In this document: positions 1 to 64,000 of the stretch, one piece after another
Position numbering within the stretch: the first letter of the stretch is position 1
Layout of the letters: each line of letters opens with the position of its first letter
Assembly (NCBI GenBank): GCA_034003325.1
Contig: JAVEYW010000011.1
Location: forward strand, 1 to 64,000
Source of the DNA: Desulfobacterales bacterium
GTDB lineage: Bacteria; Desulfobacterota; Desulfobacteria; Desulfobacterales; JAFDDL01
Length of the DNA: 64,000 nucleotides
Reading direction: 5' to 3'
Translations under genes and position numbers: made by a program
Notes under the pieces: generated by a model
Told to the model about the DNA's origin: nothing
What the model saw: only the letters and a program-made list of their open reading frames with translations
The model's database searches: none

Positions 1-53
1 TGTTGATCTGCCATTTTTTATTCCAATAATTCGAACCGCATCACCTGACATGA

Positions 54-233
54 TTTGTCCTCCATTCTGGGGCCTATCATGCCAGGATTTTTCCAGGCTG
101 TGAAGATGGGGTTTACCGGACGCTTACGATCATATGCGACTACAACGACATTTTCTTTCCCATGGAACTGACGCCGGGGACCATCCTGCGCATCCCTTCG
201 GCGGAACACGTCAGCATGCGGCTTCTGGACTGA
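54..233 (+). CDS. C-terminal end of a phage baseplate/tail protein (partial or 5'-damaged)
   Basis: The frame is open from 54 and ends at TGA 231-233. Its translation ends with a YNDIFFPMELTPGTILRIPS-type segment, the kind of C-terminus seen in LysM/gp53-like tail proteins where a 'PGTxLRIP' strand closes the fold. It lies directly before the hub gene on the same strand, as expected for a tail operon. An in-frame TGA at 51-53 and the lack of a good start codon mean the upstream part is either in another frame (frameshift) or lost. The family assignment is an inference from the short tail only. Confidence 0.4.
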   Translation, partial: FVLHSGAYHARIFPGCEDGVYRTLTIICDYNDIFFPMELTPGTILRIPSAEHVSMRLLD

Positions 234-327
234 GTCCCCGGACTCATCCATCCCGACACCTCGCGCCGCGCGCCGGTAAGTATCCGGTGGAGTCCGTCTT
301 TCAGGCGGGCCGACTGGAGATCGGCGC

Positions 328-1593
328 ATGGATATCGACACCTTCAAACCGACCTTTCTGATCCAGATCGAGGGGCAGACCCTCTCGGCGGATATCACGC
401 AGGAGATCACCTCGTTCGTCTTCGAGGACAACGAGGAGGAACTCGACGTGTTGGAGCTGGCGGTCACCGACCGGAACCTTCAGTTCGTCGACGATCCCCT
501 GTTCCAGGAAGGCAACGAGATCGTCGCCCGTTTCGGATATGTCGGCAACCTCTCGCCGCGCAAGAAAGCAGTCATCAAGGACATCGACTACGACTTCCCG
601 GAGGACGGCGACCCGACGATCCGCATCAAGGCCTACGACAAAGGTTTCAAGCTGGCCGGGAAGGAGAACCAGAAGGTTTGGCAGAAGCCCGCGCCCGGCA
701 TTCTCTACTCCGAGATCGCCGAGGAGATCGCAGGAGCCAACGGCCTCACTCCGGTGGTCACGGCCACGAAAGGCCGCCATCTGCGCTTAACCCAGAGCAA
801 CGTTTCCGACGCCCAGTTCCTCAAGGAGCTGGCCGGAAAGGCGCGCGACAAGGACGGCGACGGCGTCACCGGATACGTCTTCTACATCCAGGACGACGAG
901 CTGCATTTCCATCCCCGCGATCTGGACAAGAAACCCGCCGCGATCCTCGAGTACTTCGCCGACCGCAAGGGTGTTCTACGTTCCTTCCGCCCCTCGACGC
1001 AATCACAGGGGGCCAAAGGAGCGGGCGTCGAGACCAAAGCCGTGGGCGTGGACCCGCGCAAAAAGGAGCCGGTCGAGCACAAGGCCAACAACGAGACCAC
1101 CCCGGAGCGGACCTCGCTGGGAAAACGGACCTACCTGGTGGACGGGAACACCGGCGAGGGCGCTTACAAGGAGCAAGAGTCCGGACAGGTGGTCCTCACC
1201 TTTGACCGTTCCGAGGGCTTTCACGAGGAGCCCCGGCAGGAACCGGCACAGGACCTTTCCGAGGGGAAATTCCGCGAGGCGGAACTCCGCCAGGTGGAAG
1301 CCGACGCGGTGACCATCGGCATCCCCGCGCTGCGCGCCAAGCAGAACGTGGAGGTAAAGGGTGTGGGCCGCAAATTTTCGGGCGTCTACTACTGCCATTC
1401 GGTCCGCCACGCTTTCGGCGAGGGCGGATATCACTGCGAACTGAAACTCAAGAAAAACGCCCTGGGCAAAGGGGCCGGCGACAAGTCGGACGAGGCCAAG
1501 GGCAAGCAGAACGACCAGGAAGCGCCGATCACGCCGAAGGAAGAGCCGCCGCCGATGGTGACCATCGACGCGGACAGCGGGCGGAGGCTGTAA
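328..1593 (+). CDS. Phage late control D / VgrG-like baseplate hub protein
   Basis: 421 residues. The N-terminal ~230 residues read as the gpD/VgrG hub fold: a beta-rich opening on an 'IEGQTLSADITQEITSF' frame, then the TQSNVSDAQFLKELA segment typical of late control protein D, followed by a 'YVFYIQDDELHFHPRD' strand. This protein would form the trimeric hub at the centre of the baseplate that carries the spike. The C-terminal third is Lys/Glu-rich and low complexity. ATG at 328 is preceded by GGAG at about 315-318. It is the first complete gene of the tail operon, 13 nt before the endolysin gene. The family is well supported; the exact subfamily (P2 gpD versus T4 gp27 type) is not settled. 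Confidence 0.8.
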   Translation: MDIDTFKPTFLIQIEGQTLSADITQEITSFVFEDNEEELDVLELAVTDRNLQFVDDPLFQEGNEIVARFGYVGNLSPRKKAVIKDIDYDFPEDGDPTIRIKAYDKGFKLAGKENQKVWQKPAPGILYSEIAEEIAGANGLTPVVTATKGRHLRLTQSNVSDAQFLKELAGKARDKDGDGVTGYVFYIQDDELHFHPRDLDKKPAAILEYFADRKGVLRSFRPSTQSQGAKGAGVETKAVGVDPRKKEPVEHKANNETTPERTSLGKRTYLVDGNTGEGAYKEQESGQVVLTFDRSEGFHEEPRQEPAQDLSEGKFREAELRQVEADAVTIGIPALRAKQNVEVKGVGRKFSGVYYCHSVRHAFGEGGYHCELKLKKNALGKGAGDKSDEAKGKQNDQEAPITPKEEPPPMVTIDADSGRRL

Positions 1594-1606
1594 GGAGGAA
1601 AGACAC

Positions 1607-2038
1607 ATGGGAGATCTGAGCCGGAATTTTTCGAAGAGCGAGTTCGCCTGCCGGTGTTGCGGCAAGACCGAGATCGATCAACGCCTCGTGGATGCGCTCC
1701 AGGAGTTGCGAGACCTCGCAAACGCTCCAATCCGCGTCACCAGCGGCTACCGCTGTCCCGATCACAACCAGGCGGTGGGCGGTGCAAAACAGAGTCGGCA
1801 TCTGCGCGGACACGCCGCGGACATCGTGATCAAGAGCCTGTCCGTCGCCGGGATGTACGAACTCGCCGAGCAGGTGGCCGCCTTCCGTAACGGCGGAATC
1901 GGCGTCTACCCGGAGCAAGGATTTGTCCACGTGGACATCCGCGAGGTGCGGACCCGATGGGGACACCTCGGCGGCAAATACGTTTCGTTCGAAGAAGCAA
2001 TGAAAACCATTGGAGGTGAACGCAATGCAACAGCTTGA
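1607..2038 (+). CDS. M15-family peptidase (D-Ala-D-Ala carboxypeptidase-like endolysin)
   Basis: 143 residues. It carries the zinc-peptidase signature of the M15A/M15_3 family: TSGYRCPDHN, then SRHLRGHAADI (SxHxxGxAxD, first His and Asp as zinc ligands), and a late HVD motif near residue 106 supplying the last His. It should cut peptide cross-links in peptidoglycan, acting either as the lysis enzyme or as a cell-wall-cutting part of the baseplate. ATG at 1607 follows a strong AAGGAGGAA. The next gene, a one-TM small protein, overlaps its 3' end, fitting a lysis pair. Two extra cysteines (CRCC near residue 12) may bind another metal or be structural. Confidence 0.88.
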   Translation: MGDLSRNFSKSEFACRCCGKTEIDQRLVDALQELRDLANAPIRVTSGYRCPDHNQAVGGAKQSRHLRGHAADIVIKSLSVAGMYELAEQVAAFRNGGIGVYPEQGFVHVDIREVRTRWGHLGGKYVSFEEAMKTIGGERNATA

Positions 2039-2351
2039 ACAGATTCTGACCCTCTTCCTGGACCACAAGGAACTCATCGCGACCTTGTTTGTGACGCTCG
2101 TTACCGTCATCAAGCTCACGGCCTGGGGCCGGGCCAAGGCCTCGGCACTTGACGCGGTGATCGGCGTCATCGAGCGGCTCGGAGCGAAAGAGGTCAAGAC
2201 CGGCGTCGCCGGCCAGGAACTCAAGCTCGAAACCGCGGCGCAGGACGCCCTGCGTCATGCCGTGGCCAAGGCCGATCCGAAGAAGACGCCGGACGGAACC
2301 GTCACCCGCATCGTGCGCGAGGTGCTGCGGGGCTTTCTGCCGCTGAAGTAA
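2025..2351 (+). CDS. Small membrane protein next to endolysin, holin-like
   Basis: 108 residues from ATG 2025, chosen over TTG 2010 because GGAGG lies at 2012-2016. It has one hydrophobic segment at about residues 17-33 (LIATLFVTLVTVIKL) followed by a charged, helical C-terminal part. The start overlaps the last codons of the M15 peptidase gene, so the two are co-translated. Position and topology suggest a holin or other lysis accessory, but no family motif is recognisable. It could also be a tail-assembly membrane protein. Confidence 0.55.
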   Translation: MQQLEQILTLFLDHKELIATLFVTLVTVIKLTAWGRAKASALDAVIGVIERLGAKEVKTGVAGQELKLETAAQDALRHAVAKADPKKTPDGTVTRIVREVLRGFLPLK

Positions 2352-2366
2352 TCCGAGGGACGAATC

Positions 2367-3353
2367 GTGATCGAGACACAGGACCGGCAGCACGAGGAAC
2401 GCTACAAAAACCGCTGGTACGGAAAGTATAGAGCGTTCTTGAGGGACAACAACGATCCGGAGCGGCTCGGCCGCTGCCGGCTCGAAATTCCAGCGGTGCT
2501 CGGAACCGGCAAAGAGAACTGGTCTGAATGGGCGTGGCCCTGCTTTGCCTACGGCGGCAACGAGGACATCGGCGTGTTTCTCATCCCCGAGGAGGGCGCT
2601 TCCGTCTGGGCCGAATTCGAAGGGGGCAATGTCCAGTACCCGATCTGGTCCGGCGTGTGGCTGGCAAAGACCAACCCCGGCGAGCAACCGGAGGAATCCA
2701 AACCCCTATGTTCCGATCCGACCTGCCATGACTGCGAGGACAAGGTCGAGCACAAGCCCGACCGGCGGGACGACCTGGAGCACAAGAAACACCACGGCCA
2801 CCCGCCGTACTACTGCCCGCGCCGCAAGGTTCTTCTCAAGACCGAGACCGGACACACTATCGTTCTCGATGACCGCGACGAGGAGGAGTTCCTCAAGGTC
2901 ATCGACCGGGCCGGGCAGATTCTTCATATGGAATGCCGCGTGAAGCGCGACATTCAGACCGGCAATGCGCGCCGCCGGGGAACCAAGGACGCCGAGCAGG
3001 GCGACCAGCTCGACATCGACTCGGACATCAAGGACCAGAAGGCCCGCATCGAGATCACCGATCTGTGCCGGCAGTTCGTGCGCTGGGAGGCGTGGAAGGA
3101 CATGGAGAAAATCCATATCCAGTCCTGCGACAAGTCCCGCGCCCGGTGGCAGAAGATTCTCATCGACACCACCAAGGGCAAGGAGAAGGTCCACATCTGG
3201 GGATTGGGCGGTACGCAGGAGCTCTTGATCGACTCGACTGAGGGCTCGGAGAAGATACGTTTCAACGACAAAGCTGGCAGCACCATCACGATGGACGGCG
3301 TAACAGGCAACATAATCATCCGGTCAGCGAACAAGGTGTTGATCAACCCTTAA
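2367..3353 (+). CDS. Baseplate spike protein (gp5/gpV-like OB fold plus beta-helix)
   Basis: 328 residues, GTG start at 2367 with a GAGGGA upstream. Residues about 20-100 form an OB-fold as in T4 gp5/Mu gp45: 'RLGRCRLEIPAV', then 'GVFLIPEEGASVWAEFEGGN' and 'YPIWSGVW', which are classic markers of baseplate assembly protein V/VgrG. The middle is charged and has several Cys (CSDPTCHDC near residue 112). The last ~100 residues have short repeated strands (VHIWGLGGTQELLIDST, ITMDGVTGNIIIRS) expected of a trimeric beta-helix needle. It would sit on the hub protein and carry the PAAR tip encoded at 4502. Confidence 0.82.
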   Translation: MIETQDRQHEERYKNRWYGKYRAFLRDNNDPERLGRCRLEIPAVLGTGKENWSEWAWPCFAYGGNEDIGVFLIPEEGASVWAEFEGGNVQYPIWSGVWLAKTNPGEQPEESKPLCSDPTCHDCEDKVEHKPDRRDDLEHKKHHGHPPYYCPRRKVLLKTETGHTIVLDDRDEEEFLKVIDRAGQILHMECRVKRDIQTGNARRRGTKDAEQGDQLDIDSDIKDQKARIEITDLCRQFVRWEAWKDMEKIHIQSCDKSRARWQKILIDTTKGKEKVHIWGLGGTQELLIDSTEGSEKIRFNDKAGSTITMDGVTGNIIIRSANKVLINP

Positions 3354-3364
3354 AGGAAGATGCG

Positions 3365-4132
3365 ATGCATCCAACCGTTTCAATCGTCATACCGGTATGT
3401 AACCGGGAGCGCTATATCGGTAGAGCCATCGAAAGCGTTCTATTTCAGACATACACAGATTTCGATTTGCTCGTCTGGGATGACGGTTCGACCGATAAGA
3501 CCGCGAAGGAAGCCCTCGAATACGCCAAGAAAGACCGGCGTGTGCGCATCGCCTTTTATAACCATCGGGGGGCTGTCAAAGCCTTGAAATCGGCCTTGGC
3601 CGACACCTTCGGGACGTATCTGTGTTGGGTGGACAGCGACGACATGCTTGCTCCCACGGCCCTGGAGGAGACAGTCGCGGTTTTGGAAGAAAATCCGACC
3701 GTCGGAATGGTCTACACGGACTACCAGGTCATCGACGCCTCCGACCGGATAACCGGGTACAGCAATCGTCGTCGGGCTCCTTATTCGAGGGGTCGGATGC
3801 TTCAGGACTTCAAAACCCTCCAATTCCGGCTCATCCGGCCTTCGGTATTTGAGAGAAGCGGGGGCATCGACGAGAGTTTTTACTGCGATGAAGACTACAG
3901 CCTCTGCTTACGTCTCGCGGAATTTACCGAGGTGCGCCATATCCCCAAGCCGCTCTATTTCTACCGCATCTATGAGGACTCGGTCTCACAGAACATGGGT
4001 GCCGACCAGGTCCATTGCAACCAGGATGAAGTGAGCCGGAATCCGGAACGGTGCGGCTTGCCGGACCGATTCGAGCGCGATCTGCAGATACGGGGCCGGT
4101 TTCCGCTGCGAAGGGAAAAATCGAATGGCTGA
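3365..4132 (+). CDS. Family 2 glycosyltransferase inside the tail operon
   Basis: 255 residues with a GT-A fold: start HPTVSIVIPVCNRERYIGRA, then WDDGSTD and the CWVDSDDM metal-binding DxD region at about residues 85-92, and the YCDEDYSLCLR segment typical of GT2 acceptor/base regions. It would move a sugar from a nucleotide donor. It sits between the spike gene and a coiled-coil membrane protein, and the next gene starts inside its last codons. The donor and acceptor are unknown: phage-coded GT2s usually modify host surface sugars or phage components. The C-terminus after residue ~215 is Arg-rich and unlike usual GT2 ends. Confidence 0.85.
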   Translation: MHPTVSIVIPVCNRERYIGRAIESVLFQTYTDFDLLVWDDGSTDKTAKEALEYAKKDRRVRIAFYNHRGAVKALKSALADTFGTYLCWVDSDDMLAPTALEETVAVLEENPTVGMVYTDYQVIDASDRITGYSNRRRAPYSRGRMLQDFKTLQFRLIRPSVFERSGGIDESFYCDEDYSLCLRLAEFTEVRHIPKPLYFYRIYEDSVSQNMGADQVHCNQDEVSRNPERCGLPDRFERDLQIRGRFPLRREKSNG

Positions 4133-4499
4133 AACCAGACCTGAGAGCGTCCCGTGCGACTGGAGCCAGAGCGAGCGGATGCTGGCTCGGACCTTCGAAT
4201 CATGGCGGGCCGAGTTCAGGAACATTCTCGAGGATCATCGTAGGGAAATCCAGGCGCGGCTTGAAAAGATCGAGCACGAAATCGAGAAGAAGTCGGACAA
4301 GGAGAACGTAGACCTTCTGGTCCGCAACATCCAGGACGACCTGCGCCGGCACGCCGACGATATCAAGAGCCTGCAGGCCGGAATCAATGAAAAAATGGGC
4401 GTCGAAACAATGTGGAAAGTGGTCGGTCTTGTGCTCACCATCGGCGGAACCGTGGGCGGCGTGGTCGGTTTTTTGATCCACCTTCTGACAGGGAAATAG
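4125..4499 (+). CDS. Coiled-coil protein with C-terminal membrane anchor (phage XhlA/holin-like)
   Basis: 124 residues. Residues about 28-90 are a long charged coiled coil (EDHRREIQARLEKIEHEIEK). The last 25 residues form one membrane segment with glycine packing (VGLVLTIGGTVGGVVGFLI). This layout matches small phage membrane proteins of the haemolysin XhlA type, which act with holins, but the sequence is not diagnostic. It overlaps the glycosyltransferase gene by 8 nt and is followed 2 nt later by the PAAR gene. Confidence 0.55.
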   Translation: MAETRPESVPCDWSQSERMLARTFESWRAEFRNILEDHRREIQARLEKIEHEIEKKSDKENVDLLVRNIQDDLRRHADDIKSLQAGINEKMGVETMWKVVGLVLTIGGTVGGVVGFLIHLLTGK

Positions 4500-4501
4500 C
4501 C

Positions 4502-4768
4502 ATGGCAAGACCCCAAGCGAGACTCGGTGATATCTCCAGTCACGGCGGCGTGATCATAACCGGCGCGCTTCGGACTGTCGTCAACGGAAGACCCGCGGCA
4601 CGCTTGGGCGACCTGCACGTCTGCCCGATTCCGGGTCACGGCGTGACCCCCATCGTGACGGGCAGCCTGAACACGGCAACCGAGGGACTGCCGAACGCCC
4701 GCATTGGCGATATCACGGCCTGCGGGGCGATCATCGTGACCGGAAGCCTTAACACGAACGACGATTGA
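4502..4768 (+). CDS. PAAR-domain spike tip protein
   Basis: 88 residues. It consists almost only of the PAAR fold with its repeated P/A-A-R-x-G-D motifs: MARPQARLGDISSHGG, RPAARLGDLHVCPIPGHG and LPNARIGDITACGAII. The His and Cys residues in these loops are the usual zinc ligands near the tip. It should form the sharp end of the beta-helical spike encoded at 2367. ATG 4502 is 2 nt after the previous stop. No toxin extension is fused, so this is a plain tip and not an effector. Confidence 0.92.
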   Translation: MARPQARLGDISSHGGVIITGALRTVVNGRPAARLGDLHVCPIPGHGVTPIVTGSLNTATEGLPNARIGDITACGAIIVTGSLNTNDD

Positions 4769-4772
4769 GGTA

Positions 4773-5066
4773 ATGGGGATGCGCGAGAACGAGAATATTT
4801 ACTGGGATGTTTTTCCCAAGTTGATTCGTGTTTCGATCTCCACGTATTCGCAGATGATCCCTCTCTCTATTCGAGGCAATGTTCCTGCTCCGGTTTATGA
4901 ATCGTCCAATTCCGAGGTCGCGGATATCGATGAGTTGGGTAACGTTCTGTGTGGACTTACGCCCGGAGCGGCCATGATCATGGTCTGGGCATCTGAAGAG
5001 CGAACAAGCCTGAGACACGTTCAGGTTGAAGTATACGGTCAGGCCAGCGCCGAGGTCCCACAATGA
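4773..5066 (+). CDS. Small bacterial Ig-like (BIG2-like) tail protein
   Basis: 97 residues, mostly beta, with the Ig-like pattern 'VYESSNSEVADIDELGNVLCGLTPGAAMIMV'. It is a clear paralogue of the first ~90 residues of the next gene: both contain YWDVFPK, then IRVS, IPLS(I/V)RG and PAP/APVF(Q/E)SSN. Likely a decoration or adhesion domain on the tail. ATG 4773 and ATG 4779 are both possible starts; the first is close to GAGG at 4767-4770. It overlaps the next gene by 4 nt. Confidence 0.6.
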   Translation: MGMRENENIYWDVFPKLIRVSISTYSQMIPLSIRGNVPAPVYESSNSEVADIDELGNVLCGLTPGAAMIMVWASEERTSLRHVQVEVYGQASAEVPQ

Positions 5067-6073
5067 GCGATGATCTGACCAGCCCGGCTTATTGGGACGT
5101 TTTTCCTAAGAGCATCCGTGTTTCGGTTGCGGAAATGGAGCAGCTTATTCCTCTGTCCGTCCGTGGCAAGGCCAGTGCCCCGGTTTTCCAATCCTCGAAT
5201 GCGGATATAGTGAATGTAGACGAAAACGGTTTCCTTTATTTCAGCGGTAATGTCGGCAACGCCATGATCATCGTCTGGGACTCACCGGCCAAATTGAGCG
5301 TTCGCCACGTAATGGTCGAGGCGCGTTATGCCTCCTGGTTCGCGTTGCACCCCGATTTCCAGGGGCTTAACATCATGGGAGTCACGGGCATAGTGATTGA
5401 CGCGCTCAACACCTCAGGCATCCCCAACGCCACCATCCTCTTTCGCCTCATCGAGACAGGGCCTATTGTGGCCCAGACGGTTACCGATTATTACGGGTAC
5501 TACGAAGTGAACTTACGCGAAGGGCTTTATTACTACGAGGCATCGGCACAAAACTATATCACGGCAACGGGTCTTATCAACGTTTCCGAAACGGGTGTTT
5601 CCGGCGAGAACATCGTTCTGTCACCCGTTCTGGTCGGCCAGATAGCGCGGATCGTTCTGCAATGGGGAGCGACTCCGTCGGACCTGGATTCGCATCTGTG
5701 GGGGCCTCTGCCCAACGGGACGAGGTTCCATGTATATTATGGCCACGATTACGAAACCGATGCGGCAGAACTGGACGTGGACGATACCTCATCTTATGGC
5801 CCAGAAACCATCACAATCTTTCGCCTTATTCCCGGACCATTTCGTTACTACGTGCATAACTACACCAACCGGAGTTCAAACCCCAGTTGGGCTCTGGCCC
5901 AGTCGGGTGCGACTGTAAAACTTTTTTTGCAGAGCGGCCAGCAGTACACCTTCAACGTCCCCAATCAGGATGGCACCGCGTGGTGGGTGTTCGAATTTGA
6001 CGGGGTAACCGGACAAGTCACACCGAAGAACACCCTGTTCTACCAGTCCAACCCCACCCTGGTTGGATCGTAG
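5063..6073 (+). CDS. Tail surface protein: Ig-like + carboxypeptidase-regulatory-like + YfaP-like domains
   Basis: 336 residues in three parts. Residues 1-95 repeat the Ig-like module of the preceding gene. Residues ~108-190 look like a carboxypeptidase regulatory-like/CNA-B beta sandwich (GIVIDALNTSGIPNATILF, then TDYYGYYEVNLREG). Residues ~195-270 match the YfaP/DUF2135-type motif: LQWGATPSDLDSHLWGP, FHVYYGH, LDVDDTSSYGPETITI. All are extracellular or adhesion-type folds, so this is a tail-exposed binding protein. Function beyond adhesion cannot be read from sequence. Confidence 0.65.
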   Translation: MSDDLTSPAYWDVFPKSIRVSVAEMEQLIPLSVRGKASAPVFQSSNADIVNVDENGFLYFSGNVGNAMIIVWDSPAKLSVRHVMVEARYASWFALHPDFQGLNIMGVTGIVIDALNTSGIPNATILFRLIETGPIVAQTVTDYYGYYEVNLREGLYYYEASAQNYITATGLINVSETGVSGENIVLSPVLVGQIARIVLQWGATPSDLDSHLWGPLPNGTRFHVYYGHDYETDAAELDVDDTSSYGPETITIFRLIPGPFRYYVHNYTNRSSNPSWALAQSGATVKLFLQSGQQYTFNVPNQDGTAWWVFEFDGVTGQVTPKNTLFYQSNPTLVGS

Positions 6074-6083
6074 GAGAGAAGCC

Positions 6084-6938
6084 ATGCCCGAGGAATACTA
6101 TTTAGGCACCGTGATTGAAGAAACAGACTCCGGAGAGAATCATTACGCGCTAAAGGGCATCGAGGAAAAACTCTCCGGAATCATGAGTATCCTCCAGGCC
6201 GGACACGATGCCTCCCAGACCATTCGGGGACAGGCTGAGGAAGTGCTCGATGCTCATCGCCAGAGCGCCCAGGAATATTTGAACAAGTTGAACAACGACC
6301 AAGACTTTCACCCGTTCGTGACCATGCCAGCCGGAACCACAGTACGTGACCTCCCGGACGGCGGGCGACTTTTTGTTATGGCCGATGGCATTTTCGTGCG
6401 TACCAGCCCCGAAGGGGTCATATTGGCGGTGATGGATGACGGCGAGGCGGTGATCCTCGATCCCGCTCGAGCCGGCAAGGTGACGCTGCCTGATGGCCGG
6501 GACCTTATGCTTAAACCCGAGGCGGTGCGGGTGACCTACGAAGCGGCCGGGATCGAGGGGCTTCCCCTGGACATCGATCCGAACCAGACCGCCCAAGGAC
6601 GCTACCGCATCGAGCTGCCGGGCGGATACCGGTTGGATGTATTCCAGTCAGAGCGCACAGCCATGATCGGCAACCCCGCGGGCACCTCGGTGGTGCTCGG
6701 CATTTCCCGCATCGAAGGCGTGGGAGAGGATATCGAGGTTCGTCTGGTCCCCGGCGGGGCCAAGGGCTTTACGGCCATGGAAAGCGGTCACAAGGGCGTC
6801 ATCGAGGCCGACGGTACGATCCATGTCGCCATGGCGAACGGCTTGGACTTGGTCATTCATTTCCCGGACGACGATGGCTCCAATGGAGACCCAGATTCGG
6901 GTAACTCGCCCGGCAGCATCTGCGAGGAGCGTGACTGA
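6084..6938 (+). CDS. Phage tail-associated protein, unknown function
   Basis: 284 residues from ATG 6084 (TAGGAGAGAAGCC just upstream; the TTG at 6063 is less likely). Residues ~20-75 are helical and the rest is a repetitive beta pattern (LPDGGRLFVMADGIFVR, LPDGRDLMLKPEAVRV) suggestive of stacked hairpins. The C-terminus is acidic with DDDGSNGDPDSG. Its TGA overlaps the ATG of the gp25-like gene (TGATG), so it is co-translated with baseplate genes. No family recognised. Confidence 0.55.
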   Translation: MPEEYYLGTVIEETDSGENHYALKGIEEKLSGIMSILQAGHDASQTIRGQAEEVLDAHRQSAQEYLNKLNNDQDFHPFVTMPAGTTVRDLPDGGRLFVMADGIFVRTSPEGVILAVMDDGEAVILDPARAGKVTLPDGRDLMLKPEAVRVTYEAAGIEGLPLDIDPNQTAQGRYRIELPGGYRLDVFQSERTAMIGNPAGTSVVLGISRIEGVGEDIEVRLVPGGAKGFTAMESGHKGVIEADGTIHVAMANGLDLVIHFPDDDGSNGDPDSGNSPGSICEERD

Positions 6939-7393
6939 TGGCTTTGGATTTCCTCGGACGCGGGTTGAAGTTTCCCTTCCGCTTTCAGCGGCGGTCCGGG
7001 GGCGCACAGGTCTCTTCGGCCACCTCCACCGAACACGAACACATCCACGAGAGCATCATTCAGATTCTCGGCACCCGGCCGGGCGAACGCTTCATGCGCC
7101 CGGAATTCGGATCGAGGCTCAAGGACTTGGTGTTCGAGCCCAACGACGAGGTGTTGAGGGGCCTGATCCGCCATTACGTGATCGACGCCGTGAGGCGCTG
7201 GGAGAAACGGGTCGTCATCACCGGTGTGTCCTTCGACGATTCCCCCTCCAATAAGGACAGCAACCTTCTCCCGGTCCGCATCGCCTATCGCGTCATTCAA
7301 AGCCAGGTGGAAGGCAACCTGGTCTATCCCTTCTACCGCGAGCCGCGCCAATCCGCTCCGCCCCGACAGTTCCGCGCCGTCGCCGGTAAGTAA
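6938..7393 (+). CDS. Baseplate wedge protein gp25/W-like
   Basis: 151 residues. After an N-terminal phage-specific lead, residues ~35-130 show the GPW/gp25 signature: HESIIQILGTRPGERFMRPEFGS, then FEPND and AVRRWEKRVVITGVSF. In contractile tails gp25 ties the baseplate wedge to the first sheath ring. It is located directly before the baseplate J gene, the usual order. Confidence 0.9.
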   Translation: MALDFLGRGLKFPFRFQRRSGGAQVSSATSTEHEHIHESIIQILGTRPGERFMRPEFGSRLKDLVFEPNDEVLRGLIRHYVIDAVRRWEKRVVITGVSFDDSPSNKDSNLLPVRIAYRVIQSQVEGNLVYPFYREPRQSAPPRQFRAVAGK

Positions 7394-7460
7394 CAAGCGG
7401 GTCCTCGTCCGGCTCGTCCGGCGGGACCACTTGTGACCGAACCGCAACGGACGAACGGAA

Positions 7461-8870
7461 ATGGGCAGAGCGAGCATTGCTTACACGAACAAGGACTACG
7501 ACTCCCTGCGCCGGGAACTGCTGGCGCGGGTGCCGCAGCTCACCGACCGCTGGACCGACTTCAACGCGTCCGACCTCGGCGTGGTGTTGCTGGAACTCTT
7601 CTGCGGCATCGGCGATATGCTGGCCTACTATCTCGACGCCCAGGCGGCGGAGTCCTTCCTGCCCACCGCCCGTCAGCGGCAGAACGTCATCAACCTCTGC
7701 AAGCTTATCAGCTACCGGCTCGACGGGCCGGTGGCCGCAACCACCACCTTGCGTTTCTCCCTGGCCGCACCTTTCGACGCGGATCTGGTGATCCCGGCGG
7801 GAACGACGTGCAGGGCCCGTCTGGAAGAAAACGACATCGTGTTCGAGACGGCCGAAGACGCGACGATCCCTCGGAGCCGGACGAGCGTCGATGCAGGCGC
7901 GCGCCAGGGAAAACGCAAGACCGAGACCTTTACAGCAGACGGGGACACGGGCGACTCGATCATCCTTGCCGGAAAAGAAATCGCCCACGGTTCGATCCGT
8001 GTGTGGGTGCAGGACCAGGAATGGACCGAGGTCTCCCACTTTCAGGAAAGCGGTTCCGACTCGCGCCACTTCATGGCCGAGACCGACGCGCTGGACATCA
8101 CCCGGATCGTCTTCGGCGACGGATTGCGCGGAGCGGTTCCCGACTCCGGCGCGGAAATCCGCGTCCAGTACCTCGAAACCCTCGGGGCCGAAGGCAACCT
8201 GGGTCCCAATCTCGTCACCGAGCTTCTCACGGCCATCTACCTCGACGGCGGTCTGGTTCCCCTCGCGGTAACCAACCCGGTCCCGGCGACCGGCGGAGCC
8301 GCCCGCGAGACGCTGGAGCACGCCCGAAAACAGGCTCCGGCCGAGGTGCGCTCGCTCTGGAAAGCGGTCACCAAGGAGGATTACCTTGCCTTGGCGGAGG
8401 GATTCCCCGGTGTGGCCAAGGCCCAAATCCTCGACGTCAACGACTGCAAGAACATTCGCTACTACCAGGTCAACCTGGCCGTGGCCCCGGACGGCGGCGG
8501 TCCGCCGTCGATGCTTCTCAAGCAGGACCTCGCCGAATACCTGGAATCGCGCAAGGTCATCACCGTCGAGATCAACCTCTTCGATCCCGTCTACCGGCCG
8601 GTCTCGATTGACACGGAGGTGTTCGCCTATGCCGGCGAGGACCTCGACTTGGTTCGGAGCCGCGTCGAACAGGCATTGGCGGATTTCTTCGCCTTCGACC
8701 GCATGAGCTTCGGCGCACCGGTCCACTACTCGGATCTGGTAGCGCTTCTGGACGGCGTGCGTGGCGTGAGCCACGTGCGCATGTACACACCCATCCAGGA
8801 CGTTGACATCCGCGCCGGTCAGATCGCGGCGCTCGGTCAGGTCAACCTCGATGTGCGGAGGGCATCCTGA
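7461..8870 (+). CDS. Baseplate J/gp47-like wedge protein
   Basis: 469 residues. The N-terminal region (TDRWTDFNASDLGVVLLELF, then DMLAYYLDAQAAESFLPTAR) and the central GDGLRGAVPDSGAEIRVQYL, followed by GNLGPN, are typical of baseplate J/gp47 proteins. It forms the arms of the baseplate wedge together with gp25 and tail protein I. A 67-nt gap separates it from the gp25 gene, and its stop overlaps the next start (TGATG at 8868). Confidence 0.9.
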   Translation: MGRASIAYTNKDYDSLRRELLARVPQLTDRWTDFNASDLGVVLLELFCGIGDMLAYYLDAQAAESFLPTARQRQNVINLCKLISYRLDGPVAATTTLRFSLAAPFDADLVIPAGTTCRARLEENDIVFETAEDATIPRSRTSVDAGARQGKRKTETFTADGDTGDSIILAGKEIAHGSIRVWVQDQEWTEVSHFQESGSDSRHFMAETDALDITRIVFGDGLRGAVPDSGAEIRVQYLETLGAEGNLGPNLVTELLTAIYLDGGLVPLAVTNPVPATGGAARETLEHARKQAPAEVRSLWKAVTKEDYLALAEGFPGVAKAQILDVNDCKNIRYYQVNLAVAPDGGGPPSMLLKQDLAEYLESRKVITVEINLFDPVYRPVSIDTEVFAYAGEDLDLVRSRVEQALADFFAFDRMSFGAPVHYSDLVALLDGVRGVSHVRMYTPIQDVDIRAGQIAALGQVNLDVRRAS

Positions 8871-10441
8871 TGTCCTCCTACTTCGAAAAGAAACTCATCG
8901 ACCTCCTTCCGCCGCTCTACCGGGAGAGGGACGAGTCCGGCGATCTGGATGCCTTCCTCAAGGTCCCGGCCGCGAGTCTGGACGAGTTGAAGGCGCTGGC
9001 TGAACGCCTCCCCGAAATCTTCGACGTCGGGCGGTGCGAGGAGCGGTTCCTGCCGTTTCTCGGTGAGATCGTCGGTCACCGCTTCGATCCCACCGTCGAT
9101 GCCGCCGCCCAGCGCAGGCTTATCCGCGAGGCCATAGAGATTTACCGGCGCAAGAGCACCATCCCCGCCATCGGCCGCTCGCTCGTTGACATCGGGTGGG
9201 AGGGGCGCATCGAGGAGACTTTTCACAAAGCGCTGCGCCTGAACCGCCGTTCGGTTGTCGGACGGGCGAAGCTTCCTGGGCTGATCTACAGCCTGGGCGT
9301 CTACCGCATCGACAGCGACAACCTCGTCCAGGGAGTCCGGGATGCGCTGCCCTTCCATCATCCCGTCGGTACGCGGGTGTTCTTCCTGCAGTGGCTCTAC
9401 ACGCTCTTGTCGATGGAATCGGATTTCGAGGCGATCATCAAGAAGGTCGTCGAGCGCGTGTGTCTCGGGCATCTGCACGAAACCTTCGTGGTCAACCACA
9501 ACGCCCTGAACACCGATTTCCACCTCACCCGCAAGAACAAAACCTGGGGTTGGTGGCGGATCACCGACGGCACCACGCTCATGCAGGACATCGAGCGCGC
9601 CGCAGTGTGCGTCTCCCGCTGGCATGGTCGATCTCCCCGGTTCCGCCTGAACACCGGCAACCTCAATATCGAACGCCTGCCGAACCTCTGGGTCAGCGAA
9701 CGGCGGGCGTCGTTCTGCTGCGAGATCGAAACCAAGCCCGCAGTGGAACCGGGCGTCTCGTTCATCCGGCTGGCGGGCCAGTACCTGAATCGTTCGCGCC
9801 TGAATCGCTCCGCTCAGTCTTGCCGGATCAAGTTCCGGCAGAAAGGTCTGCTCTCGGAAGCCGTTCAGGATGCGCCCGACCTCGCGGGAGACCGTCGCAC
9901 ACACCGGTACGGGAAGCGGTCGCGGCTCTCTCATTGGTTCCGCGTCGGGCATTCGAGGCTCGGGAGGGACGACAAGGTCTCCGGCGCGGCCGTGGGCCGT
10001 CACCTGTTCATCACCGCCTACGCCGACTCCCAATGGTCGGAGGTCTCCGGGGCATGGGACATCGTCGACCGCTGGCGCGCCCGTAGGCCCGGCTTCTCCC
10101 TGAACAACAAGGCGCTCAACCTCGCTGAATTGACCGACGCCTATGTAACCGAAGCCCGTGCATCCTTCGAGATGGACGTGGACACGGGCATACCGCGCCG
10201 CAGACGCGTGGAGACGCTCCTGCTCAACCGCCGCAGGCTGAATCACACAGGCTTGCTCCTGTCGGTGGATCGGACCCGGCCCATGCGGCTCGGCTCGATG
10301 CCGCTCAACGGGTCGGGCTTCCGCAAGTCGAAGCCGTGCCTCCGCTGGCGCTACCGGCAGCGGGACGATCACGCCGAGGCGATGGCCGGTTTCGAGGCGG
10401 CGGCGAACCAATACACGGTCACGCAATGGCCTGCGGCATAG
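8870..10441 (+). CDS. Phage tail protein I-like (P2 gpI type), extended
   Basis: 523 residues. The first ~170 residues match tail protein I (LLPPLYRERDESGDLDAFL, LPFLGEIVGHRFD, RRLIREAIEIYRRKSTIPAI), which occupies the baseplate between J and the fibres. The remaining ~350 residues are extra: three or so repeated beta modules with patterns like 'RFRLNTGNLNIERLPNLWVSE' and 'GFSLNNKALNLAELTDAYVTE'. These may form a fibre-docking surface. The length is more than twice that of P2 gpI. It begins at the stop of the J gene. Confidence 0.8.
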   Translation: MSSYFEKKLIDLLPPLYRERDESGDLDAFLKVPAASLDELKALAERLPEIFDVGRCEERFLPFLGEIVGHRFDPTVDAAAQRRLIREAIEIYRRKSTIPAIGRSLVDIGWEGRIEETFHKALRLNRRSVVGRAKLPGLIYSLGVYRIDSDNLVQGVRDALPFHHPVGTRVFFLQWLYTLLSMESDFEAIIKKVVERVCLGHLHETFVVNHNALNTDFHLTRKNKTWGWWRITDGTTLMQDIERAAVCVSRWHGRSPRFRLNTGNLNIERLPNLWVSERRASFCCEIETKPAVEPGVSFIRLAGQYLNRSRLNRSAQSCRIKFRQKGLLSEAVQDAPDLAGDRRTHRYGKRSRLSHWFRVGHSRLGRDDKVSGAAVGRHLFITAYADSQWSEVSGAWDIVDRWRARRPGFSLNNKALNLAELTDAYVTEARASFEMDVDTGIPRRRRVETLLLNRRRLNHTGLLLSVDRTRPMRLGSMPLNGSGFRKSKPCLRWRYRQRDDHAEAMAGFEAAANQYTVTQWPAA

Positions 10442-10450
10442 GAGAGATCG

Positions 10451-11044
10451 ATGGCGATACACCTGTACGAAGACATCACATTGACCCAGCGCGTGTCCGA
10501 AGGGGACCTCGCGAACCCTGATGACGACACCTACAACGGCACGGACGGGGAAACGAAAGACAAGGAGCTGTTCCTCGCCAACGAGCAGACCACCCTGGCA
10601 TCCGCCTTGGCGTCGGGGGAGACATCTCTGCAACTCTCAGCGCCGCTCTCCGTTGACGGCGAAATCATCATCGTCGACGACGAACAGATGCGCATCCTGA
10701 GCGGCGGCGGGACAACCGTCCTCGCCGTGGAACGTGGCTACGGAGGCACAACCCCGGCCGCCCATGATGCGGGTGCCGTGGTCTATTCCGGCTACGACTA
10801 TACCGGGCTGGTGATCGAGCCGGTGGATGTCTCCGGGGGCGATGAGTCGGATTGGTACGCGTTGGCGCTGACGCAGGCGGGACTCGACACCGCCGTCGGA
10901 GGCGCGCCGCTCAACTTGGGCGACAAGGCGCACAACGCGACCCTCTCGTTCTGGCGTCGCTGCACGGTGCCGGCCGGAACGCCGGTGCAAAACAAAACCG
11001 ACATCAAGCTCCGGATCACCGGTACGGAAAACCCGATCCTGTAG
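10451..11044 (+). CDS. Tail-associated protein, unknown
   Basis: 197 residues with a mostly beta pattern. A central piece (SVDGEIIIVDDEQMRILSGG, then VERGYGGTTPAAHDAG) resembles the small 'interface/attachment' modules found in phage tail appendages, where an E(R/Q)GxxGTxxxxH motif is common. Start ATG 10451 with GGAGAG upstream. It lies in the tail-fibre part of the operon. No specific function can be assigned. Confidence 0.5.
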   Translation: MAIHLYEDITLTQRVSEGDLANPDDDTYNGTDGETKDKELFLANEQTTLASALASGETSLQLSAPLSVDGEIIIVDDEQMRILSGGGTTVLAVERGYGGTTPAAHDAGAVVYSGYDYTGLVIEPVDVSGGDESDWYALALTQAGLDTAVGGAPLNLGDKAHNATLSFWRRCTVPAGTPVQNKTDIKLRITGTENPIL

Positions 11045-11053
11045 GAGGAACGT

Positions 11054-12040
11054 ATGGCCTATCACAACACGTCCGGCACAGCCGCCAACACGGCCGACCT
11101 GCTTGTCCGGCTGAAGGACTTTCTGGTGGGAACGGTCGGGTGGTCTCTCCACGACGACCGGTCCGGCGACGCCGAGCCCAGCTACGTGCTGACCTCCGCG
11201 GGAGAGAGCGGCTCCGAAGATATCTTCATCCGTTTTGTCAACGACACCGCGGCCGACCGTATTGCGGTCCGGGCCTACCTTTACTGGGACGCGGTGACGC
11301 ACGCGGGCGTGAAGGAGGCGTTTCAAACCAGTTACACCTACATCAAGACCGTGGACGCTTCAGCTTTCCTGTATTGGATTTACGCCGACAAGGATCATGT
11401 CTTCATCGTTACCAAGATCGTCGCCACTTACTACGGGCAGTACAGTGGCCTGATCAAACGCTTTTGGTCGGGGGCGGTGGCGGTCACCCAGGCGGCGGCC
11501 GGACCCGGCGCGGACATCACGCTGCAGGTCAACGACGCCTCCATTTTCACGGTGGGCTCGAGCTACATCATCAAAGATGACGCCGGGATCGAGCGCGTCC
11601 AGGTATCCGCTGTCGATACGGTTTCCATCCCCGATACGGTCACTCTGGCGAGCCTCGTGAGCGCATACGCAGTCGGAGCGAAGATCGGCGAAGACCCGCA
11701 GCCGGTCGTGGTCGGACACTACCAGTCCCCGGGCAGTTTTTACGCCATCAACAAGTTCGACGGCTGGGCGAGCGCGGCCGGACAGACCGGATCGTGCGCC
11801 GCAGCTCACGGCAATTTCCAGACCGCCGCCAATCCCGACCAACGATACGGACTGGTCACCATGTTCCCCTGGCTCGTCGCGCACACGACCGCGGCTTACA
11901 AGGAATTGCGCGGTGAGTTGATCGAAGTCTATGCCATCGGCAGCGGTGCGGCCGATTCGGAGGACGTGCTCACGTTAAACGGCGCCTCCTACAAGATTTT
12001 CAACCTGTCCGGTCCGGGCTGGTGCGCGGTGAAGGAGTGA
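11054..12040 (+). CDS. Tail-associated protein, unknown (beta-rich)
   Basis: 328 residues. The N-terminal half has alternating strands (AVRAYLYWDAVTHAGVKEAF, FLYWIYADKDHVFIVTKIV). The middle holds an insertion (ITLQVNDASIFTVGSSYIIK) comparable to the interface module in the preceding gene. The last 120 residues include a NPDQRYGLVTMFPW stretch. ATG follows AGGAGGAACGT. Probably a structural part of the tail tip or fibre network; no named family recognised. Confidence 0.5.
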   Translation: MAYHNTSGTAANTADLLVRLKDFLVGTVGWSLHDDRSGDAEPSYVLTSAGESGSEDIFIRFVNDTAADRIAVRAYLYWDAVTHAGVKEAFQTSYTYIKTVDASAFLYWIYADKDHVFIVTKIVATYYGQYSGLIKRFWSGAVAVTQAAAGPGADITLQVNDASIFTVGSSYIIKDDAGIERVQVSAVDTVSIPDTVTLASLVSAYAVGAKIGEDPQPVVVGHYQSPGSFYAINKFDGWASAAGQTGSCAAAHGNFQTAANPDQRYGLVTMFPWLVAHTTAAYKELRGELIEVYAIGSGAADSEDVLTLNGASYKIFNLSGPGWCAVKE

Positions 12041-12044
12041 TTCC

Positions 12045-12176
12045 ATGGCGGTGAAATCTGGAAATAAGAAGGAGATTGCGGCGAACCCCGGACATCTGAC
12101 CCAGATGTTCCGGGTGATCCGGAACGTCGGCAAAGCGAACAAAATCACCGGGAGGCTGAGACGTGGCAACCCGTAG
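12045..12176 (+). CDS. Very small basic protein (43 aa) in tail operon
   Basis: An ATG at 12045 opens a 43-residue basic frame (MAVKSGNKKEIAANPGHL start, ending RLRRGNP) that stops at TAG 12174-12176 inside the start of the next gene (GTG at 12163). The 14-nt overlap and the +4 spacing from the previous stop fit a coupled phage micro-gene. Lys/Arg-rich with no domain. It may be a chaperone-like or regulatory peptide, or not translated. Confidence 0.4.
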   Translation: MAVKSGNKKEIAANPGHLTQMFRVIRNVGKANKITGRLRRGNP

Positions 12177-12624
12177 CGGAAACACACTCTCCGTCCGGCC
12201 CTTCCCGGGCTCCGTGGTTCCAATGAACCGCGCCCAGATGCCAGCCTTGCCGGCGGTCATTTTCGAAGCCGTCGGAGCGGCGTCGACGACGCGGACCATC
12301 CGGCGCGAAGAGGACGCGGCCCTGCGGATCACGGCGGAGGTGAACGCCTATGCCGACACCCAGGCCGTGGTCGTGAGATCGATTCTGCGGAGCTTCGACC
12401 TGCGCGAATGGGTGGTCCGTTTTCCGGCCGTCCTCTCCGACGCGGCCGTTCGGGTTCACCGACTTATGGAACGTCGCAGCGATACCCGTTTCGTGGTTTT
12501 CGCCGAGATCGAACGGACGTCGGACTCGGCCCAACTCGTGGTGCGCGAGGCGACCGGTCAAGCGGACGCCCGCCTGACCGTCTTCGCCGTGCTGATCCGC
12601 GAAGGCCACTCGATCCAGACCTGA
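12163..12624 (+). CDS. Hypothetical tail protein (GTG start)
   Basis: 153 residues starting at GTG 12163 with GGGAGGC upstream. It is a beta/alpha pattern rich in Arg and Val, with repeated 'VVVRSILRSFDLREWVVRFP' and 'FVVFAEIERTSDSAQLVVRE' style segments. Placed among fibre genes. No family could be recognised; it keeps the operon's strand and GC content and has good ribosome-site spacing, so it is probably a real gene. Confidence 0.5.
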   Translation: MATRSGNTLSVRPFPGSVVPMNRAQMPALPAVIFEAVGAASTTRTIRREEDAALRITAEVNAYADTQAVVVRSILRSFDLREWVVRFPAVLSDAAVRVHRLMERRSDTRFVVFAEIERTSDSAQLVVREATGQADARLTVFAVLIREGHSIQT

Positions 12625-12637
12625 AGGAGGAATACGT

Positions 12638-13171
12638 ATGTCACTTGGACTCATCGTCAAAACAGGCCGCATCCTCACCGCTCGGTTGCTCATGGGCGAT
12701 CCCATCGAGGGCATCACCCATTGCGCCATCGGCGACGGGGACGCCACGTTCACCGATCCCGTCAATCCGCCCGCGCCGGACATCGATCAGACAGCGCTGA
12801 AGAACGAGCGGGCCCGCAAAAAGCACTACAAACGGACCTTTCTTAAAGAAGACCCGGAAGGGACGCTCATCGTCAACGGCATCCATTACATCGAAACCGG
12901 CGAGGAGACCCAGACCATCGGGGTCTTCTTCCGCTTCGAGGAAAACGAAGCCAACGGCATCACCATCCGGGAATACGGCTTCTTCGGCGGTGACGTGGCC
13001 TACATCGCCGGACTCCAGTCCGATTATGCCGCGAATGGCGTTTATCACCCCGACACCAACCCTACCGGTGAGGTGCTCGATCCCGGCTACCTGTACGAAG
13101 TGAAGAACATCCCCGATTTCAACAAGACCTCGGACACGCGGGTGGAGCTGGTCGGGGTCATCAAGATTTAG
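12638..13171 (+). CDS. Tail-collar/fibre N-terminal-like protein
   Basis: 177 residues. The opening GLIVKTGRILTARLLMGDPI, then THCAIGDGDATF, and later ETQTIGVFFRFEENEANGITIREYGFFGGD match the general layout of phage tail-collar fibre N-terminal proteins, where an 'A(I/V)G(D/T)G' turn and an 'I(R/K)E(Y/I)G(L/F)F' strand are conserved. These attach fibres to the baseplate. GAAGGAGGAA precedes ATG 12638. Assignment is by motif resemblance only. Confidence 0.6.
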   Translation: MSLGLIVKTGRILTARLLMGDPIEGITHCAIGDGDATFTDPVNPPAPDIDQTALKNERARKKHYKRTFLKEDPEGTLIVNGIHYIETGEETQTIGVFFRFEENEANGITIREYGFFGGDVAYIAGLQSDYAANGVYHPDTNPTGEVLDPGYLYEVKNIPDFNKTSDTRVELVGVIKI

Positions 13172-13182
13172 GAGGAAAAACC

Positions 13183-16100
13183 ATGTCCATTTCGCGCGAT
13201 ACGTTCGACCCGACAAAAAACTACAAGCGGGTCCGCTACCACCAGGACCGGGACCTGCTCGACTCGGAGCTCAACGAGCAGCAGGACATCATCAACCAAG
13301 AGCGCAGGAAGCTCGCGGATATCCTCTTCAAAGAAGGGGCCATCGTCAGCGGCTTCGGCGTGACGGTCGCGGCCAACGTGCTCACCGTGGCCGAAGGGAT
13401 AGTCTACATCGACGGCTGTCTGGAGCGCGTGCCCGGAGCGGTGCTCACCTACGACCCGGCCAAGACGAGCGGCGCGGATTACGTCTACGTCGAGCTTCTT
13501 AAATACAACTACGGATACAACCAGGACGCCGTGCTCATCAACCCTGCGACGGGTGAACCGACCGCGGAGCGGGAAAAGTGGGTCCTGTCGCTCAAGGATC
13601 ATGACACGAGCGGCGAGGCGTTGCCCAACAATGTGACACAGCGCAAGGTGGTCGCGGTCCACAAGTTCGACCGCGAGACCGGCGACGTGACAGCGACCGT
13701 CCGCGAGAAGTCGAATCTCTATCTGCAGGACCTGCTCGGGACGCTGCCGGGAAGCCGCATCACCGTGGCGTCGATCACCGAGGATCAACTCGCCTTCGCC
13801 GCCGCCGAGGGGCTGAACTCGCTTCTCCAGAACCTGGCCGAGCGGACTTACGACCAGGCCGGCAGTTATCTGGTCAAGGGACTCGACAGCTTCATCGGCG
13901 ACAACGACGGCGAGAACGTCGAGGTGATCACCAACGCGGGCCGCGCTTACATCCAAGGCTTCCGTCTGCAGAAAGACATGCCCACCACGACCCTGGTGCC
14001 CAAGTCCACGGCCGTCAAGTCGGTCCGCGGCGAACAGAAGACCTACGTGGTCGGCACCCGGCGCTATGCGCTCAACAACACGCCCCTCAAGGAAACCACC
14101 CAGGTCGAGGGCATCGTCGAGATCGTCTCCAACATCACCCGCGGATCGGTGGGCGGCGGCGAGGACCTGCTCGTCCCCAACCCGGTGGTGGACATCCTCG
14201 AGGTGAGCCAGGGAGCGACGGTCTTCCAGGAAGGCGCGGACTGGCAGCAATCCGGCAACTACGTGGACTGGCTGGGTTCGGGCAACGAGCCCGCCATCGG
14301 GACGACGTACACCGTCCGCTGGACCTACACCAAGCAGATGATCGAGGGGACGGACTACGCGGACGGAGGCTGGTTCGGACGCTCGGGGCACCCGACGGCG
14401 GACGAGTATTTCTACCTGGTCACCGTTCAGAGCGCCACCGGTGAGACTCAATACGATTCCGCTAAAGTCGTGTCGCGCGATACCCTGACCGGGGAAATCA
14501 ACCGCCTCTCCTGGCTGCCGGTCAGCGGGGCGACCGGGTACCGCATCTACCGCGGCACCCAGAACACGGTCCGCGCCGATTTCCAGCGGCTCAAGGACGT
14601 CGCCGCCGGGGTCACGTCGTACATCGACGACGGCGTGGACGAGATCGTGGGCGGCAACCCGCCCGCATCCAACACGAGCGGCCTGACCATGTCCCCCGTG
14701 CAGATCGAACCGGGCAACCTTTCCATCATCAACTTCGGCCGCACCGACATCGGCGACGAGCCGGTGGGCGGTTCCAACTGCAGCATCGACTATGACTACT
14801 ACATCGGACGCAAGGACATCATCTACGCCACCACCCGCGAGATCAAACGGCTGGAAGGCGCTCCGGCGGACTGGCCGAAGCTGCCCATCGTCCCGGAAGG
14901 CACGCTCGGACTGTGCAGCGTCGATTGTCCGCCGAACTCGGTTGACTTGACGGTCTTCAATTTCGGGCTGACCCGCATCACCATGGACCAGATCCACGAG
15001 ATCATCAAGGACGTCGAGGACTTGAAGTACAACGACGCCCAGTTCCAGATGAACAACGAGCTCCAGAACCGGGACGCCCAGACCAAGAAGGGCGTCTATT
15101 CCGATGACTTCTCGAACGACGCCCAGTCCGACATTTACCACAGCGAGTGGAGCGCCCGCATCGATGAGGTACGGCAATTCGCCGCCCCGAACCGAGCAGC
15201 CACGCCGCAGGTGCTCGATGTTGACTCCGCCGGGAGTGACGCCCTTTTCAAGGACAGCCTCGTTCTCCTGCCGGGCACGGAGCTCGTACTCATCGAGCAG
15301 ACCGACTGGTCCGAAGACAAGAACATCAATCCCTACGCCGTGTTCGAAAAACCAGACGCCGCCGTGGAGGTGACGCCGAATATCGGTCGGCGCGGTCAGA
15401 CAGGCGTGGCTGTGGTCGGTTCCAACTTCACCCCCGGCGCGACCGGTGTGACGGTGCGCTGCGACGGGAAGGTGGTGGCTTCAGGTCTCAGCGGCGACGC
15501 AGTGGGCAGAGTCATCGCCTCCTTCGTCATTCCCGACGATGTCCGCAACGGCAACCGCGTGGTCGAAATGACCGACGGCACCTACTCGGCGCAAGCCAAC
15601 CTTCAGGTCAACGATCCCCTGGTCATCACGCGAATCGAAAGGGTCGTGGTCAACCGCACCATCGTGCAGCGTCAGACCATCATCCAGCAGGTGCCGCCGC
15701 GCATCATCCGCGTCCCCGTGGTGCGAACCGTATGGCGCTGGCGTTGGGTGACCCGCCGCCGGGACCCGCTTGCGCAGACTTTCAGCTTCGGGGAGAACCG
15801 GGTCATCTCCGCCGTGGGGCTTCACTTCACGCAGAAAGACGCTTCCATCCCCGTAACCATTCAGATCCGCGGTGTCACGACCGGGCTTCCCAACGAGGTC
15901 ATCCTGGCCGAGAAGGTCATCGCTCCGAGCGAGATCGCCTTAGGTTCCGAGACCAAAATCGTCTTCGACGATCCCTTCTACGCGGAGGCGAACACCAGTT
16001 ACGCAGTCGTGCTGCTGACCAACAGCACCAATTACCGGGTGCGCATCGCCACGCTGGGCCGCCTGGGACAAAACGGGGTCATCACCCGTCAGACTTACAC

Positions 16101-16776
16101 CGCCGGCGTGTTGCTGGAAAGCTCGAACGCCGAAACCTGGACGCCGCTCAACAGCTCCGATCTCACCATGAGAATCTACGGCTACGACTTCCAGTCCGAA
16201 GGCGAGGTCCGCTTCCAGCCCATCACCGGTGTGCAGTTCAGCGACCTGAACCTGGATGAGTATTCGTCCATTCCGGAGGGCTGCGGCATTGTCTGGGAAT
16301 ACTCGACCGACGACGGGATGACTTGGGACGCCATTGTGCCGGCGGAAGAGGAGCGGCTGCCCAACCTCGGTGCGCAGGTGCTTGTGAGGGCGATCCTCTC
16401 CTCCAACGTTCCCAACGACTCCCCTGTGCTGAACTACAAGGACGTCAACCTCATCGGGTATCTCAACGACCCGACGGGCGCTTATTTGAACCGTGAGAAC
16501 GAACTCACCCAGGGTGTCTCCTCCACCAAGGTCTACACGCAGATGAACATCCCCAGCGGGACCACCATTGATTGGTTCGCCTCCAACGACGGCGGGTCAA
16601 CCTGGGAACCGATGTCGATCCAGATAACGCGGGAGATTGACCAGGAGTGGACGGAGTACACGCTCACCAGAACCTTCACAGATCCGAACGGAAACAAGGT
16701 CCGCTACAAGGCGGAGATGACCGGCAACAACCTGGTGTATCCGAGGATTCACACCCTCGGTGCGACGTTGAGCTGA
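13183..16776 (+). CDS. Large DUF4815-type tail protein with FN3-like and IPT/TIG domains
   Basis: 1197 residues, the largest protein of the prophage part. Residues 1-~400 fit the DUF4815 tail domain (FDPTKNYKRVRYHQDRDLLD, LNEQQDIINQERR, then GYNQDAVLINPATGEPTAER). Residues ~405-485 look like a fibronectin type III insert (ATGYRIYRGTQN), ~726-810 like an IPT/TIG Ig domain (VTPNIGRRGQTGVAVVGSNF). A Val/Arg/Trp-rich hinge follows at ~818-867, and then a jelly-roll-like part (DPLAQTFSFGENRVISAVGL). It is probably a long tail-tip or fibre-network protein contacting the host. Start ATG 13183 with TAGGAGGAAAA. Confidence 0.75.
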   Translation: MSISRDTFDPTKNYKRVRYHQDRDLLDSELNEQQDIINQERRKLADILFKEGAIVSGFGVTVAANVLTVAEGIVYIDGCLERVPGAVLTYDPAKTSGADYVYVELLKYNYGYNQDAVLINPATGEPTAEREKWVLSLKDHDTSGEALPNNVTQRKVVAVHKFDRETGDVTATVREKSNLYLQDLLGTLPGSRITVASITEDQLAFAAAEGLNSLLQNLAERTYDQAGSYLVKGLDSFIGDNDGENVEVITNAGRAYIQGFRLQKDMPTTTLVPKSTAVKSVRGEQKTYVVGTRRYALNNTPLKETTQVEGIVEIVSNITRGSVGGGEDLLVPNPVVDILEVSQGATVFQEGADWQQSGNYVDWLGSGNEPAIGTTYTVRWTYTKQMIEGTDYADGGWFGRSGHPTADEYFYLVTVQSATGETQYDSAKVVSRDTLTGEINRLSWLPVSGATGYRIYRGTQNTVRADFQRLKDVAAGVTSYIDDGVDEIVGGNPPASNTSGLTMSPVQIEPGNLSIINFGRTDIGDEPVGGSNCSIDYDYYIGRKDIIYATTREIKRLEGAPADWPKLPIVPEGTLGLCSVDCPPNSVDLTVFNFGLTRITMDQIHEIIKDVEDLKYNDAQFQMNNELQNRDAQTKKGVYSDDFSNDAQSDIYHSEWSARIDEVRQFAAPNRAATPQVLDVDSAGSDALFKDSLVLLPGTELVLIEQTDWSEDKNINPYAVFEKPDAAVEVTPNIGRRGQTGVAVVGSNFTPGATGVTVRCDGKVVASGLSGDAVGRVIASFVIPDDVRNGNRVVEMTDGTYSAQANLQVNDPLVITRIERVVVNRTIVQRQTIIQQVPPRIIRVPVVRTVWRWRWVTRRRDPLAQTFSFGENRVISAVGLHFTQKDASIPVTIQIRGVTTGLPNEVILAEKVIAPSEIALGSETKIVFDDPFYAEANTSYAVVLLTNSTNYRVRIATLGRLGQNGVITRQTYTAGVLLESSNAETWTPLNSSDLTMRIYGYDFQSEGEVRFQPITGVQFSDLNLDEYSSIPEGCGIVWEYSTDDGMTWDAIVPAEEERLPNLGAQVLVRAILSSNVPNDSPVLNYKDVNLIGYLNDPTGAYLNRENELTQGVSSTKVYTQMNIPSGTTIDWFASNDGGSTWEPMSIQITREIDQEWTEYTLTRTFTDPNGNKVRYKAEMTGNNLVYPRIHTLGATLS

Positions 16777-16789
16777 TCGGAGGAATGCC

Positions 16790-17095
16790 ATGATCGTTCG
16801 CAGACAAGGCGGATTGACCGAGTTCATTCCGTCACCACAGGAAAAACGCGAGGGCGTCCTGCGGGATCACACGCTCGATTTGCTTGCCAACCTCGACGCC
16901 CGCATGCGGCGCATCGAGGAGCGACACGGCATCTCCACGGACGCCGCCGAGGCGTTCGCCGGACTCATGGCCCGCATCCGGCGGGAGGAACTCGAAGCCG
17001 GGCGGATCAACCGGGAACTGATGGACGCCGGATACCTACATGAAGACCTGTCCGCCGCGGCGCTTGCGGCGCAGGCCGGGAGGAACCAACTATGA
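16790..17095 (+). CDS. Small helical protein, unknown
   Basis: 101 residues, alpha-helical and charged (RDHTLDLLANLDARMRRIEE, RIRREELEAGRINRELMDAG). ATG 16790 with GGAGGAATGCC. It overlaps the start of the next gene by 4 nt (ATGA). It may be a fibre-assembly chaperone, as small helical proteins between fibre genes often are, but no motif proves it. Confidence 0.5.
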   Translation: MIVRRQGGLTEFIPSPQEKREGVLRDHTLDLLANLDARMRRIEERHGISTDAAEAFAGLMARIRREELEAGRINRELMDAGYLHEDLSAAALAAQAGRNQL

Positions 17096-18405
17096 GCATC
17101 ACCATAAAGAGCAACACCGATACGATTCTGGAGCTGCCGGGGTTCACCGGAACCCTCGGACCGGGAAAGACCGCCGTCGTTCAGGCGATGACCCCTGACC
17201 TGCTCCGCGCCGTGGACCTCGGCCTGCTGCTGGTCCCCTCCGGAGCGGAACCGCCCGAGGGGCTTCCGCCGGTCGTCTTCGACCACCGCTACCCGCACGT
17301 TCTGCCTCTTGCCGCCGGGCGCGCTTACTATGTCCGTGTCCTTCGCGCCGTGGATGGTTTCCATGATGGAACCCACGCCAGAAACTTCATCGCCTATTAC
17401 GGCGACGGCGCGGGTATGACTTGCGCCTTCTCCGACGACGGCTTCGCTTGGGACACGGAAAAGAAGGTCGTCGGGATCGTGGCCAACGGCTATCACGTGG
17501 TCTGTGCGCTGGAGACCGCAAACCGGCTGCGCATCCTCTACTGGAACCCGGACGTTCCAAACCAGCCTTACGCCATGGCCGGGCTGCGAACCGCGGTCTG
17601 CGATCCGTCGGTCGACCCTGCCGCGTTCACGGTCGACACCCCATGTTCCGGCGATCTGGTTACTGAGGGAAGCGTCCAGGTCTGGAACCGCGGCCATTAC
17701 GGGCCGTCCTTCCTCTGGTACAACCCGCTGCCCACCTCGGTCGAAGGGAGACCTTTCACCTGGCGCTACGGTATGTATTTCATCGCTTCGACCGGCGGCA
17801 ACGACAGCCTCGGCCTGGCTTGCTCCGACGATGCGGTCGAATGGAAGCTGTTCGGGAACGGCCCGATCCTCTCCGGCCTGATCGATCCGCAGCCTTGGGA
17901 AGGCGCGAACGGTTATATCTCTGCCGCCCACGTCGAGCGACTCGGTGACGGGCGTTGGTGGATGCTCTACTCCGGCGGCTCCGCAGGCAACGCCGGAATC
18001 GGCTACGCATGGTCCTGGGACCGTGTCCACTGGCGTAAGGCCGAGATCAACCCCGTGTTCAAAAACGGCAGCGGGCCGTTTCTCGAGCGTTGCTACACGC
18101 CGAGCCTGGTTCAAGACGCTGGCGGCTCGCTGCTCCTCTACCGAGCGGCCAAGGACGCCACCGATTACCGGACCTTTGTTTCCCGTCTGCGGGCACCGGC
18201 CCTCGGCTGGCGGGACCTGCTCGGGCCGGACCGGCTCGACCAGGGGCTTACCGCGCGGGAAGCCATCCACCGAGGCGTCGGCACCCAGGCCGAGCGCGAC
18301 GCCGCCATCCCTGCTCCATCCGTGGGCGACGAGTGGTTCAACACCGACCTCGCCGGCGGCGGAAAGTGGGAGAAACACACAGTGACAATCTGGAAGCAGA
18401 CCTGA
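17092..18405 (+). CDS. Beta-propeller glycosidase-like tail protein
   Basis: 437 residues. From about residue 60 on there are propeller-blade motifs of the GH43/GH32/GH130 superfamily: SDDGFAWD, SDDAVEWK and SWDRVHWRK (S-x-D-G-x-x-W repeats), and GRWWMLYSGGS. The N-terminal 55 residues are a small beta attachment part. The C-terminal ~45 residues (DEWFNTDLAGGGKWEKHT) resemble a short fibre-end module. It is probably the receptor-binding or sugar-degrading enzyme of the tail. Catalytic acids cannot be fixed by eye. Overlaps the preceding gene by ATGA. Confidence 0.65.
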   Translation: MSITIKSNTDTILELPGFTGTLGPGKTAVVQAMTPDLLRAVDLGLLLVPSGAEPPEGLPPVVFDHRYPHVLPLAAGRAYYVRVLRAVDGFHDGTHARNFIAYYGDGAGMTCAFSDDGFAWDTEKKVVGIVANGYHVVCALETANRLRILYWNPDVPNQPYAMAGLRTAVCDPSVDPAAFTVDTPCSGDLVTEGSVQVWNRGHYGPSFLWYNPLPTSVEGRPFTWRYGMYFIASTGGNDSLGLACSDDAVEWKLFGNGPILSGLIDPQPWEGANGYISAAHVERLGDGRWWMLYSGGSAGNAGIGYAWSWDRVHWRKAEINPVFKNGSGPFLERCYTPSLVQDAGGSLLLYRAAKDATDYRTFVSRLRAPALGWRDLLGPDRLDQGLTAREAIHRGVGTQAERDAAIPAPSVGDEWFNTDLAGGGKWEKHTVTIWKQT

Positions 18406-18618
18406 TCCCCGGAACACCTCTCTTTTCTTCTGATGCCAGGAAATCCCGTAACCCCGCGTGTTTCCGCTGGTTGTGGCAGCGTGTACATAACTCACTGGAA
18501 TCAAAGGAGTTATACGTCGGAAACGCCTTGCTTTCTGTTCGGAAAGAAGCCTGTATGTGTGTGAACACAAGAGCCAATCCCTTGCCGGGAAAGGGCTTAC
18601 AGAACGCAAGGAGAGACC

Positions 18619-19614
18619 ATGGACTTACGCCGGATCAACTTCGGAATCGAGATCGAGACGGTCAAACGGACGCGCGAGAGGGTCGCCCAGGCGATCCACT
18701 CGGTGGTGGGCGGCCAGGTCCGCCACATCGGCAGTCCGGGGAGCTTCGACCCCTGGGAAGTCACCGACAACCATGGACGGGTCTGGAAGGTGGTATCCGA
18801 CGGCTCGCTCATCAATGTGCCGGTCCATCTGCGGGCCGAGGTGGTGAGCCCCGTCCTGTCTTACGAGGACATCCCCGTCCTCCAGGAAGTCGTCCGGGCG
18901 CTGCGGGCCTGCGGAGCCAAGGTGGACGACCGTTGCGGCATTCACGTCCACGTCGACGCCACAGCCTTTGACGGCCGGACCCTCGCGAATCTCGCCAAGA
19001 TCGTCTACAAACAGGAAGCGCTCATCCTCACCGCTCTGGGAGTGAACGAGACCCGCCGCCGGAGCTACAGCAAGCCGGTGAGCGACGATCTCATCGCGCA
19101 GATCGAGCGACGCCGTCCCAGGACCAGGGACCAGCTCAACCACATCTGGTACGGCTACCATAATCGGCAGCCCCAGCACTACGACAGCACCCGCTACCAC
19201 GGGGTGAACCTGCACAACGTCTGGTACCGGGGCACGGTCGAGTTCCGCTGGTTCGAAGGGACGCTCCACGCGGGCAAGGTGAAAGCCTACGTCCAACTGG
19301 TACTGGCCGTGGCAGCCAAGGCGCTGAACGGCCGGGCCGCATCGAGCCGCAAGCGGTCCTTCGATCCTCAAAGCGCCCGGTACGACTTCCGGGTCTTCCT
19401 GCTCCACCTGGGGCTGATCGGGGACGAGTTCAAGACCGCGCGCAAGCATTTGATCTCCGCCCTGCCGGGGGACTCGGCCTTCAAACGTGGCAGAGTGAAA
19501 CCAGACGAACAACCCGCCCCAAAGGCGGAACCCCTCACGGAGGCCGGGCCTGAAACCCGGCCTCCGGCTTTTTCGGGTGGCGAAACTGGCGGGGCTCAAG
19601 GAGGTGCGTCATGA
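18619..19614 (+). CDS. Amidoligase (COOH-NH2 ligase, Amidoligase_2 family)
   Basis: 331 residues. The glutamine-synthetase-like fold is marked by FGIEIET near residue 9 (Mg/ATP-binding glutamates), then the [11 protein letters not shown] strand at residues ~108-118, a [10 protein letters not shown] and a [14 protein letters not shown] strand with the late catalytic Glu/Arg. These enzymes form an amide bond between a carboxylate and an amine using ATP. ATG 18619 follows AAGGAGAGACC. It starts a four-gene coupled operon whose other members process glutamine and gamma-glutamyl amides. The last ~45 residues are Pro/Glu-rich and carry a terminator-like hairpin at the DNA level. Confidence 0.85.
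19539..19572 (+). terminator. Terminator-like hairpin inside the amidoligase 3' end
   Basis: A perfect 10-bp stem (GGAGGCCGGG at 19539-19548 and CCCGGCCTCC at 19556-19565) with a 7-nt loop is followed by GGCTTTTT. It lies inside the coding frame 42 bp before the amidoligase stop, so it could cut down transcription of the three downstream genes unless ribosomes disrupt it. Confidence 0.6.
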
Positions 19615-20111
19615 GAGTGCTGATCCGAAACACCGCGCTAAATGGGCAACCGCTGGAAGATGACGGCGAGGTCTTCACCGGGGAGACATTGACCGACGTG
19701 GTCCAGGCCATGAAAGGGGCCACGCTCTTTTCCGACCAGCGGGACATCGAGGATTACATCGACATGGTCCTGCGCAACGCCAAGATGCTGGCCGGTGTCG
19801 AGCTTACGGTCCGGGGCGACACGCCAGAGGAAAAGGCCGCATCTTTCCTCGATGCGCTGATCAAACACGGTCTTGCCGAAGTGCAGGAGGACAAACCCGC
19901 CCGGATACCCATCTCCGCCCTGGTCTGGCAGGGCATCGACGCGGTCCGGCTCTCGGGGCTGACCAACATGCTCGACCGGCCGGTCGTCGCCCGGTTGGCC
20001 GGAGAGCTCGGCTGGCCCGACGCCACGCACTGGATCGAAGAGCACCCGAAGGAATATGCCGAGGGCGTCTTCCGCGGATTCATCGTCGATCCGCAGGGAG
20101 GGAAACCCTGA
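19611..20111 (+). CDS. Phage protein of unknown function in amidoligase operon (DUF5049-like C-terminus)
   Basis: 166 residues. The C-terminal half ([20 protein letters not shown], then ARLAGELGW and [14 protein letters not shown]) resembles the DUF5049-type phage domain as I remember it. The N-terminal half has [15 protein letters not shown] and a [10 protein letters not shown] helix. The start overlaps the amidoligase stop (ATGA) and its stop overlaps the amidotransferase start (TGATG), so it is made in step with both. It could be the ligase substrate carrier, a regulator or a structural partner; none of this is shown. Confidence 0.55.
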
Positions 20112-20893
20112 TGTGCGGACTCGCGGGCGTCATCTTCGGAAAAAAGCGGCGGCGCGTCGAGGAGCGGGAGCACCTCGCCTGGCTCTTCACCCGCCTACTG
20201 CTGCTGAGCGAGGAGCGCGGGCCCCATGCCACCGGCGCGGCCTGGCTCGATGCCGACGGCGGCCACCGGCTCTTCAAGCGCCCGGTTACGGCCGAGCGGT
20301 TCGTCACGGACAAGGCCTTCGCCGAACTCCTTGCCTCCATGGACAAACGCGCCGCGCTCCTGCTCGGGCACACCCGTTGGCGCACCCGTGGGGACGAACA
20401 GGTCAACAGCAACAACCATCCGATTCGCGCGGGCGAGGTGATCGGCACCCACAACGGCACCATCTACAACGCCGATTACCTCTTCCGGCGCTGGAAGATG
20501 CGACGCTTCGCCGAGGTGGACAGCGAGATTCTGTTCCGCCTGGCCGCGAACGCCGCGCGGGACGGGGCCATGGACATCGAACGGTTCAAAACCCGGCTCC
20601 GGCGCTGCCGCGGGCAGATCACCGCCGTCATCGCCTGCCGGACCGATCCGGGCACCGTCTTTGTGCTCAAGGGGAACAGGCCCTTGGAACTGCGGTGGCA
20701 TCCCCGCCGCAAGGCCGTCCTCTACGCTTCGGACCCCGCGTATCTGGACGCCGTGCTGGCGGAGGAAAAAGGCTGGAGGGAGCTTCCGGTCCCGCCCATG
20801 AGCCTGGTGGTGTTCCGGCGCGAGGACCTGGCCGCGTACTCGGTGGAGCCGTTCGAGTTCGTCGCACAGGAGAGAAAGGGGGCGGAACCATGA
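20111..20893 (+). CDS. Class II (Ntn) glutamine amidotransferase
   Basis: 260 residues. MCGLAGV at the N-terminus gives Cys2 as the nucleophile once Met is removed. Further marks of the GATase II fold are LLLGHTRWRTRG (residues ~79-90, glutamine binding), NNHPI, IGTHNGTIYN and VDSEILF. It hydrolyses glutamine to ammonia for a partner enzyme. No synthetase domain is fused, so the amidoligase is the likely acceptor partner. The next gene starts at ATGA overlap (20890). Confidence 0.9.
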   Translation: MCGLAGVIFGKKRRRVEEREHLAWLFTRLLLLSEERGPHATGAAWLDADGGHRLFKRPVTAERFVTDKAFAELLASMDKRAALLLGHTRWRTRGDEQVNSNNHPIRAGEVIGTHNGTIYNADYLFRRWKMRRFAEVDSEILFRLAANAARDGAMDIERFKTRLRRCRGQITAVIACRTDPGTVFVLKGNRPLELRWHPRRKAVLYASDPAYLDAVLAEEKGWRELPVPPMSLVVFRREDLAAYSVEPFEFVAQERKGAEP

Positions 20894-21468
20894 CAGACAC
20901 CCCAATGAACCCGATGAAGCAGGCAATGAACCCAAAAGAACCCTCGAACGCGAACACAAACGGAATGCTGAGGCTCTTCGTCTACGGCACACTGAAGCGC
21001 GGTTTCTGGAACCACGACCGCTTCTGCCGGGGAGTCCTGGCGGTGGAGGACGCCTTGGTCCGCGGCCGCCTCTTCGAGACATCCTCCGGAATCCCGGTCC
21101 TGCAGGTCCCGGAAGAGGACATCCTCGCCGTCGGGACCACCAATCCACTCGCGGACGTGGCCACACAAGCGCGCGTCGTGGCTCGCATTCCCAATCCCGA
21201 GCCAACCCCCGACCGGCTCCCGAAGAAGGGCACAGGCGCGCCCTGGGGCGACGTGTACGGGGAACTCCTCACCTTCGACGACCCCGAGACCCGCCTCCTG
21301 GCCATTGACCGGCTGGAGGGGTTTCACCCCGGAGGTCCCTGCCTCTACCGCCGCGTTTTGGTCACGGTATGTATGAACCGAGGAAAGATGCTGACTGCCT
21401 GGGTCTATGTTGCCGGAAGCAACATAAGAGGCCGGTTCAAATCGTTATCAGACGGTACTTGGCGCTGA
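20890..21468 (+). CDS. Gamma-glutamylcyclotransferase-like (AIG2/GGCT) protein
   Basis: 192 residues from ATG 20890. After a 26-residue Met/Asn/Pro-rich lead comes the GGCT signature LRLFVYGTLKRGFWNH with the substrate-binding YGTL loop, then WGDVYGELLTFDDPE and LLAIDRLEGFHP, where the Glu of the D(x)LEG motif is the expected catalytic acid. The family releases 5-oxoproline from gamma-glutamyl amides. In this operon it could remove or edit a gamma-glutamyl linkage made by the amidoligase. The lead may be an extension, with an internal ATG at 20965 as an alternative start. Confidence 0.85.
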   Translation: MTDTPMNPMKQAMNPKEPSNANTNGMLRLFVYGTLKRGFWNHDRFCRGVLAVEDALVRGRLFETSSGIPVLQVPEEDILAVGTTNPLADVATQARVVARIPNPEPTPDRLPKKGTGAPWGDVYGELLTFDDPETRLLAIDRLEGFHPGGPCLYRRVLVTVCMNRGKMLTAWVYVAGSNIRGRFKSLSDGTWR

Positions 21469-21510
21469 GTCGGCCTTTGATTGAATCCGCTGGCCACTCT
21501 AAAAAAACAA

Positions 21511-21539
21511 TTGACACGAACTGACACGAACTGTAAACT
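21511..21539 (+). promoter_or_regulatory. Probable sigma-70 promoter for the HTH-hsdR operon
   Basis: TTGACA at 21511-21516 and TAAACT at 21534-21539 are 17 bp apart. The -35 is part of a tandem 10-bp repeat (GACACGAACT twice, 21513-21532) that could be an operator. A second -10-like TATAAT is at 21557-21562. The first start codon is at 21601. Confidence 0.5.
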
Positions 21540-21600
21540 ACCTCTCTGTGATGAGGTATAATTAGGATAATTTTGCCCATACACTACAGAGGTGCTTCTG

Positions 21601-21795
21601 ATGGAAAACAAATCGGACAACATCCTGACCATAGAGGAGTTATCCGTTTACCTAAAAATTCCCAAGTCGACGCTCTACAAGCTCGTCCGAGAGGGCAAAA
21701 TCCCGGCCCAAAAAGTGGGACGACACCTGCGCTTTTTTCGGGAGTCCATCGACGAATGGATGAAGCGGCAAAATGAGCCTGGGAGGCAGGGGTAG
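21601..21795 (+). CDS. Excisionase-family helix-turn-helix protein
   Basis: 64 residues. It is a complete HTH_17/excisionase (MerR-like) fold: LTIEELSVYLKIPKSTLYKL, then REGKIPAQKVGRHLRF and IDEWM. Such proteins bind DNA as small regulators. I chose ATG 21601 over GTG 21592; AGAGG is at 21588-21592. It precedes hsdR by 2 nt and probably controls the restriction operon, although an excisionase role for the neighbouring prophage is possible. Confidence 0.75.
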   Translation: MENKSDNILTIEELSVYLKIPKSTLYKLVREGKIPAQKVGRHLRFFRESIDEWMKRQNEPGRQG

Positions 21796-21797
21796 CC

Positions 21798-24170
21798 ATG
21801 GCCTTGAACGAAGCCGATACCTGCCGCCGCTATATCGTCCCCAAGCTCCAAGCAGTGGGGTGGGATGACGAACCGCACCGCATCAACGAGCAGGTCACTT
21901 TCACCGATGGCCGCATCATTGTGTCCGGCCGCCAGGGACGCAGAAGACCCGGAAAGCGCGCCGACTACATTCTTCGTTACCGCCCTGATATGCCCATAGC
22001 CGTGGTCGAAGCGAAACCCTCATATGCCAACCCTGGCCAGGGTCTTCAACAGGCTAAGGAATATGCGGAAATCCTCGGCCTAAAATTCGCTTACGCGACC
22101 AACGGCCAAGGTATCGTGGAATTTGACTACATTACCGGTCTCGAGCGTGAGATAGCAGATTTCCCCACACCGGAAGAACTGTGGGCGCGTTTGGTCAATT
22201 CGGAGCGTCTCAGCCCCGAGTTGGCGGAACGTCTTCTTGCGCCGGCCTATCATTTGAGCGGCAAATCGCCGCGCTACTACCAGGAGATCGCCATCAACAG
22301 AACCGTTCAGGCGGTTCTTCAGGGACGCCGTCGCATCCTGCTGACAATGGCTACTGGGACGGGCAAAACCGTCGTGGCGTTCCAGATCTGCTGGAAGCTT
22401 TGGTCATCGCGCTGGAACCGAACCGGGGACTACCGGAGGCCTCGAATTCTGTATCTGGCGGATCGCAATGTCCTGGTCGATGACCCTATGGCCAAGATAT
22501 ACGCTCCCTTTGGCGATGCGCGCTGGAAAATAGAGGGGGGCGTGGCCAACAAGAGCCGGGAAATGTACTTCACGATCTACCAGGCCATCGCTCGAGACGA
22601 ACGCAGACCTGGACTCTATCGCGAATATTCGCCGGATTTCTTTGATTTGATCATCGTGGACGAGTGCCACCGAGGAAGCGCCAAGGACGATAGCAATTGG
22701 CGGGCTATACTTGCGTATTTCGAACCTGCATTCCAGGTGGGGATGACGGCAACCCCGCGGCGACAGGATAACGCCGATACATACCGTTACTTCGGAGATC
22801 CCATCTACCAATACAGCCTTCGCCAGGGGATCGACGATGGGTTCCTGGCCCCCTATCGGGTCCACCGCGTCATCACCACTTGGGACGCGGCGGGTTGGCG
22901 TCCGAGCCAGGGAGACCTTGACCGCTACGGCCGGGAAATCCCGGACGATGAATACCGCACCAACGATTTCGAACGAATCGTGTCTTTGAAAGCCAGGACT
23001 GAGGCCGTCGCCAGGCATTTGACCGAATTTCTAAATAAGACAGGGCGATTCGACAAGACCATCGTCTTTTGTGTCGATCAGGAGCACGCCGATGAGATGC
23101 GCCGCGCGCTGAACAACCTGAATTCCGACCTGGCCCGCCAACATTCCGATTACGTGTGCCGCGTCACGTCCGACGAGGGCGGCATCGGTCGAGGCCATCT
23201 GAGCAATTTCCAGGACGTTGAACGCCGGACACCGGTCATTTTGACCACATCGCAGATGCTGACCACGGGCATAGACGCGCCGACGGTCCAGAACGTCGTG
23301 CTCGTCCGGGTCATCAACTCGATGACGGATTTCAAACAGATCATTGGGCGAGGGACCCGTGTCCGGGACGATTACGGCAAGTTCTTTTTCAGCATCCTCG
23401 ATTACACCGGGTCTGCCACCCGCATGTTCGCCGACCCGGACTTCGACGGTGACCCGTCCATTGAAACGGAGCAGCATATCGACGAGGAAGGCCGGCCCAC
23501 CGATTCGGAAGCGGTCATGACGCCGGAGGAAGAACCCGAAGCAGGCGACGAGGTGATTGTCGATCCACTCCCTCCGGATGAAGGCGCTCCCGCCGAAAGG
23601 CGCAAATTCTACTTCGATGGCGGCCAGGTCGAGATTGCCGCCCACCTTGTCTATGAGCTTGACGCCGACGGTAATCAACTCAGGGTCGTACACTTTACAG
23701 ACTACACCGCGGAAAAGGTGCGGACGCTTTATCGGAACGCGGCCGAACTTCGGAATGACTGGGCTGACCCCAACCATCGGAAAGAGATTATCTATAAATT
23801 GGGCGAACGGGGCATCGATTTCGACGCGTTGGCTTCAATGGCGGATCAACCCGATGCCGACCCTCTCGACCTCCTGTGCCATATCGCCTTTAACGCTCCG
23901 TTGCGGACACGGCGCGAGCGCGCCCAGCGCCTGCGCTCCGAGAAAAAGGATTTCTTCGATCAATATGGCCCCGAGGCGCGGGAAATTCTCGGTGAACTTC
24001 TCGATAAATACACCGAGCATGGCACCGCCCAATTCGTCATCCCTGATGTGTTGGAGGTTCCTCCAATCAGCAAACGTGGGAATGTAATTCAGATTGCCCG
24101 TTATTTCGGTGGTGAAGACCGGCTGGTCGAAGCGATTCGAGAACTGCAAACGCTGCTCTATGCGGCTTAA
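21798..24170 (+). CDS. hsdR: Type I restriction enzyme R subunit (EcoEI-like)
   Basis: 790 residues, normal for the EcoEI R family. The N-terminal nuclease has ADYIL and VVEAKP (D...ExK) at residues ~55-75. The helicase shows Walker A MATGTGKT, DECH in IIVDECHRGS, motif III GMTATPRR and motif VI IIGRGTRVRDD. The EcoEI-type C-terminal domain follows a Glu/Asp-rich linker at ~575. It would translocate and cut DNA with HsdM and HsdS. It appears intact, but the M subunit downstream is broken and no S subunit is present. It starts right after the HTH gene. Confidence 0.92.
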   Translation: MALNEADTCRRYIVPKLQAVGWDDEPHRINEQVTFTDGRIIVSGRQGRRRPGKRADYILRYRPDMPIAVVEAKPSYANPGQGLQQAKEYAEILGLKFAYATNGQGIVEFDYITGLEREIADFPTPEELWARLVNSERLSPELAERLLAPAYHLSGKSPRYYQEIAINRTVQAVLQGRRRILLTMATGTGKTVVAFQICWKLWSSRWNRTGDYRRPRILYLADRNVLVDDPMAKIYAPFGDARWKIEGGVANKSREMYFTIYQAIARDERRPGLYREYSPDFFDLIIVDECHRGSAKDDSNWRAILAYFEPAFQVGMTATPRRQDNADTYRYFGDPIYQYSLRQGIDDGFLAPYRVHRVITTWDAAGWRPSQGDLDRYGREIPDDEYRTNDFERIVSLKARTEAVARHLTEFLNKTGRFDKTIVFCVDQEHADEMRRALNNLNSDLARQHSDYVCRVTSDEGGIGRGHLSNFQDVERRTPVILTTSQMLTTGIDAPTVQNVVLVRVINSMTDFKQIIGRGTRVRDDYGKFFFSILDYTGSATRMFADPDFDGDPSIETEQHIDEEGRPTDSEAVMTPEEEPEAGDEVIVDPLPPDEGAPAERRKFYFDGGQVEIAAHLVYELDADGNQLRVVHFTDYTAEKVRTLYRNAAELRNDWADPNHRKEIIYKLGERGIDFDALASMADQPDADPLDLLCHIAFNAPLRTRRERAQRLRSEKKDFFDQYGPEAREILGELLDKYTEHGTAQFVIPDVLEVPPISKRGNVIQIARYFGGEDRLVEAIRELQTLLYAA

Positions 24171-24179
24171 GGGAAGATA

Positions 24180-24938
24180 ATGGCAAAACGAACTAAAAAA
24201 GTGACCCAACCCAAAACCACGGCCGAGCGTCTGGGCAGCGTCATCAAGTCATGCCGGCAGATCATGCGCAAAGACAAGGGTCTCTCCGGCGACCTGGACC
24301 GGCTGCCGCTCCTGACGTGGGTCATGTTTCTCAAGTTTCTCGATGACTTGGAGCAGATCGAAGCGTCGCGCGCCAAGATGAGGGGAACGAAATACCGCCC
24401 GACCGTCGAACCGCCTTACCGGTGGCGTGATTGGGCCGCTCAGGAAAATGGTGTTACCGGTCAGGAGTTGATCGCCTTCATCAACCAGGAAGAGGCTGTC
24501 CGGCCCGATGGGACCAAAGGTCAAGGGCTGTTCGCCTACCTGAGCGGCCTGCACAACGGCCCTACCAGCCGCAAGCGCGTCATCGCCAGCGTCTTCAGCC
24601 GCCTGGCTAACCGAATCCAGTCCGGCTACATCCTGCGCGACGTGATCAATCAGGTCAACGCGATCCATTTCGAGGCCCAGGATGAGCTTTTCACCCTCGG
24701 CCACCTCTATGAATCCATGCTGCGGGAGATGCGAGACGCGGCCGGCGACTCGGGCGAGTTCTACACGCCGCGTCCGGTGGTGCGCTTCATGGTCGAGGCC
24801 CTTTATCCGCGCCTCGGCGAGACGATCCTTGACCCGGCCTGCGGCACCGGCGGTTTCCTGGTGGAGTCCTTCAACCACCTGGGCAAACAGGTCAAGACCG
24901 TGGAGGATAGGCGGGTGCTTCAAGGAGAAAGTTCCTGA
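24180..24938 (+). pseudogene. hsdM: Truncated type I methylase M subunit
   Basis: 252 residues with the HsdM N-terminal helical domain (LLTWVMFLKFLDDLEQIEAS) and the beginning of the methylase: GEFYTPRPVVRFMVEAL and SAM motif I LDPACGTGGFLVESF. The frame ends about 25 residues after motif I. Motif IV (NPP[FY]) and the rest, normally 250 or more residues, are missing. It cannot methylate DNA. The break lies at about 24930, where the sequence changes to one leading into the HNH gene. Confidence 0.85.
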
Positions 24939-24978
24939 TGACGCGGATCACAAGGCTCGGCCGAAATCTGGGGGACTT

Positions 24979-25728
24979 ATGAAAGGCAGCGGAGAAATGC
25001 CCCAACCCGATGACCAAGCGCGCAAGCGCCCGAAACAGCGCAAGTCGGTTTCATCCTTGTCGAGCAAGAAGCTCTATCAAGAAGCCGACAATCGCTGTCC
25101 GTTCTGTGGTATCGCGGATGTGGCTGTACTGGAGATTCATCATATCGATGAAGACCCCTCGAACAACAAGATCGAAAACCTGATTGTCGTGTGCAGGAAC
25201 TGCCACTCCAATATCACGCGCGGGGAGATTTCACCGGCGGATGTCCACTCGAAGAAGATGGAACTGTTCTGGACGCACAGGGCATCACCCCGGCGGTCCG
25301 AAAAGAGCCCCAGGCAGTCGGTGAACGTGAATGCCGCGAGTGTCAGCAGCAGCATTATCGCCAACACCGTGACCTTCGGCCGCAAACGGTCGCCCCGGAT
25401 GCAATACCCGGTGGATTCCATCGGCGCGGACACCATCAAGAAGGGGTACATCGACTATCTGATCAAGCGCTACTTCGATTATCGTCAGGCCGACGCCAGC
25501 TACGGCAGTTTCCGTCCCTTCAGCCATGCCGAAATTCACACCAGCATTCAGCGAAGGTTCAAGGCAAAAACGTTCTTTATCCATGCTTTGCGTTTCGCGG
25601 AACTTTGCGTATTCATCAAGGGGCGGGTGGACCAGACCATTCAAGGCAAGCGTAATCGCTCGCGTGGCATTCCGAACTACGACGCATTTGAAAAATACGA
25701 GGCGGAGCAACTGCGGCATGGCCAATGA
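24979..25728 (+). CDS. HNH endonuclease-domain protein
   Basis: 249 residues. Residues ~37-75 carry a zinc-HNH: CPFCGIADV, then EIHHIDEDPSNNKIENLIVV and CRNCHSNI (CxxC...HH...N...CxxCH). The middle is Ser/Arg-rich. The C-terminal ~120 residues (YIDYLIKRYFDYRQADASY, FRPFSHAEIHTSIQRRF) form a helical domain of unknown role. It follows the broken hsdM, so it may be a mobile or restriction-linked nuclease inserted during decay, or a defence nuclease taking the place of the lost subunits. Confidence 0.75.
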   Translation: MKGSGEMPQPDDQARKRPKQRKSVSSLSSKKLYQEADNRCPFCGIADVAVLEIHHIDEDPSNNKIENLIVVCRNCHSNITRGEISPADVHSKKMELFWTHRASPRRSEKSPRQSVNVNAASVSSSIIANTVTFGRKRSPRMQYPVDSIGADTIKKGYIDYLIKRYFDYRQADASYGSFRPFSHAEIHTSIQRRFKAKTFFIHALRFAELCVFIKGRVDQTIQGKRNRSRGIPNYDAFEKYEAEQLRHGQ

Positions 25729-25831
25729 GCGTCACATGCAGAGTACCGAGCTGTTCAAGCAATTCTGCGGTAACCCTGGCTTCAAGAAGTGGCTTTCGGA
25801 TACGGTGTTCGGGGTGACCTATCAAGTATGA
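25718..25831 (+). pseudogene. Short remnant reading frame (37 aa) after the HNH gene
   Basis: A 37-residue frame (FKQFCGNPGFKKWLSDTVFG near its end) starts 11 nt inside the HNH gene. The pattern resembles the C-terminal end of a larger DNA-processing protein, and no domain is complete. I take it as a leftover of the damaged restriction locus. Confidence 0.3.
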
Positions 25832-25874
25832 TATAAATGATGAAAAATAAATAACAGATAAGAGCGCTAAACAA

Positions 25875-27659
25875 ATGGGAAATAGCCAAAATAATGATTA
25901 CTGCAAGCCGCTGGAGATATCCACCGCCCCGAACGCGTTGACCGAAAGGATCAAGGAACTCAATTGTCTGTACGGCATATCCAATCTGTTCGAAAACCAG
26001 GATGTTTCATTGTCATGGATTATGCAGCGCTCAGTGGAGCTTATTCCCGCGGCCTGGCAGTATCCGGAAAACGCATGTGCACGGATTAGAATAGACGGTC
26101 AAGAGTATACCTCTCAGAATTTCAAAGAAACACGTTATCGACAGAATGCCAAAATTATCCTGAACGACCAACATGTCGGGGATGTGGACGTATTTTATAC
26201 ACAGGCACCGCTGGATGGAAATGAGGGGGTCTTTCTCGAAGAGGAGGACCGGCTTTTAAGGGTCATCGGCGAACGTTTGGGTAAGGTTTTTTGGCTAAAG
26301 CGTTCCGAAGAGAGCCTCAAGGAGAGCGAAGAACGATACAGAGTGCTTACCGAGCAAGTCGCCGAAGGTGTGGCCCTAGTTCAAGATTCACGGTTTTACT
26401 ACGTAAATCCATCCTTTTGTGAGATGTTCAACGTTTCATCTGTAGATGATATAATAAATGGCAAAGTCCAAGCCCCTTCCGCAGGAGAGGCGGATGAAAT
26501 AGCGATGCTCTATAAGCCGACGGTAGGTGGTGTTATCGCAAAGAAGGTCGAGGAAGCTTATTTGCTGAAGCGATCTGATAGGAGGTTTTGGGTCCAAGTA
26601 TGTCACAGTCCCATTGCTTTTAAGGGGCGCCCGGCTTTGTTATCAACTTTTAAAGACGTTACTGAGATAAAAGAACAGCAAGTTGCCGCCCAGGAAATTG
26701 CGGCGCAACTGGACAATGAAAACAGGGCTCTGAGATCTTCCTTGAAGGAAAGGTATAGACTTGGTGAAATTCTGGGTCGTTCACCGGCAATGCAAACGGT
26801 CTATGAACTGATCCTCAAGGCTGCCGCAACGGATGCCTGTGTTGCGGTATTCGGTGAGACAGGCTCGGGCAAGGAACTCGTCGCCCGCGCCATACACAAT
26901 CATAGTGACAGAAAAGATAAGCGATTCGTGGCGGTGAACTGTGGTGCGATTCAAGAATCATTGTTTGAAAGGGAGTTTTTCGGACATCGTAAAGGGGCCT
27001 TTTCCAGCGCCCATGCCGATGCGCCGGGCTACCTGGACATAGCCGACGGCGGCACCTTGTTTCTCGATGAAGTCAGTGAGCTGACCATTAATATGCAGGC
27101 CAAACTGCTAAGAGCCATAGAGGGAGGAGAGTACCGTCCGGTCGGCGGCACGGAAGTCCTGTCATCGGATTTTCGCATCATATCTGCATCAAATGTGCCC
27201 TTGGTCGATAAAGTAACCGCCGGTCGCATGCGACATGATTTTTATTATCGTATACAGGTGATCCAAATCCAGTTGCCTCCAATGCGGGAACGCAGACAAG
27301 ACATCCCCTTGTTGGTGGAGCATTTTTTGGAAAAGATGAAGGCTCCCCCCGGCATTTCCAAAGTGCCAGGTCGTATATTGGATATTCTGATGGAGTATGA
27401 CTGGCCCGGCAATGTCCGCGAATTACGCAATGTATTAAAGCGTTACGTGACCTTGGGTCGCATCGAATTTCTTTCGCCGGGTTCCGTGCCTAAGACAGCA
27501 CCGATCACAAAAGAAATTAATCTACACGAAGCCTTACATGAATTGGAAAAATCTCTCATTACAAAAGCTTTAAAGCAGGCGGGAGGCAACCGAACCCTGG
27601 CCGCCAAAATGTTGGGTATTTCCAGAAGAGCGCTTTTCCGGAAGATGTCCTTGACTTAA
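25875..27659 (+). CDS. Sigma-54-dependent transcriptional activator (GAF-like/PAS/AAA+/Fis)
   Basis: 594 residues. Residues ~15-150 look like the 'LYGISNLFEN...WQYPE' sensory domain common in Desulfobacterota regulators. A PAS domain follows (~155-270), then a short coiled coil, then the AAA+ domain: Walker A GETGSGKELVARAI, Walker B GGTLFLDEV. The C-terminal Fis helix-turn-helix is NRTLAAKMLGISRRALFRKM. The sigma-54-contact loop reads GAFSSA in place of GAFTGA. It starts a new transcription unit in lower-GC DNA. A -24/-12 promoter lies about 190 bp downstream, so the operon at 27952 is its likely target. Confidence 0.9.
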   Translation: MGNSQNNDYCKPLEISTAPNALTERIKELNCLYGISNLFENQDVSLSWIMQRSVELIPAAWQYPENACARIRIDGQEYTSQNFKETRYRQNAKIILNDQHVGDVDVFYTQAPLDGNEGVFLEEEDRLLRVIGERLGKVFWLKRSEESLKESEERYRVLTEQVAEGVALVQDSRFYYVNPSFCEMFNVSSVDDIINGKVQAPSAGEADEIAMLYKPTVGGVIAKKVEEAYLLKRSDRRFWVQVCHSPIAFKGRPALLSTFKDVTEIKEQQVAAQEIAAQLDNENRALRSSLKERYRLGEILGRSPAMQTVYELILKAAATDACVAVFGETGSGKELVARAIHNHSDRKDKRFVAVNCGAIQESLFEREFFGHRKGAFSSAHADAPGYLDIADGGTLFLDEVSELTINMQAKLLRAIEGGEYRPVGGTEVLSSDFRIISASNVPLVDKVTAGRMRHDFYYRIQVIQIQLPPMRERRQDIPLLVEHFLEKMKAPPGISKVPGRILDILMEYDWPGNVRELRNVLKRYVTLGRIEFLSPGSVPKTAPITKEINLHEALHELEKSLITKALKQAGGNRTLAAKMLGISRRALFRKMSLT

Positions 27660-27666
27660 GTTCAAA

Positions 27667-27760
27667 AAAACGCCCGCCAAGTGGGCGAAATCGCCCGCAT
27701 AAAATATTTATAATATTTCAATATGTTATATCACATTTTATTAATTTTGGCGGGCGTTTT
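27667..27760. repeat. 14-bp inverted repeat with a 66-nt AT-rich interior
   Basis: AAAACGCCCGCCAA (27667-27680) and TTGGCGGGCGTTTT (27747-27760) are perfect inverted arms. An inner small palindrome GGGCGAAATCGCCC lies at 27683-27696. It could be the terminator of the sigma-54 activator gene or a pair of upstream binding sites for it, because it lies 84 bp before the -24 element. Confidence 0.6.
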
Positions 27761-27843
27761 ATTCCCATTCAAGTATTTCCTTTGATTCCAAACTTAATCA
27801 CATTTGTTTTACATATCAGGTCCTTATGTCATTAAAAGCGCGG

Positions 27844-27860
27844 TTGGCATTAACCTTGCT
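27844..27860 (+). promoter_or_regulatory. Sigma-54 (-24/-12) promoter
   Basis: TTGGCATTAACCTTGCT has the invariant GG (27846-27847) and GC (27858-27859) exactly 10 bp apart and matches TGGCAC-N5-TTGCW at all but one position. It lies between a sigma-54 activator gene and the first small gene of the downstream operon, about 90 bp before its start. Confidence 0.75.
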
Positions 27861-27951
27861 AAAATTCCATCGCAATGAACGACGGCGCTTAACGAAATAC
27901 GCCTGTCCTGTGAGCGAAAGAGAAAAAATTATACCTTTGGAGGTAATTCAC

Positions 27952-28152
27952 ATGGATCTGGTCAGAAATAGAGCTTCCGGAATGCCTTTCATCATACTTG
28001 ACGATGCTGGAGATACTTATATTCAACTAATTACACCGGAAGGCAAGGTCAAAAGCCTTGACCGGCATCTATTCGACCCGCTGGTTCCAATCGACCAGAC
28101 GGATTCAAAACAGAATAACGGTCTAACGCCTGCACAGATGGATAAGTATTAG
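27952..28152 (+). CDS. Small protein of unknown function, first gene of the sigma-54 unit
   Basis: 66 residues from ATG 27952, which has a strong TTGGAGGTAATTCAC site. The longer frame from 27826 would start inside the promoter region. The sequence is mixed beta/charged (GMPFIILDDAGDTYIQLITP), without Cys or membrane segment. No family recognised. As the first gene behind the -24/-12 promoter it is a likely marker of the induced response. Confidence 0.6.
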   Translation: MDLVRNRASGMPFIILDDAGDTYIQLITPEGKVKSLDRHLFDPLVPIDQTDSKQNNGLTPAQMDKY

Positions 28153-28269
28153 GAATACATGGAATATGATGATTTTTGAAAATTTGGAAATGAAGTTTCA
28201 GGAAACATCCTTTTCTTTTTCTTTGCCCAATATTTTTTAAAGCCGTTCTTGCGGTAAAGGAGTAACTCA

Positions 28270-28701
28270 ATGAAAGAAGATCCTTTTGGAAACCTTACCG
28301 ATTGGGGAGTGGTTCTGGAAATCTTTGATGAGTTGGCTGGCGCGGACCTCTTGTCTGAGTGTCAGCCAGGGCTGCTCAGGATACTCAGATACAAGGGAAA
28401 CTGGCGGCTTCGCGAAGAGGTGCTAAAACGAGCCGCGGAAATTCAGAGCCCGTGTCATCAGTTAATTCGCCAGGTGCTTAACATTCTAGATGATGACAAT
28501 ATTTACTACGATGTGAGAATTCTGGCTAGTGATGCGTTAATACAAATGCTTAAAAATATCCAAGATGGTTTCAGCAGTGAAATAAACATGTCAGTACGGA
28601 ACGTACTCGAAAGACTAAGGGCTACACCTTATCCTCCCATATTCCACGACACATTAACGAAACTTCACTCGGAAATTTGTGCATTAGAAAGGCAACTTTA
28701 G
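28270..28701 (+). CDS. Helical (HEAT-like) protein of unknown function
   Basis: 143 residues, almost entirely amphipathic helices (LLRILRYKGNWRLREEVLKR, VRILASDALIQMLKNIQDGF). The repeating pattern recalls HEAT/Armadillo solenoids, which bind other proteins. AAAGGAGTAACTCA precedes ATG 28270. It sits in the series of small genes after the sigma-54 promoter. Function unknown. Confidence 0.6.
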   Translation: MKEDPFGNLTDWGVVLEIFDELAGADLLSECQPGLLRILRYKGNWRLREEVLKRAAEIQSPCHQLIRQVLNILDDDNIYYDVRILASDALIQMLKNIQDGFSSEINMSVRNVLERLRATPYPPIFHDTLTKLHSEICALERQL

Positions 28702-28761
28702 AACAATAGGGTAAAAAGAATCGATAAATCAGTGTTATTTTGCTTCAAAAAGGAGACCATC

Positions 28762-28977
28762 ATGGCTCAAACGCCCAACAATCCAGGAATATGCGAAACT
28801 TGTATGTACCGATCGGATTGTCTTTATTTAAGAAACAGCTCGAAAGAAGGAGGGCCTGTTTTACATTGCGAAGAGTTTGATGATTCTTCAGCAAGAAAAG
28901 AAGGTGAAAGCCTTTTTCAAAACAACTCTTTTATTTCCAGTCCATATTTTGGCGTAAAATGCCTGATTCCAGACTGA
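28762..28977 (+). CDS. Small Cys-rich protein (possible metal or Fe-S binding)
   Basis: 71 residues from ATG 28762 (AAAAAGGAGACCATC upstream; the frame open from 28732 has no ribosome site). Four cysteines are arranged CETCMYRSDC...LHC, with another Cys near the end. This spacing suits zinc or an iron-sulfur cluster. Such small proteins are common beside stress genes in sulfate reducers, but the role is unknown. Confidence 0.6.
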   Translation: MAQTPNNPGICETCMYRSDCLYLRNSSKEGGPVLHCEEFDDSSARKEGESLFQNNSFISSPYFGVKCLIPD

Positions 28978-29020
28978 AGGTCAATCATAAGAATATTGAA
29001 CCATTAAGAGGAGACATATC

Positions 29021-29365
29021 ATGGCATCGAAATTTAAAATTTTCACCTATCGAAATCCTGGAACTCTGTACTTAAAACTAATAGGTGAATTTGACGGCAG
29101 CTCGACGTGGCATCTTATTGAGAAGCTTAGAAAGAATGCCGACGAATTTCATAGCATACTGATCAATACCGATTCTTTGGGCGAAATTTATCCATTTGGA
29201 GTGCATATTTTTCACCAGGAGCTCAAAGCTTTAAGAAGATATAAAATCCGTGTCCTGTTTACGGGGGAGAAGGCAGATCAAATATCACCTGAAGAAAAAT
29301 TATGCATGTACTGTGATCAAGATTATACAGGGTCAAAGATAGCGAAGAGACAAGGAATGATTTAG
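29021..29365 (+). CDS. STAS-like protein
   Basis: 114 residues. The first ~95 follow the STAS pattern of alternating strands and helices (LYLKLIGEFDGSSTWHLIEK, ILINTDSLGEIYPFGV, KALRRYKIRVLFTG). STAS proteins act as anti-anti-sigma factors or sensor partners. The usual DxS phosphoacceptor region reads DSLGEI, so it may not be phosphorylated. The C-terminal CMYCDQDY is an added tail. It lies 2 nt before the PntA-like gene. Confidence 0.5.
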   Translation: MASKFKIFTYRNPGTLYLKLIGEFDGSSTWHLIEKLRKNADEFHSILINTDSLGEIYPFGVHIFHQELKALRRYKIRVLFTGEKADQISPEEKLCMYCDQDYTGSKIAKRQGMI

Positions 29366-29367
29366 CT

Positions 29368-30534
29368 ATGCGGATCGGAATACCAAAAGAGATCTTGACC
29401 GCAGAAAAAAGAGTGGCGGCCATACCGAGGATCATAGGAAGGTACATTGACCTGGGTTTTGATGTGGCAGTAGAATCATCGGCTGGGGAGGGAATTTATA
29501 TAAGCGATGATGAATACGAATTTGCAGGAGCAAAGTTAATTCCTGATGCGGAAAGTCTGTTCGCCGAATCCGATATCGTTTTGAAGGTAAATCAGCCGGT
29601 GTTTAACGAAAGGGTTAAACAGCACGAGGTGAACATGCTTAGGGACGGGAGCATTTTGATTACGTTCCTGAATCCGGACGCCTCTGAAAATCATGACATG
29701 ATCAGCCGGCTCATAGATAAAAACATCACAACTTTCACAATGGACGGCATCCCGCGCATATCTCGTGCCCAGAGAATGGATGCCTTATCTTCCATGCGCG
29801 CGGTCACCGGGTATAAGGCCGTTATCATGGCGGCTAATCAATTGCCGAGATTTGTGCCGAAGGTCAGTACCGCGAATGGTACAATTGGGCCGGCTCAATT
29901 TTTAGTCATAGGCACAGGTGCTGTGGGACTCCAGGCTATTGCCACAGCAAAACAGCTTGGCGGCGTTGTCAAGGCACTTGATATTCGCGAAAATGCCACC
30001 CTTGAGGCGAGAAGATTGGGAGCAAAGGTGATCCAATTTTACTTTCCCCAAGAATTGGCAGTCGCAAAAGAAGGCTACTTGAAATCAGTAAACGGGAAGT
30101 GGCTTGAAATTGAAAAAAGTATCATCGCTCTTCATTTGGAAGATGCTGACGTGGTAATTCTCAGCGCTCACGTTCCAGGTGAGGTTGCACCTGTTCTGGT
30201 TACAGAACAGATGATTTTCACCATGAAGCCGGGTTCGGTCATTATGGATATCTCAGTCGGAAATGGGAATAACTGCGAAGTGACCGAACCTGGGAAAGTT
30301 ATACAGAGATTGGGCGTTTATGTCTGCGGAATCAAGAATTTTTCAGGCGTGATGGCGATGGACGCAAGCACACTGTACTCTGAAAACTTATACTATTTTG
30401 TCAAACATCTGTTCAAAAAAGGCACGGGAAAAATCGATCTGAAAGATGAAATCGTTAAAGGCAGTCTTGTCACCCACGACGGGGAAATATTGCATCGGTT
30501 GACTTTGAAGGCTCTTACGCTCAGAGAAGCTTGA
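29368..30534 (+). CDS. NAD(P) transhydrogenase alpha-subunit-like / alanine dehydrogenase-fold protein
   Basis: 388 residues. It opens MRIGIPKE, then RVAAIPR and DIVLKVNQP, and has the Rossmann motif GTGAVGLQAIATAKQLGG near residue 190, and ALDIRENATLEARRLGA. The C-terminal SLYSENLYYFVKHL is closer to PntA domain I than to alanine dehydrogenase. It should bind NAD(H). No beta subunit or membrane domain is encoded nearby, so hydride transfer across the membrane is doubtful. It may be a soluble dehydrogenase with another substrate. Confidence 0.8.
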   Translation: MRIGIPKEILTAEKRVAAIPRIIGRYIDLGFDVAVESSAGEGIYISDDEYEFAGAKLIPDAESLFAESDIVLKVNQPVFNERVKQHEVNMLRDGSILITFLNPDASENHDMISRLIDKNITTFTMDGIPRISRAQRMDALSSMRAVTGYKAVIMAANQLPRFVPKVSTANGTIGPAQFLVIGTGAVGLQAIATAKQLGGVVKALDIRENATLEARRLGAKVIQFYFPQELAVAKEGYLKSVNGKWLEIEKSIIALHLEDADVVILSAHVPGEVAPVLVTEQMIFTMKPGSVIMDISVGNGNNCEVTEPGKVIQRLGVYVCGIKNFSGVMAMDASTLYSENLYYFVKHLFKKGTGKIDLKDEIVKGSLVTHDGEILHRLTLKALTLREA

Positions 30535-30580
30535 GTGCATATGGATATGGTAGTCAATCAGGGAGTATAGGAGAAACATT

Positions 30581-31142
30581 ATGGAAAAGATGATGGTAAG
30601 GGAATTGATGCGGACAATTGATGAGTTCCCCCAAGATTTCCAGTCAAGCCACTTTCATGGAAGCTGTGGAAGCCTTGGAAAAGGCCGATCAGGAGTTTAA
30701 GTCGGGGAAGGCTCCTGAAAGAATTCTGATAGTCTATGGTGAAACGGGGAAAATCCTTGGGAAATTGTCTCCAATAGACGTTGTAAAGGGCCTGGAGTCA
30801 AAATACCTCAACATCGACATCCCTAAATCCACTCCTTATTATGGGATGGTTCAAAGATCAATAGAGTCGATGAAGGAGGTTTATCGATTGTGGTACACGC
30901 CGTTTGGCGAGTTGTGGAAAAAGGCTCGCTCCCTCAAAATCCATGAATTTATCAAATTGCCGATACCTGACCATATGGTGAATGTCGATGATAAAATAGA
31001 CGCAGCTTTTCATCTCTTTGTCGTCTTCCGCCACGGGTCTCTTTTTGTAAAAGACAGACATGAAATTGTGGGCCTGATTCGATTTTCAGATGTCTACAAG
31101 AAAATCAGAGAGACCATGAGGGCTTGTCCCCTTACGGCCTAA
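30581..31142 (+). CDS. CBS-domain protein with an apparent frameshift near its start
   Basis: The main frame (30618-31142) codes a CBS pair: ERILIVYGETGKILGKLSPI in the first repeat and NVDDKIDAAFHLFVVFRHGS in the second. The expected N-terminus, MEKMMVRELMRTIDEFP, is in another frame from ATG 30581 (TAGGAGAAACATT upstream). Removing one C from the C5 run at 30628-30632 joins it smoothly to KISSQATFMEAVEALE. Either a real mutation, a read error or slippage separates the halves. CBS pairs sense adenine nucleotides. Confidence 0.65.
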
Positions 31143-31200
31143 ATCCATCGAGACAAAAATAAGTACGATTGCATAAATAACTATTAAAAGGAGCTGCTGC

Positions 31201-31497
31201 ATGAAAACAGCAAGGCATGCACCCAAAATGAAGCGGCAAAAAGTTACGTTCATATTTGAATCCACCGATGCCAGTAAGATTTTCCTTTCAGGGGATTTTA
31301 ACGAGTGGAGTCCTAACTCTCATCCCATGAAAAATGATGGAAATGGTATATGGAGTTGCACCATGATGATCCCGCCGGGAAACTATGAGTATAAATTTAT
31401 AGCAAATGAAAAGTGGATAGAAGATCCTCGGAATGATCAGACTTGCCCGAATGTTTTCGGAACTTACAACAGCGTGCTTGACTTGAAGCCAAAATGA
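31201..31497 (+). CDS. Stand-alone CBM48/AMPK glycogen-binding domain protein
   Basis: 98 residues forming just the early-set domain: KVTFIFESTDASKIFLSGDF, NEWSPNSHPM, NYEYKFIANEKWIEDP. The W and NEWxP motifs are those used to bind alpha-glucans in AMPK-beta and isoamylase-N domains. No catalytic domain follows, so it may serve as a glycogen-linked sensor. AAAAGGAGCTGCTGC precedes ATG 31201. It follows the CBS gene, another AMPK-type module. Confidence 0.85.
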   Translation: MKTARHAPKMKRQKVTFIFESTDASKIFLSGDFNEWSPNSHPMKNDGNGIWSCTMMIPPGNYEYKFIANEKWIEDPRNDQTCPNVFGTYNSVLDLKPK

Positions 31498-31792
31498 ATG
31501 TGGCTATGTAAAAAGTAGAATTCTCTATGACAAGAAGATTGGCGCCTTGAGGCAAGTGGATATATCGAATAATTTATAAAGCGTTGCATCCTGATACTGA
31601 AACCTCCAGATACCATCCATCATTGAATCATTGCATGGTGCTGGTGCGGTGCGGAATGTTTCGTCGAATGGATTGAATTGACGAAAAATGGCACTTCACC
31701 GGGTGGAGTCAACCAGGTCGACCGGTATCATCGTCCTGGTTATCAGTGTTTTGGATGGCTAAATCGAGTTCTGGAAAAAAATAAGCACAAAT

Positions 31793-32203
31793 ATGCAAGG
31801 CCCTGAACATCATATCTTCTGTGACAAATATGATTGGATAGACAGTCTGCTTGATGAGCAACATGGAAGACATAATGGAGAGAGGATGATTGACCGAGCC
31901 GCCCTGCGAAATCTCACTGAGGCAGCCATCACCTGCCGACCATTCACTAGTAGTGGCACTACCCGTGCGTCGGATGGGTTTATGCACAATTTTTCAAGCG
32001 AAGGTTTCTATATCGAAACGACCGGTGAATATAAGGCCGGAACCATTCTCATTGTACGGATGGTCGGCTACCCGCATATTCCGGAATCAATGGTAGCCGA
32101 GGGGCGGCCGCGGTCCATATGTGTGGCGGAAGTCAAATGGCATCGGCAACTGGCGGAAGGTGAGCCTGTCCGGTATGGCATGGGGCTGAAATATATTGCC
32201 TAA
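31793..32203 (+). CDS. PilZ-domain protein
   Basis: 136 residues from ATG 31793; ATG 31886 (GGAGAGAGG before it) is a good alternative giving 105. The C-terminal part has the PilZ strand pattern: DGFMHNFSSEGFYIET, GTILIVRMVGY, ICVAEVKWH and YGMGLKYI. PilZ domains bind cyclic-di-GMP, but the RxxxR and DxSxxG motifs are weak here (NFSSEG), so binding is uncertain. Its last codons and 3' flank reappear as a remnant at 33964-34050. Confidence 0.65.
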   Translation: MQGPEHHIFCDKYDWIDSLLDEQHGRHNGERMIDRAALRNLTEAAITCRPFTSSGTTRASDGFMHNFSSEGFYIETTGEYKAGTILIVRMVGYPHIPESMVAEGRPRSICVAEVKWHRQLAEGEPVRYGMGLKYIA

Positions 32204-32283
32204 AAGGCTGTATACTCTCTGAGAGACAGAATATGTGCGGGGGTAGAGTCCTTATTTATGGCTTCAGCGCTACATGAGAGGTT

Positions 32284-33909
32284 ATGCTGAAGGCGGATTC
32301 TTTCCCCTCGCTCTTTTATCGACTGGAAAACACGATGAGAAAGAATAAACAACAAGAGAGAGATATTCGTGTTGGCGACCGTGTGGATTACAAGGCTGTC
32401 GTATCTGCCGTTAACGAAAGCATAGTTATAATGCAGGATGGTAAAATCGTTTTTGCAAATCCTGCTTTCAACCGGCTGACTGGAAAGAGCATTCCTGAAA
32501 TCATAGGGGCCTCCTTTGTGGATTTCGTTTCCTCAAATGACACGAAACACGTGATGGAACGGGTTAAAGACATTGGAAAACAACGAGGCCGGAAAAGCCA
32601 AATCGAATTTCATCTGCATGCCAAACATATAAAACCAGTGCTGGTGGATATGGATATGTGCGTTATCGGGTACGGCGGACGGAACGCAATCCTTGGGTGG
32701 TTGACCGACATAACGGAAAGGCGGCAGAAAACCCTTGAAACCCAGAGACTTCAAAAGAGGTTGCGAAACATTCTCGACTCCATGCGTCACGTGATACTGT
32801 CATTTTCATTCAGCGAACCGGATGACGAAGTCAAGGTTAGAGATGCCGCTTTTTTCGATGCGCACCTTGTCGAAACCAATCCTGCCGCAGAGGCGTTATA
32901 TGACGTTCCAATAGAGGAGTTTCTTGCCAAGAAAAGGAGCATTTTTGATTTTATTCATGAGGAAGACAGGGAGAAGGTGCTGCGGCATTACCAAAACTTG
33001 GAAGCGGAAGGTTCCGGCGAGGTGACTTACAGAGTTACGAGACCAGACAATGAAGTCCGATGGGTTTTGGATTATGGGAAAGTGGAGTACCGGGAAAATA
33101 AACGGGTTAGAAGGCTCAATCGCTTTATCGAGGACATTACTTCGAAAACAAAAGCCTTAGAGGAATTGAATGCCAGTGAAAAAAAATACCGTAGAGTATT
33201 CGAAAGATCCAAAGACATGATCTATGTTTTGGAACCCGATGGGAGCTTTATCGACATTAATCCTGCGGGGGTGGAGTTGCTCTGGCTGGAGAGCAAGGAG
33301 GCGGCGGTTCGCAGAAACATCAAGGAGTTTTTTGTCGATCCTCGATCCTGCGATGCCTTTTTAATGGAGTTGATGGAAAAGGGCACAGCGTCCTATGGTA
33401 GGGAGATGCTCCGCAATAACAGGGGAGAAATCATCGAGGTTGACTTAAACGGTAGTGCCAGAAGAGATGTCAGCGGGAAAGCGATATCTTACCATGGAAT
33501 CGTTACCAACATCAGCGAAGCGTTGCGGTGGAAGGAACTTGAGTCTATCGGTCAGCTCGCGGGATGCTTCGCGGATGATCTGGCATCACCGCTGAGTACA
33601 ATCATGATGAACCTTAGCATTGCCGAGGATACTATTACGGACCTTAAAAAAAATATGGATAAGTGCACGGAAGCCGATAAAGCACTCAACATGGACGATG
33701 TCGGCAAAGAGATTCACCACCACTTTGAAGAGATCGTTGACTCCATGAATTCGTCCATGAGTGCCTGCAAGGATATCGCGGTAAGGCTAAAGGAAATCAG
33801 AGAGGAATACTGGCGTTTAAGGAAAGTTTCTGACGGAACCGGGGGAATCATCTACGAGAGGCGGAACAAGAGACCGCCTGACGGGAACCAACGCTTGGCT
33901 CGGGGTTGA
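32284..33909 (+). CDS. Multi-PAS histidine-kinase-like protein without catalytic domain
   Basis: 541 residues. Three PAS domains at ~35-130 (IVIMQDGKIVFANPAFNRLT), ~155-290 and ~300-410 (YVLEPDGSFIDINPAGVELL) precede a helical region (ESIGQLAGCFADDLASPLST) that corresponds to an H-box but has Asp where the phosphoacceptor His should be. The ATPase domain is missing: the frame runs into an unrelated Arg-rich tail and stops. It cannot autophosphorylate. It may act as a scaffold or sensor, or be a decayed kinase. Confidence 0.75.
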   Translation: MLKADSFPSLFYRLENTMRKNKQQERDIRVGDRVDYKAVVSAVNESIVIMQDGKIVFANPAFNRLTGKSIPEIIGASFVDFVSSNDTKHVMERVKDIGKQRGRKSQIEFHLHAKHIKPVLVDMDMCVIGYGGRNAILGWLTDITERRQKTLETQRLQKRLRNILDSMRHVILSFSFSEPDDEVKVRDAAFFDAHLVETNPAAEALYDVPIEEFLAKKRSIFDFIHEEDREKVLRHYQNLEAEGSGEVTYRVTRPDNEVRWVLDYGKVEYRENKRVRRLNRFIEDITSKTKALEELNASEKKYRRVFERSKDMIYVLEPDGSFIDINPAGVELLWLESKEAAVRRNIKEFFVDPRSCDAFLMELMEKGTASYGREMLRNNRGEIIEVDLNGSARRDVSGKAISYHGIVTNISEALRWKELESIGQLAGCFADDLASPLSTIMMNLSIAEDTITDLKKNMDKCTEADKALNMDDVGKEIHHHFEEIVDSMNSSMSACKDIAVRLKEIREEYWRLRKVSDGTGGIIYERRNKRPPDGNQRLARG

Positions 33910-33963
33910 TAGCTTTGATGCATTTCTGAAAAACGAAGATAAGGTCGCGACAGTGCTGTGCAG

Positions 33964-34050
33964 AAAGGGCATCGCTGTTGGCGGAAGATGATCCTGTCCG
34001 GCATGGCGTGGGACTGGAATATAATGACTGAAAGGTTGTGTACTCTCAGG
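33964..34050 (+). pseudogene. Remnant of a second PilZ gene end
   Basis: The frame reading GCGGAAGATGATCCTGTCCG to TGA 34029-34031 codes AEDDPVRHGVGLEYND. This matches the end of the PilZ gene at 32203 (AEGEPVRYGMGLKYIA). The similarity continues on both sides, including the AAAGG(C/T)TGT(A/G)TACTCTC after the stop. A one-base deletion separates the upstream part. It is the tail of a degraded duplicate copy. Confidence 0.7.
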
Positions 34051-34083
34051 CAATCACCAAGCTATGTGGAAAGATAATAAAAT

Positions 34084-34647
34084 ATGATCGATCAAAATAT
34101 TCTCCTGACAGGGGTCATCATTTTTTTTGCCAGGATCTGTGACGTGTCCATCGGCACCGTTCGAACGATCGTCACGGTTCAAGGACGAACCGCCATTGCA
34201 TTTTGTCTGGCCATTTTTGAAATCATCATCTGGGTGACCGTCGCCAGCACGGTAATCAATCAGATCACGGACAAACCACTGCTGGTCATTTTTTATGCAT
34301 TTGGTTTTGCCACCGGCAACGTGGTGGGGATTCTTGTAGAGCGAAAACTGGCCTTTGGAACCAAAATCCTCAGGATTATCACTCCAGACAAAGGTCCCAT
34401 TATCGCAACGCATTTGAGAGGAAAGGGTCAACCGGTCACCGTGTTTCAGGGCGAGGGCATGCGGGGACCGGTCAATGAACTTTATATCGCCTGCCGGCGC
34501 CGAGATCTGAAATGGATACTCCCAGACGTTCGGCGCATTGACCCAAAATTGTTCTACGTCATCGAACAGGCCCGTGACATGAGCAAAATTTACCGGCCGA
34601 TCTGCTCGCCACTTGGTGGCTGGCGAGCGATCAACAAAAGAAAGTAA
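34084..34647 (+). CDS. UPF0316 (DUF5698/DUF2179) membrane protein
   Basis: 187 residues. Three membrane segments in the first ~85 residues (NILLTGVIIFFARICDVSIG, FCLAIFEIIIWVTVASTVIN, LLVIFYAFGFATGNVVGI) match the DUF5698 part of UPF0316. The soluble C-terminal DUF2179 domain has TVFQGEGMRGPVNELYIACR. The function of the family is unknown. It lies just after the PilZ remnant. Confidence 0.85.
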   Translation: MIDQNILLTGVIIFFARICDVSIGTVRTIVTVQGRTAIAFCLAIFEIIIWVTVASTVINQITDKPLLVIFYAFGFATGNVVGILVERKLAFGTKILRIITPDKGPIIATHLRGKGQPVTVFQGEGMRGPVNELYIACRRRDLKWILPDVRRIDPKLFYVIEQARDMSKIYRPICSPLGGWRAINKRK

Positions 34648-34864
34648 CGGCCAATTTGCACATGGACCCGAATTTCGGCTTGAGTTTGTGAGAAATCCTC
34701 CTCATGAGCCATTAGGGTCTCTTCTTTTTTGATCTTATTGTGAATTATTGCAAATCCACATTATCAAAAGAAAGAGCCATTCAACTTATGTTTTTAATAG
34801 GCCTATAGAGATATTTTTTGTTTGGAAAACTATCCACCAATTTGAAAGGTTGAGTTTATAAGCA

Positions 34865-35965
34865 ATGGACCGGGATAACATTAAGATACGTTTGAGACAA
34901 AAGGAAGCAGGGAGGCTTCTCCCTACGGATATCGTCTTCCAGACGGGATTCTGGAGCACCGTCAAGTCTCACCTTGGTTGGACGCCGCTCGCATTCGATT
35001 TCACGTCTTCGGGCTCAGATGGTGATTTCCTTGTTCTGACGAGGACCGTATTGCCCGGGATCGCTGTGGCCTATGTTCCACAGGGCCCTGAATTCAGTCC
35101 TGAACTGGATCAGTACGGACTTTTCCTGGAGGCACTATCTGGTGAGGTAAAGAGACATTTGCATCCCTCGGTAGCCTTCATCCGGTATGATCTCCCTTGG
35201 AAATCACAGTATGCAGATCATTCGGTCATTGGTTGTTTGCACCGCCAATTATTCGAGCGTCCTGAAACGCGATTACAGGAGTTGCGTATGAATTTCGGCA
35301 CGAAGCGCTGGAACATTCGAAAGGCGATGGTTGATCTCACTTTTACTGATAGACTCGTGCTTGATCTGCGCCGTAGTGAAGAACAATTCATGTCCGGAAT
35401 GAAGTCCAAGACGCGGTACAATATCCGGTTGGCTCAAAGAAGAGGGGTTAAGGTGTTCCAAGCCTCTCCGGATTTACTCCCGGCCTTCTACGAACTCCAC
35501 CGGCAGACAGCAGAGCGCAACCATTTTCAACTCTGCGAATACAAGCACTTCGCAGCGCTTTTCCCTTCAGAATCCTCGGCTCCCGATTCAGCAAAGGTTT
35601 TGTTCCTTCTCGCAAAGCACGGTCGGGATTTGCTCGCTGGGGCCATTATCGTGATCTCGGGCCAGACGGCAACCTATCTTTTTGGCGCCTCTTCTAATGA
35701 GAAACGGAATTTGATGGCACCTTATTTAACCCAATGGACGGCAATGCAGATTGCTCGGTCAAAAGGGTGCCTGAACTATGATTTGGGGGCGGTTTCACCA
35801 GGAAAAGACGAAACTCACCCGTACTTTGGACTGTACCGCTTTAAAACGGGATTCGGCGGGAATATTATCCATCAGAGCGGAACCTGGGATTATCCCCTTG
35901 ATGACATGGGCTATACGACCTTCCGCAATTCCGAGATGCTTGACGGAATCCTTCGCACCGCATGA
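34865..35965 (+). CDS. FemAB-family acyl/aminoacyl transferase
   Basis: 366 residues. It has the twin GNAT layout of FemX/MurM-type proteins: FMSGMKSKTRYNIRLAQRRG near residue 180 (the K..xR(Y/N)NI motif conserved in the family), then YELHRQTAERNHF, GAIIVISGQTATYLFGASSN and FKTGFGGNIIHQSGTWDYPL. Members add amino acids to lipid II or act on other cell-envelope acceptors. The acceptor here is unknown. The 220-bp region before it has no gene. Confidence 0.85.
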   Translation: MDRDNIKIRLRQKEAGRLLPTDIVFQTGFWSTVKSHLGWTPLAFDFTSSGSDGDFLVLTRTVLPGIAVAYVPQGPEFSPELDQYGLFLEALSGEVKRHLHPSVAFIRYDLPWKSQYADHSVIGCLHRQLFERPETRLQELRMNFGTKRWNIRKAMVDLTFTDRLVLDLRRSEEQFMSGMKSKTRYNIRLAQRRGVKVFQASPDLLPAFYELHRQTAERNHFQLCEYKHFAALFPSESSAPDSAKVLFLLAKHGRDLLAGAIIVISGQTATYLFGASSNEKRNLMAPYLTQWTAMQIARSKGCLNYDLGAVSPGKDETHPYFGLYRFKTGFGGNIIHQSGTWDYPLDDMGYTTFRNSEMLDGILRTA

Positions 35966-36068
35966 AGGGCGAGGCGAATGTACGAGCGTTTTGCTTAAGA
36001 GTATGTGAAAAAATATTGCGGAGGAACGAAGTGTTAAGTTTTTTTTCCCCGCAGAAGTGGAGGGAAAA

Positions 36069-36470
36069 ATGAATAGAAAGGATCTTATCAAAAATATCCC
36101 ATTTTCAGAACCCCACGTCCTTGCGGGCCTCGTAGATTATCAAAAAGGAAGAGTCATAAGCCGCACTTTCGTCGAGAACAATGCATTGAGCATGACCCTC
36201 TTTGCCTTTGATCAAGGAGAAGGATTGAGCACCCGCACCACGTCCGGCGATGCTATGGTCCAGGTCGTGGACGGTGAGGTGGCTTTGACGATTGGGGGCA
36301 AGGAAATGATTGCCAAGTCTGGAGAAGTCGTCGTGATGCCCGCGGATGTGCCTCATTCCGTAAATGCCGTAAAACCCTTCAAGATGTTGCTCACGATTGT
36401 CAAGAACCCAATGGACAGAGGAACCAAGTGTTTACCTTTTTCGCCGAAATGGCCTCAAAAGGCAGCGTAA
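36069..36470 (+). CDS. Cupin-domain protein (paralogue 1)
   Basis: 133 residues from ATG 36069, with GGAGG at 36059-36063. It is a single cupin barrel: TLFAFDQGEGLSTRTTSGDA, VDGEVALTIGGKE, GEVVVMPADVPHSVNA. The first motif normally has a metal-binding His (EHT in its paralogue at 41741) but reads TRT here; the second motif keeps its His (PHSV). Metal binding is therefore doubtful. Confidence 0.8.
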   Translation: MNRKDLIKNIPFSEPHVLAGLVDYQKGRVISRTFVENNALSMTLFAFDQGEGLSTRTTSGDAMVQVVDGEVALTIGGKEMIAKSGEVVVMPADVPHSVNAVKPFKMLLTIVKNPMDRGTKCLPFSPKWPQKAA

Positions 36471-36525
36471 GTTCCGAAGACGGCATTTGCAAAAAAAAGC
36501 TTAACTTTAGGGGAACTTTTTAGAC

Positions 36526-36942
36526 ATGGAAAAAAGAACAATTTTTATCACAGAATTCGATCTGATACGATTGGAAAGACTTATTGAAGAATCCTATGAT
36601 ATCAATATCCGAGATCAAAAATACCTGAATGAACTGCAAACCGCACTGGCTGACTGCGGTGTCATCGCGCCGGAAAAGGTACCTAAAAATGTGATCACCA
36701 TGAACTCCGAATTTTCTGTTGAAGATCTGGATACGGGAGAGGAAACAAAATATACCCTTGTATTCCCTGAAGATGCGGATATAAGTAAAAATAAAATATC
36801 CATTTTGGCTCCCATTGGCATGGCCGTATTGGGGTATAGAGTTGGAGATATGATAGAGTGGAACGTACCCACCGGCATAAAGAGGCGTATGGTTAAACAA
36901 ATCCACTACCAACCAGAAGCAGCCGGTGATTATCATATTTAA
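36526..36942 (+). CDS. Rnk-type GreA/GreB-family regulator
   Basis: 138 residues. The C-terminal FKBP-like domain is typical: DTGEETKYTLVFPEDADISK, then ISILAPIGMAVLGYRVGDMI and WNVPTGIKR. The N-terminal short coiled coil (DLIRLERLIEES) is as in Rnk, not the long GreA type. Such proteins bind RNA polymerase. AGGGGAAC is upstream. Confidence 0.85.
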   Translation: MEKRTIFITEFDLIRLERLIEESYDINIRDQKYLNELQTALADCGVIAPEKVPKNVITMNSEFSVEDLDTGEETKYTLVFPEDADISKNKISILAPIGMAVLGYRVGDMIEWNVPTGIKRRMVKQIHYQPEAAGDYHI

Positions 36943-37107
36943 GGATAGAAATCATAGAATAAAAAAGAACAGACCAACAGTGAGCAAATCTCAGTCAGAT
37001 GGATGACGCCGTGATCGATGAGCTTGATTGGGCATTCCGAAGGCGCGGTTTCGATTGCGAACTTTCCGGGCTTGATTAAAAATATTTAATGGATAGGAGG
37101 TGCACTC

Positions 37108-38286
37108 ATGCAAAAACGGAAAATCAAGGAAAACGTTTATTGGCTGGGGGCCGTGGACTGGGACAGACGCCTTTTTGATTCGCTCATTCCGCTCCCGGAC
37201 GGCACGACCTACAATGCCTATTTGGTTCAGGGCAGCGAAAAAACGGTTTTGCTGGACACGGTCGATCCGCTCATGGCCGATGAATTGCTGGCGCAACTGG
37301 ATGGGGTGGACAAAATCGACTTTATCGTTTCACATCATGCCGAGCAGGACCATTCCGGAGCCATCCCTCGTGTGCTTGAACGGTTTCCCGAAGCAAAGGT
37401 CGTTGTGACCCCTAAAGCCAAAGGGATGCTCATAGACCTTTTAAAGATCCCCCAAAACGCTTTTGTCACCGTGGAAGACGGTGGAACGTTATCCCTTGGT
37501 GACAAGACCCTGAAGTTCATCCACACACCCTGGGTCCACTGGCCGGAAACCATGGTGACCTACCTGGAAGAAGACCGCATTCTGTTCAGTTGTGATTTCT
37601 ACGGCTCCCATATCGCGACCACCGATCTTTTCGTGACTGACCAAGGGCGTGTGTACGAAGCGGCTAAACGGTACTTTGCCGAGATCATGATGCCCTTTCG
37701 CAATGTGATTACAAAAAATATAGAGAAACTCAAAGCCTATGACATTCAGATGATCGCCCCAAGCCACGGCCAGATCTACGACCAGCCGGCCTGGATCAGG
37801 GACGCTTATCGGGACTGGGTAATGGGCGCGCCCCACAATTTGGTTGTTTTGCCCTTTGTGTCCATGCACGGCAGCACCCGGCAGTTGGTGGACCACCTGG
37901 TGTCCAGCCTGGTTGAACGAGGGGTTCGCGTCGAACTGTTCAATCTGGCTGTCACCGATATCGGAAAACTCGCCATGGCGCTTGTCGATGCCGCGACCGT
38001 TGTCGTGGGCGTGCCGACTGTTCTGGTCGGCCCCCATCCTTTAGCCGCCTATGCAACCTTGCTGGCGAACGCCTTAAGACCCAAGGCAAAGTTTCTTTCC
38101 ATTATCGGTTCCTATGGCTGGGGGGGCAAGACCGTGGAAACACTTGCGGGAATGATTCCCAATTTGAAAGTCGAAGTGCTGGAACCCGTTCTCTGCAAAG
38201 GGGTTCCCTCGGAGAATGATTTTGAAGCTCTGGATAAGTTGGCCGGCGCGATTGCGGAAAAGCACAAGGAGAATGGTTTCAGATAA
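37108..38286 (+). CDS. Flavodiiron protein (NO/O2 reductase)
   Basis: 392 residues. The beta-lactamase-like diiron domain shows HHAEQDHSG near residue 76 (H-x-E-x-D-H), HWPETM, SCDFYGSH and PSHGQIYD, supplying all usual Fe ligands. The flavodoxin domain begins ~250 (VSMHGSTRQLVDHL, then GVPTVLVGPHPL and SYGWGGKTV for FMN binding). It reduces O2 and/or NO to harmless products using electrons from rubredoxin, which is encoded 3.2 kb downstream. TAGGAGGTGC precedes ATG 37108. Confidence 0.95.
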   Translation: MQKRKIKENVYWLGAVDWDRRLFDSLIPLPDGTTYNAYLVQGSEKTVLLDTVDPLMADELLAQLDGVDKIDFIVSHHAEQDHSGAIPRVLERFPEAKVVVTPKAKGMLIDLLKIPQNAFVTVEDGGTLSLGDKTLKFIHTPWVHWPETMVTYLEEDRILFSCDFYGSHIATTDLFVTDQGRVYEAAKRYFAEIMMPFRNVITKNIEKLKAYDIQMIAPSHGQIYDQPAWIRDAYRDWVMGAPHNLVVLPFVSMHGSTRQLVDHLVSSLVERGVRVELFNLAVTDIGKLAMALVDAATVVVGVPTVLVGPHPLAAYATLLANALRPKAKFLSIIGSYGWGGKTVETLAGMIPNLKVEVLEPVLCKGVPSENDFEALDKLAGAIAEKHKENGFR

Positions 38287-38331
38287 AATATGCTGTGGGC
38301 CGGGTTTCTAAGAAATAGCTTGTGAGTTCCA

Positions 38332-38694
38332 ATGACGAAAATGGATATTCAGTCGAAGCGTGTATATAGCCCAGTTGAAAAGGAAGATGGGGTTCGCATC
38401 CTGGTAGACCGAGTCTGGCCAAGGGGCATGGCCAAAGAAAGATTGAAAGCGGATCTGTGGCTAAGGGATGCAGCCCCAAGCACATCTCTCCGAAAATGGT
38501 TCAATCATGATCGTTCCAGATGGGAAGAATTCAGGAGTCGTTATTTTTCCGAATTGGATAAGAAGCCAGGGCTGGTGAATCAACTTCATGAGCTCGCGAC
38601 GAAAGGACGCGTCACCCTTCTCTTTTCGGCTCGCGACAACCAGTTCAACCAAGCCGCCGCCCTTAAAGAATATTTATTGTCAAAGGCAAGGTAG
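38332..38694 (+). CDS. DUF488-family protein
   Basis: 120 residues with the family marks RVYSPVEKEDGVRILVDRVW, PRGMAKERLKADLWLRD, then KWFNHD and VTLLFSARD. The function of DUF488 is unknown; neighbours are often stress genes. It follows the flavodiiron gene by 45 nt. Confidence 0.85.
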   Translation: MTKMDIQSKRVYSPVEKEDGVRILVDRVWPRGMAKERLKADLWLRDAAPSTSLRKWFNHDRSRWEEFRSRYFSELDKKPGLVNQLHELATKGRVTLLFSARDNQFNQAAALKEYLLSKAR

Positions 38695-38780
38695 GATGAC
38701 TATTTTTGCAGACGATAAAGTAGAAAAAAACAGTTGCTATTTCAAAAGGATGAGGTGGCCGTACCAAAGGAGGCTTTACA

Positions 38781-39356
38781 ATGAAAGCAACGGAGGAGCT
38801 AAAAAAAGAACATGAGGGAATAGCGCTCATGCTACGGGTTTTACAAACAGTGGGTGATCAATTGAAACATGGTGAAAGCGTCGATACTGAACATCTCGAT
38901 GGTATTTTAGAATTTTTGACGATTTTCGTCGACAAATGCCATCACGGCAAGGAAGAGGACTTTCTATTTCCGGCATTGGAAGTCGCAGGTGTGCCACGGG
39001 AAGGAGGCCCGATTGGGGTCATGCTTAGCGAACACGAACAAGGTCGGAAGCTTGTCGCCAGACTCAAAGACGCCGTGATCGAAAACAAATCCAGGGACAA
39101 AGCAAACGCCGCGAACGTCCAACGGATCATCAACGAATATGTAGCACTGCTGACCCAACATATCGCCAAAGAGAACACGGTCCTTTTTCCCATGGCAGAT
39201 GCCAAATTGGATGCAAAGAAGGACACCGAACTTTTTGAGGCGTTTGAGCAGCTTGAGCGCGAGCGTATCGGCGTTGGAAAACACGATGAATTTCATGCTC
39301 TTTTGGATCGATTGCAGAACACGTACCTAAAGAGATCAGTGGGAAATACTGGTTGA
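38781..39356 (+). CDS. Hemerythrin-domain protein
   Basis: 191 residues. A four-helix hemerythrin fold with His/Glu ligands: EHEGIALML, KCHHGKEEDFLFPALE, SEHEQGRKLVARL, HIAKENTVLFPMAD. It probably binds O2 or NO at a diiron site. CAAAGGAGGCTTTACA precedes ATG 38781. It sits between flavodiiron and Hcp genes, consistent with nitrosative or oxidative defence. The next gene starts at its stop. Confidence 0.9.
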   Translation: MKATEELKKEHEGIALMLRVLQTVGDQLKHGESVDTEHLDGILEFLTIFVDKCHHGKEEDFLFPALEVAGVPREGGPIGVMLSEHEQGRKLVARLKDAVIENKSRDKANAANVQRIINEYVALLTQHIAKENTVLFPMADAKLDAKKDTELFEAFEQLERERIGVGKHDEFHALLDRLQNTYLKRSVGNTG

Positions 39357-39758
39357 TGATGGAAAATTGCCTGATAACAACCAATACAATTCTTTATTGT
39401 AAGGAATGGGAAAAAACAGTTGAGTTTTACAGGAATCAGTTGAAATTGCCCGTTTTATTTGCCACGGATTGGTTTGTGGAATTTGGCTTAAATGAAATGT
39501 CGAGATTGAGCAGCCGACGAAAAACGATCATCCATCAAAGGCTGCGGGGGCAAGGGCGTCACTATCACCTTGGAAGTCGATGATATTGAAGCGGCGCGAG
39601 ATCATATGGAAGTAATTGGTATGAGACCGACGCAGCTTATGAAGCATCCATGGGATGCACGGGTGTTCTATATCTTTGATCCGGAAGGGCACCGCATAGA
39701 AATATGGCAGTTTTCCAAGCCCAATAAGACGCGGGATAGGAACACAAATCTAATATAA
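39356..39758 (+). pseudogene. VOC/glyoxalase-fold protein broken by a frameshift
   Basis: The first part (ILYCKEWEKTVEFYRNQLKL, then WFVEFGLNEMSRLS) is the opening strand/helix of a VOC domain in one frame. From about 39515 the match continues in another frame: ADEKRSSIKGCGGKGVTITL, then DDIEAARDHM and FYIFDPEGHRIEIWQF. The break is at about 39505-39517 (TTGAGCAGCCGAC). It could be a true mutation or a read error. VOC proteins bind metals for isomerase or dioxygenase reactions. Confidence 0.7.
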
Positions 39759-39842
39759 AACGGATACGATCTCTTTGTCTGTGGAAAGGTTATGAGCGAG
39801 AGATATTGAAAATATTAAACCATAATATAAGGAGGAAGAACC

Positions 39843-41489
39843 ATGTTTTGTTTTCAGTGCCAGGAAACAGCCAAGAACACCGGTTGCACCGTCAAAGGTG
39901 TGTGTGGCAAGCCTGAGGAGACCGCTGATCTTCAGGATCTGCTCATTTACGTGTGTAAGGGGATTTCGGTTTATGGGGAAAAGTTGAAGGAAAAAGGCAC
40001 GGTGGACAAAGACGCCGGCCGCTTCATCTGTGAAGCCCTTTTCAGTACCATTACCAACGTGGCCTGGGACGATGATGTAATCATCGACCGGATCAAGCAA
40101 GCCCTCGAGGCTCGCGATGCGGTCAAGGAGAAGCTCGGGGCGGATATATCCGGCGAGCTACCGGATTGTGCCATCTGGGCTTCGGATGACAAAGAAGAAA
40201 TCGTGGCCAAAGCCATGTCGGATGAAGTTCGCATCACGGCCGCTCAGAACGAGGATGAACGATCCCTGAGAGAGCTTCTGATCATTGGCGGCAAGGGCAT
40301 CGCCGCCTACGCCGATCATGCCGCGATTCTCGGCCATGAAAAAGACGACATCTATGGCTTTCTCATGGAGGCCCTGGCATCCACCACCAAAGAACTTTCG
40401 ACGGACGAAATGATCGGAATGGTCATGAAGGCCGGAGAGTGCGCCGTTAACACCATGGCCTTACTGGACGAAGCTAACACCAAAGCCTATGGCAATCCTG
40501 AAATCACCGAAGTGAACATCGGCGTGGGCCAAAATCCCGGTATCCTGATTTCCGGTCACGACCTGAAAGACATGGAGGAACTGCTCAAACAAACCGAAGG
40601 AACGGGTGTGGATGTTTACACCCACGGCGAGATGTTGCCGGCCAACTACTATCCCGCTTTCAAAAAATACGACCATTTCATCGGCAACTATGGTGGATCG
40701 TGGTGGCACCAGAACAAGGATTTCGAATCCTTCAACGGTGCCATCGTGCTGACCACCAACTGCCTGATACCAATAAAGAAGGATAACACCTATCTCGACA
40801 GGCTGTTCACCACCGGCGTGGTTAACTATCCGGGAGCCAAACATATCGCGAACAGGGCGGCAGGCGGGGCAAAGGATTTTTCTGCTGTTGTGGAGCGGGC
40901 TAAGCAATGCGCACCGCCCCAAGAGATCGAGTCCGGCAAAATCGTAGGCGGTTTCGCTCATCATCAGGTTCTGGCCCTGGCCGATAAAGTCATCGACGCC
41001 GTCAAATCGGGAGCCATCAAGCGCTTTGTGGTCATGGCCGGATGCGACGGTCGTCAGAAGGCTCGCAGCTACTTTACCGAAGTGGCTGAGAACCTTCCCA
41101 AGGACACGGTGATCCTGACCGCAGGATGTGCCAAATACCGCTATAACAAGTTGAACTTTGGTGATATCGGCGGGATTCCCCGCGTTCTGGATGCCGGGCA
41201 ATGCAACGATTCATATTCCCTGGCTGTGATCGCCCTGAAACTCAAAGAGGCTTTCGGCCTGAACGACATTAACGAGTTGCCCGTCTCCTACGACATTGCA
41301 TGGTACGAGCAAAAAGCGGTGGCAGTATTGCTGGCCCTGCTGTTCCTGGGTGTCAAGGGCATCCGTCTGGGGCCGACGCTACCGGGTTTCCTGTCGCCCA
41401 ACGTGGCCAACGTGCTGGTTGAGAAATTCGACATCAAGCCCATCGGCACCGTCGAAGAAGACATCGCGGCTATGATGGCCGGAAACTAA
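39843..41489 (+). CDS. hcp: Hybrid cluster protein (hydroxylamine/NO reductase)
   Basis: 548 residues, full length. The N-terminal [20 protein letters not shown] motif gives CX2CX8CX5C for the proximal [4Fe-4S] cluster. The hybrid cluster ligands lie in [27 protein letters not shown] and [10 protein letters not shown]. Hcp handles NO and hydroxylamine in anaerobes. AAGGAGGAAGAACC precedes ATG 39843. The rubredoxin gene follows 24 nt later. Confidence 0.95.
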
Positions 41490-41513
41490 CTGAGTGGAAA
41501 AAGAGTAGTAATC

Positions 41514-41675
41514 ATGGACAAATGGCGTTGTATCCCTTGTGATTACATTTACGACCCCGCGGAAGGCGACGAGGAGGGTGGCATCGAACCGGGTGTTGCT
41601 TTCGAAGAGTTGCCCGAGGACTGGGTCTGCCCCATCTACGGTGTCGGCAAGGATGAATTTGAGAAGGTAGTTTAA
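41514..41675 (+). CDS. Rubredoxin-like protein with the fourth Cys replaced by Tyr
   Basis: 53 residues (ATG 41514). It is a rubredoxin in every other respect: [16 protein letters not shown], then [20 protein letters not shown]. The usual CPxCG second knuckle reads CPIYG, so only three iron ligands remain. A single base (TGC to TAC at 41637-41639) would explain it. A [Fe(Cys)4] site cannot form normally. It sits directly after hcp, where a rubredoxin would serve flavodiiron protein. Confidence 0.85.
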
Positions 41676-41740
41676 AAGTCTGAGACGTCGGACAGCGATA
41701 ATGCAGACGGCGTCTCAGGCACATCGGCATGGGAGGCTAT

Positions 41741-42076
41741 ATGAGCGACACATCCAGCGCTGCGAAAGGCAAGGCGTTCAATTTGATAGAATACATCGAC
41801 TACGCTGACGGTTCCGTTGTCAGCAAAACGCTTATAAAGAAAGATATTGGCAACATAACGCTTTTCGCCTTTGATGAGGGCCAGGGGCTGAGTGAGCACA
41901 CAGCACCTTTCGACGCAGTGGTTCATATCCTAGACGGCAAGGCGGAAATCACCATAGGTGGCCAGCCGCAGGATGTTGTCGCCGGTGAGATGCTGATTAT
42001 GCCGGCCAATATCGCCCATGCCCTTCATGCCAAAACACCGTTTAAAATGCTGCTGGTCATGATTCGTGGTGAGTAA
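41741..42076 (+). CDS. Cupin-domain protein (paralogue 2)
   Basis: 111 residues from ATG 41741 with GGAGG just upstream. Single cupin with TLFAFDEGQGLSEHTAPFDA, ILDGKAEITIGGQ and GEMLIMPANIAHALHA. Unlike paralogue 1 at 36069 it keeps both His motifs and can bind metal. About half of the sequence is shared with paralogue 1. Probably a small sensor or dioxygenase-like protein. Confidence 0.85.
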   Translation: MSDTSSAAKGKAFNLIEYIDYADGSVVSKTLIKKDIGNITLFAFDEGQGLSEHTAPFDAVVHILDGKAEITIGGQPQDVVAGEMLIMPANIAHALHAKTPFKMLLVMIRGE

Positions 42077-42130
42077 CAAACCAAGTTTATATGAGGCAAT
42101 GAGACGGCTTTAATATTGGGGGGATAGGGC

Positions 42131-42325
42131 ATGAGCAAGAAAGTTTACATTGATACGGAAGAATGTATCGGTTGCGAAAGTTGTGTTGAACTGTGTCCTG
42201 ACGTGTTCGGCTTCGATGATGAGGCAGAAAAAGCCTTTGTCATTACCGCCGAGGGTGGACCGGAGCAATGTATCGACGAGGCCATCGAGACATGTCCCGC
42301 AGAGTGCATCCACTGGGAGGATTAG
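42131..42325 (+). CDS. Ferredoxin ([4Fe-4S])
   Basis: 64 residues. CIGCESCVELCP near residue 12 and ETCPAECIHWED at the end give the cysteine pattern of small desulfo-type ferredoxins. It carries electrons for Fe-S enzymes such as Hcp or the oxidoreductases in the region. A GGGGGGAT precedes ATG 42131. Confidence 0.92.
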   Translation: MSKKVYIDTEECIGCESCVELCPDVFGFDDEAEKAFVITAEGGPEQCIDEAIETCPAECIHWED

Positions 42326-42371
42326 CGCATATGGCGACCACATATATAACAAAAACATAAAGTTGGATAAA

Positions 42372-42680
42372 ATGCTGAAATGGAGCTTCTGGGGGCTTAA
42401 CGGCGGGTTGGCGAGCATGGCTGTTTTCAGTCTGATTCCCTCCGGGTTTTATCAGCTTTATTTCGCTGTCAAATATGGATTGTGTTTTGCTCGTAGCCCG
42501 GAAATCACATCCGGACCTGTGATTCGCGCATTGAGCTGGGCACGGTTGGTTCCGGACGTCATTTTTTCCGCCGGGGCTATTGTGCTGTTCGTGTTTTTGT
42601 TGCGTGCCATCTGGCTGTCATTTTTCAAAAAAGATGAGTTGGCGATTGCAAGTGGCAAGGTGGAGGCCTTGAACCAGTAA
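42372..42680 (+). pseudogene. C-terminal fragment of nitric oxide reductase large subunit (NorB/NorZ)
   Basis: 102 residues. The order WGLNGGLASMAVFSLIPSGF, then FARSPE and ALSWARLVPDVIFSAGAIVL, is the last two transmembrane helices of NorB-type NO reductase. The heme/Fe-B part and all earlier helices are absent, so it cannot work as a reductase. It starts at ATG 42372 with a weak ribosome site. It fits as the leftover of a NO reductase gene in this NO-defence region. Confidence 0.75.
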
Positions 42681-42879
42681 AAATAATCTGGATGGGAAAA
42701 ACCGCTTGGCATCATGCCCCACTAAAAAGTATCGGAGTCAAGTGGATATCAAGGGAAACAATATTTTCATTCATCTCAGGCAAGAGAACTGTATTGGGAA
42801 TGAAGCCTATTAATCGGGGAAATGTGACTCAACGCCGCCTCCGCCCCACCGGGAGCGCCCTGATCTTTGATAACCCGTT

Positions 42880-42951
42880 ATTGAAGGTGTTCGGTTAACA
42901 GCCGGAGAACGAGAACGGTTATGAAAAGGGTTGCACATGGGGAGCCAAAAT
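42880..42951 (+). repeat. 72-bp direct repeat, copy A
   Basis: From ATTGAAGGT to GAGCCAAAAT. Copy B at 47496-47567 differs at 4 positions (94% identity). The identity fades on the left after a shared GATAACC. The copy is followed directly by a terminator hairpin, so the unit could be a small RNA gene or a boundary of a mobile cassette. Confidence 0.85.
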
Positions 42952-42956
42952 CCATG

Positions 42957-42985
42957 CCCGGCCAGTAATGGCCGGGTTTCTTTTT
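42957..42985 (+). terminator. Rho-independent terminator after repeat A
   Basis: CCCGGCCA (42957-42964), loop GTAA, TGGCCGGG (42969-42976), then TTTCTTTTT. Perfect 8-bp stem. Confidence 0.85.
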
Positions 42986-43156
42986 ATATCAAGTAGTTAT
43001 ACCGCTTTTGCGACCACCCTATAAATCCTGCCAGTTCATCCACCTACGAACTAATTTTATGGATAGAAGGTAGCGTAATGGGCAGCTTTTAATGTTTCTT
43101 CTTGAAATATTTCTGCCAATAGTATACATTGGCAGTCAAAACGATTCGAGAGAAAC
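42986..43156 (+). promoter_or_regulatory. AbiE promoter region with operator-like inverted repeat
   Basis: CTGCCAA (43113-43119) and TTGGCAG (43129-43135) form a perfect inverted repeat around TAGTATACA, a -10-like region. TTGAAA at 43102-43107 may be the -35. AbiEi antitoxins repress their own promoter by binding inverted repeats, so this is the likely operator. The rest of 42681-43156 holds repeat A and its terminator and no convincing gene. Confidence 0.55.
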
Positions 43157-43753
43157 ATGGACAGTATAACGGAATACATCAAGTCATCCGGCGGCTATGC
43201 CCGAATGAAGGAGCTTCGTGCCGCAGGGTTCCAGACCCGTGAAATATCAGCCCTGGTTGACCAAGGGCGCATTGAGCGAGTCAAGCCCGGACTCTATCGC
43301 CTCGCGGAATATGGTGCGTCAGGGGAGCATGCCGGACTTGTGGAAGTTTGCCGTGCCATTCCTGGGGGGATTATTTGCCTGCTGTCTGCTCTCGATTTCC
43401 ATGGACTGACCACCTTCAACCCTTCGGAGGTCCATGTGGCCATTCCCCATGTAGCCAAACCGCCCCGGATTTTTTATCCACCCATCAAGCCCTTTTTCTT
43501 TCGTGAGCGGTTTTACACTCCCGGCATCGAATCTGTTCGGGAACCGGCTGGTGAAATAAGGGTTTACGGGAAGGAAAAAACAATCTGCGATATGTTTCGT
43601 TACCGCCGAAAACTTGGTGAAGACCTGGCCATGGAAGCACTGAAACAGTATCTGAAGCAGAAAGACGCCAACACTGCACGCCTTCTGAAATATGCCGCTA
43701 TTTGTCAGGCCAAAACCGTCATGATGCCCTACCTGAAAGCCCTGGTGACGTGA
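43157..43753 (+). CDS. abiEi: AbiEi-type antitoxin/transcriptional regulator
   Basis: 198 residues. An N-terminal winged helix (GGYARMKELRAAGFQTREIS, VDQGRIERVKPGLYRL) is followed by the AbiEi C-terminal domain (GIICLLSALDFHGLTT, IRVYGKEKTICDMFRYR). It represses the operon and counters AbiEii (type IV toxin-antitoxin). It is 1 nt from the toxin gene. Matches the usual length. Confidence 0.9.
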   Translation: MDSITEYIKSSGGYARMKELRAAGFQTREISALVDQGRIERVKPGLYRLAEYGASGEHAGLVEVCRAIPGGIICLLSALDFHGLTTFNPSEVHVAIPHVAKPPRIFYPPIKPFFFRERFYTPGIESVREPAGEIRVYGKEKTICDMFRYRRKLGEDLAMEALKQYLKQKDANTARLLKYAAICQAKTVMMPYLKALVT

Positions 43754-43754
43754 C

Positions 43755-44669
43755 ATGGCGAAAGCAACCAAAGATATTGCTGCATCCGTCCGTGCGAGAC
43801 TGTTGAATATAGCCAGATCAAATGGGCGCGATTTTGATGCGTTGCTGCTTCAGTATATGCAAGAGCGATTCCTATACCGATTGTCGATTTCTCCCTATCG
43901 CCGAAATTTGATCCTTAAAGGGGCTCTTCTCTTTCTTGCCTACGAAATGTCGCTGCTGCGTCCTACCAAGGATATCGATTTTCTCGGTTTTTCAACCCCT
44001 AATGAGATAAACGAGATCCGAAACGCAGTTGTTGCTATTGCCAGTATCGACCTTGATGACGGCGTAAGGTTTAACCACGAATCGGTCATCGTCGAACAAA
44101 TTACGGAGGGCACCGACTATAAAGGAGTCCGGGTGAAACTTGAGGTACGACTGACAGCGGCCAGAAAGATGCTGCAATTGGATATTGGTTTTGGTGATAC
44201 GGTTGTACCCGGACCAGTTGAGATGGACTTCCCAACTCTATTGGATGACCAGCCGTCGCCAAACCTGCTGGTGTACTCTCGAGAATCCGCCATTGCGGAA
44301 AAATTTGAAGCTCTGGTCTCCTTAAATATCCTGACCAGCCGGATGAAAGATATCTATGATATTCTATTTCTGGCGGAAAGGGAAACCTTTTCTCTCTTAA
44401 CACTGCGGGAGGCGATTATGACGACCTTTGCCCGACGCTCGACACAACTCGAAGACCGTCGCATGCTTTTTTCACAGGATTTTTATACAAACAGGGATAA
44501 GAAAGCCCAATGGAAAGCATTTCTGCGACGAAGCCGTTTACAGTTGTCTCCGACTTTCCCTGAAGTCGTGACTCGCCTCATGGTGTTTCTGGAACCTGTT
44601 TGTTCTTCAACAGCTATGAATAATGCCATTTGGAATACGGCCGATTGGAATTGGAAAACAGAACCATGA
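43755..44669 (+). CDS. abiEii: AbiEii-type nucleotidyltransferase toxin
   Basis: 304 residues. The DUF1814/AbiEii nucleotidyltransferase has its family marks: NLILKGALLFLAYEM, RPTKDIDFLGF (catalytic D-x-D), VRVKLEVRLTAARKMLQLDI, ESAIAEKFEALVSLN and SRMKDIYDI. Toxins of this family transfer nucleotides and halt growth on phage infection. Its TGA overlaps the ATG of the next gene (ATGA), which ties the following two genes to the toxin operon. Confidence 0.92.
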   Translation: MAKATKDIAASVRARLLNIARSNGRDFDALLLQYMQERFLYRLSISPYRRNLILKGALLFLAYEMSLLRPTKDIDFLGFSTPNEINEIRNAVVAIASIDLDDGVRFNHESVIVEQITEGTDYKGVRVKLEVRLTAARKMLQLDIGFGDTVVPGPVEMDFPTLLDDQPSPNLLVYSRESAIAEKFEALVSLNILTSRMKDIYDILFLAERETFSLLTLREAIMTTFARRSTQLEDRRMLFSQDFYTNRDKKAQWKAFLRRSRLQLSPTFPEVVTRLMVFLEPVCSSTAMNNAIWNTADWNWKTEP

Positions 44670-45820
44670 GCGAATATCAGTATTACGAATTTCTGTCCAT
44701 TGACCGGCCTTTGAAGGAAGATGAAATGGCCGAGCTGCGGGCGCTCTCGACACGGGCAACGATTACGCCGGTCAGCTTCACCAACGAATACAATTGGGGC
44801 GACTTCAAGGGCGACCCCGAAAAGATGATGCAGCGTTATTTCGATGCCCATGTCTATGTGGCCAACTGGATGACGGCCATTTTCATGGTGCGGCTGCCCA
44901 TCGAGGCCTTGACCCGAGAGACGGCCAAGGCCGTGGCCGCGCCTTACCTGTTGGATATCAATCCCACCAAGACCCATTGGATCATTACCTGGCGTTTGGA
45001 GGAGTCGGAAAACTACGACCGCTTCGGCATGGAGGACGGCCGCGGATGGATGGCGCGTCTGGCCCCGGTTCGTGATGAACTGCTGCGCGGGGATCTGCGC
45101 AGTCTGTACATCGGCTGGCTGCCGGCCGTAGCCGGGGAGATGATGGATGACGATGAGACGGAGCCTCTGTCCGTGAGCGGATTGGGAAACCTGACTGCGG
45201 CCCAGCAGGCGCTCGCCGAATTTCTGGAGGTGGACCCGGACCTTCTGGCGGGTGCCGGCATGGGCAGCCCGGCTGCGCAGGAGACGGAAGTTTCACGACG
45301 GGAAATGGAAAAGTGGATCGATGCCCTGCCAAGAGAAGAAGTCCATTCGATCCTGAAACAATTGCTGGAGGGCAAGGGGCAGCAGGCCGAACGGTCCATC
45401 CGGAACCGGTTCGCATCCTGGCGGCGCGGCTTGCAGACGGGCGATACCGACGCACCCCGGCGCACGTTGGGAGAATTGCGGCAGAACGCCGAAAAGGCGC
45501 GTCTAATCCGGATGGAAAAACAAAAACGAGACCGCAAGCAACGGGAGATCAAACGCCGCGAGAAACGCAAGGCGTACCTGAAAAACCTGTCCAGCGATTT
45601 TCCCAAGGCCTGGGCGTCGGTCAAAGAACCCGTCGAGCGCGGATCGGGGCGGGGGTATGACGAGGCCTGCCGTATACTTGTCGACATCGCCGAAGCCTAT
45701 GATCTGTTTGCGACCAAAAAGCAATTCCAAAACGAATTGAAAAAGTTCATGGCCGGCCACCTGCGACGCAAGGCGTTGATTCAACGTCTGGTGAAAGCCG
45801 GTATCTGGGAGGAAGAATAA
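44666..45820 (+). CDS. Uncharacterised protein coupled to AbiEii
   Basis: 384 residues from ATG 44666 (the upstream start at 44630 lies inside the toxin gene). The N-terminal ~150 residues have a compact pattern (YEFLSIDRPLKEDEMAELRA, FTNEYNWGDFKGDP, YFDAHVYVANW). A middle acidic part (DDDETEPLSVSG) precedes a strongly basic coiled coil at ~285-320 (EKQKRDRKQREIKRREKRKA). No nuclease, ATPase or membrane motif is visible. The frame overlaps AbiEii by ATGA and is followed by the TPR protein gene 3 nt later. Confidence 0.7.
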   Translation: MSEYQYYEFLSIDRPLKEDEMAELRALSTRATITPVSFTNEYNWGDFKGDPEKMMQRYFDAHVYVANWMTAIFMVRLPIEALTRETAKAVAAPYLLDINPTKTHWIITWRLEESENYDRFGMEDGRGWMARLAPVRDELLRGDLRSLYIGWLPAVAGEMMDDDETEPLSVSGLGNLTAAQQALAEFLEVDPDLLAGAGMGSPAAQETEVSRREMEKWIDALPREEVHSILKQLLEGKGQQAERSIRNRFASWRRGLQTGDTDAPRRTLGELRQNAEKARLIRMEKQKRDRKQREIKRREKRKAYLKNLSSDFPKAWASVKEPVERGSGRGYDEACRILVDIAEAYDLFATKKQFQNELKKFMAGHLRRKALIQRLVKAGIWEEE

Positions 45821-45823
45821 AAG

Positions 45824-47059
45824 ATGGGCACGCGAAATTCCAATAGGGGCAAGGAACTCGGCGCATTGGACGAGTTGATCGCGGAGATCACCGTCGATGC
45901 GTACGGCGATGATGAACAGCTCTGGGCCTTTCGGCAGGCCTTTGAGGAAGACATTGCCCTGCCTGCCGACGGTTTCGTCATCGGGGAACCGGTTTCAGTG
46001 ATCGCAATAGACTATGACGGGAACGAACGGCGCGGTCTGACGGCAAAGTGCCGTCGCGAGGACGGGACGGAATATGTAATTGCGATTTCCGAGGTCGTGC
46101 TGCCGAAGGCTTCGGCAGGGGCGCGTTACATCGCCGCCTACCGCAGGTGGCTCAACCTCGAGCCTTACCCTGCCGAGGCCAAGACACCTTCCCGTCGCGT
46201 GCGGCAGCACAAGGCCACCGACGATGACATCGACCTGAGCAAACCGGTCGAATTGGTCGCCCTGTCGGTCATGGAGCGGGCCGCCCGATGCCGTTTGCTG
46301 GGAAGCGACCGGATCATTACCTTGCGTGCCAACCGCCTTTGGGAGGTGGTGCCTGGCGCCATCGTCACGGTGACACCCCGGAAGCAGTGGCGTTACGGCG
46401 GTCATCCGTATCTTTCCGGCGATATTCAATCGACCCGGATCGACGTGAAGGTCCTTGATCTGGTTCCCCTGGGGCTTGAAGAGATGGGCATGTGGGACCC
46501 CAAGGAAGAGTACTGGGGAGAAGAAGGCGAGCCCATCGAGGAATGGGCCAAGCCGATCATCGCCCACGGCCCACGCCCCATGTTCGAGATGGAACAGGTG
46601 CTGCCCGGCGAGGACCCTGATGATCCTTTCAATGACCCCATCACCCGCTCCAACGACCTCAAAGATGCCGGCGAGCGGACAGAGGCGGAAAAGATCTTGA
46701 TGCAGCTGTGCCAGGCGGACCTGCGCTGTCTCGATGCCCACTCGCATCTGGGCAATTTCGTCTTTGACCACCATCCCCAGGATGCCGTCCACCATTACGA
46801 AGTCGGTTTGTGCATCGGCGAGCTGTCTTTGGGTGACGACTTTACCGGCGTCTTAGCGTGGGGCCTGATCGACAACCGCCCGTTTCTGCGCTGCATGCAC
46901 GGCTATGGATTGTGTCTCTGGCGGCTTGGGCGCTTTGACGATGCGGAGCACATATTTGAGAAGATGCTCTGGCTGAACCCGTCCGACAACCAGGGCGTGC
47001 GGTTTCTTATCGACAAGGTGAAGGCAAAAACAACTTGGGAGGATCGTGAGAACGAATAA
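45824..47059 (+). CDS. Uncharacterised protein with C-terminal TPR-like repeats
   Basis: 411 residues. The N-terminal ~190 residues are of unknown fold (ELIAEITVDAYGDDEQLWAF, VSVIAIDYDGNERRGLTAKC). Residues ~200-270 are a Trp/Pro-rich link. From ~270 there are TPR-like helices (AGERTEAEKILMQLCQADLR, HGYGLCLWRLGRFDDAEHIF). Likely a partner protein for the preceding gene. It is the last gene of the AbiE unit. Confidence 0.65.
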   Translation: MGTRNSNRGKELGALDELIAEITVDAYGDDEQLWAFRQAFEEDIALPADGFVIGEPVSVIAIDYDGNERRGLTAKCRREDGTEYVIAISEVVLPKASAGARYIAAYRRWLNLEPYPAEAKTPSRRVRQHKATDDDIDLSKPVELVALSVMERAARCRLLGSDRIITLRANRLWEVVPGAIVTVTPRKQWRYGGHPYLSGDIQSTRIDVKVLDLVPLGLEEMGMWDPKEEYWGEEGEPIEEWAKPIIAHGPRPMFEMEQVLPGEDPDDPFNDPITRSNDLKDAGERTEAEKILMQLCQADLRCLDAHSHLGNFVFDHHPQDAVHHYEVGLCIGELSLGDDFTGVLAWGLIDNRPFLRCMHGYGLCLWRLGRFDDAEHIFEKMLWLNPSDNQGVRFLIDKVKAKTTWEDRENE

Positions 47060-47141
47060 AATCGGATGGTCCGGAAAAATCCTATCCGTGCAGCCCCGCA
47101 TCCGGTTGCTGCGTTCCTCCGACTAGCGGAGCCACGGCTAC

Positions 47142-47384
47142 TTGGGATATGTGCTGCGAATGGAGGGGCATATCGGTGATGAATCCGCCGAATTCATGAT
47201 CGCGCTCGGGAAAGCCGCGCAGATGAAGCATCGCTTCCAGGCAGCAATGAAAATCCGCGGCCTTTCGGTCCCGGTGCCCGATCCGCGGTTTGAGACGGCC
47301 GGATTTTACAGGGCCAGCGGTTCGATAAGGATACGGACACCATCGGCTTGCACATTCGTAACATATGCAAAGAAGGCGAGTTGA
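47142..47384 (+). pseudogene. Orphan coding fragment of unknown origin
   Basis: A translated stretch (EGHIGDESAEFMIALGKAAQ, MKHRFQAAMKIRGLSVPVPD) reads like the middle of a conserved protein, cut at both sides: no ribosome site, a TTG start, and the match seems lost after ~47321. Probable debris of a former gene. Confidence 0.35.
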
Positions 47385-47495
47385 CCTGAAAGGGAACCAC
47401 CGAGTAATCCTCGGTAGTTCAAAATGAAGGTGGGCGGCAGGTTCGCCGTAAAGTCAATTTTTACAATCTTGATATTGCCTTGATAACCATTTGAT

Positions 47496-47567
47496 ATTGA
47501 AGGTTTTCGGTTAACAGCCGGAGAACGAGAATGGTTATGAAGAGGGTTGCACACGGGGAGCCAAAAT
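47496..47567 (+). repeat. 72-bp direct repeat, copy B
   Basis: Matches copy A at 42880-42951 with 4 mismatches. Followed immediately by its own hairpin of different sequence. Together the copies bracket 4.6 kb holding the AbiE operon. Confidence 0.85.
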
Positions 47568-47572
47568 TCAAT

Positions 47573-47597
47573 CCGCTGATTTCAGCGGTTCTTGTTT
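47573..47597 (+). terminator. Terminator-like hairpin after repeat B
   Basis: CCGCTGA (47573-47579), TT, TCAGCGG (47582-47588), then TTCTTGTTT. The stem sequence differs from that of copy A while the position relative to the repeat is the same. Confidence 0.75.
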
Positions 47598-47603
47598 AAC
47601 GCA

Positions 47604-47633
47604 AGACCCCGTGGGGTGATCCCCTCGGGGTCT
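47604..47633 (+). terminator. Long hairpin, possible terminator
   Basis: AGACCCCG (47604-47611) pairs with CGGGGTCT (47626-47633), enclosing GGGG-TGAT-CCCC with one T-T mismatch. It is followed by CGTCGTTTCT, which is only weakly U-rich. Confidence 0.5.
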
Positions 47634-47640
47634 CGTCGTT

Positions 47641-47917
47641 TCTGGCGTGTCCACGCCGACTTACGCCCGCCCGCACATTTACCCTGATTCTCTATTTCGA
47701 AACCCACCGCCTGGGGTTCGGGTGCAATCCTGAGGGTTGCGTGCGCCCACCGAAAATGTCCTTTCCGAATTCTCCCGTTCTCCGTTTTTCGAGTCGCCTT
47801 GTTTAACAGCCCGGTGTCATCCGGGTGCCCGAATTTAGGTTTCGAACTTTCTGGTAATTACAAATCGTCACGACAATCAGCTCTGAAATTGCGGTTGATT
47901 TCGAATTCTATTATTGT
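47641..47917. other. Intergenic stretch without a recognisable gene
   Basis: I see no convincing coding frame on either strand. It has a few imperfect hairpins (for example around GCAATCC-TGA-GGGTTGC near 47732-47748). Confidence 0.5.
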
Positions 47918-47929
47918 ATGATATATCAT
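47918..47929. promoter_or_regulatory. Perfect 12-bp palindrome before the XRE gene
   Basis: ATGATATATCAT is a perfect palindrome 18 bp before the leader peptide start and is a likely operator for the XRE-family protein encoded 70 bp downstream. Confidence 0.5.
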
Positions 47930-47946
47930 CTGTTGGGGAGCGTGAT

Positions 47947-48000
47947 ATGAACCTTGTTTCGCTCAGGTCCATATCGGATCTAAAAGGAGAACGACATTGA
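47947..48000 (+). CDS. Leader peptide overlapping the XRE start
   Basis: A 17-residue frame (MNLVSLRSISDLKGERH) starts at ATG 47947. Its TGA (47998-48000) overlaps the TTG start of the XRE gene by two bases (TTGA). AAAAGGAG inside it is the ribosome site for the XRE gene. It could couple or limit translation of the regulator. Confidence 0.35.
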   Translation: MNLVSLRSISDLKGERH

Positions 48001-48233
48001 AGGCCCTGGCTGACCTATCCCGATTAGTTCGTGAGCTTCGGCAACGAACGGGGCTCACACAAGAAAAATTCGCGGCCAAGCTCGGCGTGACCTACCCGAC
48101 CATCAACCGATGGGAGAATGGTCGTGCAAAGCCTTCTCCGCTGGCGCTGAAGCAGATTGAGGATTTGCTGCGAAGTTTGGGCGACCGCAGCCAAGACCTA
48201 TTGCAGGAGTTCTTTGGCGGAGAGGAGAACTGA
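47997..48233 (+). CDS. XRE-family helix-turn-helix regulator
   Basis: 78 residues from TTG 47997 with AAAAGGAGAACGACA. The HTH reads LRQRTGLTQEKFAAKLGVTY, then PTINRWENGRAKPSPLALKQ. Short single-domain type. Its last base is the first base of the HsdM-like frame, so it was coupled to a restriction methylase gene. Confidence 0.85.
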   Translation: MKALADLSRLVRELRQRTGLTQEKFAAKLGVTYPTINRWENGRAKPSPLALKQIEDLLRSLGDRSQDLLQEFFGGEEN

Positions 48234-48703
48234 TGGCCCTTTTCCTGAATAAACCCAAACTCGACAATCTGGCCGCCGAGATATGGAAATCCGCCGAGCG
48301 TTTGCGCGGCAAGTTCAAGGCCTACGAATACCAAAAGGTCGTCTTGCCCATCATTGTGGTCCGTCGTCTTGCGTGTGTACTTATCAAGTGGCGGAGGGAG
48401 AGAGCCGCCGAAGTCCTGACCAAGCGACCCAAACTCACTGAAAAAGAGCTTGCCAAGCTTGTGAAAGGCTTGGAAACCAGCACTGTCCCGTTCTCCAACA
48501 AGACGGACTGGACCCTGCGCAAGGTCTATGAAGAGGACCACACTCTGCTGGAGGAGAATTTCCGCGCTTACATCAACGGTTTTTTAATGAACGTAGATGA
48601 TATCATCAAGCATTTCAACTATCGGGCCGCCATCGGCCAGATGGTGAAGAACAACCGTCTGGCGCTGATCCTCATGCCGGGGCGGATGCCGTCCGGGCGG
48701 TGA
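48233..48703 (+). pseudogene. hsdM: N-terminal fragment of a second HsdM
   Basis: 156 residues. The HsdM N-terminal domain is clear (LAAEIWKSAERLRGKFKAYE, YQKVVLPIIVVRRLACVL, FRAYINGFLMNVDDIIKHFN). The catalytic domain is absent: after NNRLALIL the frame runs into unrelated sequence that belongs to an M48 peptidase in the other frame. Different subfamily from the fragment at 24180. Confidence 0.8.
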
Positions 48704-48930
48704 CCCTGGATGACGAAGACGTTCAACGTCTGGCTGTCGAGGTTGCGCAGCAGTCCGACCGGACGCACGAGGTGGCCCCGCCCGACAACCCGCATGCAAA
48801 GCGGCTCGAAAGGCTTACCGGTGGTCACCGTAAGATCGACGGGCATGAATTCGACTTAAAGGTATATCTTTCCCGGACGGTCAATGCCTTCGCCATGGCC
48901 GACGGCACCATGAGGAAAGGAAAACCATGA
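48676..48930 (+). pseudogene. Internal fragment of an M48-type peptidase
   Basis: In the frame that includes GTG 48700 the translation DEDVQRLAVEVAQQSD, NPHAKRLERLTGG and YLSRTVNAFAMADGTMR matches the region just before the HExxH motif of M48 metallopeptidases (the 'VNAFA(M)xDG' strand). It stops before HExxH. The piece is joined to the HsdM remnant at about 48670. It overlaps the start of the P-type ATPase gene by 4 nt. Confidence 0.65.
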
Positions 48931-51638
48931 GTGAAAAAGGAGGCAGACCGGTCAACTGGCACCAGCTTGATCCAGCCGAAGTTGCAGAGAACCTGCAATC
49001 GTCCGGGAGGGGCCTGGCTTCCGAAGAAGCCCGCCGCCGCTATGAGCAATACGGCCCCAACGAACTGATCGAAAAGGGAAAGAAAAAGGCCTGGCGGATT
49101 TTGTTGGCCCAGGTGAAGGAGGTCATGATCCTGATTCTGCTGGCCGCCGTGGTCATTTCGGCGGCGCTGCGGGAATATATCGATGCCATCGTGATTTTCG
49201 TCATTGTGGTGCTCAATACGATTCTGGGGTTTTGGCAGGAATTCAAGGCCGAAAACGCTATGGCGGCCCTAAAGAAAATGACGGTGCCCAATGTGCGGGT
49301 TCGGCGTGACGGCGCAGAGCGGCAGATTACGGCCAAGGACCTGGTGCCGGGCGACATCCTGCTCATCGAAGCCGGAAACATTGTGCCGGCGGATGCCCGA
49401 CTGATCGCAGCCGCAAATCTCAAAGTCCAGGAAGCGGCCCTGACCGGCGAATCCGAATCGGTGGACAAGGGTACCGGCGCGCTGCCGGACGGCGATCTTG
49501 CCCTGGCCGACCGCAGGAACATGATTTACAGGGGAACGGTAGTGACCTACGGGCGCGGCGAGGCCGTGGTCACCGATACCGGCATGCAGACCGAACTGGG
49601 TAAAATCGCCACCATGCTTCAGGAAGTGGAGGATGAACAAACCCCGCTGCAACGGCGGTTGGCGAAACTTGGCAGATCGTTGGCCATGGCCGCCGGGGTG
49701 TTGATCATCATCGTTGCCGGCATGATCTATCTGCAGGGTGCGGGCTTGAAGGAGACGTTCATGACCGCCATCAGCATGGCGGTGGCGGCCATCCCAGAAG
49801 GCCTGCCGGCTGTCGTCACCATCGCTCTGGCGCTGGGCGCACAACAGATGTTGAAGAAAAATGCGTTGATCCGGCGACTTCCGGCCGTGGAAACGCTGGG
49901 CGCGGTGACCGTAATTTGTTCCGACAAAACCGGCACCCTGACGCAAAATAAAATGACGGTTTCGGACGTGGTGCTGCCGGATCGCCGGTATTCCCTTAAT
50001 GAAGCGGTGGCCGAGCGCGGTGATGATGATCTTGGGCTGCTGTTGCTGGCTGGGACGCTATGCAACGATGCTGTCATTGACGAAAATTCGCCAAACGGCA
50101 TTCTTGGCGATCCCACCGAAGGCGCACTGGTGCTTGCGGCCCAACAGGCGGGACTGGTGCAACGCGATCTGCAAGCCATGCTGCCGCGTGTTCGCGAACT
50201 GCCCTTTGACTCCGAGCGTAAACGCATGTCCACCGTTCACGTCCTGCCGTCGTCTTCCCAGGAAAAGACATTGCACCCGGTTCTTGCCGCCGCCGGACAC
50301 CAGAGGTCCGCCGATCATTTGGTCTTGACCAAGGGGGCGACCGATGGCTTGATCGAGGTGTGCAGCCGAATTCTGATAAACGGCGTTGTTCAATCCCTGG
50401 GCGAAAAGAGAAAAGAGGAGATTTCAGCCGAAAACACCGCAATGGCGAAAAACGGCATTCGGGTGCTGGGTTTGGCCTATCGGTTGATGGATGCCGACGA
50501 GCTGGACCAACCGGCGCGCTACGAGCAGGATCTGGTTTTTCTGGGTATGGCGTGCATGCTCGATCCGGTGCGTCCCGAAGCGATTGAGTCCGTCCGGTTG
50601 TGCAAGCAGGCCGGGATTCGCCCGATTATGATCACCGGCGATCATCCCCTGACGGCTGTCGCCATCGCCAAGGATTTGGGGCTGACGACCTCCGATACGG
50701 TTCTGACCGGGCAGGATCTGGACCAGATGACCGTCGACGCGCTCAGCGCCCAAATCAAGGAGGTTTCCGTTTTTGCGCGCGTCTCGCCCAAGCATAAGAT
50801 GGTCATCATCGACGCGCTGCAAGCTCAGCATGAGATTGTCTCGATGACGGGCGACGGCGTCAACGATGCGCCGGCGCTGAAATCAGCCGACATTGGTGTG
50901 GCCATGGGGATTACGGGGACCGACGTCAGCAAAGAATCCTCCGATATGGTCCTGCTGGATGATAATTTCGCCACCATCGTCGCCGCCGTCAAAGAAGGCC
51001 GCCGCATTTACGATAATATCCGCAAATTCGTCAGATACATCCTCACCGGTAATGCCGGTGAAATTGTTGTTATGCTTACCGGCCCGCTAATGGGGATGCC
51101 GCTGCCACTGCTGCCGATTCAGATTTTATGGATCAATCTGGTGACCGATGGCGTGCCGGCCGTTGCTTTGGGGTTCGAAGCAGCCGAGCGCGATGTGATG
51201 AACCGGCCGCCGTACAATCCGCGGGAAGGCATTTTCGCGCGCGGGCTGGGCTGGCAGATTCTCGTCATGGGCCTGATCATCGGCTTGATCTCGGTGGGGA
51301 CCGGGTACTGGTTCTGGGATGGCGGAACAGGTTCGAACGCCTGGCAGACCATGGTGTTCACGATGCTGACGTTCTGTCAGATGGCCTATGCACTGTGTGT
51401 GCGCAAACAAACGCAATCGTTGTTCACGCAATCCTGGCTCAGCAACCCGGTGTTGTTGGTGGCCGTTGGTATCACACTGACCCTGCAGTTGATCCTTATT
51501 TATGTCCCGTTTTTTAACACCGTGTTTCGCACCATGCCGCTGCGGCCGGCAGAACTGGGTATCTGCGCCGTTGGAGCCCTGGTGATTATACTGATTACGG
51601 AATCGAAAAAAATGTTCCTGCGCGGCAAGCAGCATTGA
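48927..51638 (+). CDS. P-type cation ATPase, calcium-transport type (PMR1/PacL-like)
   Basis: 903 residues. The actuator has ALTGESESVDK, TM4 reads AAIPEGLPAVV, the phosphorylation site is CSDKTGTLTQNK, and the hinge is MTGDGVNDAPALKSADI. TM6 has NLVTDGVPAVALGF, as in type IIA Ca2+ pumps with one ion site. Likely exports Ca2+ (or Mn2+) using ATP. The start overlaps the M48 remnant, and the AOR gene follows after 78 nt. Confidence 0.88.
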   Translation: MSEKGGRPVNWHQLDPAEVAENLQSSGRGLASEEARRRYEQYGPNELIEKGKKKAWRILLAQVKEVMILILLAAVVISAALREYIDAIVIFVIVVLNTILGFWQEFKAENAMAALKKMTVPNVRVRRDGAERQITAKDLVPGDILLIEAGNIVPADARLIAAANLKVQEAALTGESESVDKGTGALPDGDLALADRRNMIYRGTVVTYGRGEAVVTDTGMQTELGKIATMLQEVEDEQTPLQRRLAKLGRSLAMAAGVLIIIVAGMIYLQGAGLKETFMTAISMAVAAIPEGLPAVVTIALALGAQQMLKKNALIRRLPAVETLGAVTVICSDKTGTLTQNKMTVSDVVLPDRRYSLNEAVAERGDDDLGLLLLAGTLCNDAVIDENSPNGILGDPTEGALVLAAQQAGLVQRDLQAMLPRVRELPFDSERKRMSTVHVLPSSSQEKTLHPVLAAAGHQRSADHLVLTKGATDGLIEVCSRILINGVVQSLGEKRKEEISAENTAMAKNGIRVLGLAYRLMDADELDQPARYEQDLVFLGMACMLDPVRPEAIESVRLCKQAGIRPIMITGDHPLTAVAIAKDLGLTTSDTVLTGQDLDQMTVDALSAQIKEVSVFARVSPKHKMVIIDALQAQHEIVSMTGDGVNDAPALKSADIGVAMGITGTDVSKESSDMVLLDDNFATIVAAVKEGRRIYDNIRKFVRYILTGNAGEIVVMLTGPLMGMPLPLLPIQILWINLVTDGVPAVALGFEAAERDVMNRPPYNPREGIFARGLGWQILVMGLIIGLISVGTGYWFWDGGTGSNAWQTMVFTMLTFCQMAYALCVRKQTQSLFTQSWLSNPVLLVAVGITLTLQLILIYVPFFNTVFRTMPLRPAELGICAVGALVIILITESKKMFLRGKQH

Positions 51639-51716
51639 GGATCACGCATAATTCCGTCGACAACGGCCGCAACCGGGGGAGTTTGCCGTTGGCGTCTGAT
51701 CAAGGAGGGGTATCCC

Positions 51717-53606
51717 ATGATAGACAATAAACATGAACTCAAAGTGCTGATGCTGGATGCAGCCACCGGCTTTTATCGCATGCAACGTTACCGTGTCGGC
51801 GATTTTTTCGGCCCCGTGGACCTGGGGATTCATCTGGCCTTCAAGCATAACGCCTTGACCATCGGCGCCGGGCTTTTGGCCGGCTCTGTTTTTCCCGGAT
51901 CCAACCGGCTAATATTCGCAGGCATCTCTCCCTGCTGGCACGGTTTTTATGTCTCCTCCATGGGTGGCGCGGCCCTGGTTTTTGACAACCTCGGGATCAA
52001 TATGCTCAGCCTGGTCGGCAAAGCCCCGCATCCTTCGCTTTTGTACCTGAACCGCAGCCACGGCGAAGAAATCAAAGTGGAACTGATTCAGGTCGTACCC
52101 GAACAGATCTGGGAATCCGGCCGCCAAGGAGTGTATGCCGTAATGGAAGCCGCCATCCGAATGTTCGGTCCGAGGTATGAAAAGGATCCCCGGGTGCTGG
52201 CCGTCGGTCCGGCCGCCTGCTTTACCGATTTTGGCGCCATTGGGTCCGCTCCGGTGAAAAAGGGGGAACTGACTCATGTGGACACCTGGGCTGGCAGGGG
52301 GGGCTTCGGCAGCAAGTTGTTTCAGGAGCACGGTCTTTTGGGCATCATCTACGGCGGAACGCATATCGACGATGATTTTCGCGATCGCTCCGTGGCGGAC
52401 GAATGGTTTCAGGATAAATTCAACCAGCGCATGGCAGCCAAAGACATGGAGGCCACCACCAAGTACCGATACGACCCGAAATTCAATACCGGCGGTACGT
52501 TCGGGATCAATTACGCCGCCATGGACGGCGATATCCTGGCATTCAATTATCGCACCATCCACTGGCGTCAGGAAAAGCGGCGAGATCTTCACGAACGGTT
52601 TATCCTGAACCACTACCTCAAACAGTTCAATGAAGAGACCATAGAAGCCAAACAGCAGCGGACGTGTGGAGAACCTTGTGCGGCGGTGTGTAAAAAAATG
52701 CATGGCATATTCAAGAAAGACTATGAGCCCTACCAGACCATGGGCCCTTTATGCGGCGTCTTCGATCAGCGGGCTGCCGAACAACTCAACCACCATGCCG
52801 ACCGCTTGGGTTTCGATGCCATTTCCGTCGGTGGGACCCTTGCCTGGCTCATGGATTGCCTGGACGATGGTCTGATCACACCGGCATCGTTGGGTGTAAC
52901 TCAAAAGCCCAGGTGGGAGATGGCGACGTTTGATGTGGTGAGCGATTCCATGCATAATGCCGAACTGGGCATGGCGCTCCTGAATCAGATGATTCTGCCC
53001 GGCGGGAAAATATCGCTGCAATTCGGGGTTCGGAAATTTGCACGCCGGTTATCACGGGAAAAGGGCCGGGCGGTGCTGGATCGATTCGTATACAATGCCT
53101 TTGCCCGCCAGGGCTGGATGGTTCCCAACCAGTACTGGACACCCGGTGCTTTAGCGCCCATGGCCATCACGGGCAAATATTACATGCACTACGGCCGTGA
53201 CTTCCTGCCGCCCCGTGAACTGGGAAGAGAAAATGCCCGTCGCATGCTCAAGGAGCTGATACTGGACAATCTCGGGTTTTGCCGTTTTCACCGCGCCTGG
53301 GCGGAAACACTGCTTCCCGAGATCCTGAACAACCTCTTCGGGGAAAAGGATGCGTTTCTGCGCTCGATCACCCTGACTGCAAGCCGCATCACCAGCCGGA
53401 ATGCATCCGTGTTCTGGGAGTCGGAACGTAACATGGACATGGTGTTTGAATTCCTGAAGAACAAAAAACGGATCGACGGGGCCAACCACCCTGAGCTGGA
53501 CCGCTGGATCGAGTTTTTCACACGCGATAAGCATGCCGCCGCCTACGAATTCTGGTATGACATGCACAAAGGCATCCATGAAATGCTTCGGGAATATCCG
53601 GTGTGA
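51717..53606 (+). CDS. Aldehyde:ferredoxin oxidoreductase family protein (tungsten/molybdenum pterin)
   Basis: 629 residues, normal length. N-terminal AOR fold with GSNRLIFAGISPC near residue 61, the pterin-binding RGGFGSKLFQEHGL, the Fe-S motif RTCGEPCAAVCKKMHG (C-x3-C-x3-C, where CxxCxxxC is the commoner spacing), and a late Cys in NLGFCRFHRAW. Oxidises aldehydes or related carbonyls with ferredoxin as partner. AAGGAGGGGTATCCC precedes ATG 51717. The substrate is unknown. Confidence 0.88.
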   Translation: MIDNKHELKVLMLDAATGFYRMQRYRVGDFFGPVDLGIHLAFKHNALTIGAGLLAGSVFPGSNRLIFAGISPCWHGFYVSSMGGAALVFDNLGINMLSLVGKAPHPSLLYLNRSHGEEIKVELIQVVPEQIWESGRQGVYAVMEAAIRMFGPRYEKDPRVLAVGPAACFTDFGAIGSAPVKKGELTHVDTWAGRGGFGSKLFQEHGLLGIIYGGTHIDDDFRDRSVADEWFQDKFNQRMAAKDMEATTKYRYDPKFNTGGTFGINYAAMDGDILAFNYRTIHWRQEKRRDLHERFILNHYLKQFNEETIEAKQQRTCGEPCAAVCKKMHGIFKKDYEPYQTMGPLCGVFDQRAAEQLNHHADRLGFDAISVGGTLAWLMDCLDDGLITPASLGVTQKPRWEMATFDVVSDSMHNAELGMALLNQMILPGGKISLQFGVRKFARRLSREKGRAVLDRFVYNAFARQGWMVPNQYWTPGALAPMAITGKYYMHYGRDFLPPRELGRENARRMLKELILDNLGFCRFHRAWAETLLPEILNNLFGEKDAFLRSITLTASRITSRNASVFWESERNMDMVFEFLKNKKRIDGANHPELDRWIEFFTRDKHAAAYEFWYDMHKGIHEMLREYPV

Positions 53607-53658
53607 CGAGACATTTTCCGGTAACGACGGTTAGCTCATTCATCATTGAGAGGAGTTA

Positions 53659-56400
53659 ATGAAACAAAAAGAACATGCCTGCCGGTTGTGTGAAGAAAAA
53701 TGGCACGCCTTTGAAGAACAGGATGTTTACCAGCAGCTTCAGTCCGGAGTGGATGGGCTGGACGATCAGGAGGCGGAACGACGGCTGGTATACTACGGAC
53801 CCAACACCCTGCCCGTCAAGGAACCGCCCACGATCTGGGCCATCCTGCTGCATCAGGTCCTCAACCCGCTGATATTCATTTTGTTGGCGGCGGCAGTCGC
53901 TTCGCTGGCCATCGGGGAAGGCGTTGATGCCGTGTTTATTCTCATCGTCATTGTTCTGAACAGCGGCCTGGGGGCCTATCAGGAGTATCAGGCCGAAAAG
54001 AGCGCCGCCGGCCTCCAGCGGCTGCTCAAGATCATGGCGCGGGTGCGACGAGGGGGCAAGGAGGTGGACATTCCCGCCGAAGGGGTGGTGCCGGGCGACA
54101 CTGTGCTTCTGGAATCTGGCAACAAAGTGCCGGCCGACCTGCGTTTGTTCCAGGTCAACAGCCTCGCGGCCGACGAAAGCTTTCTGACCGGCGAATCCAT
54201 CGCTTCGGAAAAGACAACTGGGCCACTGCCTGAAGAAACCGTTGTGGGGGACCGCAAGAACATGGCCTTTGCCGGATCGACCATTACCTCCGGCAGGGGG
54301 ATCGGGATCGTCGTCGGCACCGGTACAGAGACCCAGGTGGGCATTATCGCCCAAACCGTCACCGAATCGGAAAGCGGTAAACCCCCGCTGGTGCTGCGGA
54401 TGGAACGGTTCGTCAAACACATCAGCATCCTGGTGCTGGTGATCAGCGCCGGTCTTGCACTTCTTCTGTGGACCCAGGGCCGAGATCTTACGGCGATTTT
54501 CTTCTTTGTGGTGGCCCTGGCGGTTTCGGCCATTCCCGAAGGCCTTCCCGTTGCGCTCACGGTTGCGCTCTCCATCGCCACCAAACGAATGTCCGCCCGA
54601 AACGTCATCGTACGCAAGCTCACAGCGGTTGAAAGCCTCGGAAGCTGCACGGTGATCGCCAGCGACAAGACAGGCACCCTGACCGTCAACCAGCAGACCG
54701 TCCGTACCGTTGTCTTGGCGGATGGGCGAACCTTCGAGTTTTCCGGAGAGGGGTACAACGGCGAAGGAGAAGTTTCGGCGGGCGGAAGCAAAACCATATC
54801 CTCCGCCGATCGGGAGCGGCTGAGCCGGTTGGCGGAACTATCGATTCTGGCCAACGAGGGGTCGCTCGTCCAAGAAGCAGGTATCTGGAAACATCGCGGA
54901 GATGCGATGGATGTGGCTTTTCTTGCCATGGGCGTCAAGATGGGCCTAAATCCAGAACAGGTAAGAAGCGAGGTCCGAATCATCCGGGAAGTCCCCTATG
55001 AATCCGAACGGAAATATTCGGCGGTCTTTTTTGAAAAAGACGGCACCGGATATGTCGCTGCAAAGGGTGCCGTGGAAACGATGCTGGATTTTTGCAGCGG
55101 CATGGCTCGGGACGGCAATCCGGCGGATCTTGACCGGGAGGCCATCGAGCGGCAGGCGGAAGCCATGGCGGAAAGAGGACTGCGCGTGCTGGCCGTGGCC
55201 GGTGGCGAAACCGGAAGCGCCTCATCCGGCGGCCTTGCGGAAGAAATACCCCTTTCCGGATTACTTTTTTACGGACTGGTGGGATTCATCGATCCCCTGC
55301 GTCCGGAAGCCGTCGAATCGGTGAAGATATGCAAGACAGCCGGCATTCAGGTTCTGATGATCACCGGAGATCATCCCGCCACCGCCGGCACCATCGCCAA
55401 AGAACTGGGATTGTCCGATGACGATGAGCCGGTGGTTACGGGCGTGCAGTTGAGTAAGGCCGGTTCGCCGGACAGTCCGGCTTTCGAAAAGCTGGTGGCA
55501 TCGACCCATGTGTTTGCCCGTGTCTCGCCGACGCAGAAGCTGGAAATCGTCGATGTGTTGATCCGCCGGGGAGAATTTGTGGCGGTCACCGGCGACGGGG
55601 TCAACGACGCCCCGGCCCTGCGGCGGGCCAATATCGGCGTGGCCATGGGTTCGGGCACGGATGTCGCCAAGGAAGTGGGTTCCATGATCGTTGCCGACGA
55701 CAATTTCGCATCCATCGTGGCCGGGGTCGAAGAAGGAAGATTCGCCTACGACAACGTGCGCAAGGTGATTTACCTGCTCATTTCCACCGGTGCGGCGGAG
55801 GTGTTGATGTTTACCACGGCGATTTTTGCGGGCCTGCCCATTCCTTTGCTGGCGGTTCAGTTACTCTGGCTCAACTTGGTGACCAATGGTATTCAAGACG
55901 TCGCCCTGGCCTTTGAGGGGGGTGAACCGGGTGCGATGAAACGCACACCCCGAAGACCCGACGAAACTATTTTTGACGCCCAGATGATTTGGCAAACCGT
56001 TGTTTCGGGTGTGACCATCGGCGCGCTGGCTTTTAGTGCCTGGTACTGGATGGTGCGCGTGCAAATGATGGACGAGGCCGTCGCCCGCAACCTCCTATTG
56101 CTCTCCATGGTTCTACTCCAGAACGTTCACGTGTTCAACTGCCGGTCCGAGTCGACTTCCGCACTAAAGGTGCCGCTGCGAAGGAATGTCATCTTGATCT
56201 TTGGGGTGTTGGCGGCCCAGGGTATCCATATTCTGAGCATGTATCTGCCTTTCATGCAGAGAATCCTGGAAACCAAGCCGGTGGCCTTTACGCAGTGGCT
56301 TCTGATGCTGGCTCTGGCGATGGGGGTGTTGCTGGTGATGGAGATCTTTAAGCGGGTGAGCCAAAAGTTTGAAATCCAAAGGCGTATGACCATTGTTTGA
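53659..56400 (+). CDS. P-type cation ATPase, second type
   Basis: 913 residues. Actuator FLTGESIASEK, TM4 SAIPEGLPVALTVA, phosphorylation site ASDKTGTLTVNQ, hinge VTGDGVNDAPALRRAN, TM6 LNLVTNGIQDVALAFE. The TM6 motif (TNGIQD) differs from the first pump (TDGVPA), so the ion may differ. Overlaps the Na/Pi transporter gene by 8 nt. Confidence 0.88.
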   Translation: MKQKEHACRLCEEKWHAFEEQDVYQQLQSGVDGLDDQEAERRLVYYGPNTLPVKEPPTIWAILLHQVLNPLIFILLAAAVASLAIGEGVDAVFILIVIVLNSGLGAYQEYQAEKSAAGLQRLLKIMARVRRGGKEVDIPAEGVVPGDTVLLESGNKVPADLRLFQVNSLAADESFLTGESIASEKTTGPLPEETVVGDRKNMAFAGSTITSGRGIGIVVGTGTETQVGIIAQTVTESESGKPPLVLRMERFVKHISILVLVISAGLALLLWTQGRDLTAIFFFVVALAVSAIPEGLPVALTVALSIATKRMSARNVIVRKLTAVESLGSCTVIASDKTGTLTVNQQTVRTVVLADGRTFEFSGEGYNGEGEVSAGGSKTISSADRERLSRLAELSILANEGSLVQEAGIWKHRGDAMDVAFLAMGVKMGLNPEQVRSEVRIIREVPYESERKYSAVFFEKDGTGYVAAKGAVETMLDFCSGMARDGNPADLDREAIERQAEAMAERGLRVLAVAGGETGSASSGGLAEEIPLSGLLFYGLVGFIDPLRPEAVESVKICKTAGIQVLMITGDHPATAGTIAKELGLSDDDEPVVTGVQLSKAGSPDSPAFEKLVASTHVFARVSPTQKLEIVDVLIRRGEFVAVTGDGVNDAPALRRANIGVAMGSGTDVAKEVGSMIVADDNFASIVAGVEEGRFAYDNVRKVIYLLISTGAAEVLMFTTAIFAGLPIPLLAVQLLWLNLVTNGIQDVALAFEGGEPGAMKRTPRRPDETIFDAQMIWQTVVSGVTIGALAFSAWYWMVRVQMMDEAVARNLLLLSMVLLQNVHVFNCRSESTSALKVPLRRNVILIFGVLAAQGIHILSMYLPFMQRILETKPVAFTQWLLMLALAMGVLLVMEIFKRVSQKFEIQRRMTIV

Positions 56401-58063
56401 CGCGTGGAAATTTCTGGCCGGACTGGGCATTTTCCTGTTCGGGATGTTCATGATGGAAGAATCCATCAGGTTATTAGCCGGGCGGTCGTTGAAGGCCATG
56501 ATCCGACGGTTTGCCGGCACAAGGGCCAAGGCCTTATGCACCGGGTTTTTCAGTACTGCGGTGCTTCAGAGCAGCTCTGCAGTATCGCTCACGGTGCTGG
56601 CCTTTGTGGGCGCCGGGCTTCTGACCCTGGGCAATGCCATTGCGGTCATCATGGGCGCCATGGTGGGTACGACCCTTACGGCCTGGATCGTGGCCGTGTT
56701 CGGGTTTTCGATAAAGATCGATGCACTGGCCCTGCCCATGACCGGCCTGGGTGGACTCGGTTTGATCGCGCTGGGTAAATCGCCCCGCTATGTCCATCTC
56801 AGCAAGATCGTGGCGGCCTTCGGGTTTCTCTTTCTGGGCCTGGATTACATGAAAACCAGCGTGGAAACGCTTGCGGCTGCCATCGATCTGTCGACGCTGC
56901 CAAACCTGGGCCTATGGGTGTATGTTCTGACTGGAATCGTGCTGACCGCCATCATGCAGTCCAGTTCCGCTGCCATCGCCGTGATTCTCACCACGCTTTT
57001 TGCCGGCATCATCAACTTTGGGCAGGCAGCAGCCATGGTGATCGGCGCCAATGTAGGCACCACGGTGACTATTCTGATCGGCGCCATCGGCGGCATTCCG
57101 GCAAAAAAACAGACGGCGCTCAGTTCACTGATCTTCAACACGGGGACCGCCCTGGTGATGTTGCCCATGCTGTCTCCGGCCTTTTGGATTATTGGCCGCT
57201 TTTTCGATCCGTCAGACAATGCCGTGATGGGGATCGCCGCGTTCCATACCCTTTTCAATCTTGTCGGGGTTGTGCTCTTCTTTCCGGCCATTCCCGTGCT
57301 TGTGCGTTATCTGGAACGCTTCTTTCCCGAAGAGCGAACCATATTGAGCCGATTTATCAACAACACTTCTCCCCAGGTGCCGGAGGCGGCCACCGTTGCG
57401 TTGCGCAACGAGGTGTTGCATCAATTGGACTTGTCACTTGGTTTCATCGCCGATAGGTATCGTCTCAGCCCGCACCCTTCGCTCCCTGTCTTCGACCAAT
57501 CGTTAACGCCATCGCTGAGCGTTACGGCCATTCATTACAGAGATCTGGAGCGATTGCATGCCGAAATATTCGCCTTTTATGCCCGCATGCAGGCTCATGA
57601 AATAGAAGAAACCGAGGCGCTGCAATTGGAACCGGTGATCCGGTCGAGCCGCAGCATCATGAACGCAACCAAGAATTTGTTCGAGCTGCTTTCCGAAATC
57701 GAAGAGATCGGCAGGGACGACAACCCGTTCATGATCGAGGCTTATCGGGGCTTTAAGGCGCGGCTGGGGCGGCTGGTAGCACAAGCCGAAAAGGTCGTTC
57801 AGGCGCCCGGTGATGGAAACATAAATGAGGCGTTAAACAGTTTTTTCCAGTCAGTGGAAGCGGTGGACAAACGATTCATCGGGTCGTGCGCCAAAGCCGT
57901 TTCAGAAGGAACGGTCCGGGAGCACGAAGTGACCCGGTTGTTGATGGCCAACCGGTTTTTCACTCAATCCAACCGGATGGTGACGCTGAGCATGCAGGCG
58001 CTGACGCGTGGGGTTTCTTTTTCTGAGGACCGTGAGCATTCTCATGACGATGGCAACCTCTGA
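56393..58063 (+). CDS. Na/Pi cotransporter family protein with PhoU-like C-terminus
   Basis: 556 residues from TTG 56393 (MFDAWKFLAGLGIFLFGMFM). It has the repeated QSSSA motifs of the NptA/SLC34 fold: TAVLQSSSAVSLTVLAF and TAIMQSSSAAIAVIL, each with a following GANVGTT/GAMVGTT. Residues ~360-540 form a PhoU-like helical domain. It probably imports phosphate with Na+. The frame starts inside the last codons of the ATPase gene, an unusual TTG start without a clear ribosome site, suggesting translational coupling. Confidence 0.85.
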   Translation: MFDAWKFLAGLGIFLFGMFMMEESIRLLAGRSLKAMIRRFAGTRAKALCTGFFSTAVLQSSSAVSLTVLAFVGAGLLTLGNAIAVIMGAMVGTTLTAWIVAVFGFSIKIDALALPMTGLGGLGLIALGKSPRYVHLSKIVAAFGFLFLGLDYMKTSVETLAAAIDLSTLPNLGLWVYVLTGIVLTAIMQSSSAAIAVILTTLFAGIINFGQAAAMVIGANVGTTVTILIGAIGGIPAKKQTALSSLIFNTGTALVMLPMLSPAFWIIGRFFDPSDNAVMGIAAFHTLFNLVGVVLFFPAIPVLVRYLERFFPEERTILSRFINNTSPQVPEAATVALRNEVLHQLDLSLGFIADRYRLSPHPSLPVFDQSLTPSLSVTAIHYRDLERLHAEIFAFYARMQAHEIEETEALQLEPVIRSSRSIMNATKNLFELLSEIEEIGRDDNPFMIEAYRGFKARLGRLVAQAEKVVQAPGDGNINEALNSFFQSVEAVDKRFIGSCAKAVSEGTVREHEVTRLLMANRFFTQSNRMVTLSMQALTRGVSFSEDREHSHDDGNL

Positions 58064-58351
58064 GTTGTCTCATCGTTTTCAAAAAGGAGAGAAGCGAGTC
58101 GGAATAAAATCGGAAGGGCGGTTTTCCGGCCGCCATGAAGCTGTGCAGGACACGAGAGGTGCGCTATCAAAATTTTCCATAGGGCAAAGGGCTTCAGGGG
58201 AAGTATTCCCTCTTTTTTGTTGATTTGGCGTAACTTCCGTCTTGATAAACGCGCAAAAATCCATCAATATGTAGAATACGAACGGTGCCGCTGCTAATGG
58301 CATGGCAATGATGTAACTTTTTTGAATCAATCAGACCTTGAGGAGATCCGG

Positions 58352-60448
58352 ATGCGCCGATTTGTACCGTTAAATGTCATGGCCTGGTTCGGTTTGTTTC
58401 TCCTGATGAGTGGCTCGGACATCGGTTGGGCTTATAATCCTTTTCCGAAATACGAGAGCATTGTCCCCAATGTGGCGTTCTGGAAGAAGGTCTATTCCCG
58501 CTATTCCACCTCTCAAGGGATTATTCACGACAATTTAGACTTGAATATCATTTATGAAGTGGTCGAGTTGGCGCCGTTTGATGCGCCCGGCTCGGACGCG
58601 ATCAACAGCAAACGGAAAAATAAAGCGATCGAGAAGTATTCGGGCTTATTGCGCCGGTTGGCCCGCAATCCAAAAGCAATGGATGCCGAGTCACGGCGCG
58701 TGGCCCGGTTATTCGGGGCCAAGGGGAATTCGAAGACTTACAGACGTGCGGCCGAACGCATTCGCTGTCAATTGGGGCTAAAAGATCGCTTTAGGGCCGG
58801 GCTGATTCGCTCCGGCGCGTATCTTGAGGAGATTCGCGCAATTCTCAGGGCAGAAGGCCTTCCCGAGGATCTGTGCTATTTGCCCCATGTCGAATCTTCG
58901 TTTAACACGAACGCATACAGCAAGTTCGGCGCTGCCGGCATGTGGCAGTTTATGCCCGCTACCGGCAAGCGCTTCATGCGGGTGGATTATGCGGTCGATG
59001 AGAGGCTCGATCCTATTTTATCGTCCCGGGCCGCTGCGAAACTGCTCAAAGAAAATTATGCCGCTCTGGGCTGCTGGGCGCTGGCGCTTACGGCTTATAA
59101 TCACGGCACGGGGGGAATGGTGCGCGCCAAAGCCATTTACGGCAACTATCCGGCCATTCAAAAATATTATCAAAGTAAAAGCTTCAAGTTCGCTTCCCGC
59201 AATTTCTATTCGGAATTTCTGGCTGCCCGCGAAATCGCTTCCAATTATCAAACCTATTTCGGAAAGATCGATTTGGATCGGCCGACACCCACGCGCACCT
59301 TTACCGTTAAGCAATACGTCGCGCTGGGGGATCTCTGCCGGCACTATGGCATTGAGAGCCGGCGGATTAAAGAAATGAACCCCGCGTTGCGGCCGCCCGT
59401 CATTGCGGGCCGAAAATTGATTCCAAAGGGGTATGCCCTTCGGTTGCCGAGTGGCGGGAAGAACGTTAGCCCCTCTCTGTTGGCTGAGATACCCGCCGAC
59501 CTATATAAATCCGACCAAAAGCACAGCCGCTTTTATACGGTGCGGGCCGGAGATACCGCTTCAAAAATTGCCAGAGCGCACGGAATCAAGCTCGATGAGC
59601 TAAGAGCGGCGAATGAGTTGGACCACCGGGCGACGCTTTACCCGAGACAGGCGTTAAGAATTCCCGGTCCGGGGGAAAAAACGGGTCGCCGGTCGAAGAA
59701 GACGACCGGCGGGAAAGAGCCTTCTGTGGCAATGGCAACCGTGGCGCAGGCTGAAAAGGCCGATGCGGTGAAACCCGGGAAATCGAAAGAGCAGCTCGCC
59801 TATCCGAAACCGATCTTGGCGTCGGTGATTCCCCTTGGCCGAACGCATGTGGTTGAAAAGGACGCCGCTGCGGTTGCTGGTGCTGAATCGGGAAGCGGCG
59901 ACCGTCCCAATTTGGAAGTGGTTACCGCCGATGTGCGGATTCAAAAAAAGATGCGCGTCGGTGGCCGCCCGGTGGCCCTTATTCACGTCGAAGTCGAGGA
60001 AAATCTGGGCCGTTACGCTGAATGGGCGCGGGTAAGCGTTTCTCAGATTCGGAAACTCAACCGGCTGAGCAACAGCGGGGCGCTGCGTCTGGGGCAACCG
60101 CTTAAAATCCCTTTGCAGCATACCTCTGTTGCTGCATTTGAAGAACAGCGTTATGAATACCACAAGCGCCTGCAGGAGGATTTCTTTGCCGTTTATCGTA
60201 TTACCGGGTTGCAACCCTATCAGGTCGGTCCGGGCGAAACGTATTGGAAGCTTTGCTATGAAAAATTTTCAATTCCCTTCTGGCTCCTAAAACATTGCAA
60301 TCCCGAGGTCGATCTTTCGGCTTTGGGTATTAAACAGAAACTGATCATTCCCAGCATTGATCGAATCAGCGGCGATGAGCCCGGCGTGGAGGGGAATGCC
60401 GAGGTGGATTGGCGCTATTTGCCGGAGGCGGCTAACATGATCGCCTGA
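58352..60448 (+). CDS. Membrane-bound lytic transglycosylase with LysM domains (MltD-like)
   Basis: 698 residues from ATG 58352 (GAGGAG upstream; TTG 58322 is less likely). A signal sequence (FVPLNVMAWFGLFLLMSG) is followed by the SLT domain with LPHVESSFNTNAYSKFGAAG (catalytic Glu in ESSF), GMWQFMPATG and ALTAYNHGTGGM. LysM repeats include FYTVRAGDTASKIARAHGIK near residue 395 and another at ~630. It cuts peptidoglycan glycan strands. Longer than E. coli MltD because of a low-complexity linker. Confidence 0.9.
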   Translation: MRRFVPLNVMAWFGLFLLMSGSDIGWAYNPFPKYESIVPNVAFWKKVYSRYSTSQGIIHDNLDLNIIYEVVELAPFDAPGSDAINSKRKNKAIEKYSGLLRRLARNPKAMDAESRRVARLFGAKGNSKTYRRAAERIRCQLGLKDRFRAGLIRSGAYLEEIRAILRAEGLPEDLCYLPHVESSFNTNAYSKFGAAGMWQFMPATGKRFMRVDYAVDERLDPILSSRAAAKLLKENYAALGCWALALTAYNHGTGGMVRAKAIYGNYPAIQKYYQSKSFKFASRNFYSEFLAAREIASNYQTYFGKIDLDRPTPTRTFTVKQYVALGDLCRHYGIESRRIKEMNPALRPPVIAGRKLIPKGYALRLPSGGKNVSPSLLAEIPADLYKSDQKHSRFYTVRAGDTASKIARAHGIKLDELRAANELDHRATLYPRQALRIPGPGEKTGRRSKKTTGGKEPSVAMATVAQAEKADAVKPGKSKEQLAYPKPILASVIPLGRTHVVEKDAAAVAGAESGSGDRPNLEVVTADVRIQKKMRVGGRPVALIHVEVEENLGRYAEWARVSVSQIRKLNRLSNSGALRLGQPLKIPLQHTSVAAFEEQRYEYHKRLQEDFFAVYRITGLQPYQVGPGETYWKLCYEKFSIPFWLLKHCNPEVDLSALGIKQKLIIPSIDRISGDEPGVEGNAEVDWRYLPEAANMIA

Positions 60449-60475
60449 ATCGGCAAAGCCGGAAGCTGGGATGGT
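60449..60475 (+). repeat. Partial copy of the REP-like end sequence
   Basis: AATCGGCAAAGCCGGAAGCTGGGATGG closely resembles AATCCGGCAAAGCCGGATGCTGGGATGC found at both ends of the 61588-63271 unit, with the CCGGC-AAA-GCCGG hairpin. Confidence 0.5.
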
Positions 60476-60548
60476 TTGCGGCCAACGACCTTCTCCGGTT
60501 ATTTCTGATAACGGGTTGAAAGGGCATAACCTTGTGCAGAATGCCGCG

Positions 60549-61316
60549 CTATTGCGCCCGGTCCTCATGATTGGCAGGTGCGGGAAGGATTTTTAAGTCG
60601 TCCACATCCGTGGTGCTGCCTTCTATCAACTGAACATCGTTGCGGGTAAGGATTTTGCCGTCCTTGGTGATCACCATGTTGTCATCCAGAACGAGAAACC
60701 CCATTGTTTTCATAACCTCTTTTCGATATTGGTATTCCTGCTCCATATGCTTTTTGCTGAGCATGTAATTGGAGACTACCCAAAACAATCCGAAAAGGAT
60801 GCCGGCGCCAACGAGTACGGCGGCGGCGATCAAAATGTAGGAAATCGCTTTTTCTCCGGCCTTGAAGATAAAAAGAAAGATATCATCTATCTTGTAAAGC
60901 AGCATGGCGCCGAGAACCAACACGAAGAGCGTCGGTACGAAAGGAACATGCCCCAGGCTGTGCAGCATGGAGTTGAACTTGAAGACCCGGGATTTTTGAG
61001 CGCCTTCCTCGCCTTTGGGACTAATCGAGTCATCGATCGCAGGGTCTCCGCCGAAAATGTATCGGTTAAACGCGATGATAAACAGTCCCAGCAAAAAGGT
61101 AATCGCCACCGGGACGATAAACGCGACGTAAAAATAAAATTTCCAGGGGAAGGGACCCTTACCCGGTCCCAGATGACTCATGAAACTGATCAGAAAGATG
61201 AATATCTCGACACCAATGATAAAATAGATATAGTTCAGAAAATAACTGCGCAGCTGTTCCGGTGCGAACAAACCGGCGAGCCCCACATATTTTTCTTTTT
61301 GCCCTTTCGTCAACAT
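60549..61316 (-). CDS. Polytopic membrane protein of unknown function
   Basis: 255 residues. About four membrane segments: YFLNYIYFIIGVEIFIFLIS, FYFYVAFIVPVAITFLLGLF, FVPTLFVLVLGAMLL and YILIAAAVLVGAGILFGLFW. A soluble C-terminal tail has GFLVLDDNMVITKDGKILTR. No family motif recognised. It is the only complete minus-strand gene in the right half and faces the transglycosylase gene. Confidence 0.65.
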   Translation of the reverse strand: MLTKGQKEKYVGLAGLFAPEQLRSYFLNYIYFIIGVEIFIFLISFMSHLGPGKGPFPWKFYFYVAFIVPVAITFLLGLFIIAFNRYIFGGDPAIDDSISPKGEEGAQKSRVFKFNSMLHSLGHVPFVPTLFVLVLGAMLLYKIDDIFLFIFKAGEKAISYILIAAAVLVGAGILFGLFWVVSNYMLSKKHMEQEYQYRKEVMKTMGFLVLDDNMVITKDGKILTRNDVQLIEGSTTDVDDLKILPAPANHEDRAQ

Positions 61317-61587
61317 AACGCATATCCTAATATTACTAATTTGATCTTGATTTAAACCCTATATGGCAACCGCAGATGCGATCATCACTCACTTGTTATA
61401 AATTTGCGTTAATATCGGAACATTATCCGCTTGTCAAGCTGCGCGCGCGGGATCTATAACCGGGATGCCCTTCTTATCATCGGCGGATCTGTGGTATTAT
61501 GGTGCAATCATGATGAAATATGTCAAGTAACTTTTATTTGAAGGGGGCGCTGGCTGTCTGGCTCTCCCCCCTGTTGCCGGTGATAAG
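61317..61587. other. Intergenic region between divergent genes
   Basis: No coding frame seen. It must hold the promoter of the minus-strand membrane gene. A GC hairpin (GGGGG...CCCCC near 61543-61571) lies next to the inverted repeat that follows. Confidence 0.4.
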
Positions 61588-61712
61588 CTAATCCGGCAAA
61601 GCCGGATGCTGAGATGCTGGAATGCTGGGATGCATAAAAGTCATTTTCACCTTCAGCGAACAACCACGCAAAGGCGTGCATGTTTCTGGTAAAGGGTCTA
61701 AAATGATAGGGT
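61588..61712 (+). repeat. Inverted repeat, left copy (~125 bp)
   Basis: Begins CTAATCCGGCAAAGCCGG and contains tandem GATGCTG(A/G)(G/A)(A)-type units, GATGCATAAAAG and a hairpin (CACGCAAAGGCGTG) and ends TAAAATGATAGGGTG. The same series in reverse complement is at 63155-63271. The left copy has an extra ~12 bp of the short tandem unit. Confidence 0.85.
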
Positions 61713-61734
61713 GAAAACCGAGCTGGAGTTTACA

Positions 61735-63135
61735 ATGACGGAAAAAATGAAAATAAGTCCTGAAAAACCGTTGCCCAACGTCACCAAGATCATACTGGAA
61801 AGTATCTCTGACGGCGTTTTTACGGTGGATCATAATTGGCGAATCATGTCGTTTAACCGGGCAGCCGAGGAAATCACCGGTATTTCACGCAAAGAGGCGG
61901 TGGGCCGACATTGCTGGGAGGTGTTTCGTTCCAACATGTGTGAAGGCGATTGCGCCTTGAAGCGCACCATGAAGGAGGGGACCGCGTTAACCAACATTTC
62001 CACCTATATCGTCAATAGCGATAAAAAGCGAATTCCGATTGCCGTGTCGACTGCGCTGCTTAAGGATGAAAATGGAGATGTTTTGGGCGGCGTGGAAACA
62101 TTTCGGGATTTGAGTCTGGTGGAGGAGTTGCGCCGGGAACTCGATGCCCGGTTTGAAATCGGGAATATGACCAGTCGAAGTGCCACCATGCAAAAACTGT
62201 TTCATATTTTGCCCCAAGTGGCGGACAGCGACAGCTCGATTCTGATTGAAGGCGAGACGGGCACCGGAAAGGAACTCATGGCAAGGGCCATTCACGATTT
62301 GAGCCGGCGCAAGGATAAGCCGTTTGTGGCCGTTAATTGCGGCGCTTTGCCGGATTCGTTACTGGAGTCCGAGCTGTTCGGATATAAGGCCGGTGCGTTC
62401 ACGCATGCGCTCAAGGACAAGCCCGGCCTTTTTTCACAGGCCGAAGGCGGCACCTTGTTGCTGGACGAAATCGGGGATGTCAGTCCCGCCTTTCAGGTCA
62501 GATTGCTGCGGGTTTTGGAAGCAAGGGAATATCAGCCCCTTGGCGCGGTTACGCCCGTGAAGACCAACGTTCGGATTTTGGCGGCCACCAATAAAAACCT
62601 TGAAAAAATGGTGGCGGAAGGAACCTTTCGGCAGGATCTTTTTTACCGAATTCATGTGGTGCGGCTGTTGCTGCCGCCTTTGCGCGAGCGCAAGGAGGAT
62701 ATTCCACTTCTGGTGGAACGGTTTATCGCCCGTTTCAATCGGATTCGCGGTCGAACGGTTACCGGCGTGAGCCCGGAGGTGATGGCTATTCTGATGGCGT
62801 ATCATTATCCCGGCAATATTCGTGAGCTTGAAAATATGATCGAGCATGCCTTTGTTTTATGTCCCGACGGCTTGTTGACCCCGAAACATTTGCCCAGCGG
62901 CCTGATGGGCAGCCCTATCGCGCCGCTTGATACCGATAGCCGGGAAGACATATTGAAGACGGCTGAAAAACAGATGATGATGGCGGCACTCGAGCGGAAT
63001 CATTTTAACCGCCTAGCCGCTGCCCGCGAGCTGGGCATGCACAAAAGCACGTTTTTTAGAAAGGTGAAACGCCTGGGGATTCTTCTGCCCAGGGTAGACG
63101 GTCGCACGGAATTGGGATTGAATCCTAAAGAGTAG
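61735..63135 (+). CDS. Sigma-54-dependent transcriptional activator (PAS/AAA+/Fis)
   Basis: 466 residues from ATG 61735; GTG 61711 is an alternative overlapping the repeat. PAS domain at ~15-125 (SDGVFTVDHNWRIMSFNRAA) includes CWEVFRSNMCEGDCALKRTM, a Cys-rich region that might sense redox or metals. AAA+ with Walker A GETGTGKELMARAIH and Walker B GGTLLLDEIGD. The contact loop reads GAFTHA instead of GAFTGA. Fis-type HTH (NRLAAARELGMHKSTFFRKV). Target genes unknown. The left repeat provides its leader region. Confidence 0.9.
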   Translation: MTEKMKISPEKPLPNVTKIILESISDGVFTVDHNWRIMSFNRAAEEITGISRKEAVGRHCWEVFRSNMCEGDCALKRTMKEGTALTNISTYIVNSDKKRIPIAVSTALLKDENGDVLGGVETFRDLSLVEELRRELDARFEIGNMTSRSATMQKLFHILPQVADSDSSILIEGETGTGKELMARAIHDLSRRKDKPFVAVNCGALPDSLLESELFGYKAGAFTHALKDKPGLFSQAEGGTLLLDEIGDVSPAFQVRLLRVLEAREYQPLGAVTPVKTNVRILAATNKNLEKMVAEGTFRQDLFYRIHVVRLLLPPLRERKEDIPLLVERFIARFNRIRGRTVTGVSPEVMAILMAYHYPGNIRELENMIEHAFVLCPDGLLTPKHLPSGLMGSPIAPLDTDSREDILKTAEKQMMMAALERNHFNRLAAARELGMHKSTFFRKVKRLGILLPRVDGRTELGLNPKE

Positions 63136-63154
63136 TCAACCGCCGCAGTGGTAT

Positions 63155-63271
63155 CACTATAATTTTAGGCCCGTTACCAGAAACATGCACGCTTTTGCGT
63201 GTATATATGCCGAAGGTGAAAGATGGCTTTTATGCATCCCGGCATCCCAGCATCCGGCTTTGCCGGGTTAG
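63155..63271 (-). repeat. Inverted repeat, right copy (~117 bp)
   Basis: Reverse complement of the left copy: CACTATAATTTTAGGC to CCGGCTTTGCCGGGTTAG. Starts 19 bp after the activator stop and could serve as its terminator because of the CCGGC-AAA-GCCGG hairpin. Confidence 0.85.
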
Positions 63272-63373
63272 AAAAAGGAATCAAAGAAAGTAGATTGGCT
63301 GAAGGTTGAAAAAGAGAATGTCATTGCGGCAAATCGGATCTGAAACCTTCAGCCTTTCCATTTAACAATTGAT

Positions 63374-63982
63374 TCAATCGAAAGCCATGTTGGTTTTCCA
63401 TACCTCCCATACCTTGCCGACAAGATCCGGTCCGGGTTTCAGCGTGATTTTGCCCGGCCGCCATCCGGATGGCGTGGCTTCTGCTCCCTTACTGTTCCTG
63501 ACCACCTGAAAGGCCTGAATCTGGCGGAGGGTTTCCAGCATATTTCTGCCCACCGGCGGCGTGAGAACCTCATAGCCCTGTAACACCCCTTCCGGATCGA
63601 TAATGAACCTGCCGCGATTTTCTACCCCGGCAATTTCATTGAAAACACCGAACACCTTGCCGACGTTTCCACCGGCATCCGAAAGCATGGGAAAGGGAAT
63701 GCCGCCGGTTACCATTTTGGAAAGCTCATGATCGTCCCACATCTTGTGAACGAAAACCGAATCAATGCTCATGGAAAGAATTTCTGCGCCCAGCTTCTGA
63801 TATTCAGCGTATTTTTCGGCAACTGCCGAAAGCTCCGTGGCTCAAACAAAGGTAAAATCACCGGGGTAGAAACATAGAACCACCCATTTCCCTAAATATT
63901 CGGATAGCTTTACGGATATAAACTTGCCCTGTTGATAGCCTGGTGCTGAGAAATCCGGGGCTTTTTCTCCAACCTGTATCAT
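63374..63982 (-). CDS. Selenocysteine-containing peroxiredoxin (AhpC/TSA family)
   Basis: 202 residues if UGA at 63844-63842 is read as selenocysteine. The start is ATG 63982 (AAGGAGATATCACCG upstream). The N-terminal part [20 protein letters not shown], then [18 protein letters not shown], puts Sec at residue 47, exactly the peroxidatic Cys position of AhpC (FTFVCPTEL). The rest, [45 protein letters not shown], is a normal peroxiredoxin. The usual resolving Cys region (VCPAxW) reads ATPSGW, so none is present. A SECIS-like hairpin follows the UGA. It reduces peroxides. Confidence 0.88.
63814..63831 (-). promoter_or_regulatory. Bacterial SECIS-like hairpin
   Basis: On the minus strand TTTCGGC-AGTT-GCCGAAA is a perfect 7-bp stem with a 4-nt loop containing G and U. 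It starts 10 nt after the UGA, placing the loop ~18-21 nt downstream, the range for bacterial SECIS elements that recruit SelB. Confidence 0.7.
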
Positions 63983-64000
63983 CGGTGATATCTCCTTTTT

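What the first reader, a model, noticed from the sequence alone, without database searches (positions are those of the whole stretch)
18619..21468. Four-gene coupled amide-ligase operon at the end of the prophage
Amidoligase, a 166-residue unknown, class II glutamine amidotransferase and gamma-glutamylcyclotransferase overlap one another by ATGA or TGATG. Together they could make, feed with ammonia and remove an amide or gamma-glutamyl tag. Comparative-genomic work on amidoligases has predicted such sets, but to my knowledge the product is not known. Its place behind tail genes suggests tagging of host wall, phage protein or a small molecule, possibly to exclude rivals or evade host defence.
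Basis: partly seen in the sequence, partly recalled or inferred. Interest (0 to 1): 0.75.

Follow-up and report, generated by a model that had tools for sequence, protein, structure and literature searches.

The report
Phage amidoligase cassette with DUF5049 partner
A prophage carries four tightly joined genes whose enzymes should build and break amide bonds; the same gene order recurs in related phages from many bacteria, so the set acts as one unit, but what it modifies is still unknown.

Summary
Four co-directional ORFs at 18619-21468 overlap by ATGA, TGATG and ATGA: an Amidoligase_2, a 166-aa protein, a class II glutamine amidotransferase and a GGACT-type gamma-glutamyl cyclotransferase. 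Catalytic residues are intact and all four genes are under purifying selection. The order is conserved: in all 28 loci with an amidoligase at least 63% identical and enough downstream DNA, the same four slots follow in order. The 166-aa "unknown" resolves into two small domains, a new N-terminal domain and DUF5049, each found alone in other phages. DUF5049 lies directly behind an amidoligase in at least 73 of 80 viral loci, against 0 of 48 for a control gene, so it is a dedicated amidoligase partner. Comparable cassettes (LUZ24, phiEco32, clostridial prophages) are known and predicted to modify peptidoglycan, untested. This is a new variant of a known kind; substrate and purpose remain open. 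The cassette is not the end of the element: in relatives a conserved ~340-bp block, usually with an HTH_17 gene, follows, then an exchangeable defence operon (type I RM, BREX, others), so the prophage seems to have a defence cargo slot next to the cassette.

The parts
18619..19614 (+). Amidoligase_2 (331 aa), GS-like fold
   Evidence: PF12224 E 6e-64, phrog_2443 E 3e-84; AF2 pLDDT 91, best PDB matches YbdK, glutamine synthetase, weaker Dop; all A1-invariant residues present, e.g. GIEIE, HVH, EFR
19611..20111 (+). 166-aa accessory protein = NTD (aa 1-91) + DUF5049 (aa ~101-156)
   Evidence: DUF5049 E 7e-9; the two domains occur separately in other cassettes; AF2 pLDDT 87, pTM 0.55, two domains; no PDB match
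20111..20893 (+). Class II glutamine amidotransferase (Ntn, Cys2 after Met), GATase_6
   Evidence: aligned to GlmS 1xff: HTRW, HNG and (V/T)DxE motifs conserved
20890..21468 (+). GGACT / AIG2-like gamma-glutamyl cyclotransferase; candidate catalytic Glu143
   Evidence: PF06094 E 7e-18; invariant Y32, G33, D140, E143, Y153, Y173 across 17 homologues; profile hits PDB ytfP, AIG2-like domain protein
19538..19571 (+). Strong hairpin with T-run inside the amidoligase 3' coding tail, possible attenuator
   Evidence: 11-bp stem then CTTTTT; z -2.5; kept in 6 relatives
21592..21795 (+). HTH_17 small regulator-like gene, in the conserved block before the cargo
   Evidence: PF12728 E 5e-18; promoter-like site 21511-21539; homologous blocks in relatives
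21798..24938 (+). Defence cargo in this genome: type I RM hsdR and a short hsdM ORF
   Evidence: NF046051 EcoAI-type R subunit; PADLOC REase_I, MTase_I
13183..17095 (+). Upstream late genes: DUF4815 tail-type protein and 101-aa protein, kept in front of the cassette in relatives

Best explanation
A phage-borne amide-bond module. Shown: the four genes are a conserved, overlapping unit under purifying selection in a family of temperate phages, with intact catalytic motifs and a GS-like amidoligase fold. Inferred: the amidoligase activates a carboxylate with ATP as an acyl phosphate and joins it to ammonia delivered by the amidotransferase or to an amine, giving a gamma-glutamyl-type amide; the NTD-DUF5049 protein has no enzyme signature and acts as a dedicated non-catalytic partner of the amidoligase (docking ligase to amidotransferase or presenting the substrate); the cyclotransferase cleaves gamma-glutamyl groups with a free alpha-amine as 5-oxoproline, so it trims or unmasks the product. 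Because relatives keep ligase + cyclotransferase without the amidotransferase, formation and removal of a gamma-glutamyl amide is the likely core. The late position suggests expression with virion genes. The likeliest target is an envelope or peptide component, in the interest of phage or lysogen, but that last step is a guess.
For: Order conserved in 28 of 28 informative loci with amidoligase >=63% identical, across several host phyla and several phage backbones. Residues intact. GS-like fold. dN/dS <1 for all four. DUF5049 directly downstream of an amidoligase in 73 of 80 viral loci versus 0 of 48 for a control HNH gene; natural GGCT-DUF5049 fusion in L235. Similar sets in LUZ24-like (PMC3890496), Pseudoalteromonas RIO-1-like (PMC5498523), clostridial (PMC11318856) and Arthrobacter phages.
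Against: No biochemical test of any member was found. Substrate unknown. GGCT has the most relaxed selection (dN/dS 0.33-0.44), so the removal step may matter least. One standalone DUF5049 (L192) has no amidoligase within 5 kb. A GC-rich hairpin with a T-run between gene 1 and 2 could uncouple gene 1 from the rest.
Confidence: 0.6

Rival explanations
1. Peptidoglycan or surface amidation that blocks superinfection (the literature view for phiEco32/LUZ24-type cassettes): the ligase amidates or extends a carboxylate in the stem peptide or surface polymer with ammonia from the amidotransferase.
For: Proposed for homologous cassettes (PMC5498523; PMC11318856); an amidotransferase plus ligase amidates peptidoglycan in S. 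aureus (MurT/GatD, PMC3267633); prophage context and a defence slot next door.
Against: Prediction only. From general enzymology, cyclotransferases of this fold need a gamma-glutamyl residue with a free alpha-amine, which D-Glu in the stem peptide lacks. None of the four proteins showed an export-type family match; localisation was not tested.
Confidence: 0.25
2. Small-molecule or nucleotide chemistry with gamma-glutamyl as temporary protecting group (butirosin-like logic), for instance for a modified base or a defence-evading metabolite.
For: A ligase and an AIG2-like cyclotransferase that add and remove gamma-glutamyl is the known butirosin logic (own knowledge); core ligase + GGCT persists without amidotransferase; fold relation to carboxylate-amine ligases.
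Against: No base-modifying kinase or transferase was found in the stretch examined here, though the early region of the prophage is not in this window and was not searched; no other biosynthetic genes in the cassette.
Confidence: 0.2
3. Auxiliary nitrogen metabolism: the set liberates ammonia and glutamate for the host.
For: Proposed for phage-ZRK32 of a deep-sea planctomycete (PMC10945688).
Against: The proposal rests on whole-phage growth effects, not on the genes; it does not explain the dedicated DUF5049/NTD protein or its link to the ligase.
Confidence: 0.08
4. DUF5049 is a Pup-like small protein that the GS-like amidoligase attaches to targets.
For: Standalone DUF5049 proteins are often 57-70 aa, sit next to a GS-like ligase, and 41 of 64 distinct copies carry Gly-Glu within the last ten residues; Dop is among the structural matches of the ligase.
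Against: The copy here ends GGKP and has no terminal Glu; many standalone copies have residues after the Gly-Glu; the domain is predicted well folded, unlike Pup; it is fused to other domains.
Confidence: 0.05

Closest known systems
Phage amidoligase / 'peptidoglycan modification' cassettes (phiEco32, LUZ24, PaP3, tf, RIO-1; Iyer 2009, Hardies 2013 as cited in PMC5498523)
   Same: Amidoligase, class II amidotransferase and gamma-glutamyl cyclotransferase encoded together in a phage
   Different: Those also carry an ATP-grasp and a second ligase, and sit among early/replication genes; NTD and DUF5049 not detected in the LUZ24-like record tested. Here four genes, late position, temperate phage
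Firmicutes phage amidoligase-GGCT pairs (Ca. Heliusvirales; C. clostridioforme prophages, phrog_2443 + phrog_2520)
   Same: Same amidoligase family (about 35-42% identical) followed by GGCT; often a second ligase, in part with DUF5049
   Different: No amidotransferase; extra Zn-ribbon-like small protein; placed before the terminase
Arthrobacter phage cassettes (e.g. Waltz)
   Same: GGCT, amidoligase, amidotransferase adjacent
   Different: Order GGCT-ligase-GAT; no NTD/DUF5049
Glutamine synthetase / carboxylate-amine ligase fold (YbdK, GS, PafA/Dop)
   Same: Predicted fold of the amidoligase
   Different: No sequence match to a solved structure; separate family

Membership tests
Amidoligase_2 (PF12224) | Score above curated cut-off over the full domain | tested here: met
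   216.6 bits vs cut-off 22, profile 2-244 of 245
Amidoligase_2 (PF12224) | Conserved active-site motifs and GS-like fold | tested here: met
   All residues invariant in 15 homologues present; Foldseek to YbdK and GS E 3e-5 to 9e-4
DUF5049 (PF16468) | Score above curated cut-off | tested here: met
   36 bits vs 28.7
Class II glutamine amidotransferase | N-terminal Cys and glutamine-site motifs | tested here: met
   MCG start, HTRW, HNG, VDSE aligned to GlmS
Gamma-glutamyl(amine) cyclotransferase | YG(T/S) motif and catalytic Glu | tested here: met
   VYGTL and Glu143 of LEG invariant; activity and substrate class not tested
Phage amidoligase cassette (LUZ24/phiEco32 type) | Amidoligase + amidotransferase + GGCT in one phage cluster | tested here: met
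Phage amidoligase cassette (LUZ24/phiEco32 type) | Additional ATP-grasp and COOH-NH2 ligase genes | tested here: not met
   Absent from the four-gene cluster and its direct neighbours
Peptidoglycan modification system | Altered cell wall chemistry | not testable with these tools
   needs muropeptide analysis
Pup-type modifier (for DUF5049) | C-terminal Gly-Gly-Glu/Gln used for conjugation | tested here: not met
   C-terminus here is GGKP; Gly-Glu in standalone copies is often followed by further residues

The most novel reading that the evidence does not exclude
The cassette is an unrecognised phage-versus-phage exclusion system built on gamma-glutamyl/amide tagging, with DUF5049 (and NTD) as its dedicated targeting or acceptor protein, carried beside an exchangeable defence cargo slot of the same prophage.
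Probability: 0.15. Interest if true: 0.8.

Novelty: new variant of a known kind. Interest (0 to 1): 0.52.

Why it matters
Amidoligase cassettes recur in unrelated phages and their product is not known. This work gives a compact four-gene version with catalytic residues intact, and gives a domain of unknown function (no paper in the searched library mentions DUF5049) a firm functional link: it is an amidoligase partner. That makes the open question directly testable by co-purification and mass spectrometry of a four-gene set. The neighbouring cargo slot offers a place to look for defence systems in little-studied anaerobes.

Tried and rejected
(1) A shared C-terminal CADK in homologues of the 166-aa protein looked like a peptide tag; it is the +1 reading of the overlapping ATGTGCGGA start of the amidotransferase, seen in NTD-only and DUF5049-only versions alike, so an overlap effect. 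(2) The 65-77-aa protein after GGCT in Firmicutes phages was first taken for DUF5049; its sequence is Zn-ribbon-like, so it was kept apart. (3) Pup-like role of DUF5049: disfavoured. (4) Structural search of the 166-aa model against PDB gave nothing; against viral models only weak matches to unnamed small proteins. (5) A viral scan with the amidotransferase alone found no relative, a limit of its patterns. (6) The NTD scan gave 3 loci only, so NTD linkage outside these cassettes is not established. (7) Attachment sites were not found: recombinase searches place a 540-aa serine recombinase about 60 kb from the cassette in three relatives, which fits one prophage unit, but attR was not mapped. 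(8) The 2009 amidoligase paper (PMC3268129) is not held; its content is known here only through papers citing it.

Full report
What is there. The four ORFs at 18619-21468 are as described: 331, 166, 260 and 192 aa, overlapping by ATGA, TGATG and ATGA. Family searches name gene 1 Amidoligase_2 (E 6e-64), gene 3 a class II glutamine amidotransferase (GATase_6, E 1e-17) and gene 4 a GGACT/AIG2-like cyclotransferase (E 7e-18); gene 2 carries DUF5049 on residues 107-151 (E 7e-9). PHROGs agree for genes 1, 3 and 4. Amidoligase_2 is single copy in this genome and occurs in only 6 of 58 sampled genomes of the order (this one included), as expected for mobile genes.

Are the enzymes intact? The amidoligase keeps every residue that is invariant across 15 homologues down to 29% identity, including GIEIE, HVH and EFR. 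Its AlphaFold2 model (pLDDT 91) matches YbdK, glutamine synthetase, bifunctional glutathione synthetase and, weaker, the depupylase Dop, a GS-like fold, with no sequence match to a solved structure. The amidotransferase starts MCG and aligns to GlmS with HTRW, HNG and the Asp motif. The cyclotransferase keeps YGT and Glu143, invariant in 17 homologues, and its profile finds ytfP and AIG2-like domain protein structures. dN/dS against close relatives is 0.03-0.07, 0.11-0.18, 0.04-0.11 and 0.33-0.44 for genes 1 to 4. All four are under purifying selection, the cyclotransferase least.

Is the order conserved? In 28 of 28 loci with amidoligase identity of at least 63% and at least 1.6 kb of downstream DNA, the order is amidoligase - (NTD and/or DUF5049) - amidotransferase - GGCT. 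Shorter contigs show as much of it as they hold. Labelled sources include Desulfosarcina, Desulfofustis, Desulfobulbus, Desulfocarbo, Ectothiorhodospira, Opitutaceae, Pontiellaceae, Lentisphaerae, Armatimonadetes and planctomycete MAGs (MAG labels may reflect binning). Many have the same DUF4815 tail gene in front; others (L012, L014, L018) show the cassette without that gene within 6 kb, so it moves between phages. Below about 60% identity the amidotransferase disappears and the order becomes amidoligase - GGCT - NTD, or amidoligase - GGCT in Firmicutes. Ligase + cyclotransferase is therefore the core, and the amidotransferase an addition of this lineage.

The 166-residue protein. It is a fusion of two small domains. 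Residues 1-91 (NTD) occur alone as roughly 80-115-aa proteins in other cassettes; residues about 101-156 (DUF5049) occur alone, often as 57-70-aa proteins. The model has two folded parts and low inter-domain certainty (pLDDT 87, pTM 0.55). A viral scan with DUF5049 gave 80 loci: 73 have an amidoligase ORF directly upstream (at most 562 bp). Of the other seven, L222 also has an amidoligase upstream but its DUF5049 escaped the profile, L205, L209, L218 and L234 begin at contig ends, L235 is a natural GGCT-DUF5049 fusion next to amidoligases, and only L192 is a true exception. A control gene from the same phage group (HNH endonuclease, 48 loci) never has an amidoligase directly upstream; 20 of 48 have one somewhere within 5 kb, and DUF5049 appears in 8 loci, all with an amidoligase. 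Many of these pairs stand without GGCT or amidotransferase nearby, so DUF5049 belongs to the ligase itself. No paper in the library mentions DUF5049.

Mechanism. Shown: conserved unit, intact motifs, fold, partner link. Inferred: ATP-dependent activation of a carboxylate, amidation by ammonia from glutamine or by an amine, a non-catalytic partner, and removal of gamma-glutamyl groups as 5-oxoproline. The substrate is not known. The published view for comparable cassettes is peptidoglycan modification against superinfection (PMC5498523, PMC11318856), stated there as hypothesis; phage-ZRK32 authors propose nitrogen metabolism (PMC10945688). The cyclotransferase chemistry fits a free gamma-glutamyl-amine better than the stem peptide of peptidoglycan (general enzymology, not tested here).

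Surroundings. Relatives are tailed temperate phages: upstream of the cassette the Desulfosarcina alkanivorans element has tape measure, neck, head, portal and terminase genes, and a 540-aa serine recombinase lies about 60 kb from the cassette in G058, G060 and G063. Behind the cassette, relatives share a block of about 340 bp, with an HTH_17 gene in most; homology then stops and the cargo differs: type I RM (window, L003, L004, L006, L111, L108), BREX-type BrxC/PglY (L010, L088, L089, L090, L099, L106, L107), a ZorD/DpdE-like helicase (L007), methyltransferase systems (L096, L100). Pairs from different sources share the cargo region at high identity (L010/L107 91%, L090/L091 89%, L106/L178 95%, L006/L095 94%, L097/L098 99% with an efflux operon). 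This is best read as a cargo slot of the prophage, though attR was not mapped. In the window the cargo is a type I RM whose hsdM ORF is only 252 aa.

Verdict. A real, conserved four-gene module and a new variant of a known kind. New here: the split of the unknown protein into NTD and DUF5049, the near-strict tie of DUF5049 to amidoligases, the core/accessory division, and the defence cargo slot next door. The function is open but now testable.

Noticed in passing
window 21592-24938; L003, L004, L006, L007, L010, L088-L091, L095, L096, L099, L100, L106-L108, L111, L178 downstream of GGCT: Exchangeable defence cargo (type I RM, BREX, ZorD/DpdE-like, methyltransferase systems) directly behind a conserved ~340-bp block that usually holds an HTH_17 gene, next to the amidoligase cassette.
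   Followed up: partly
window 24180-25728: hsdM ORF is only 252 aa and is followed by an overlapping ORF with an HNH-like sequence; the RM system is probably not functional in this genome.
   Followed up: no
window 19538-19571: Perfect 11-bp GC-rich hairpin with T-run inside the amidoligase 3' coding tail, kept in 6 relatives (L091 has a large insertion in its loop).
   Followed up: partly
L235:4938-6038: Natural fusion of gamma-glutamyl cyclotransferase and DUF5049 in one 366-aa ORF.
   Followed up: partly
L042-L087, after GGCT: 65-77-aa protein with Zn-ribbon-like CPRCG/CPDCG motifs next to GGCT in Firmicutes phages, a further small cassette member.
   Followed up: no
window 17092-18405: 437-aa protein without family match between the tail genes and the cassette; missing in more distant relatives such as L003.
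   Followed up: no
L093, L097, L098 downstream of GGCT: TetR (L097, L098) and RND-type efflux genes in the cargo position, 84-99% identical between different genera; possibly another prophage cargo.
   Followed up: no
L088-L092: Prophage DNA about 88-93% identical to the window in MAGs labelled Phycisphaerae, Ozemobacter, Anaerolinea and UBA2219; wide host range or binning error.
   Followed up: no
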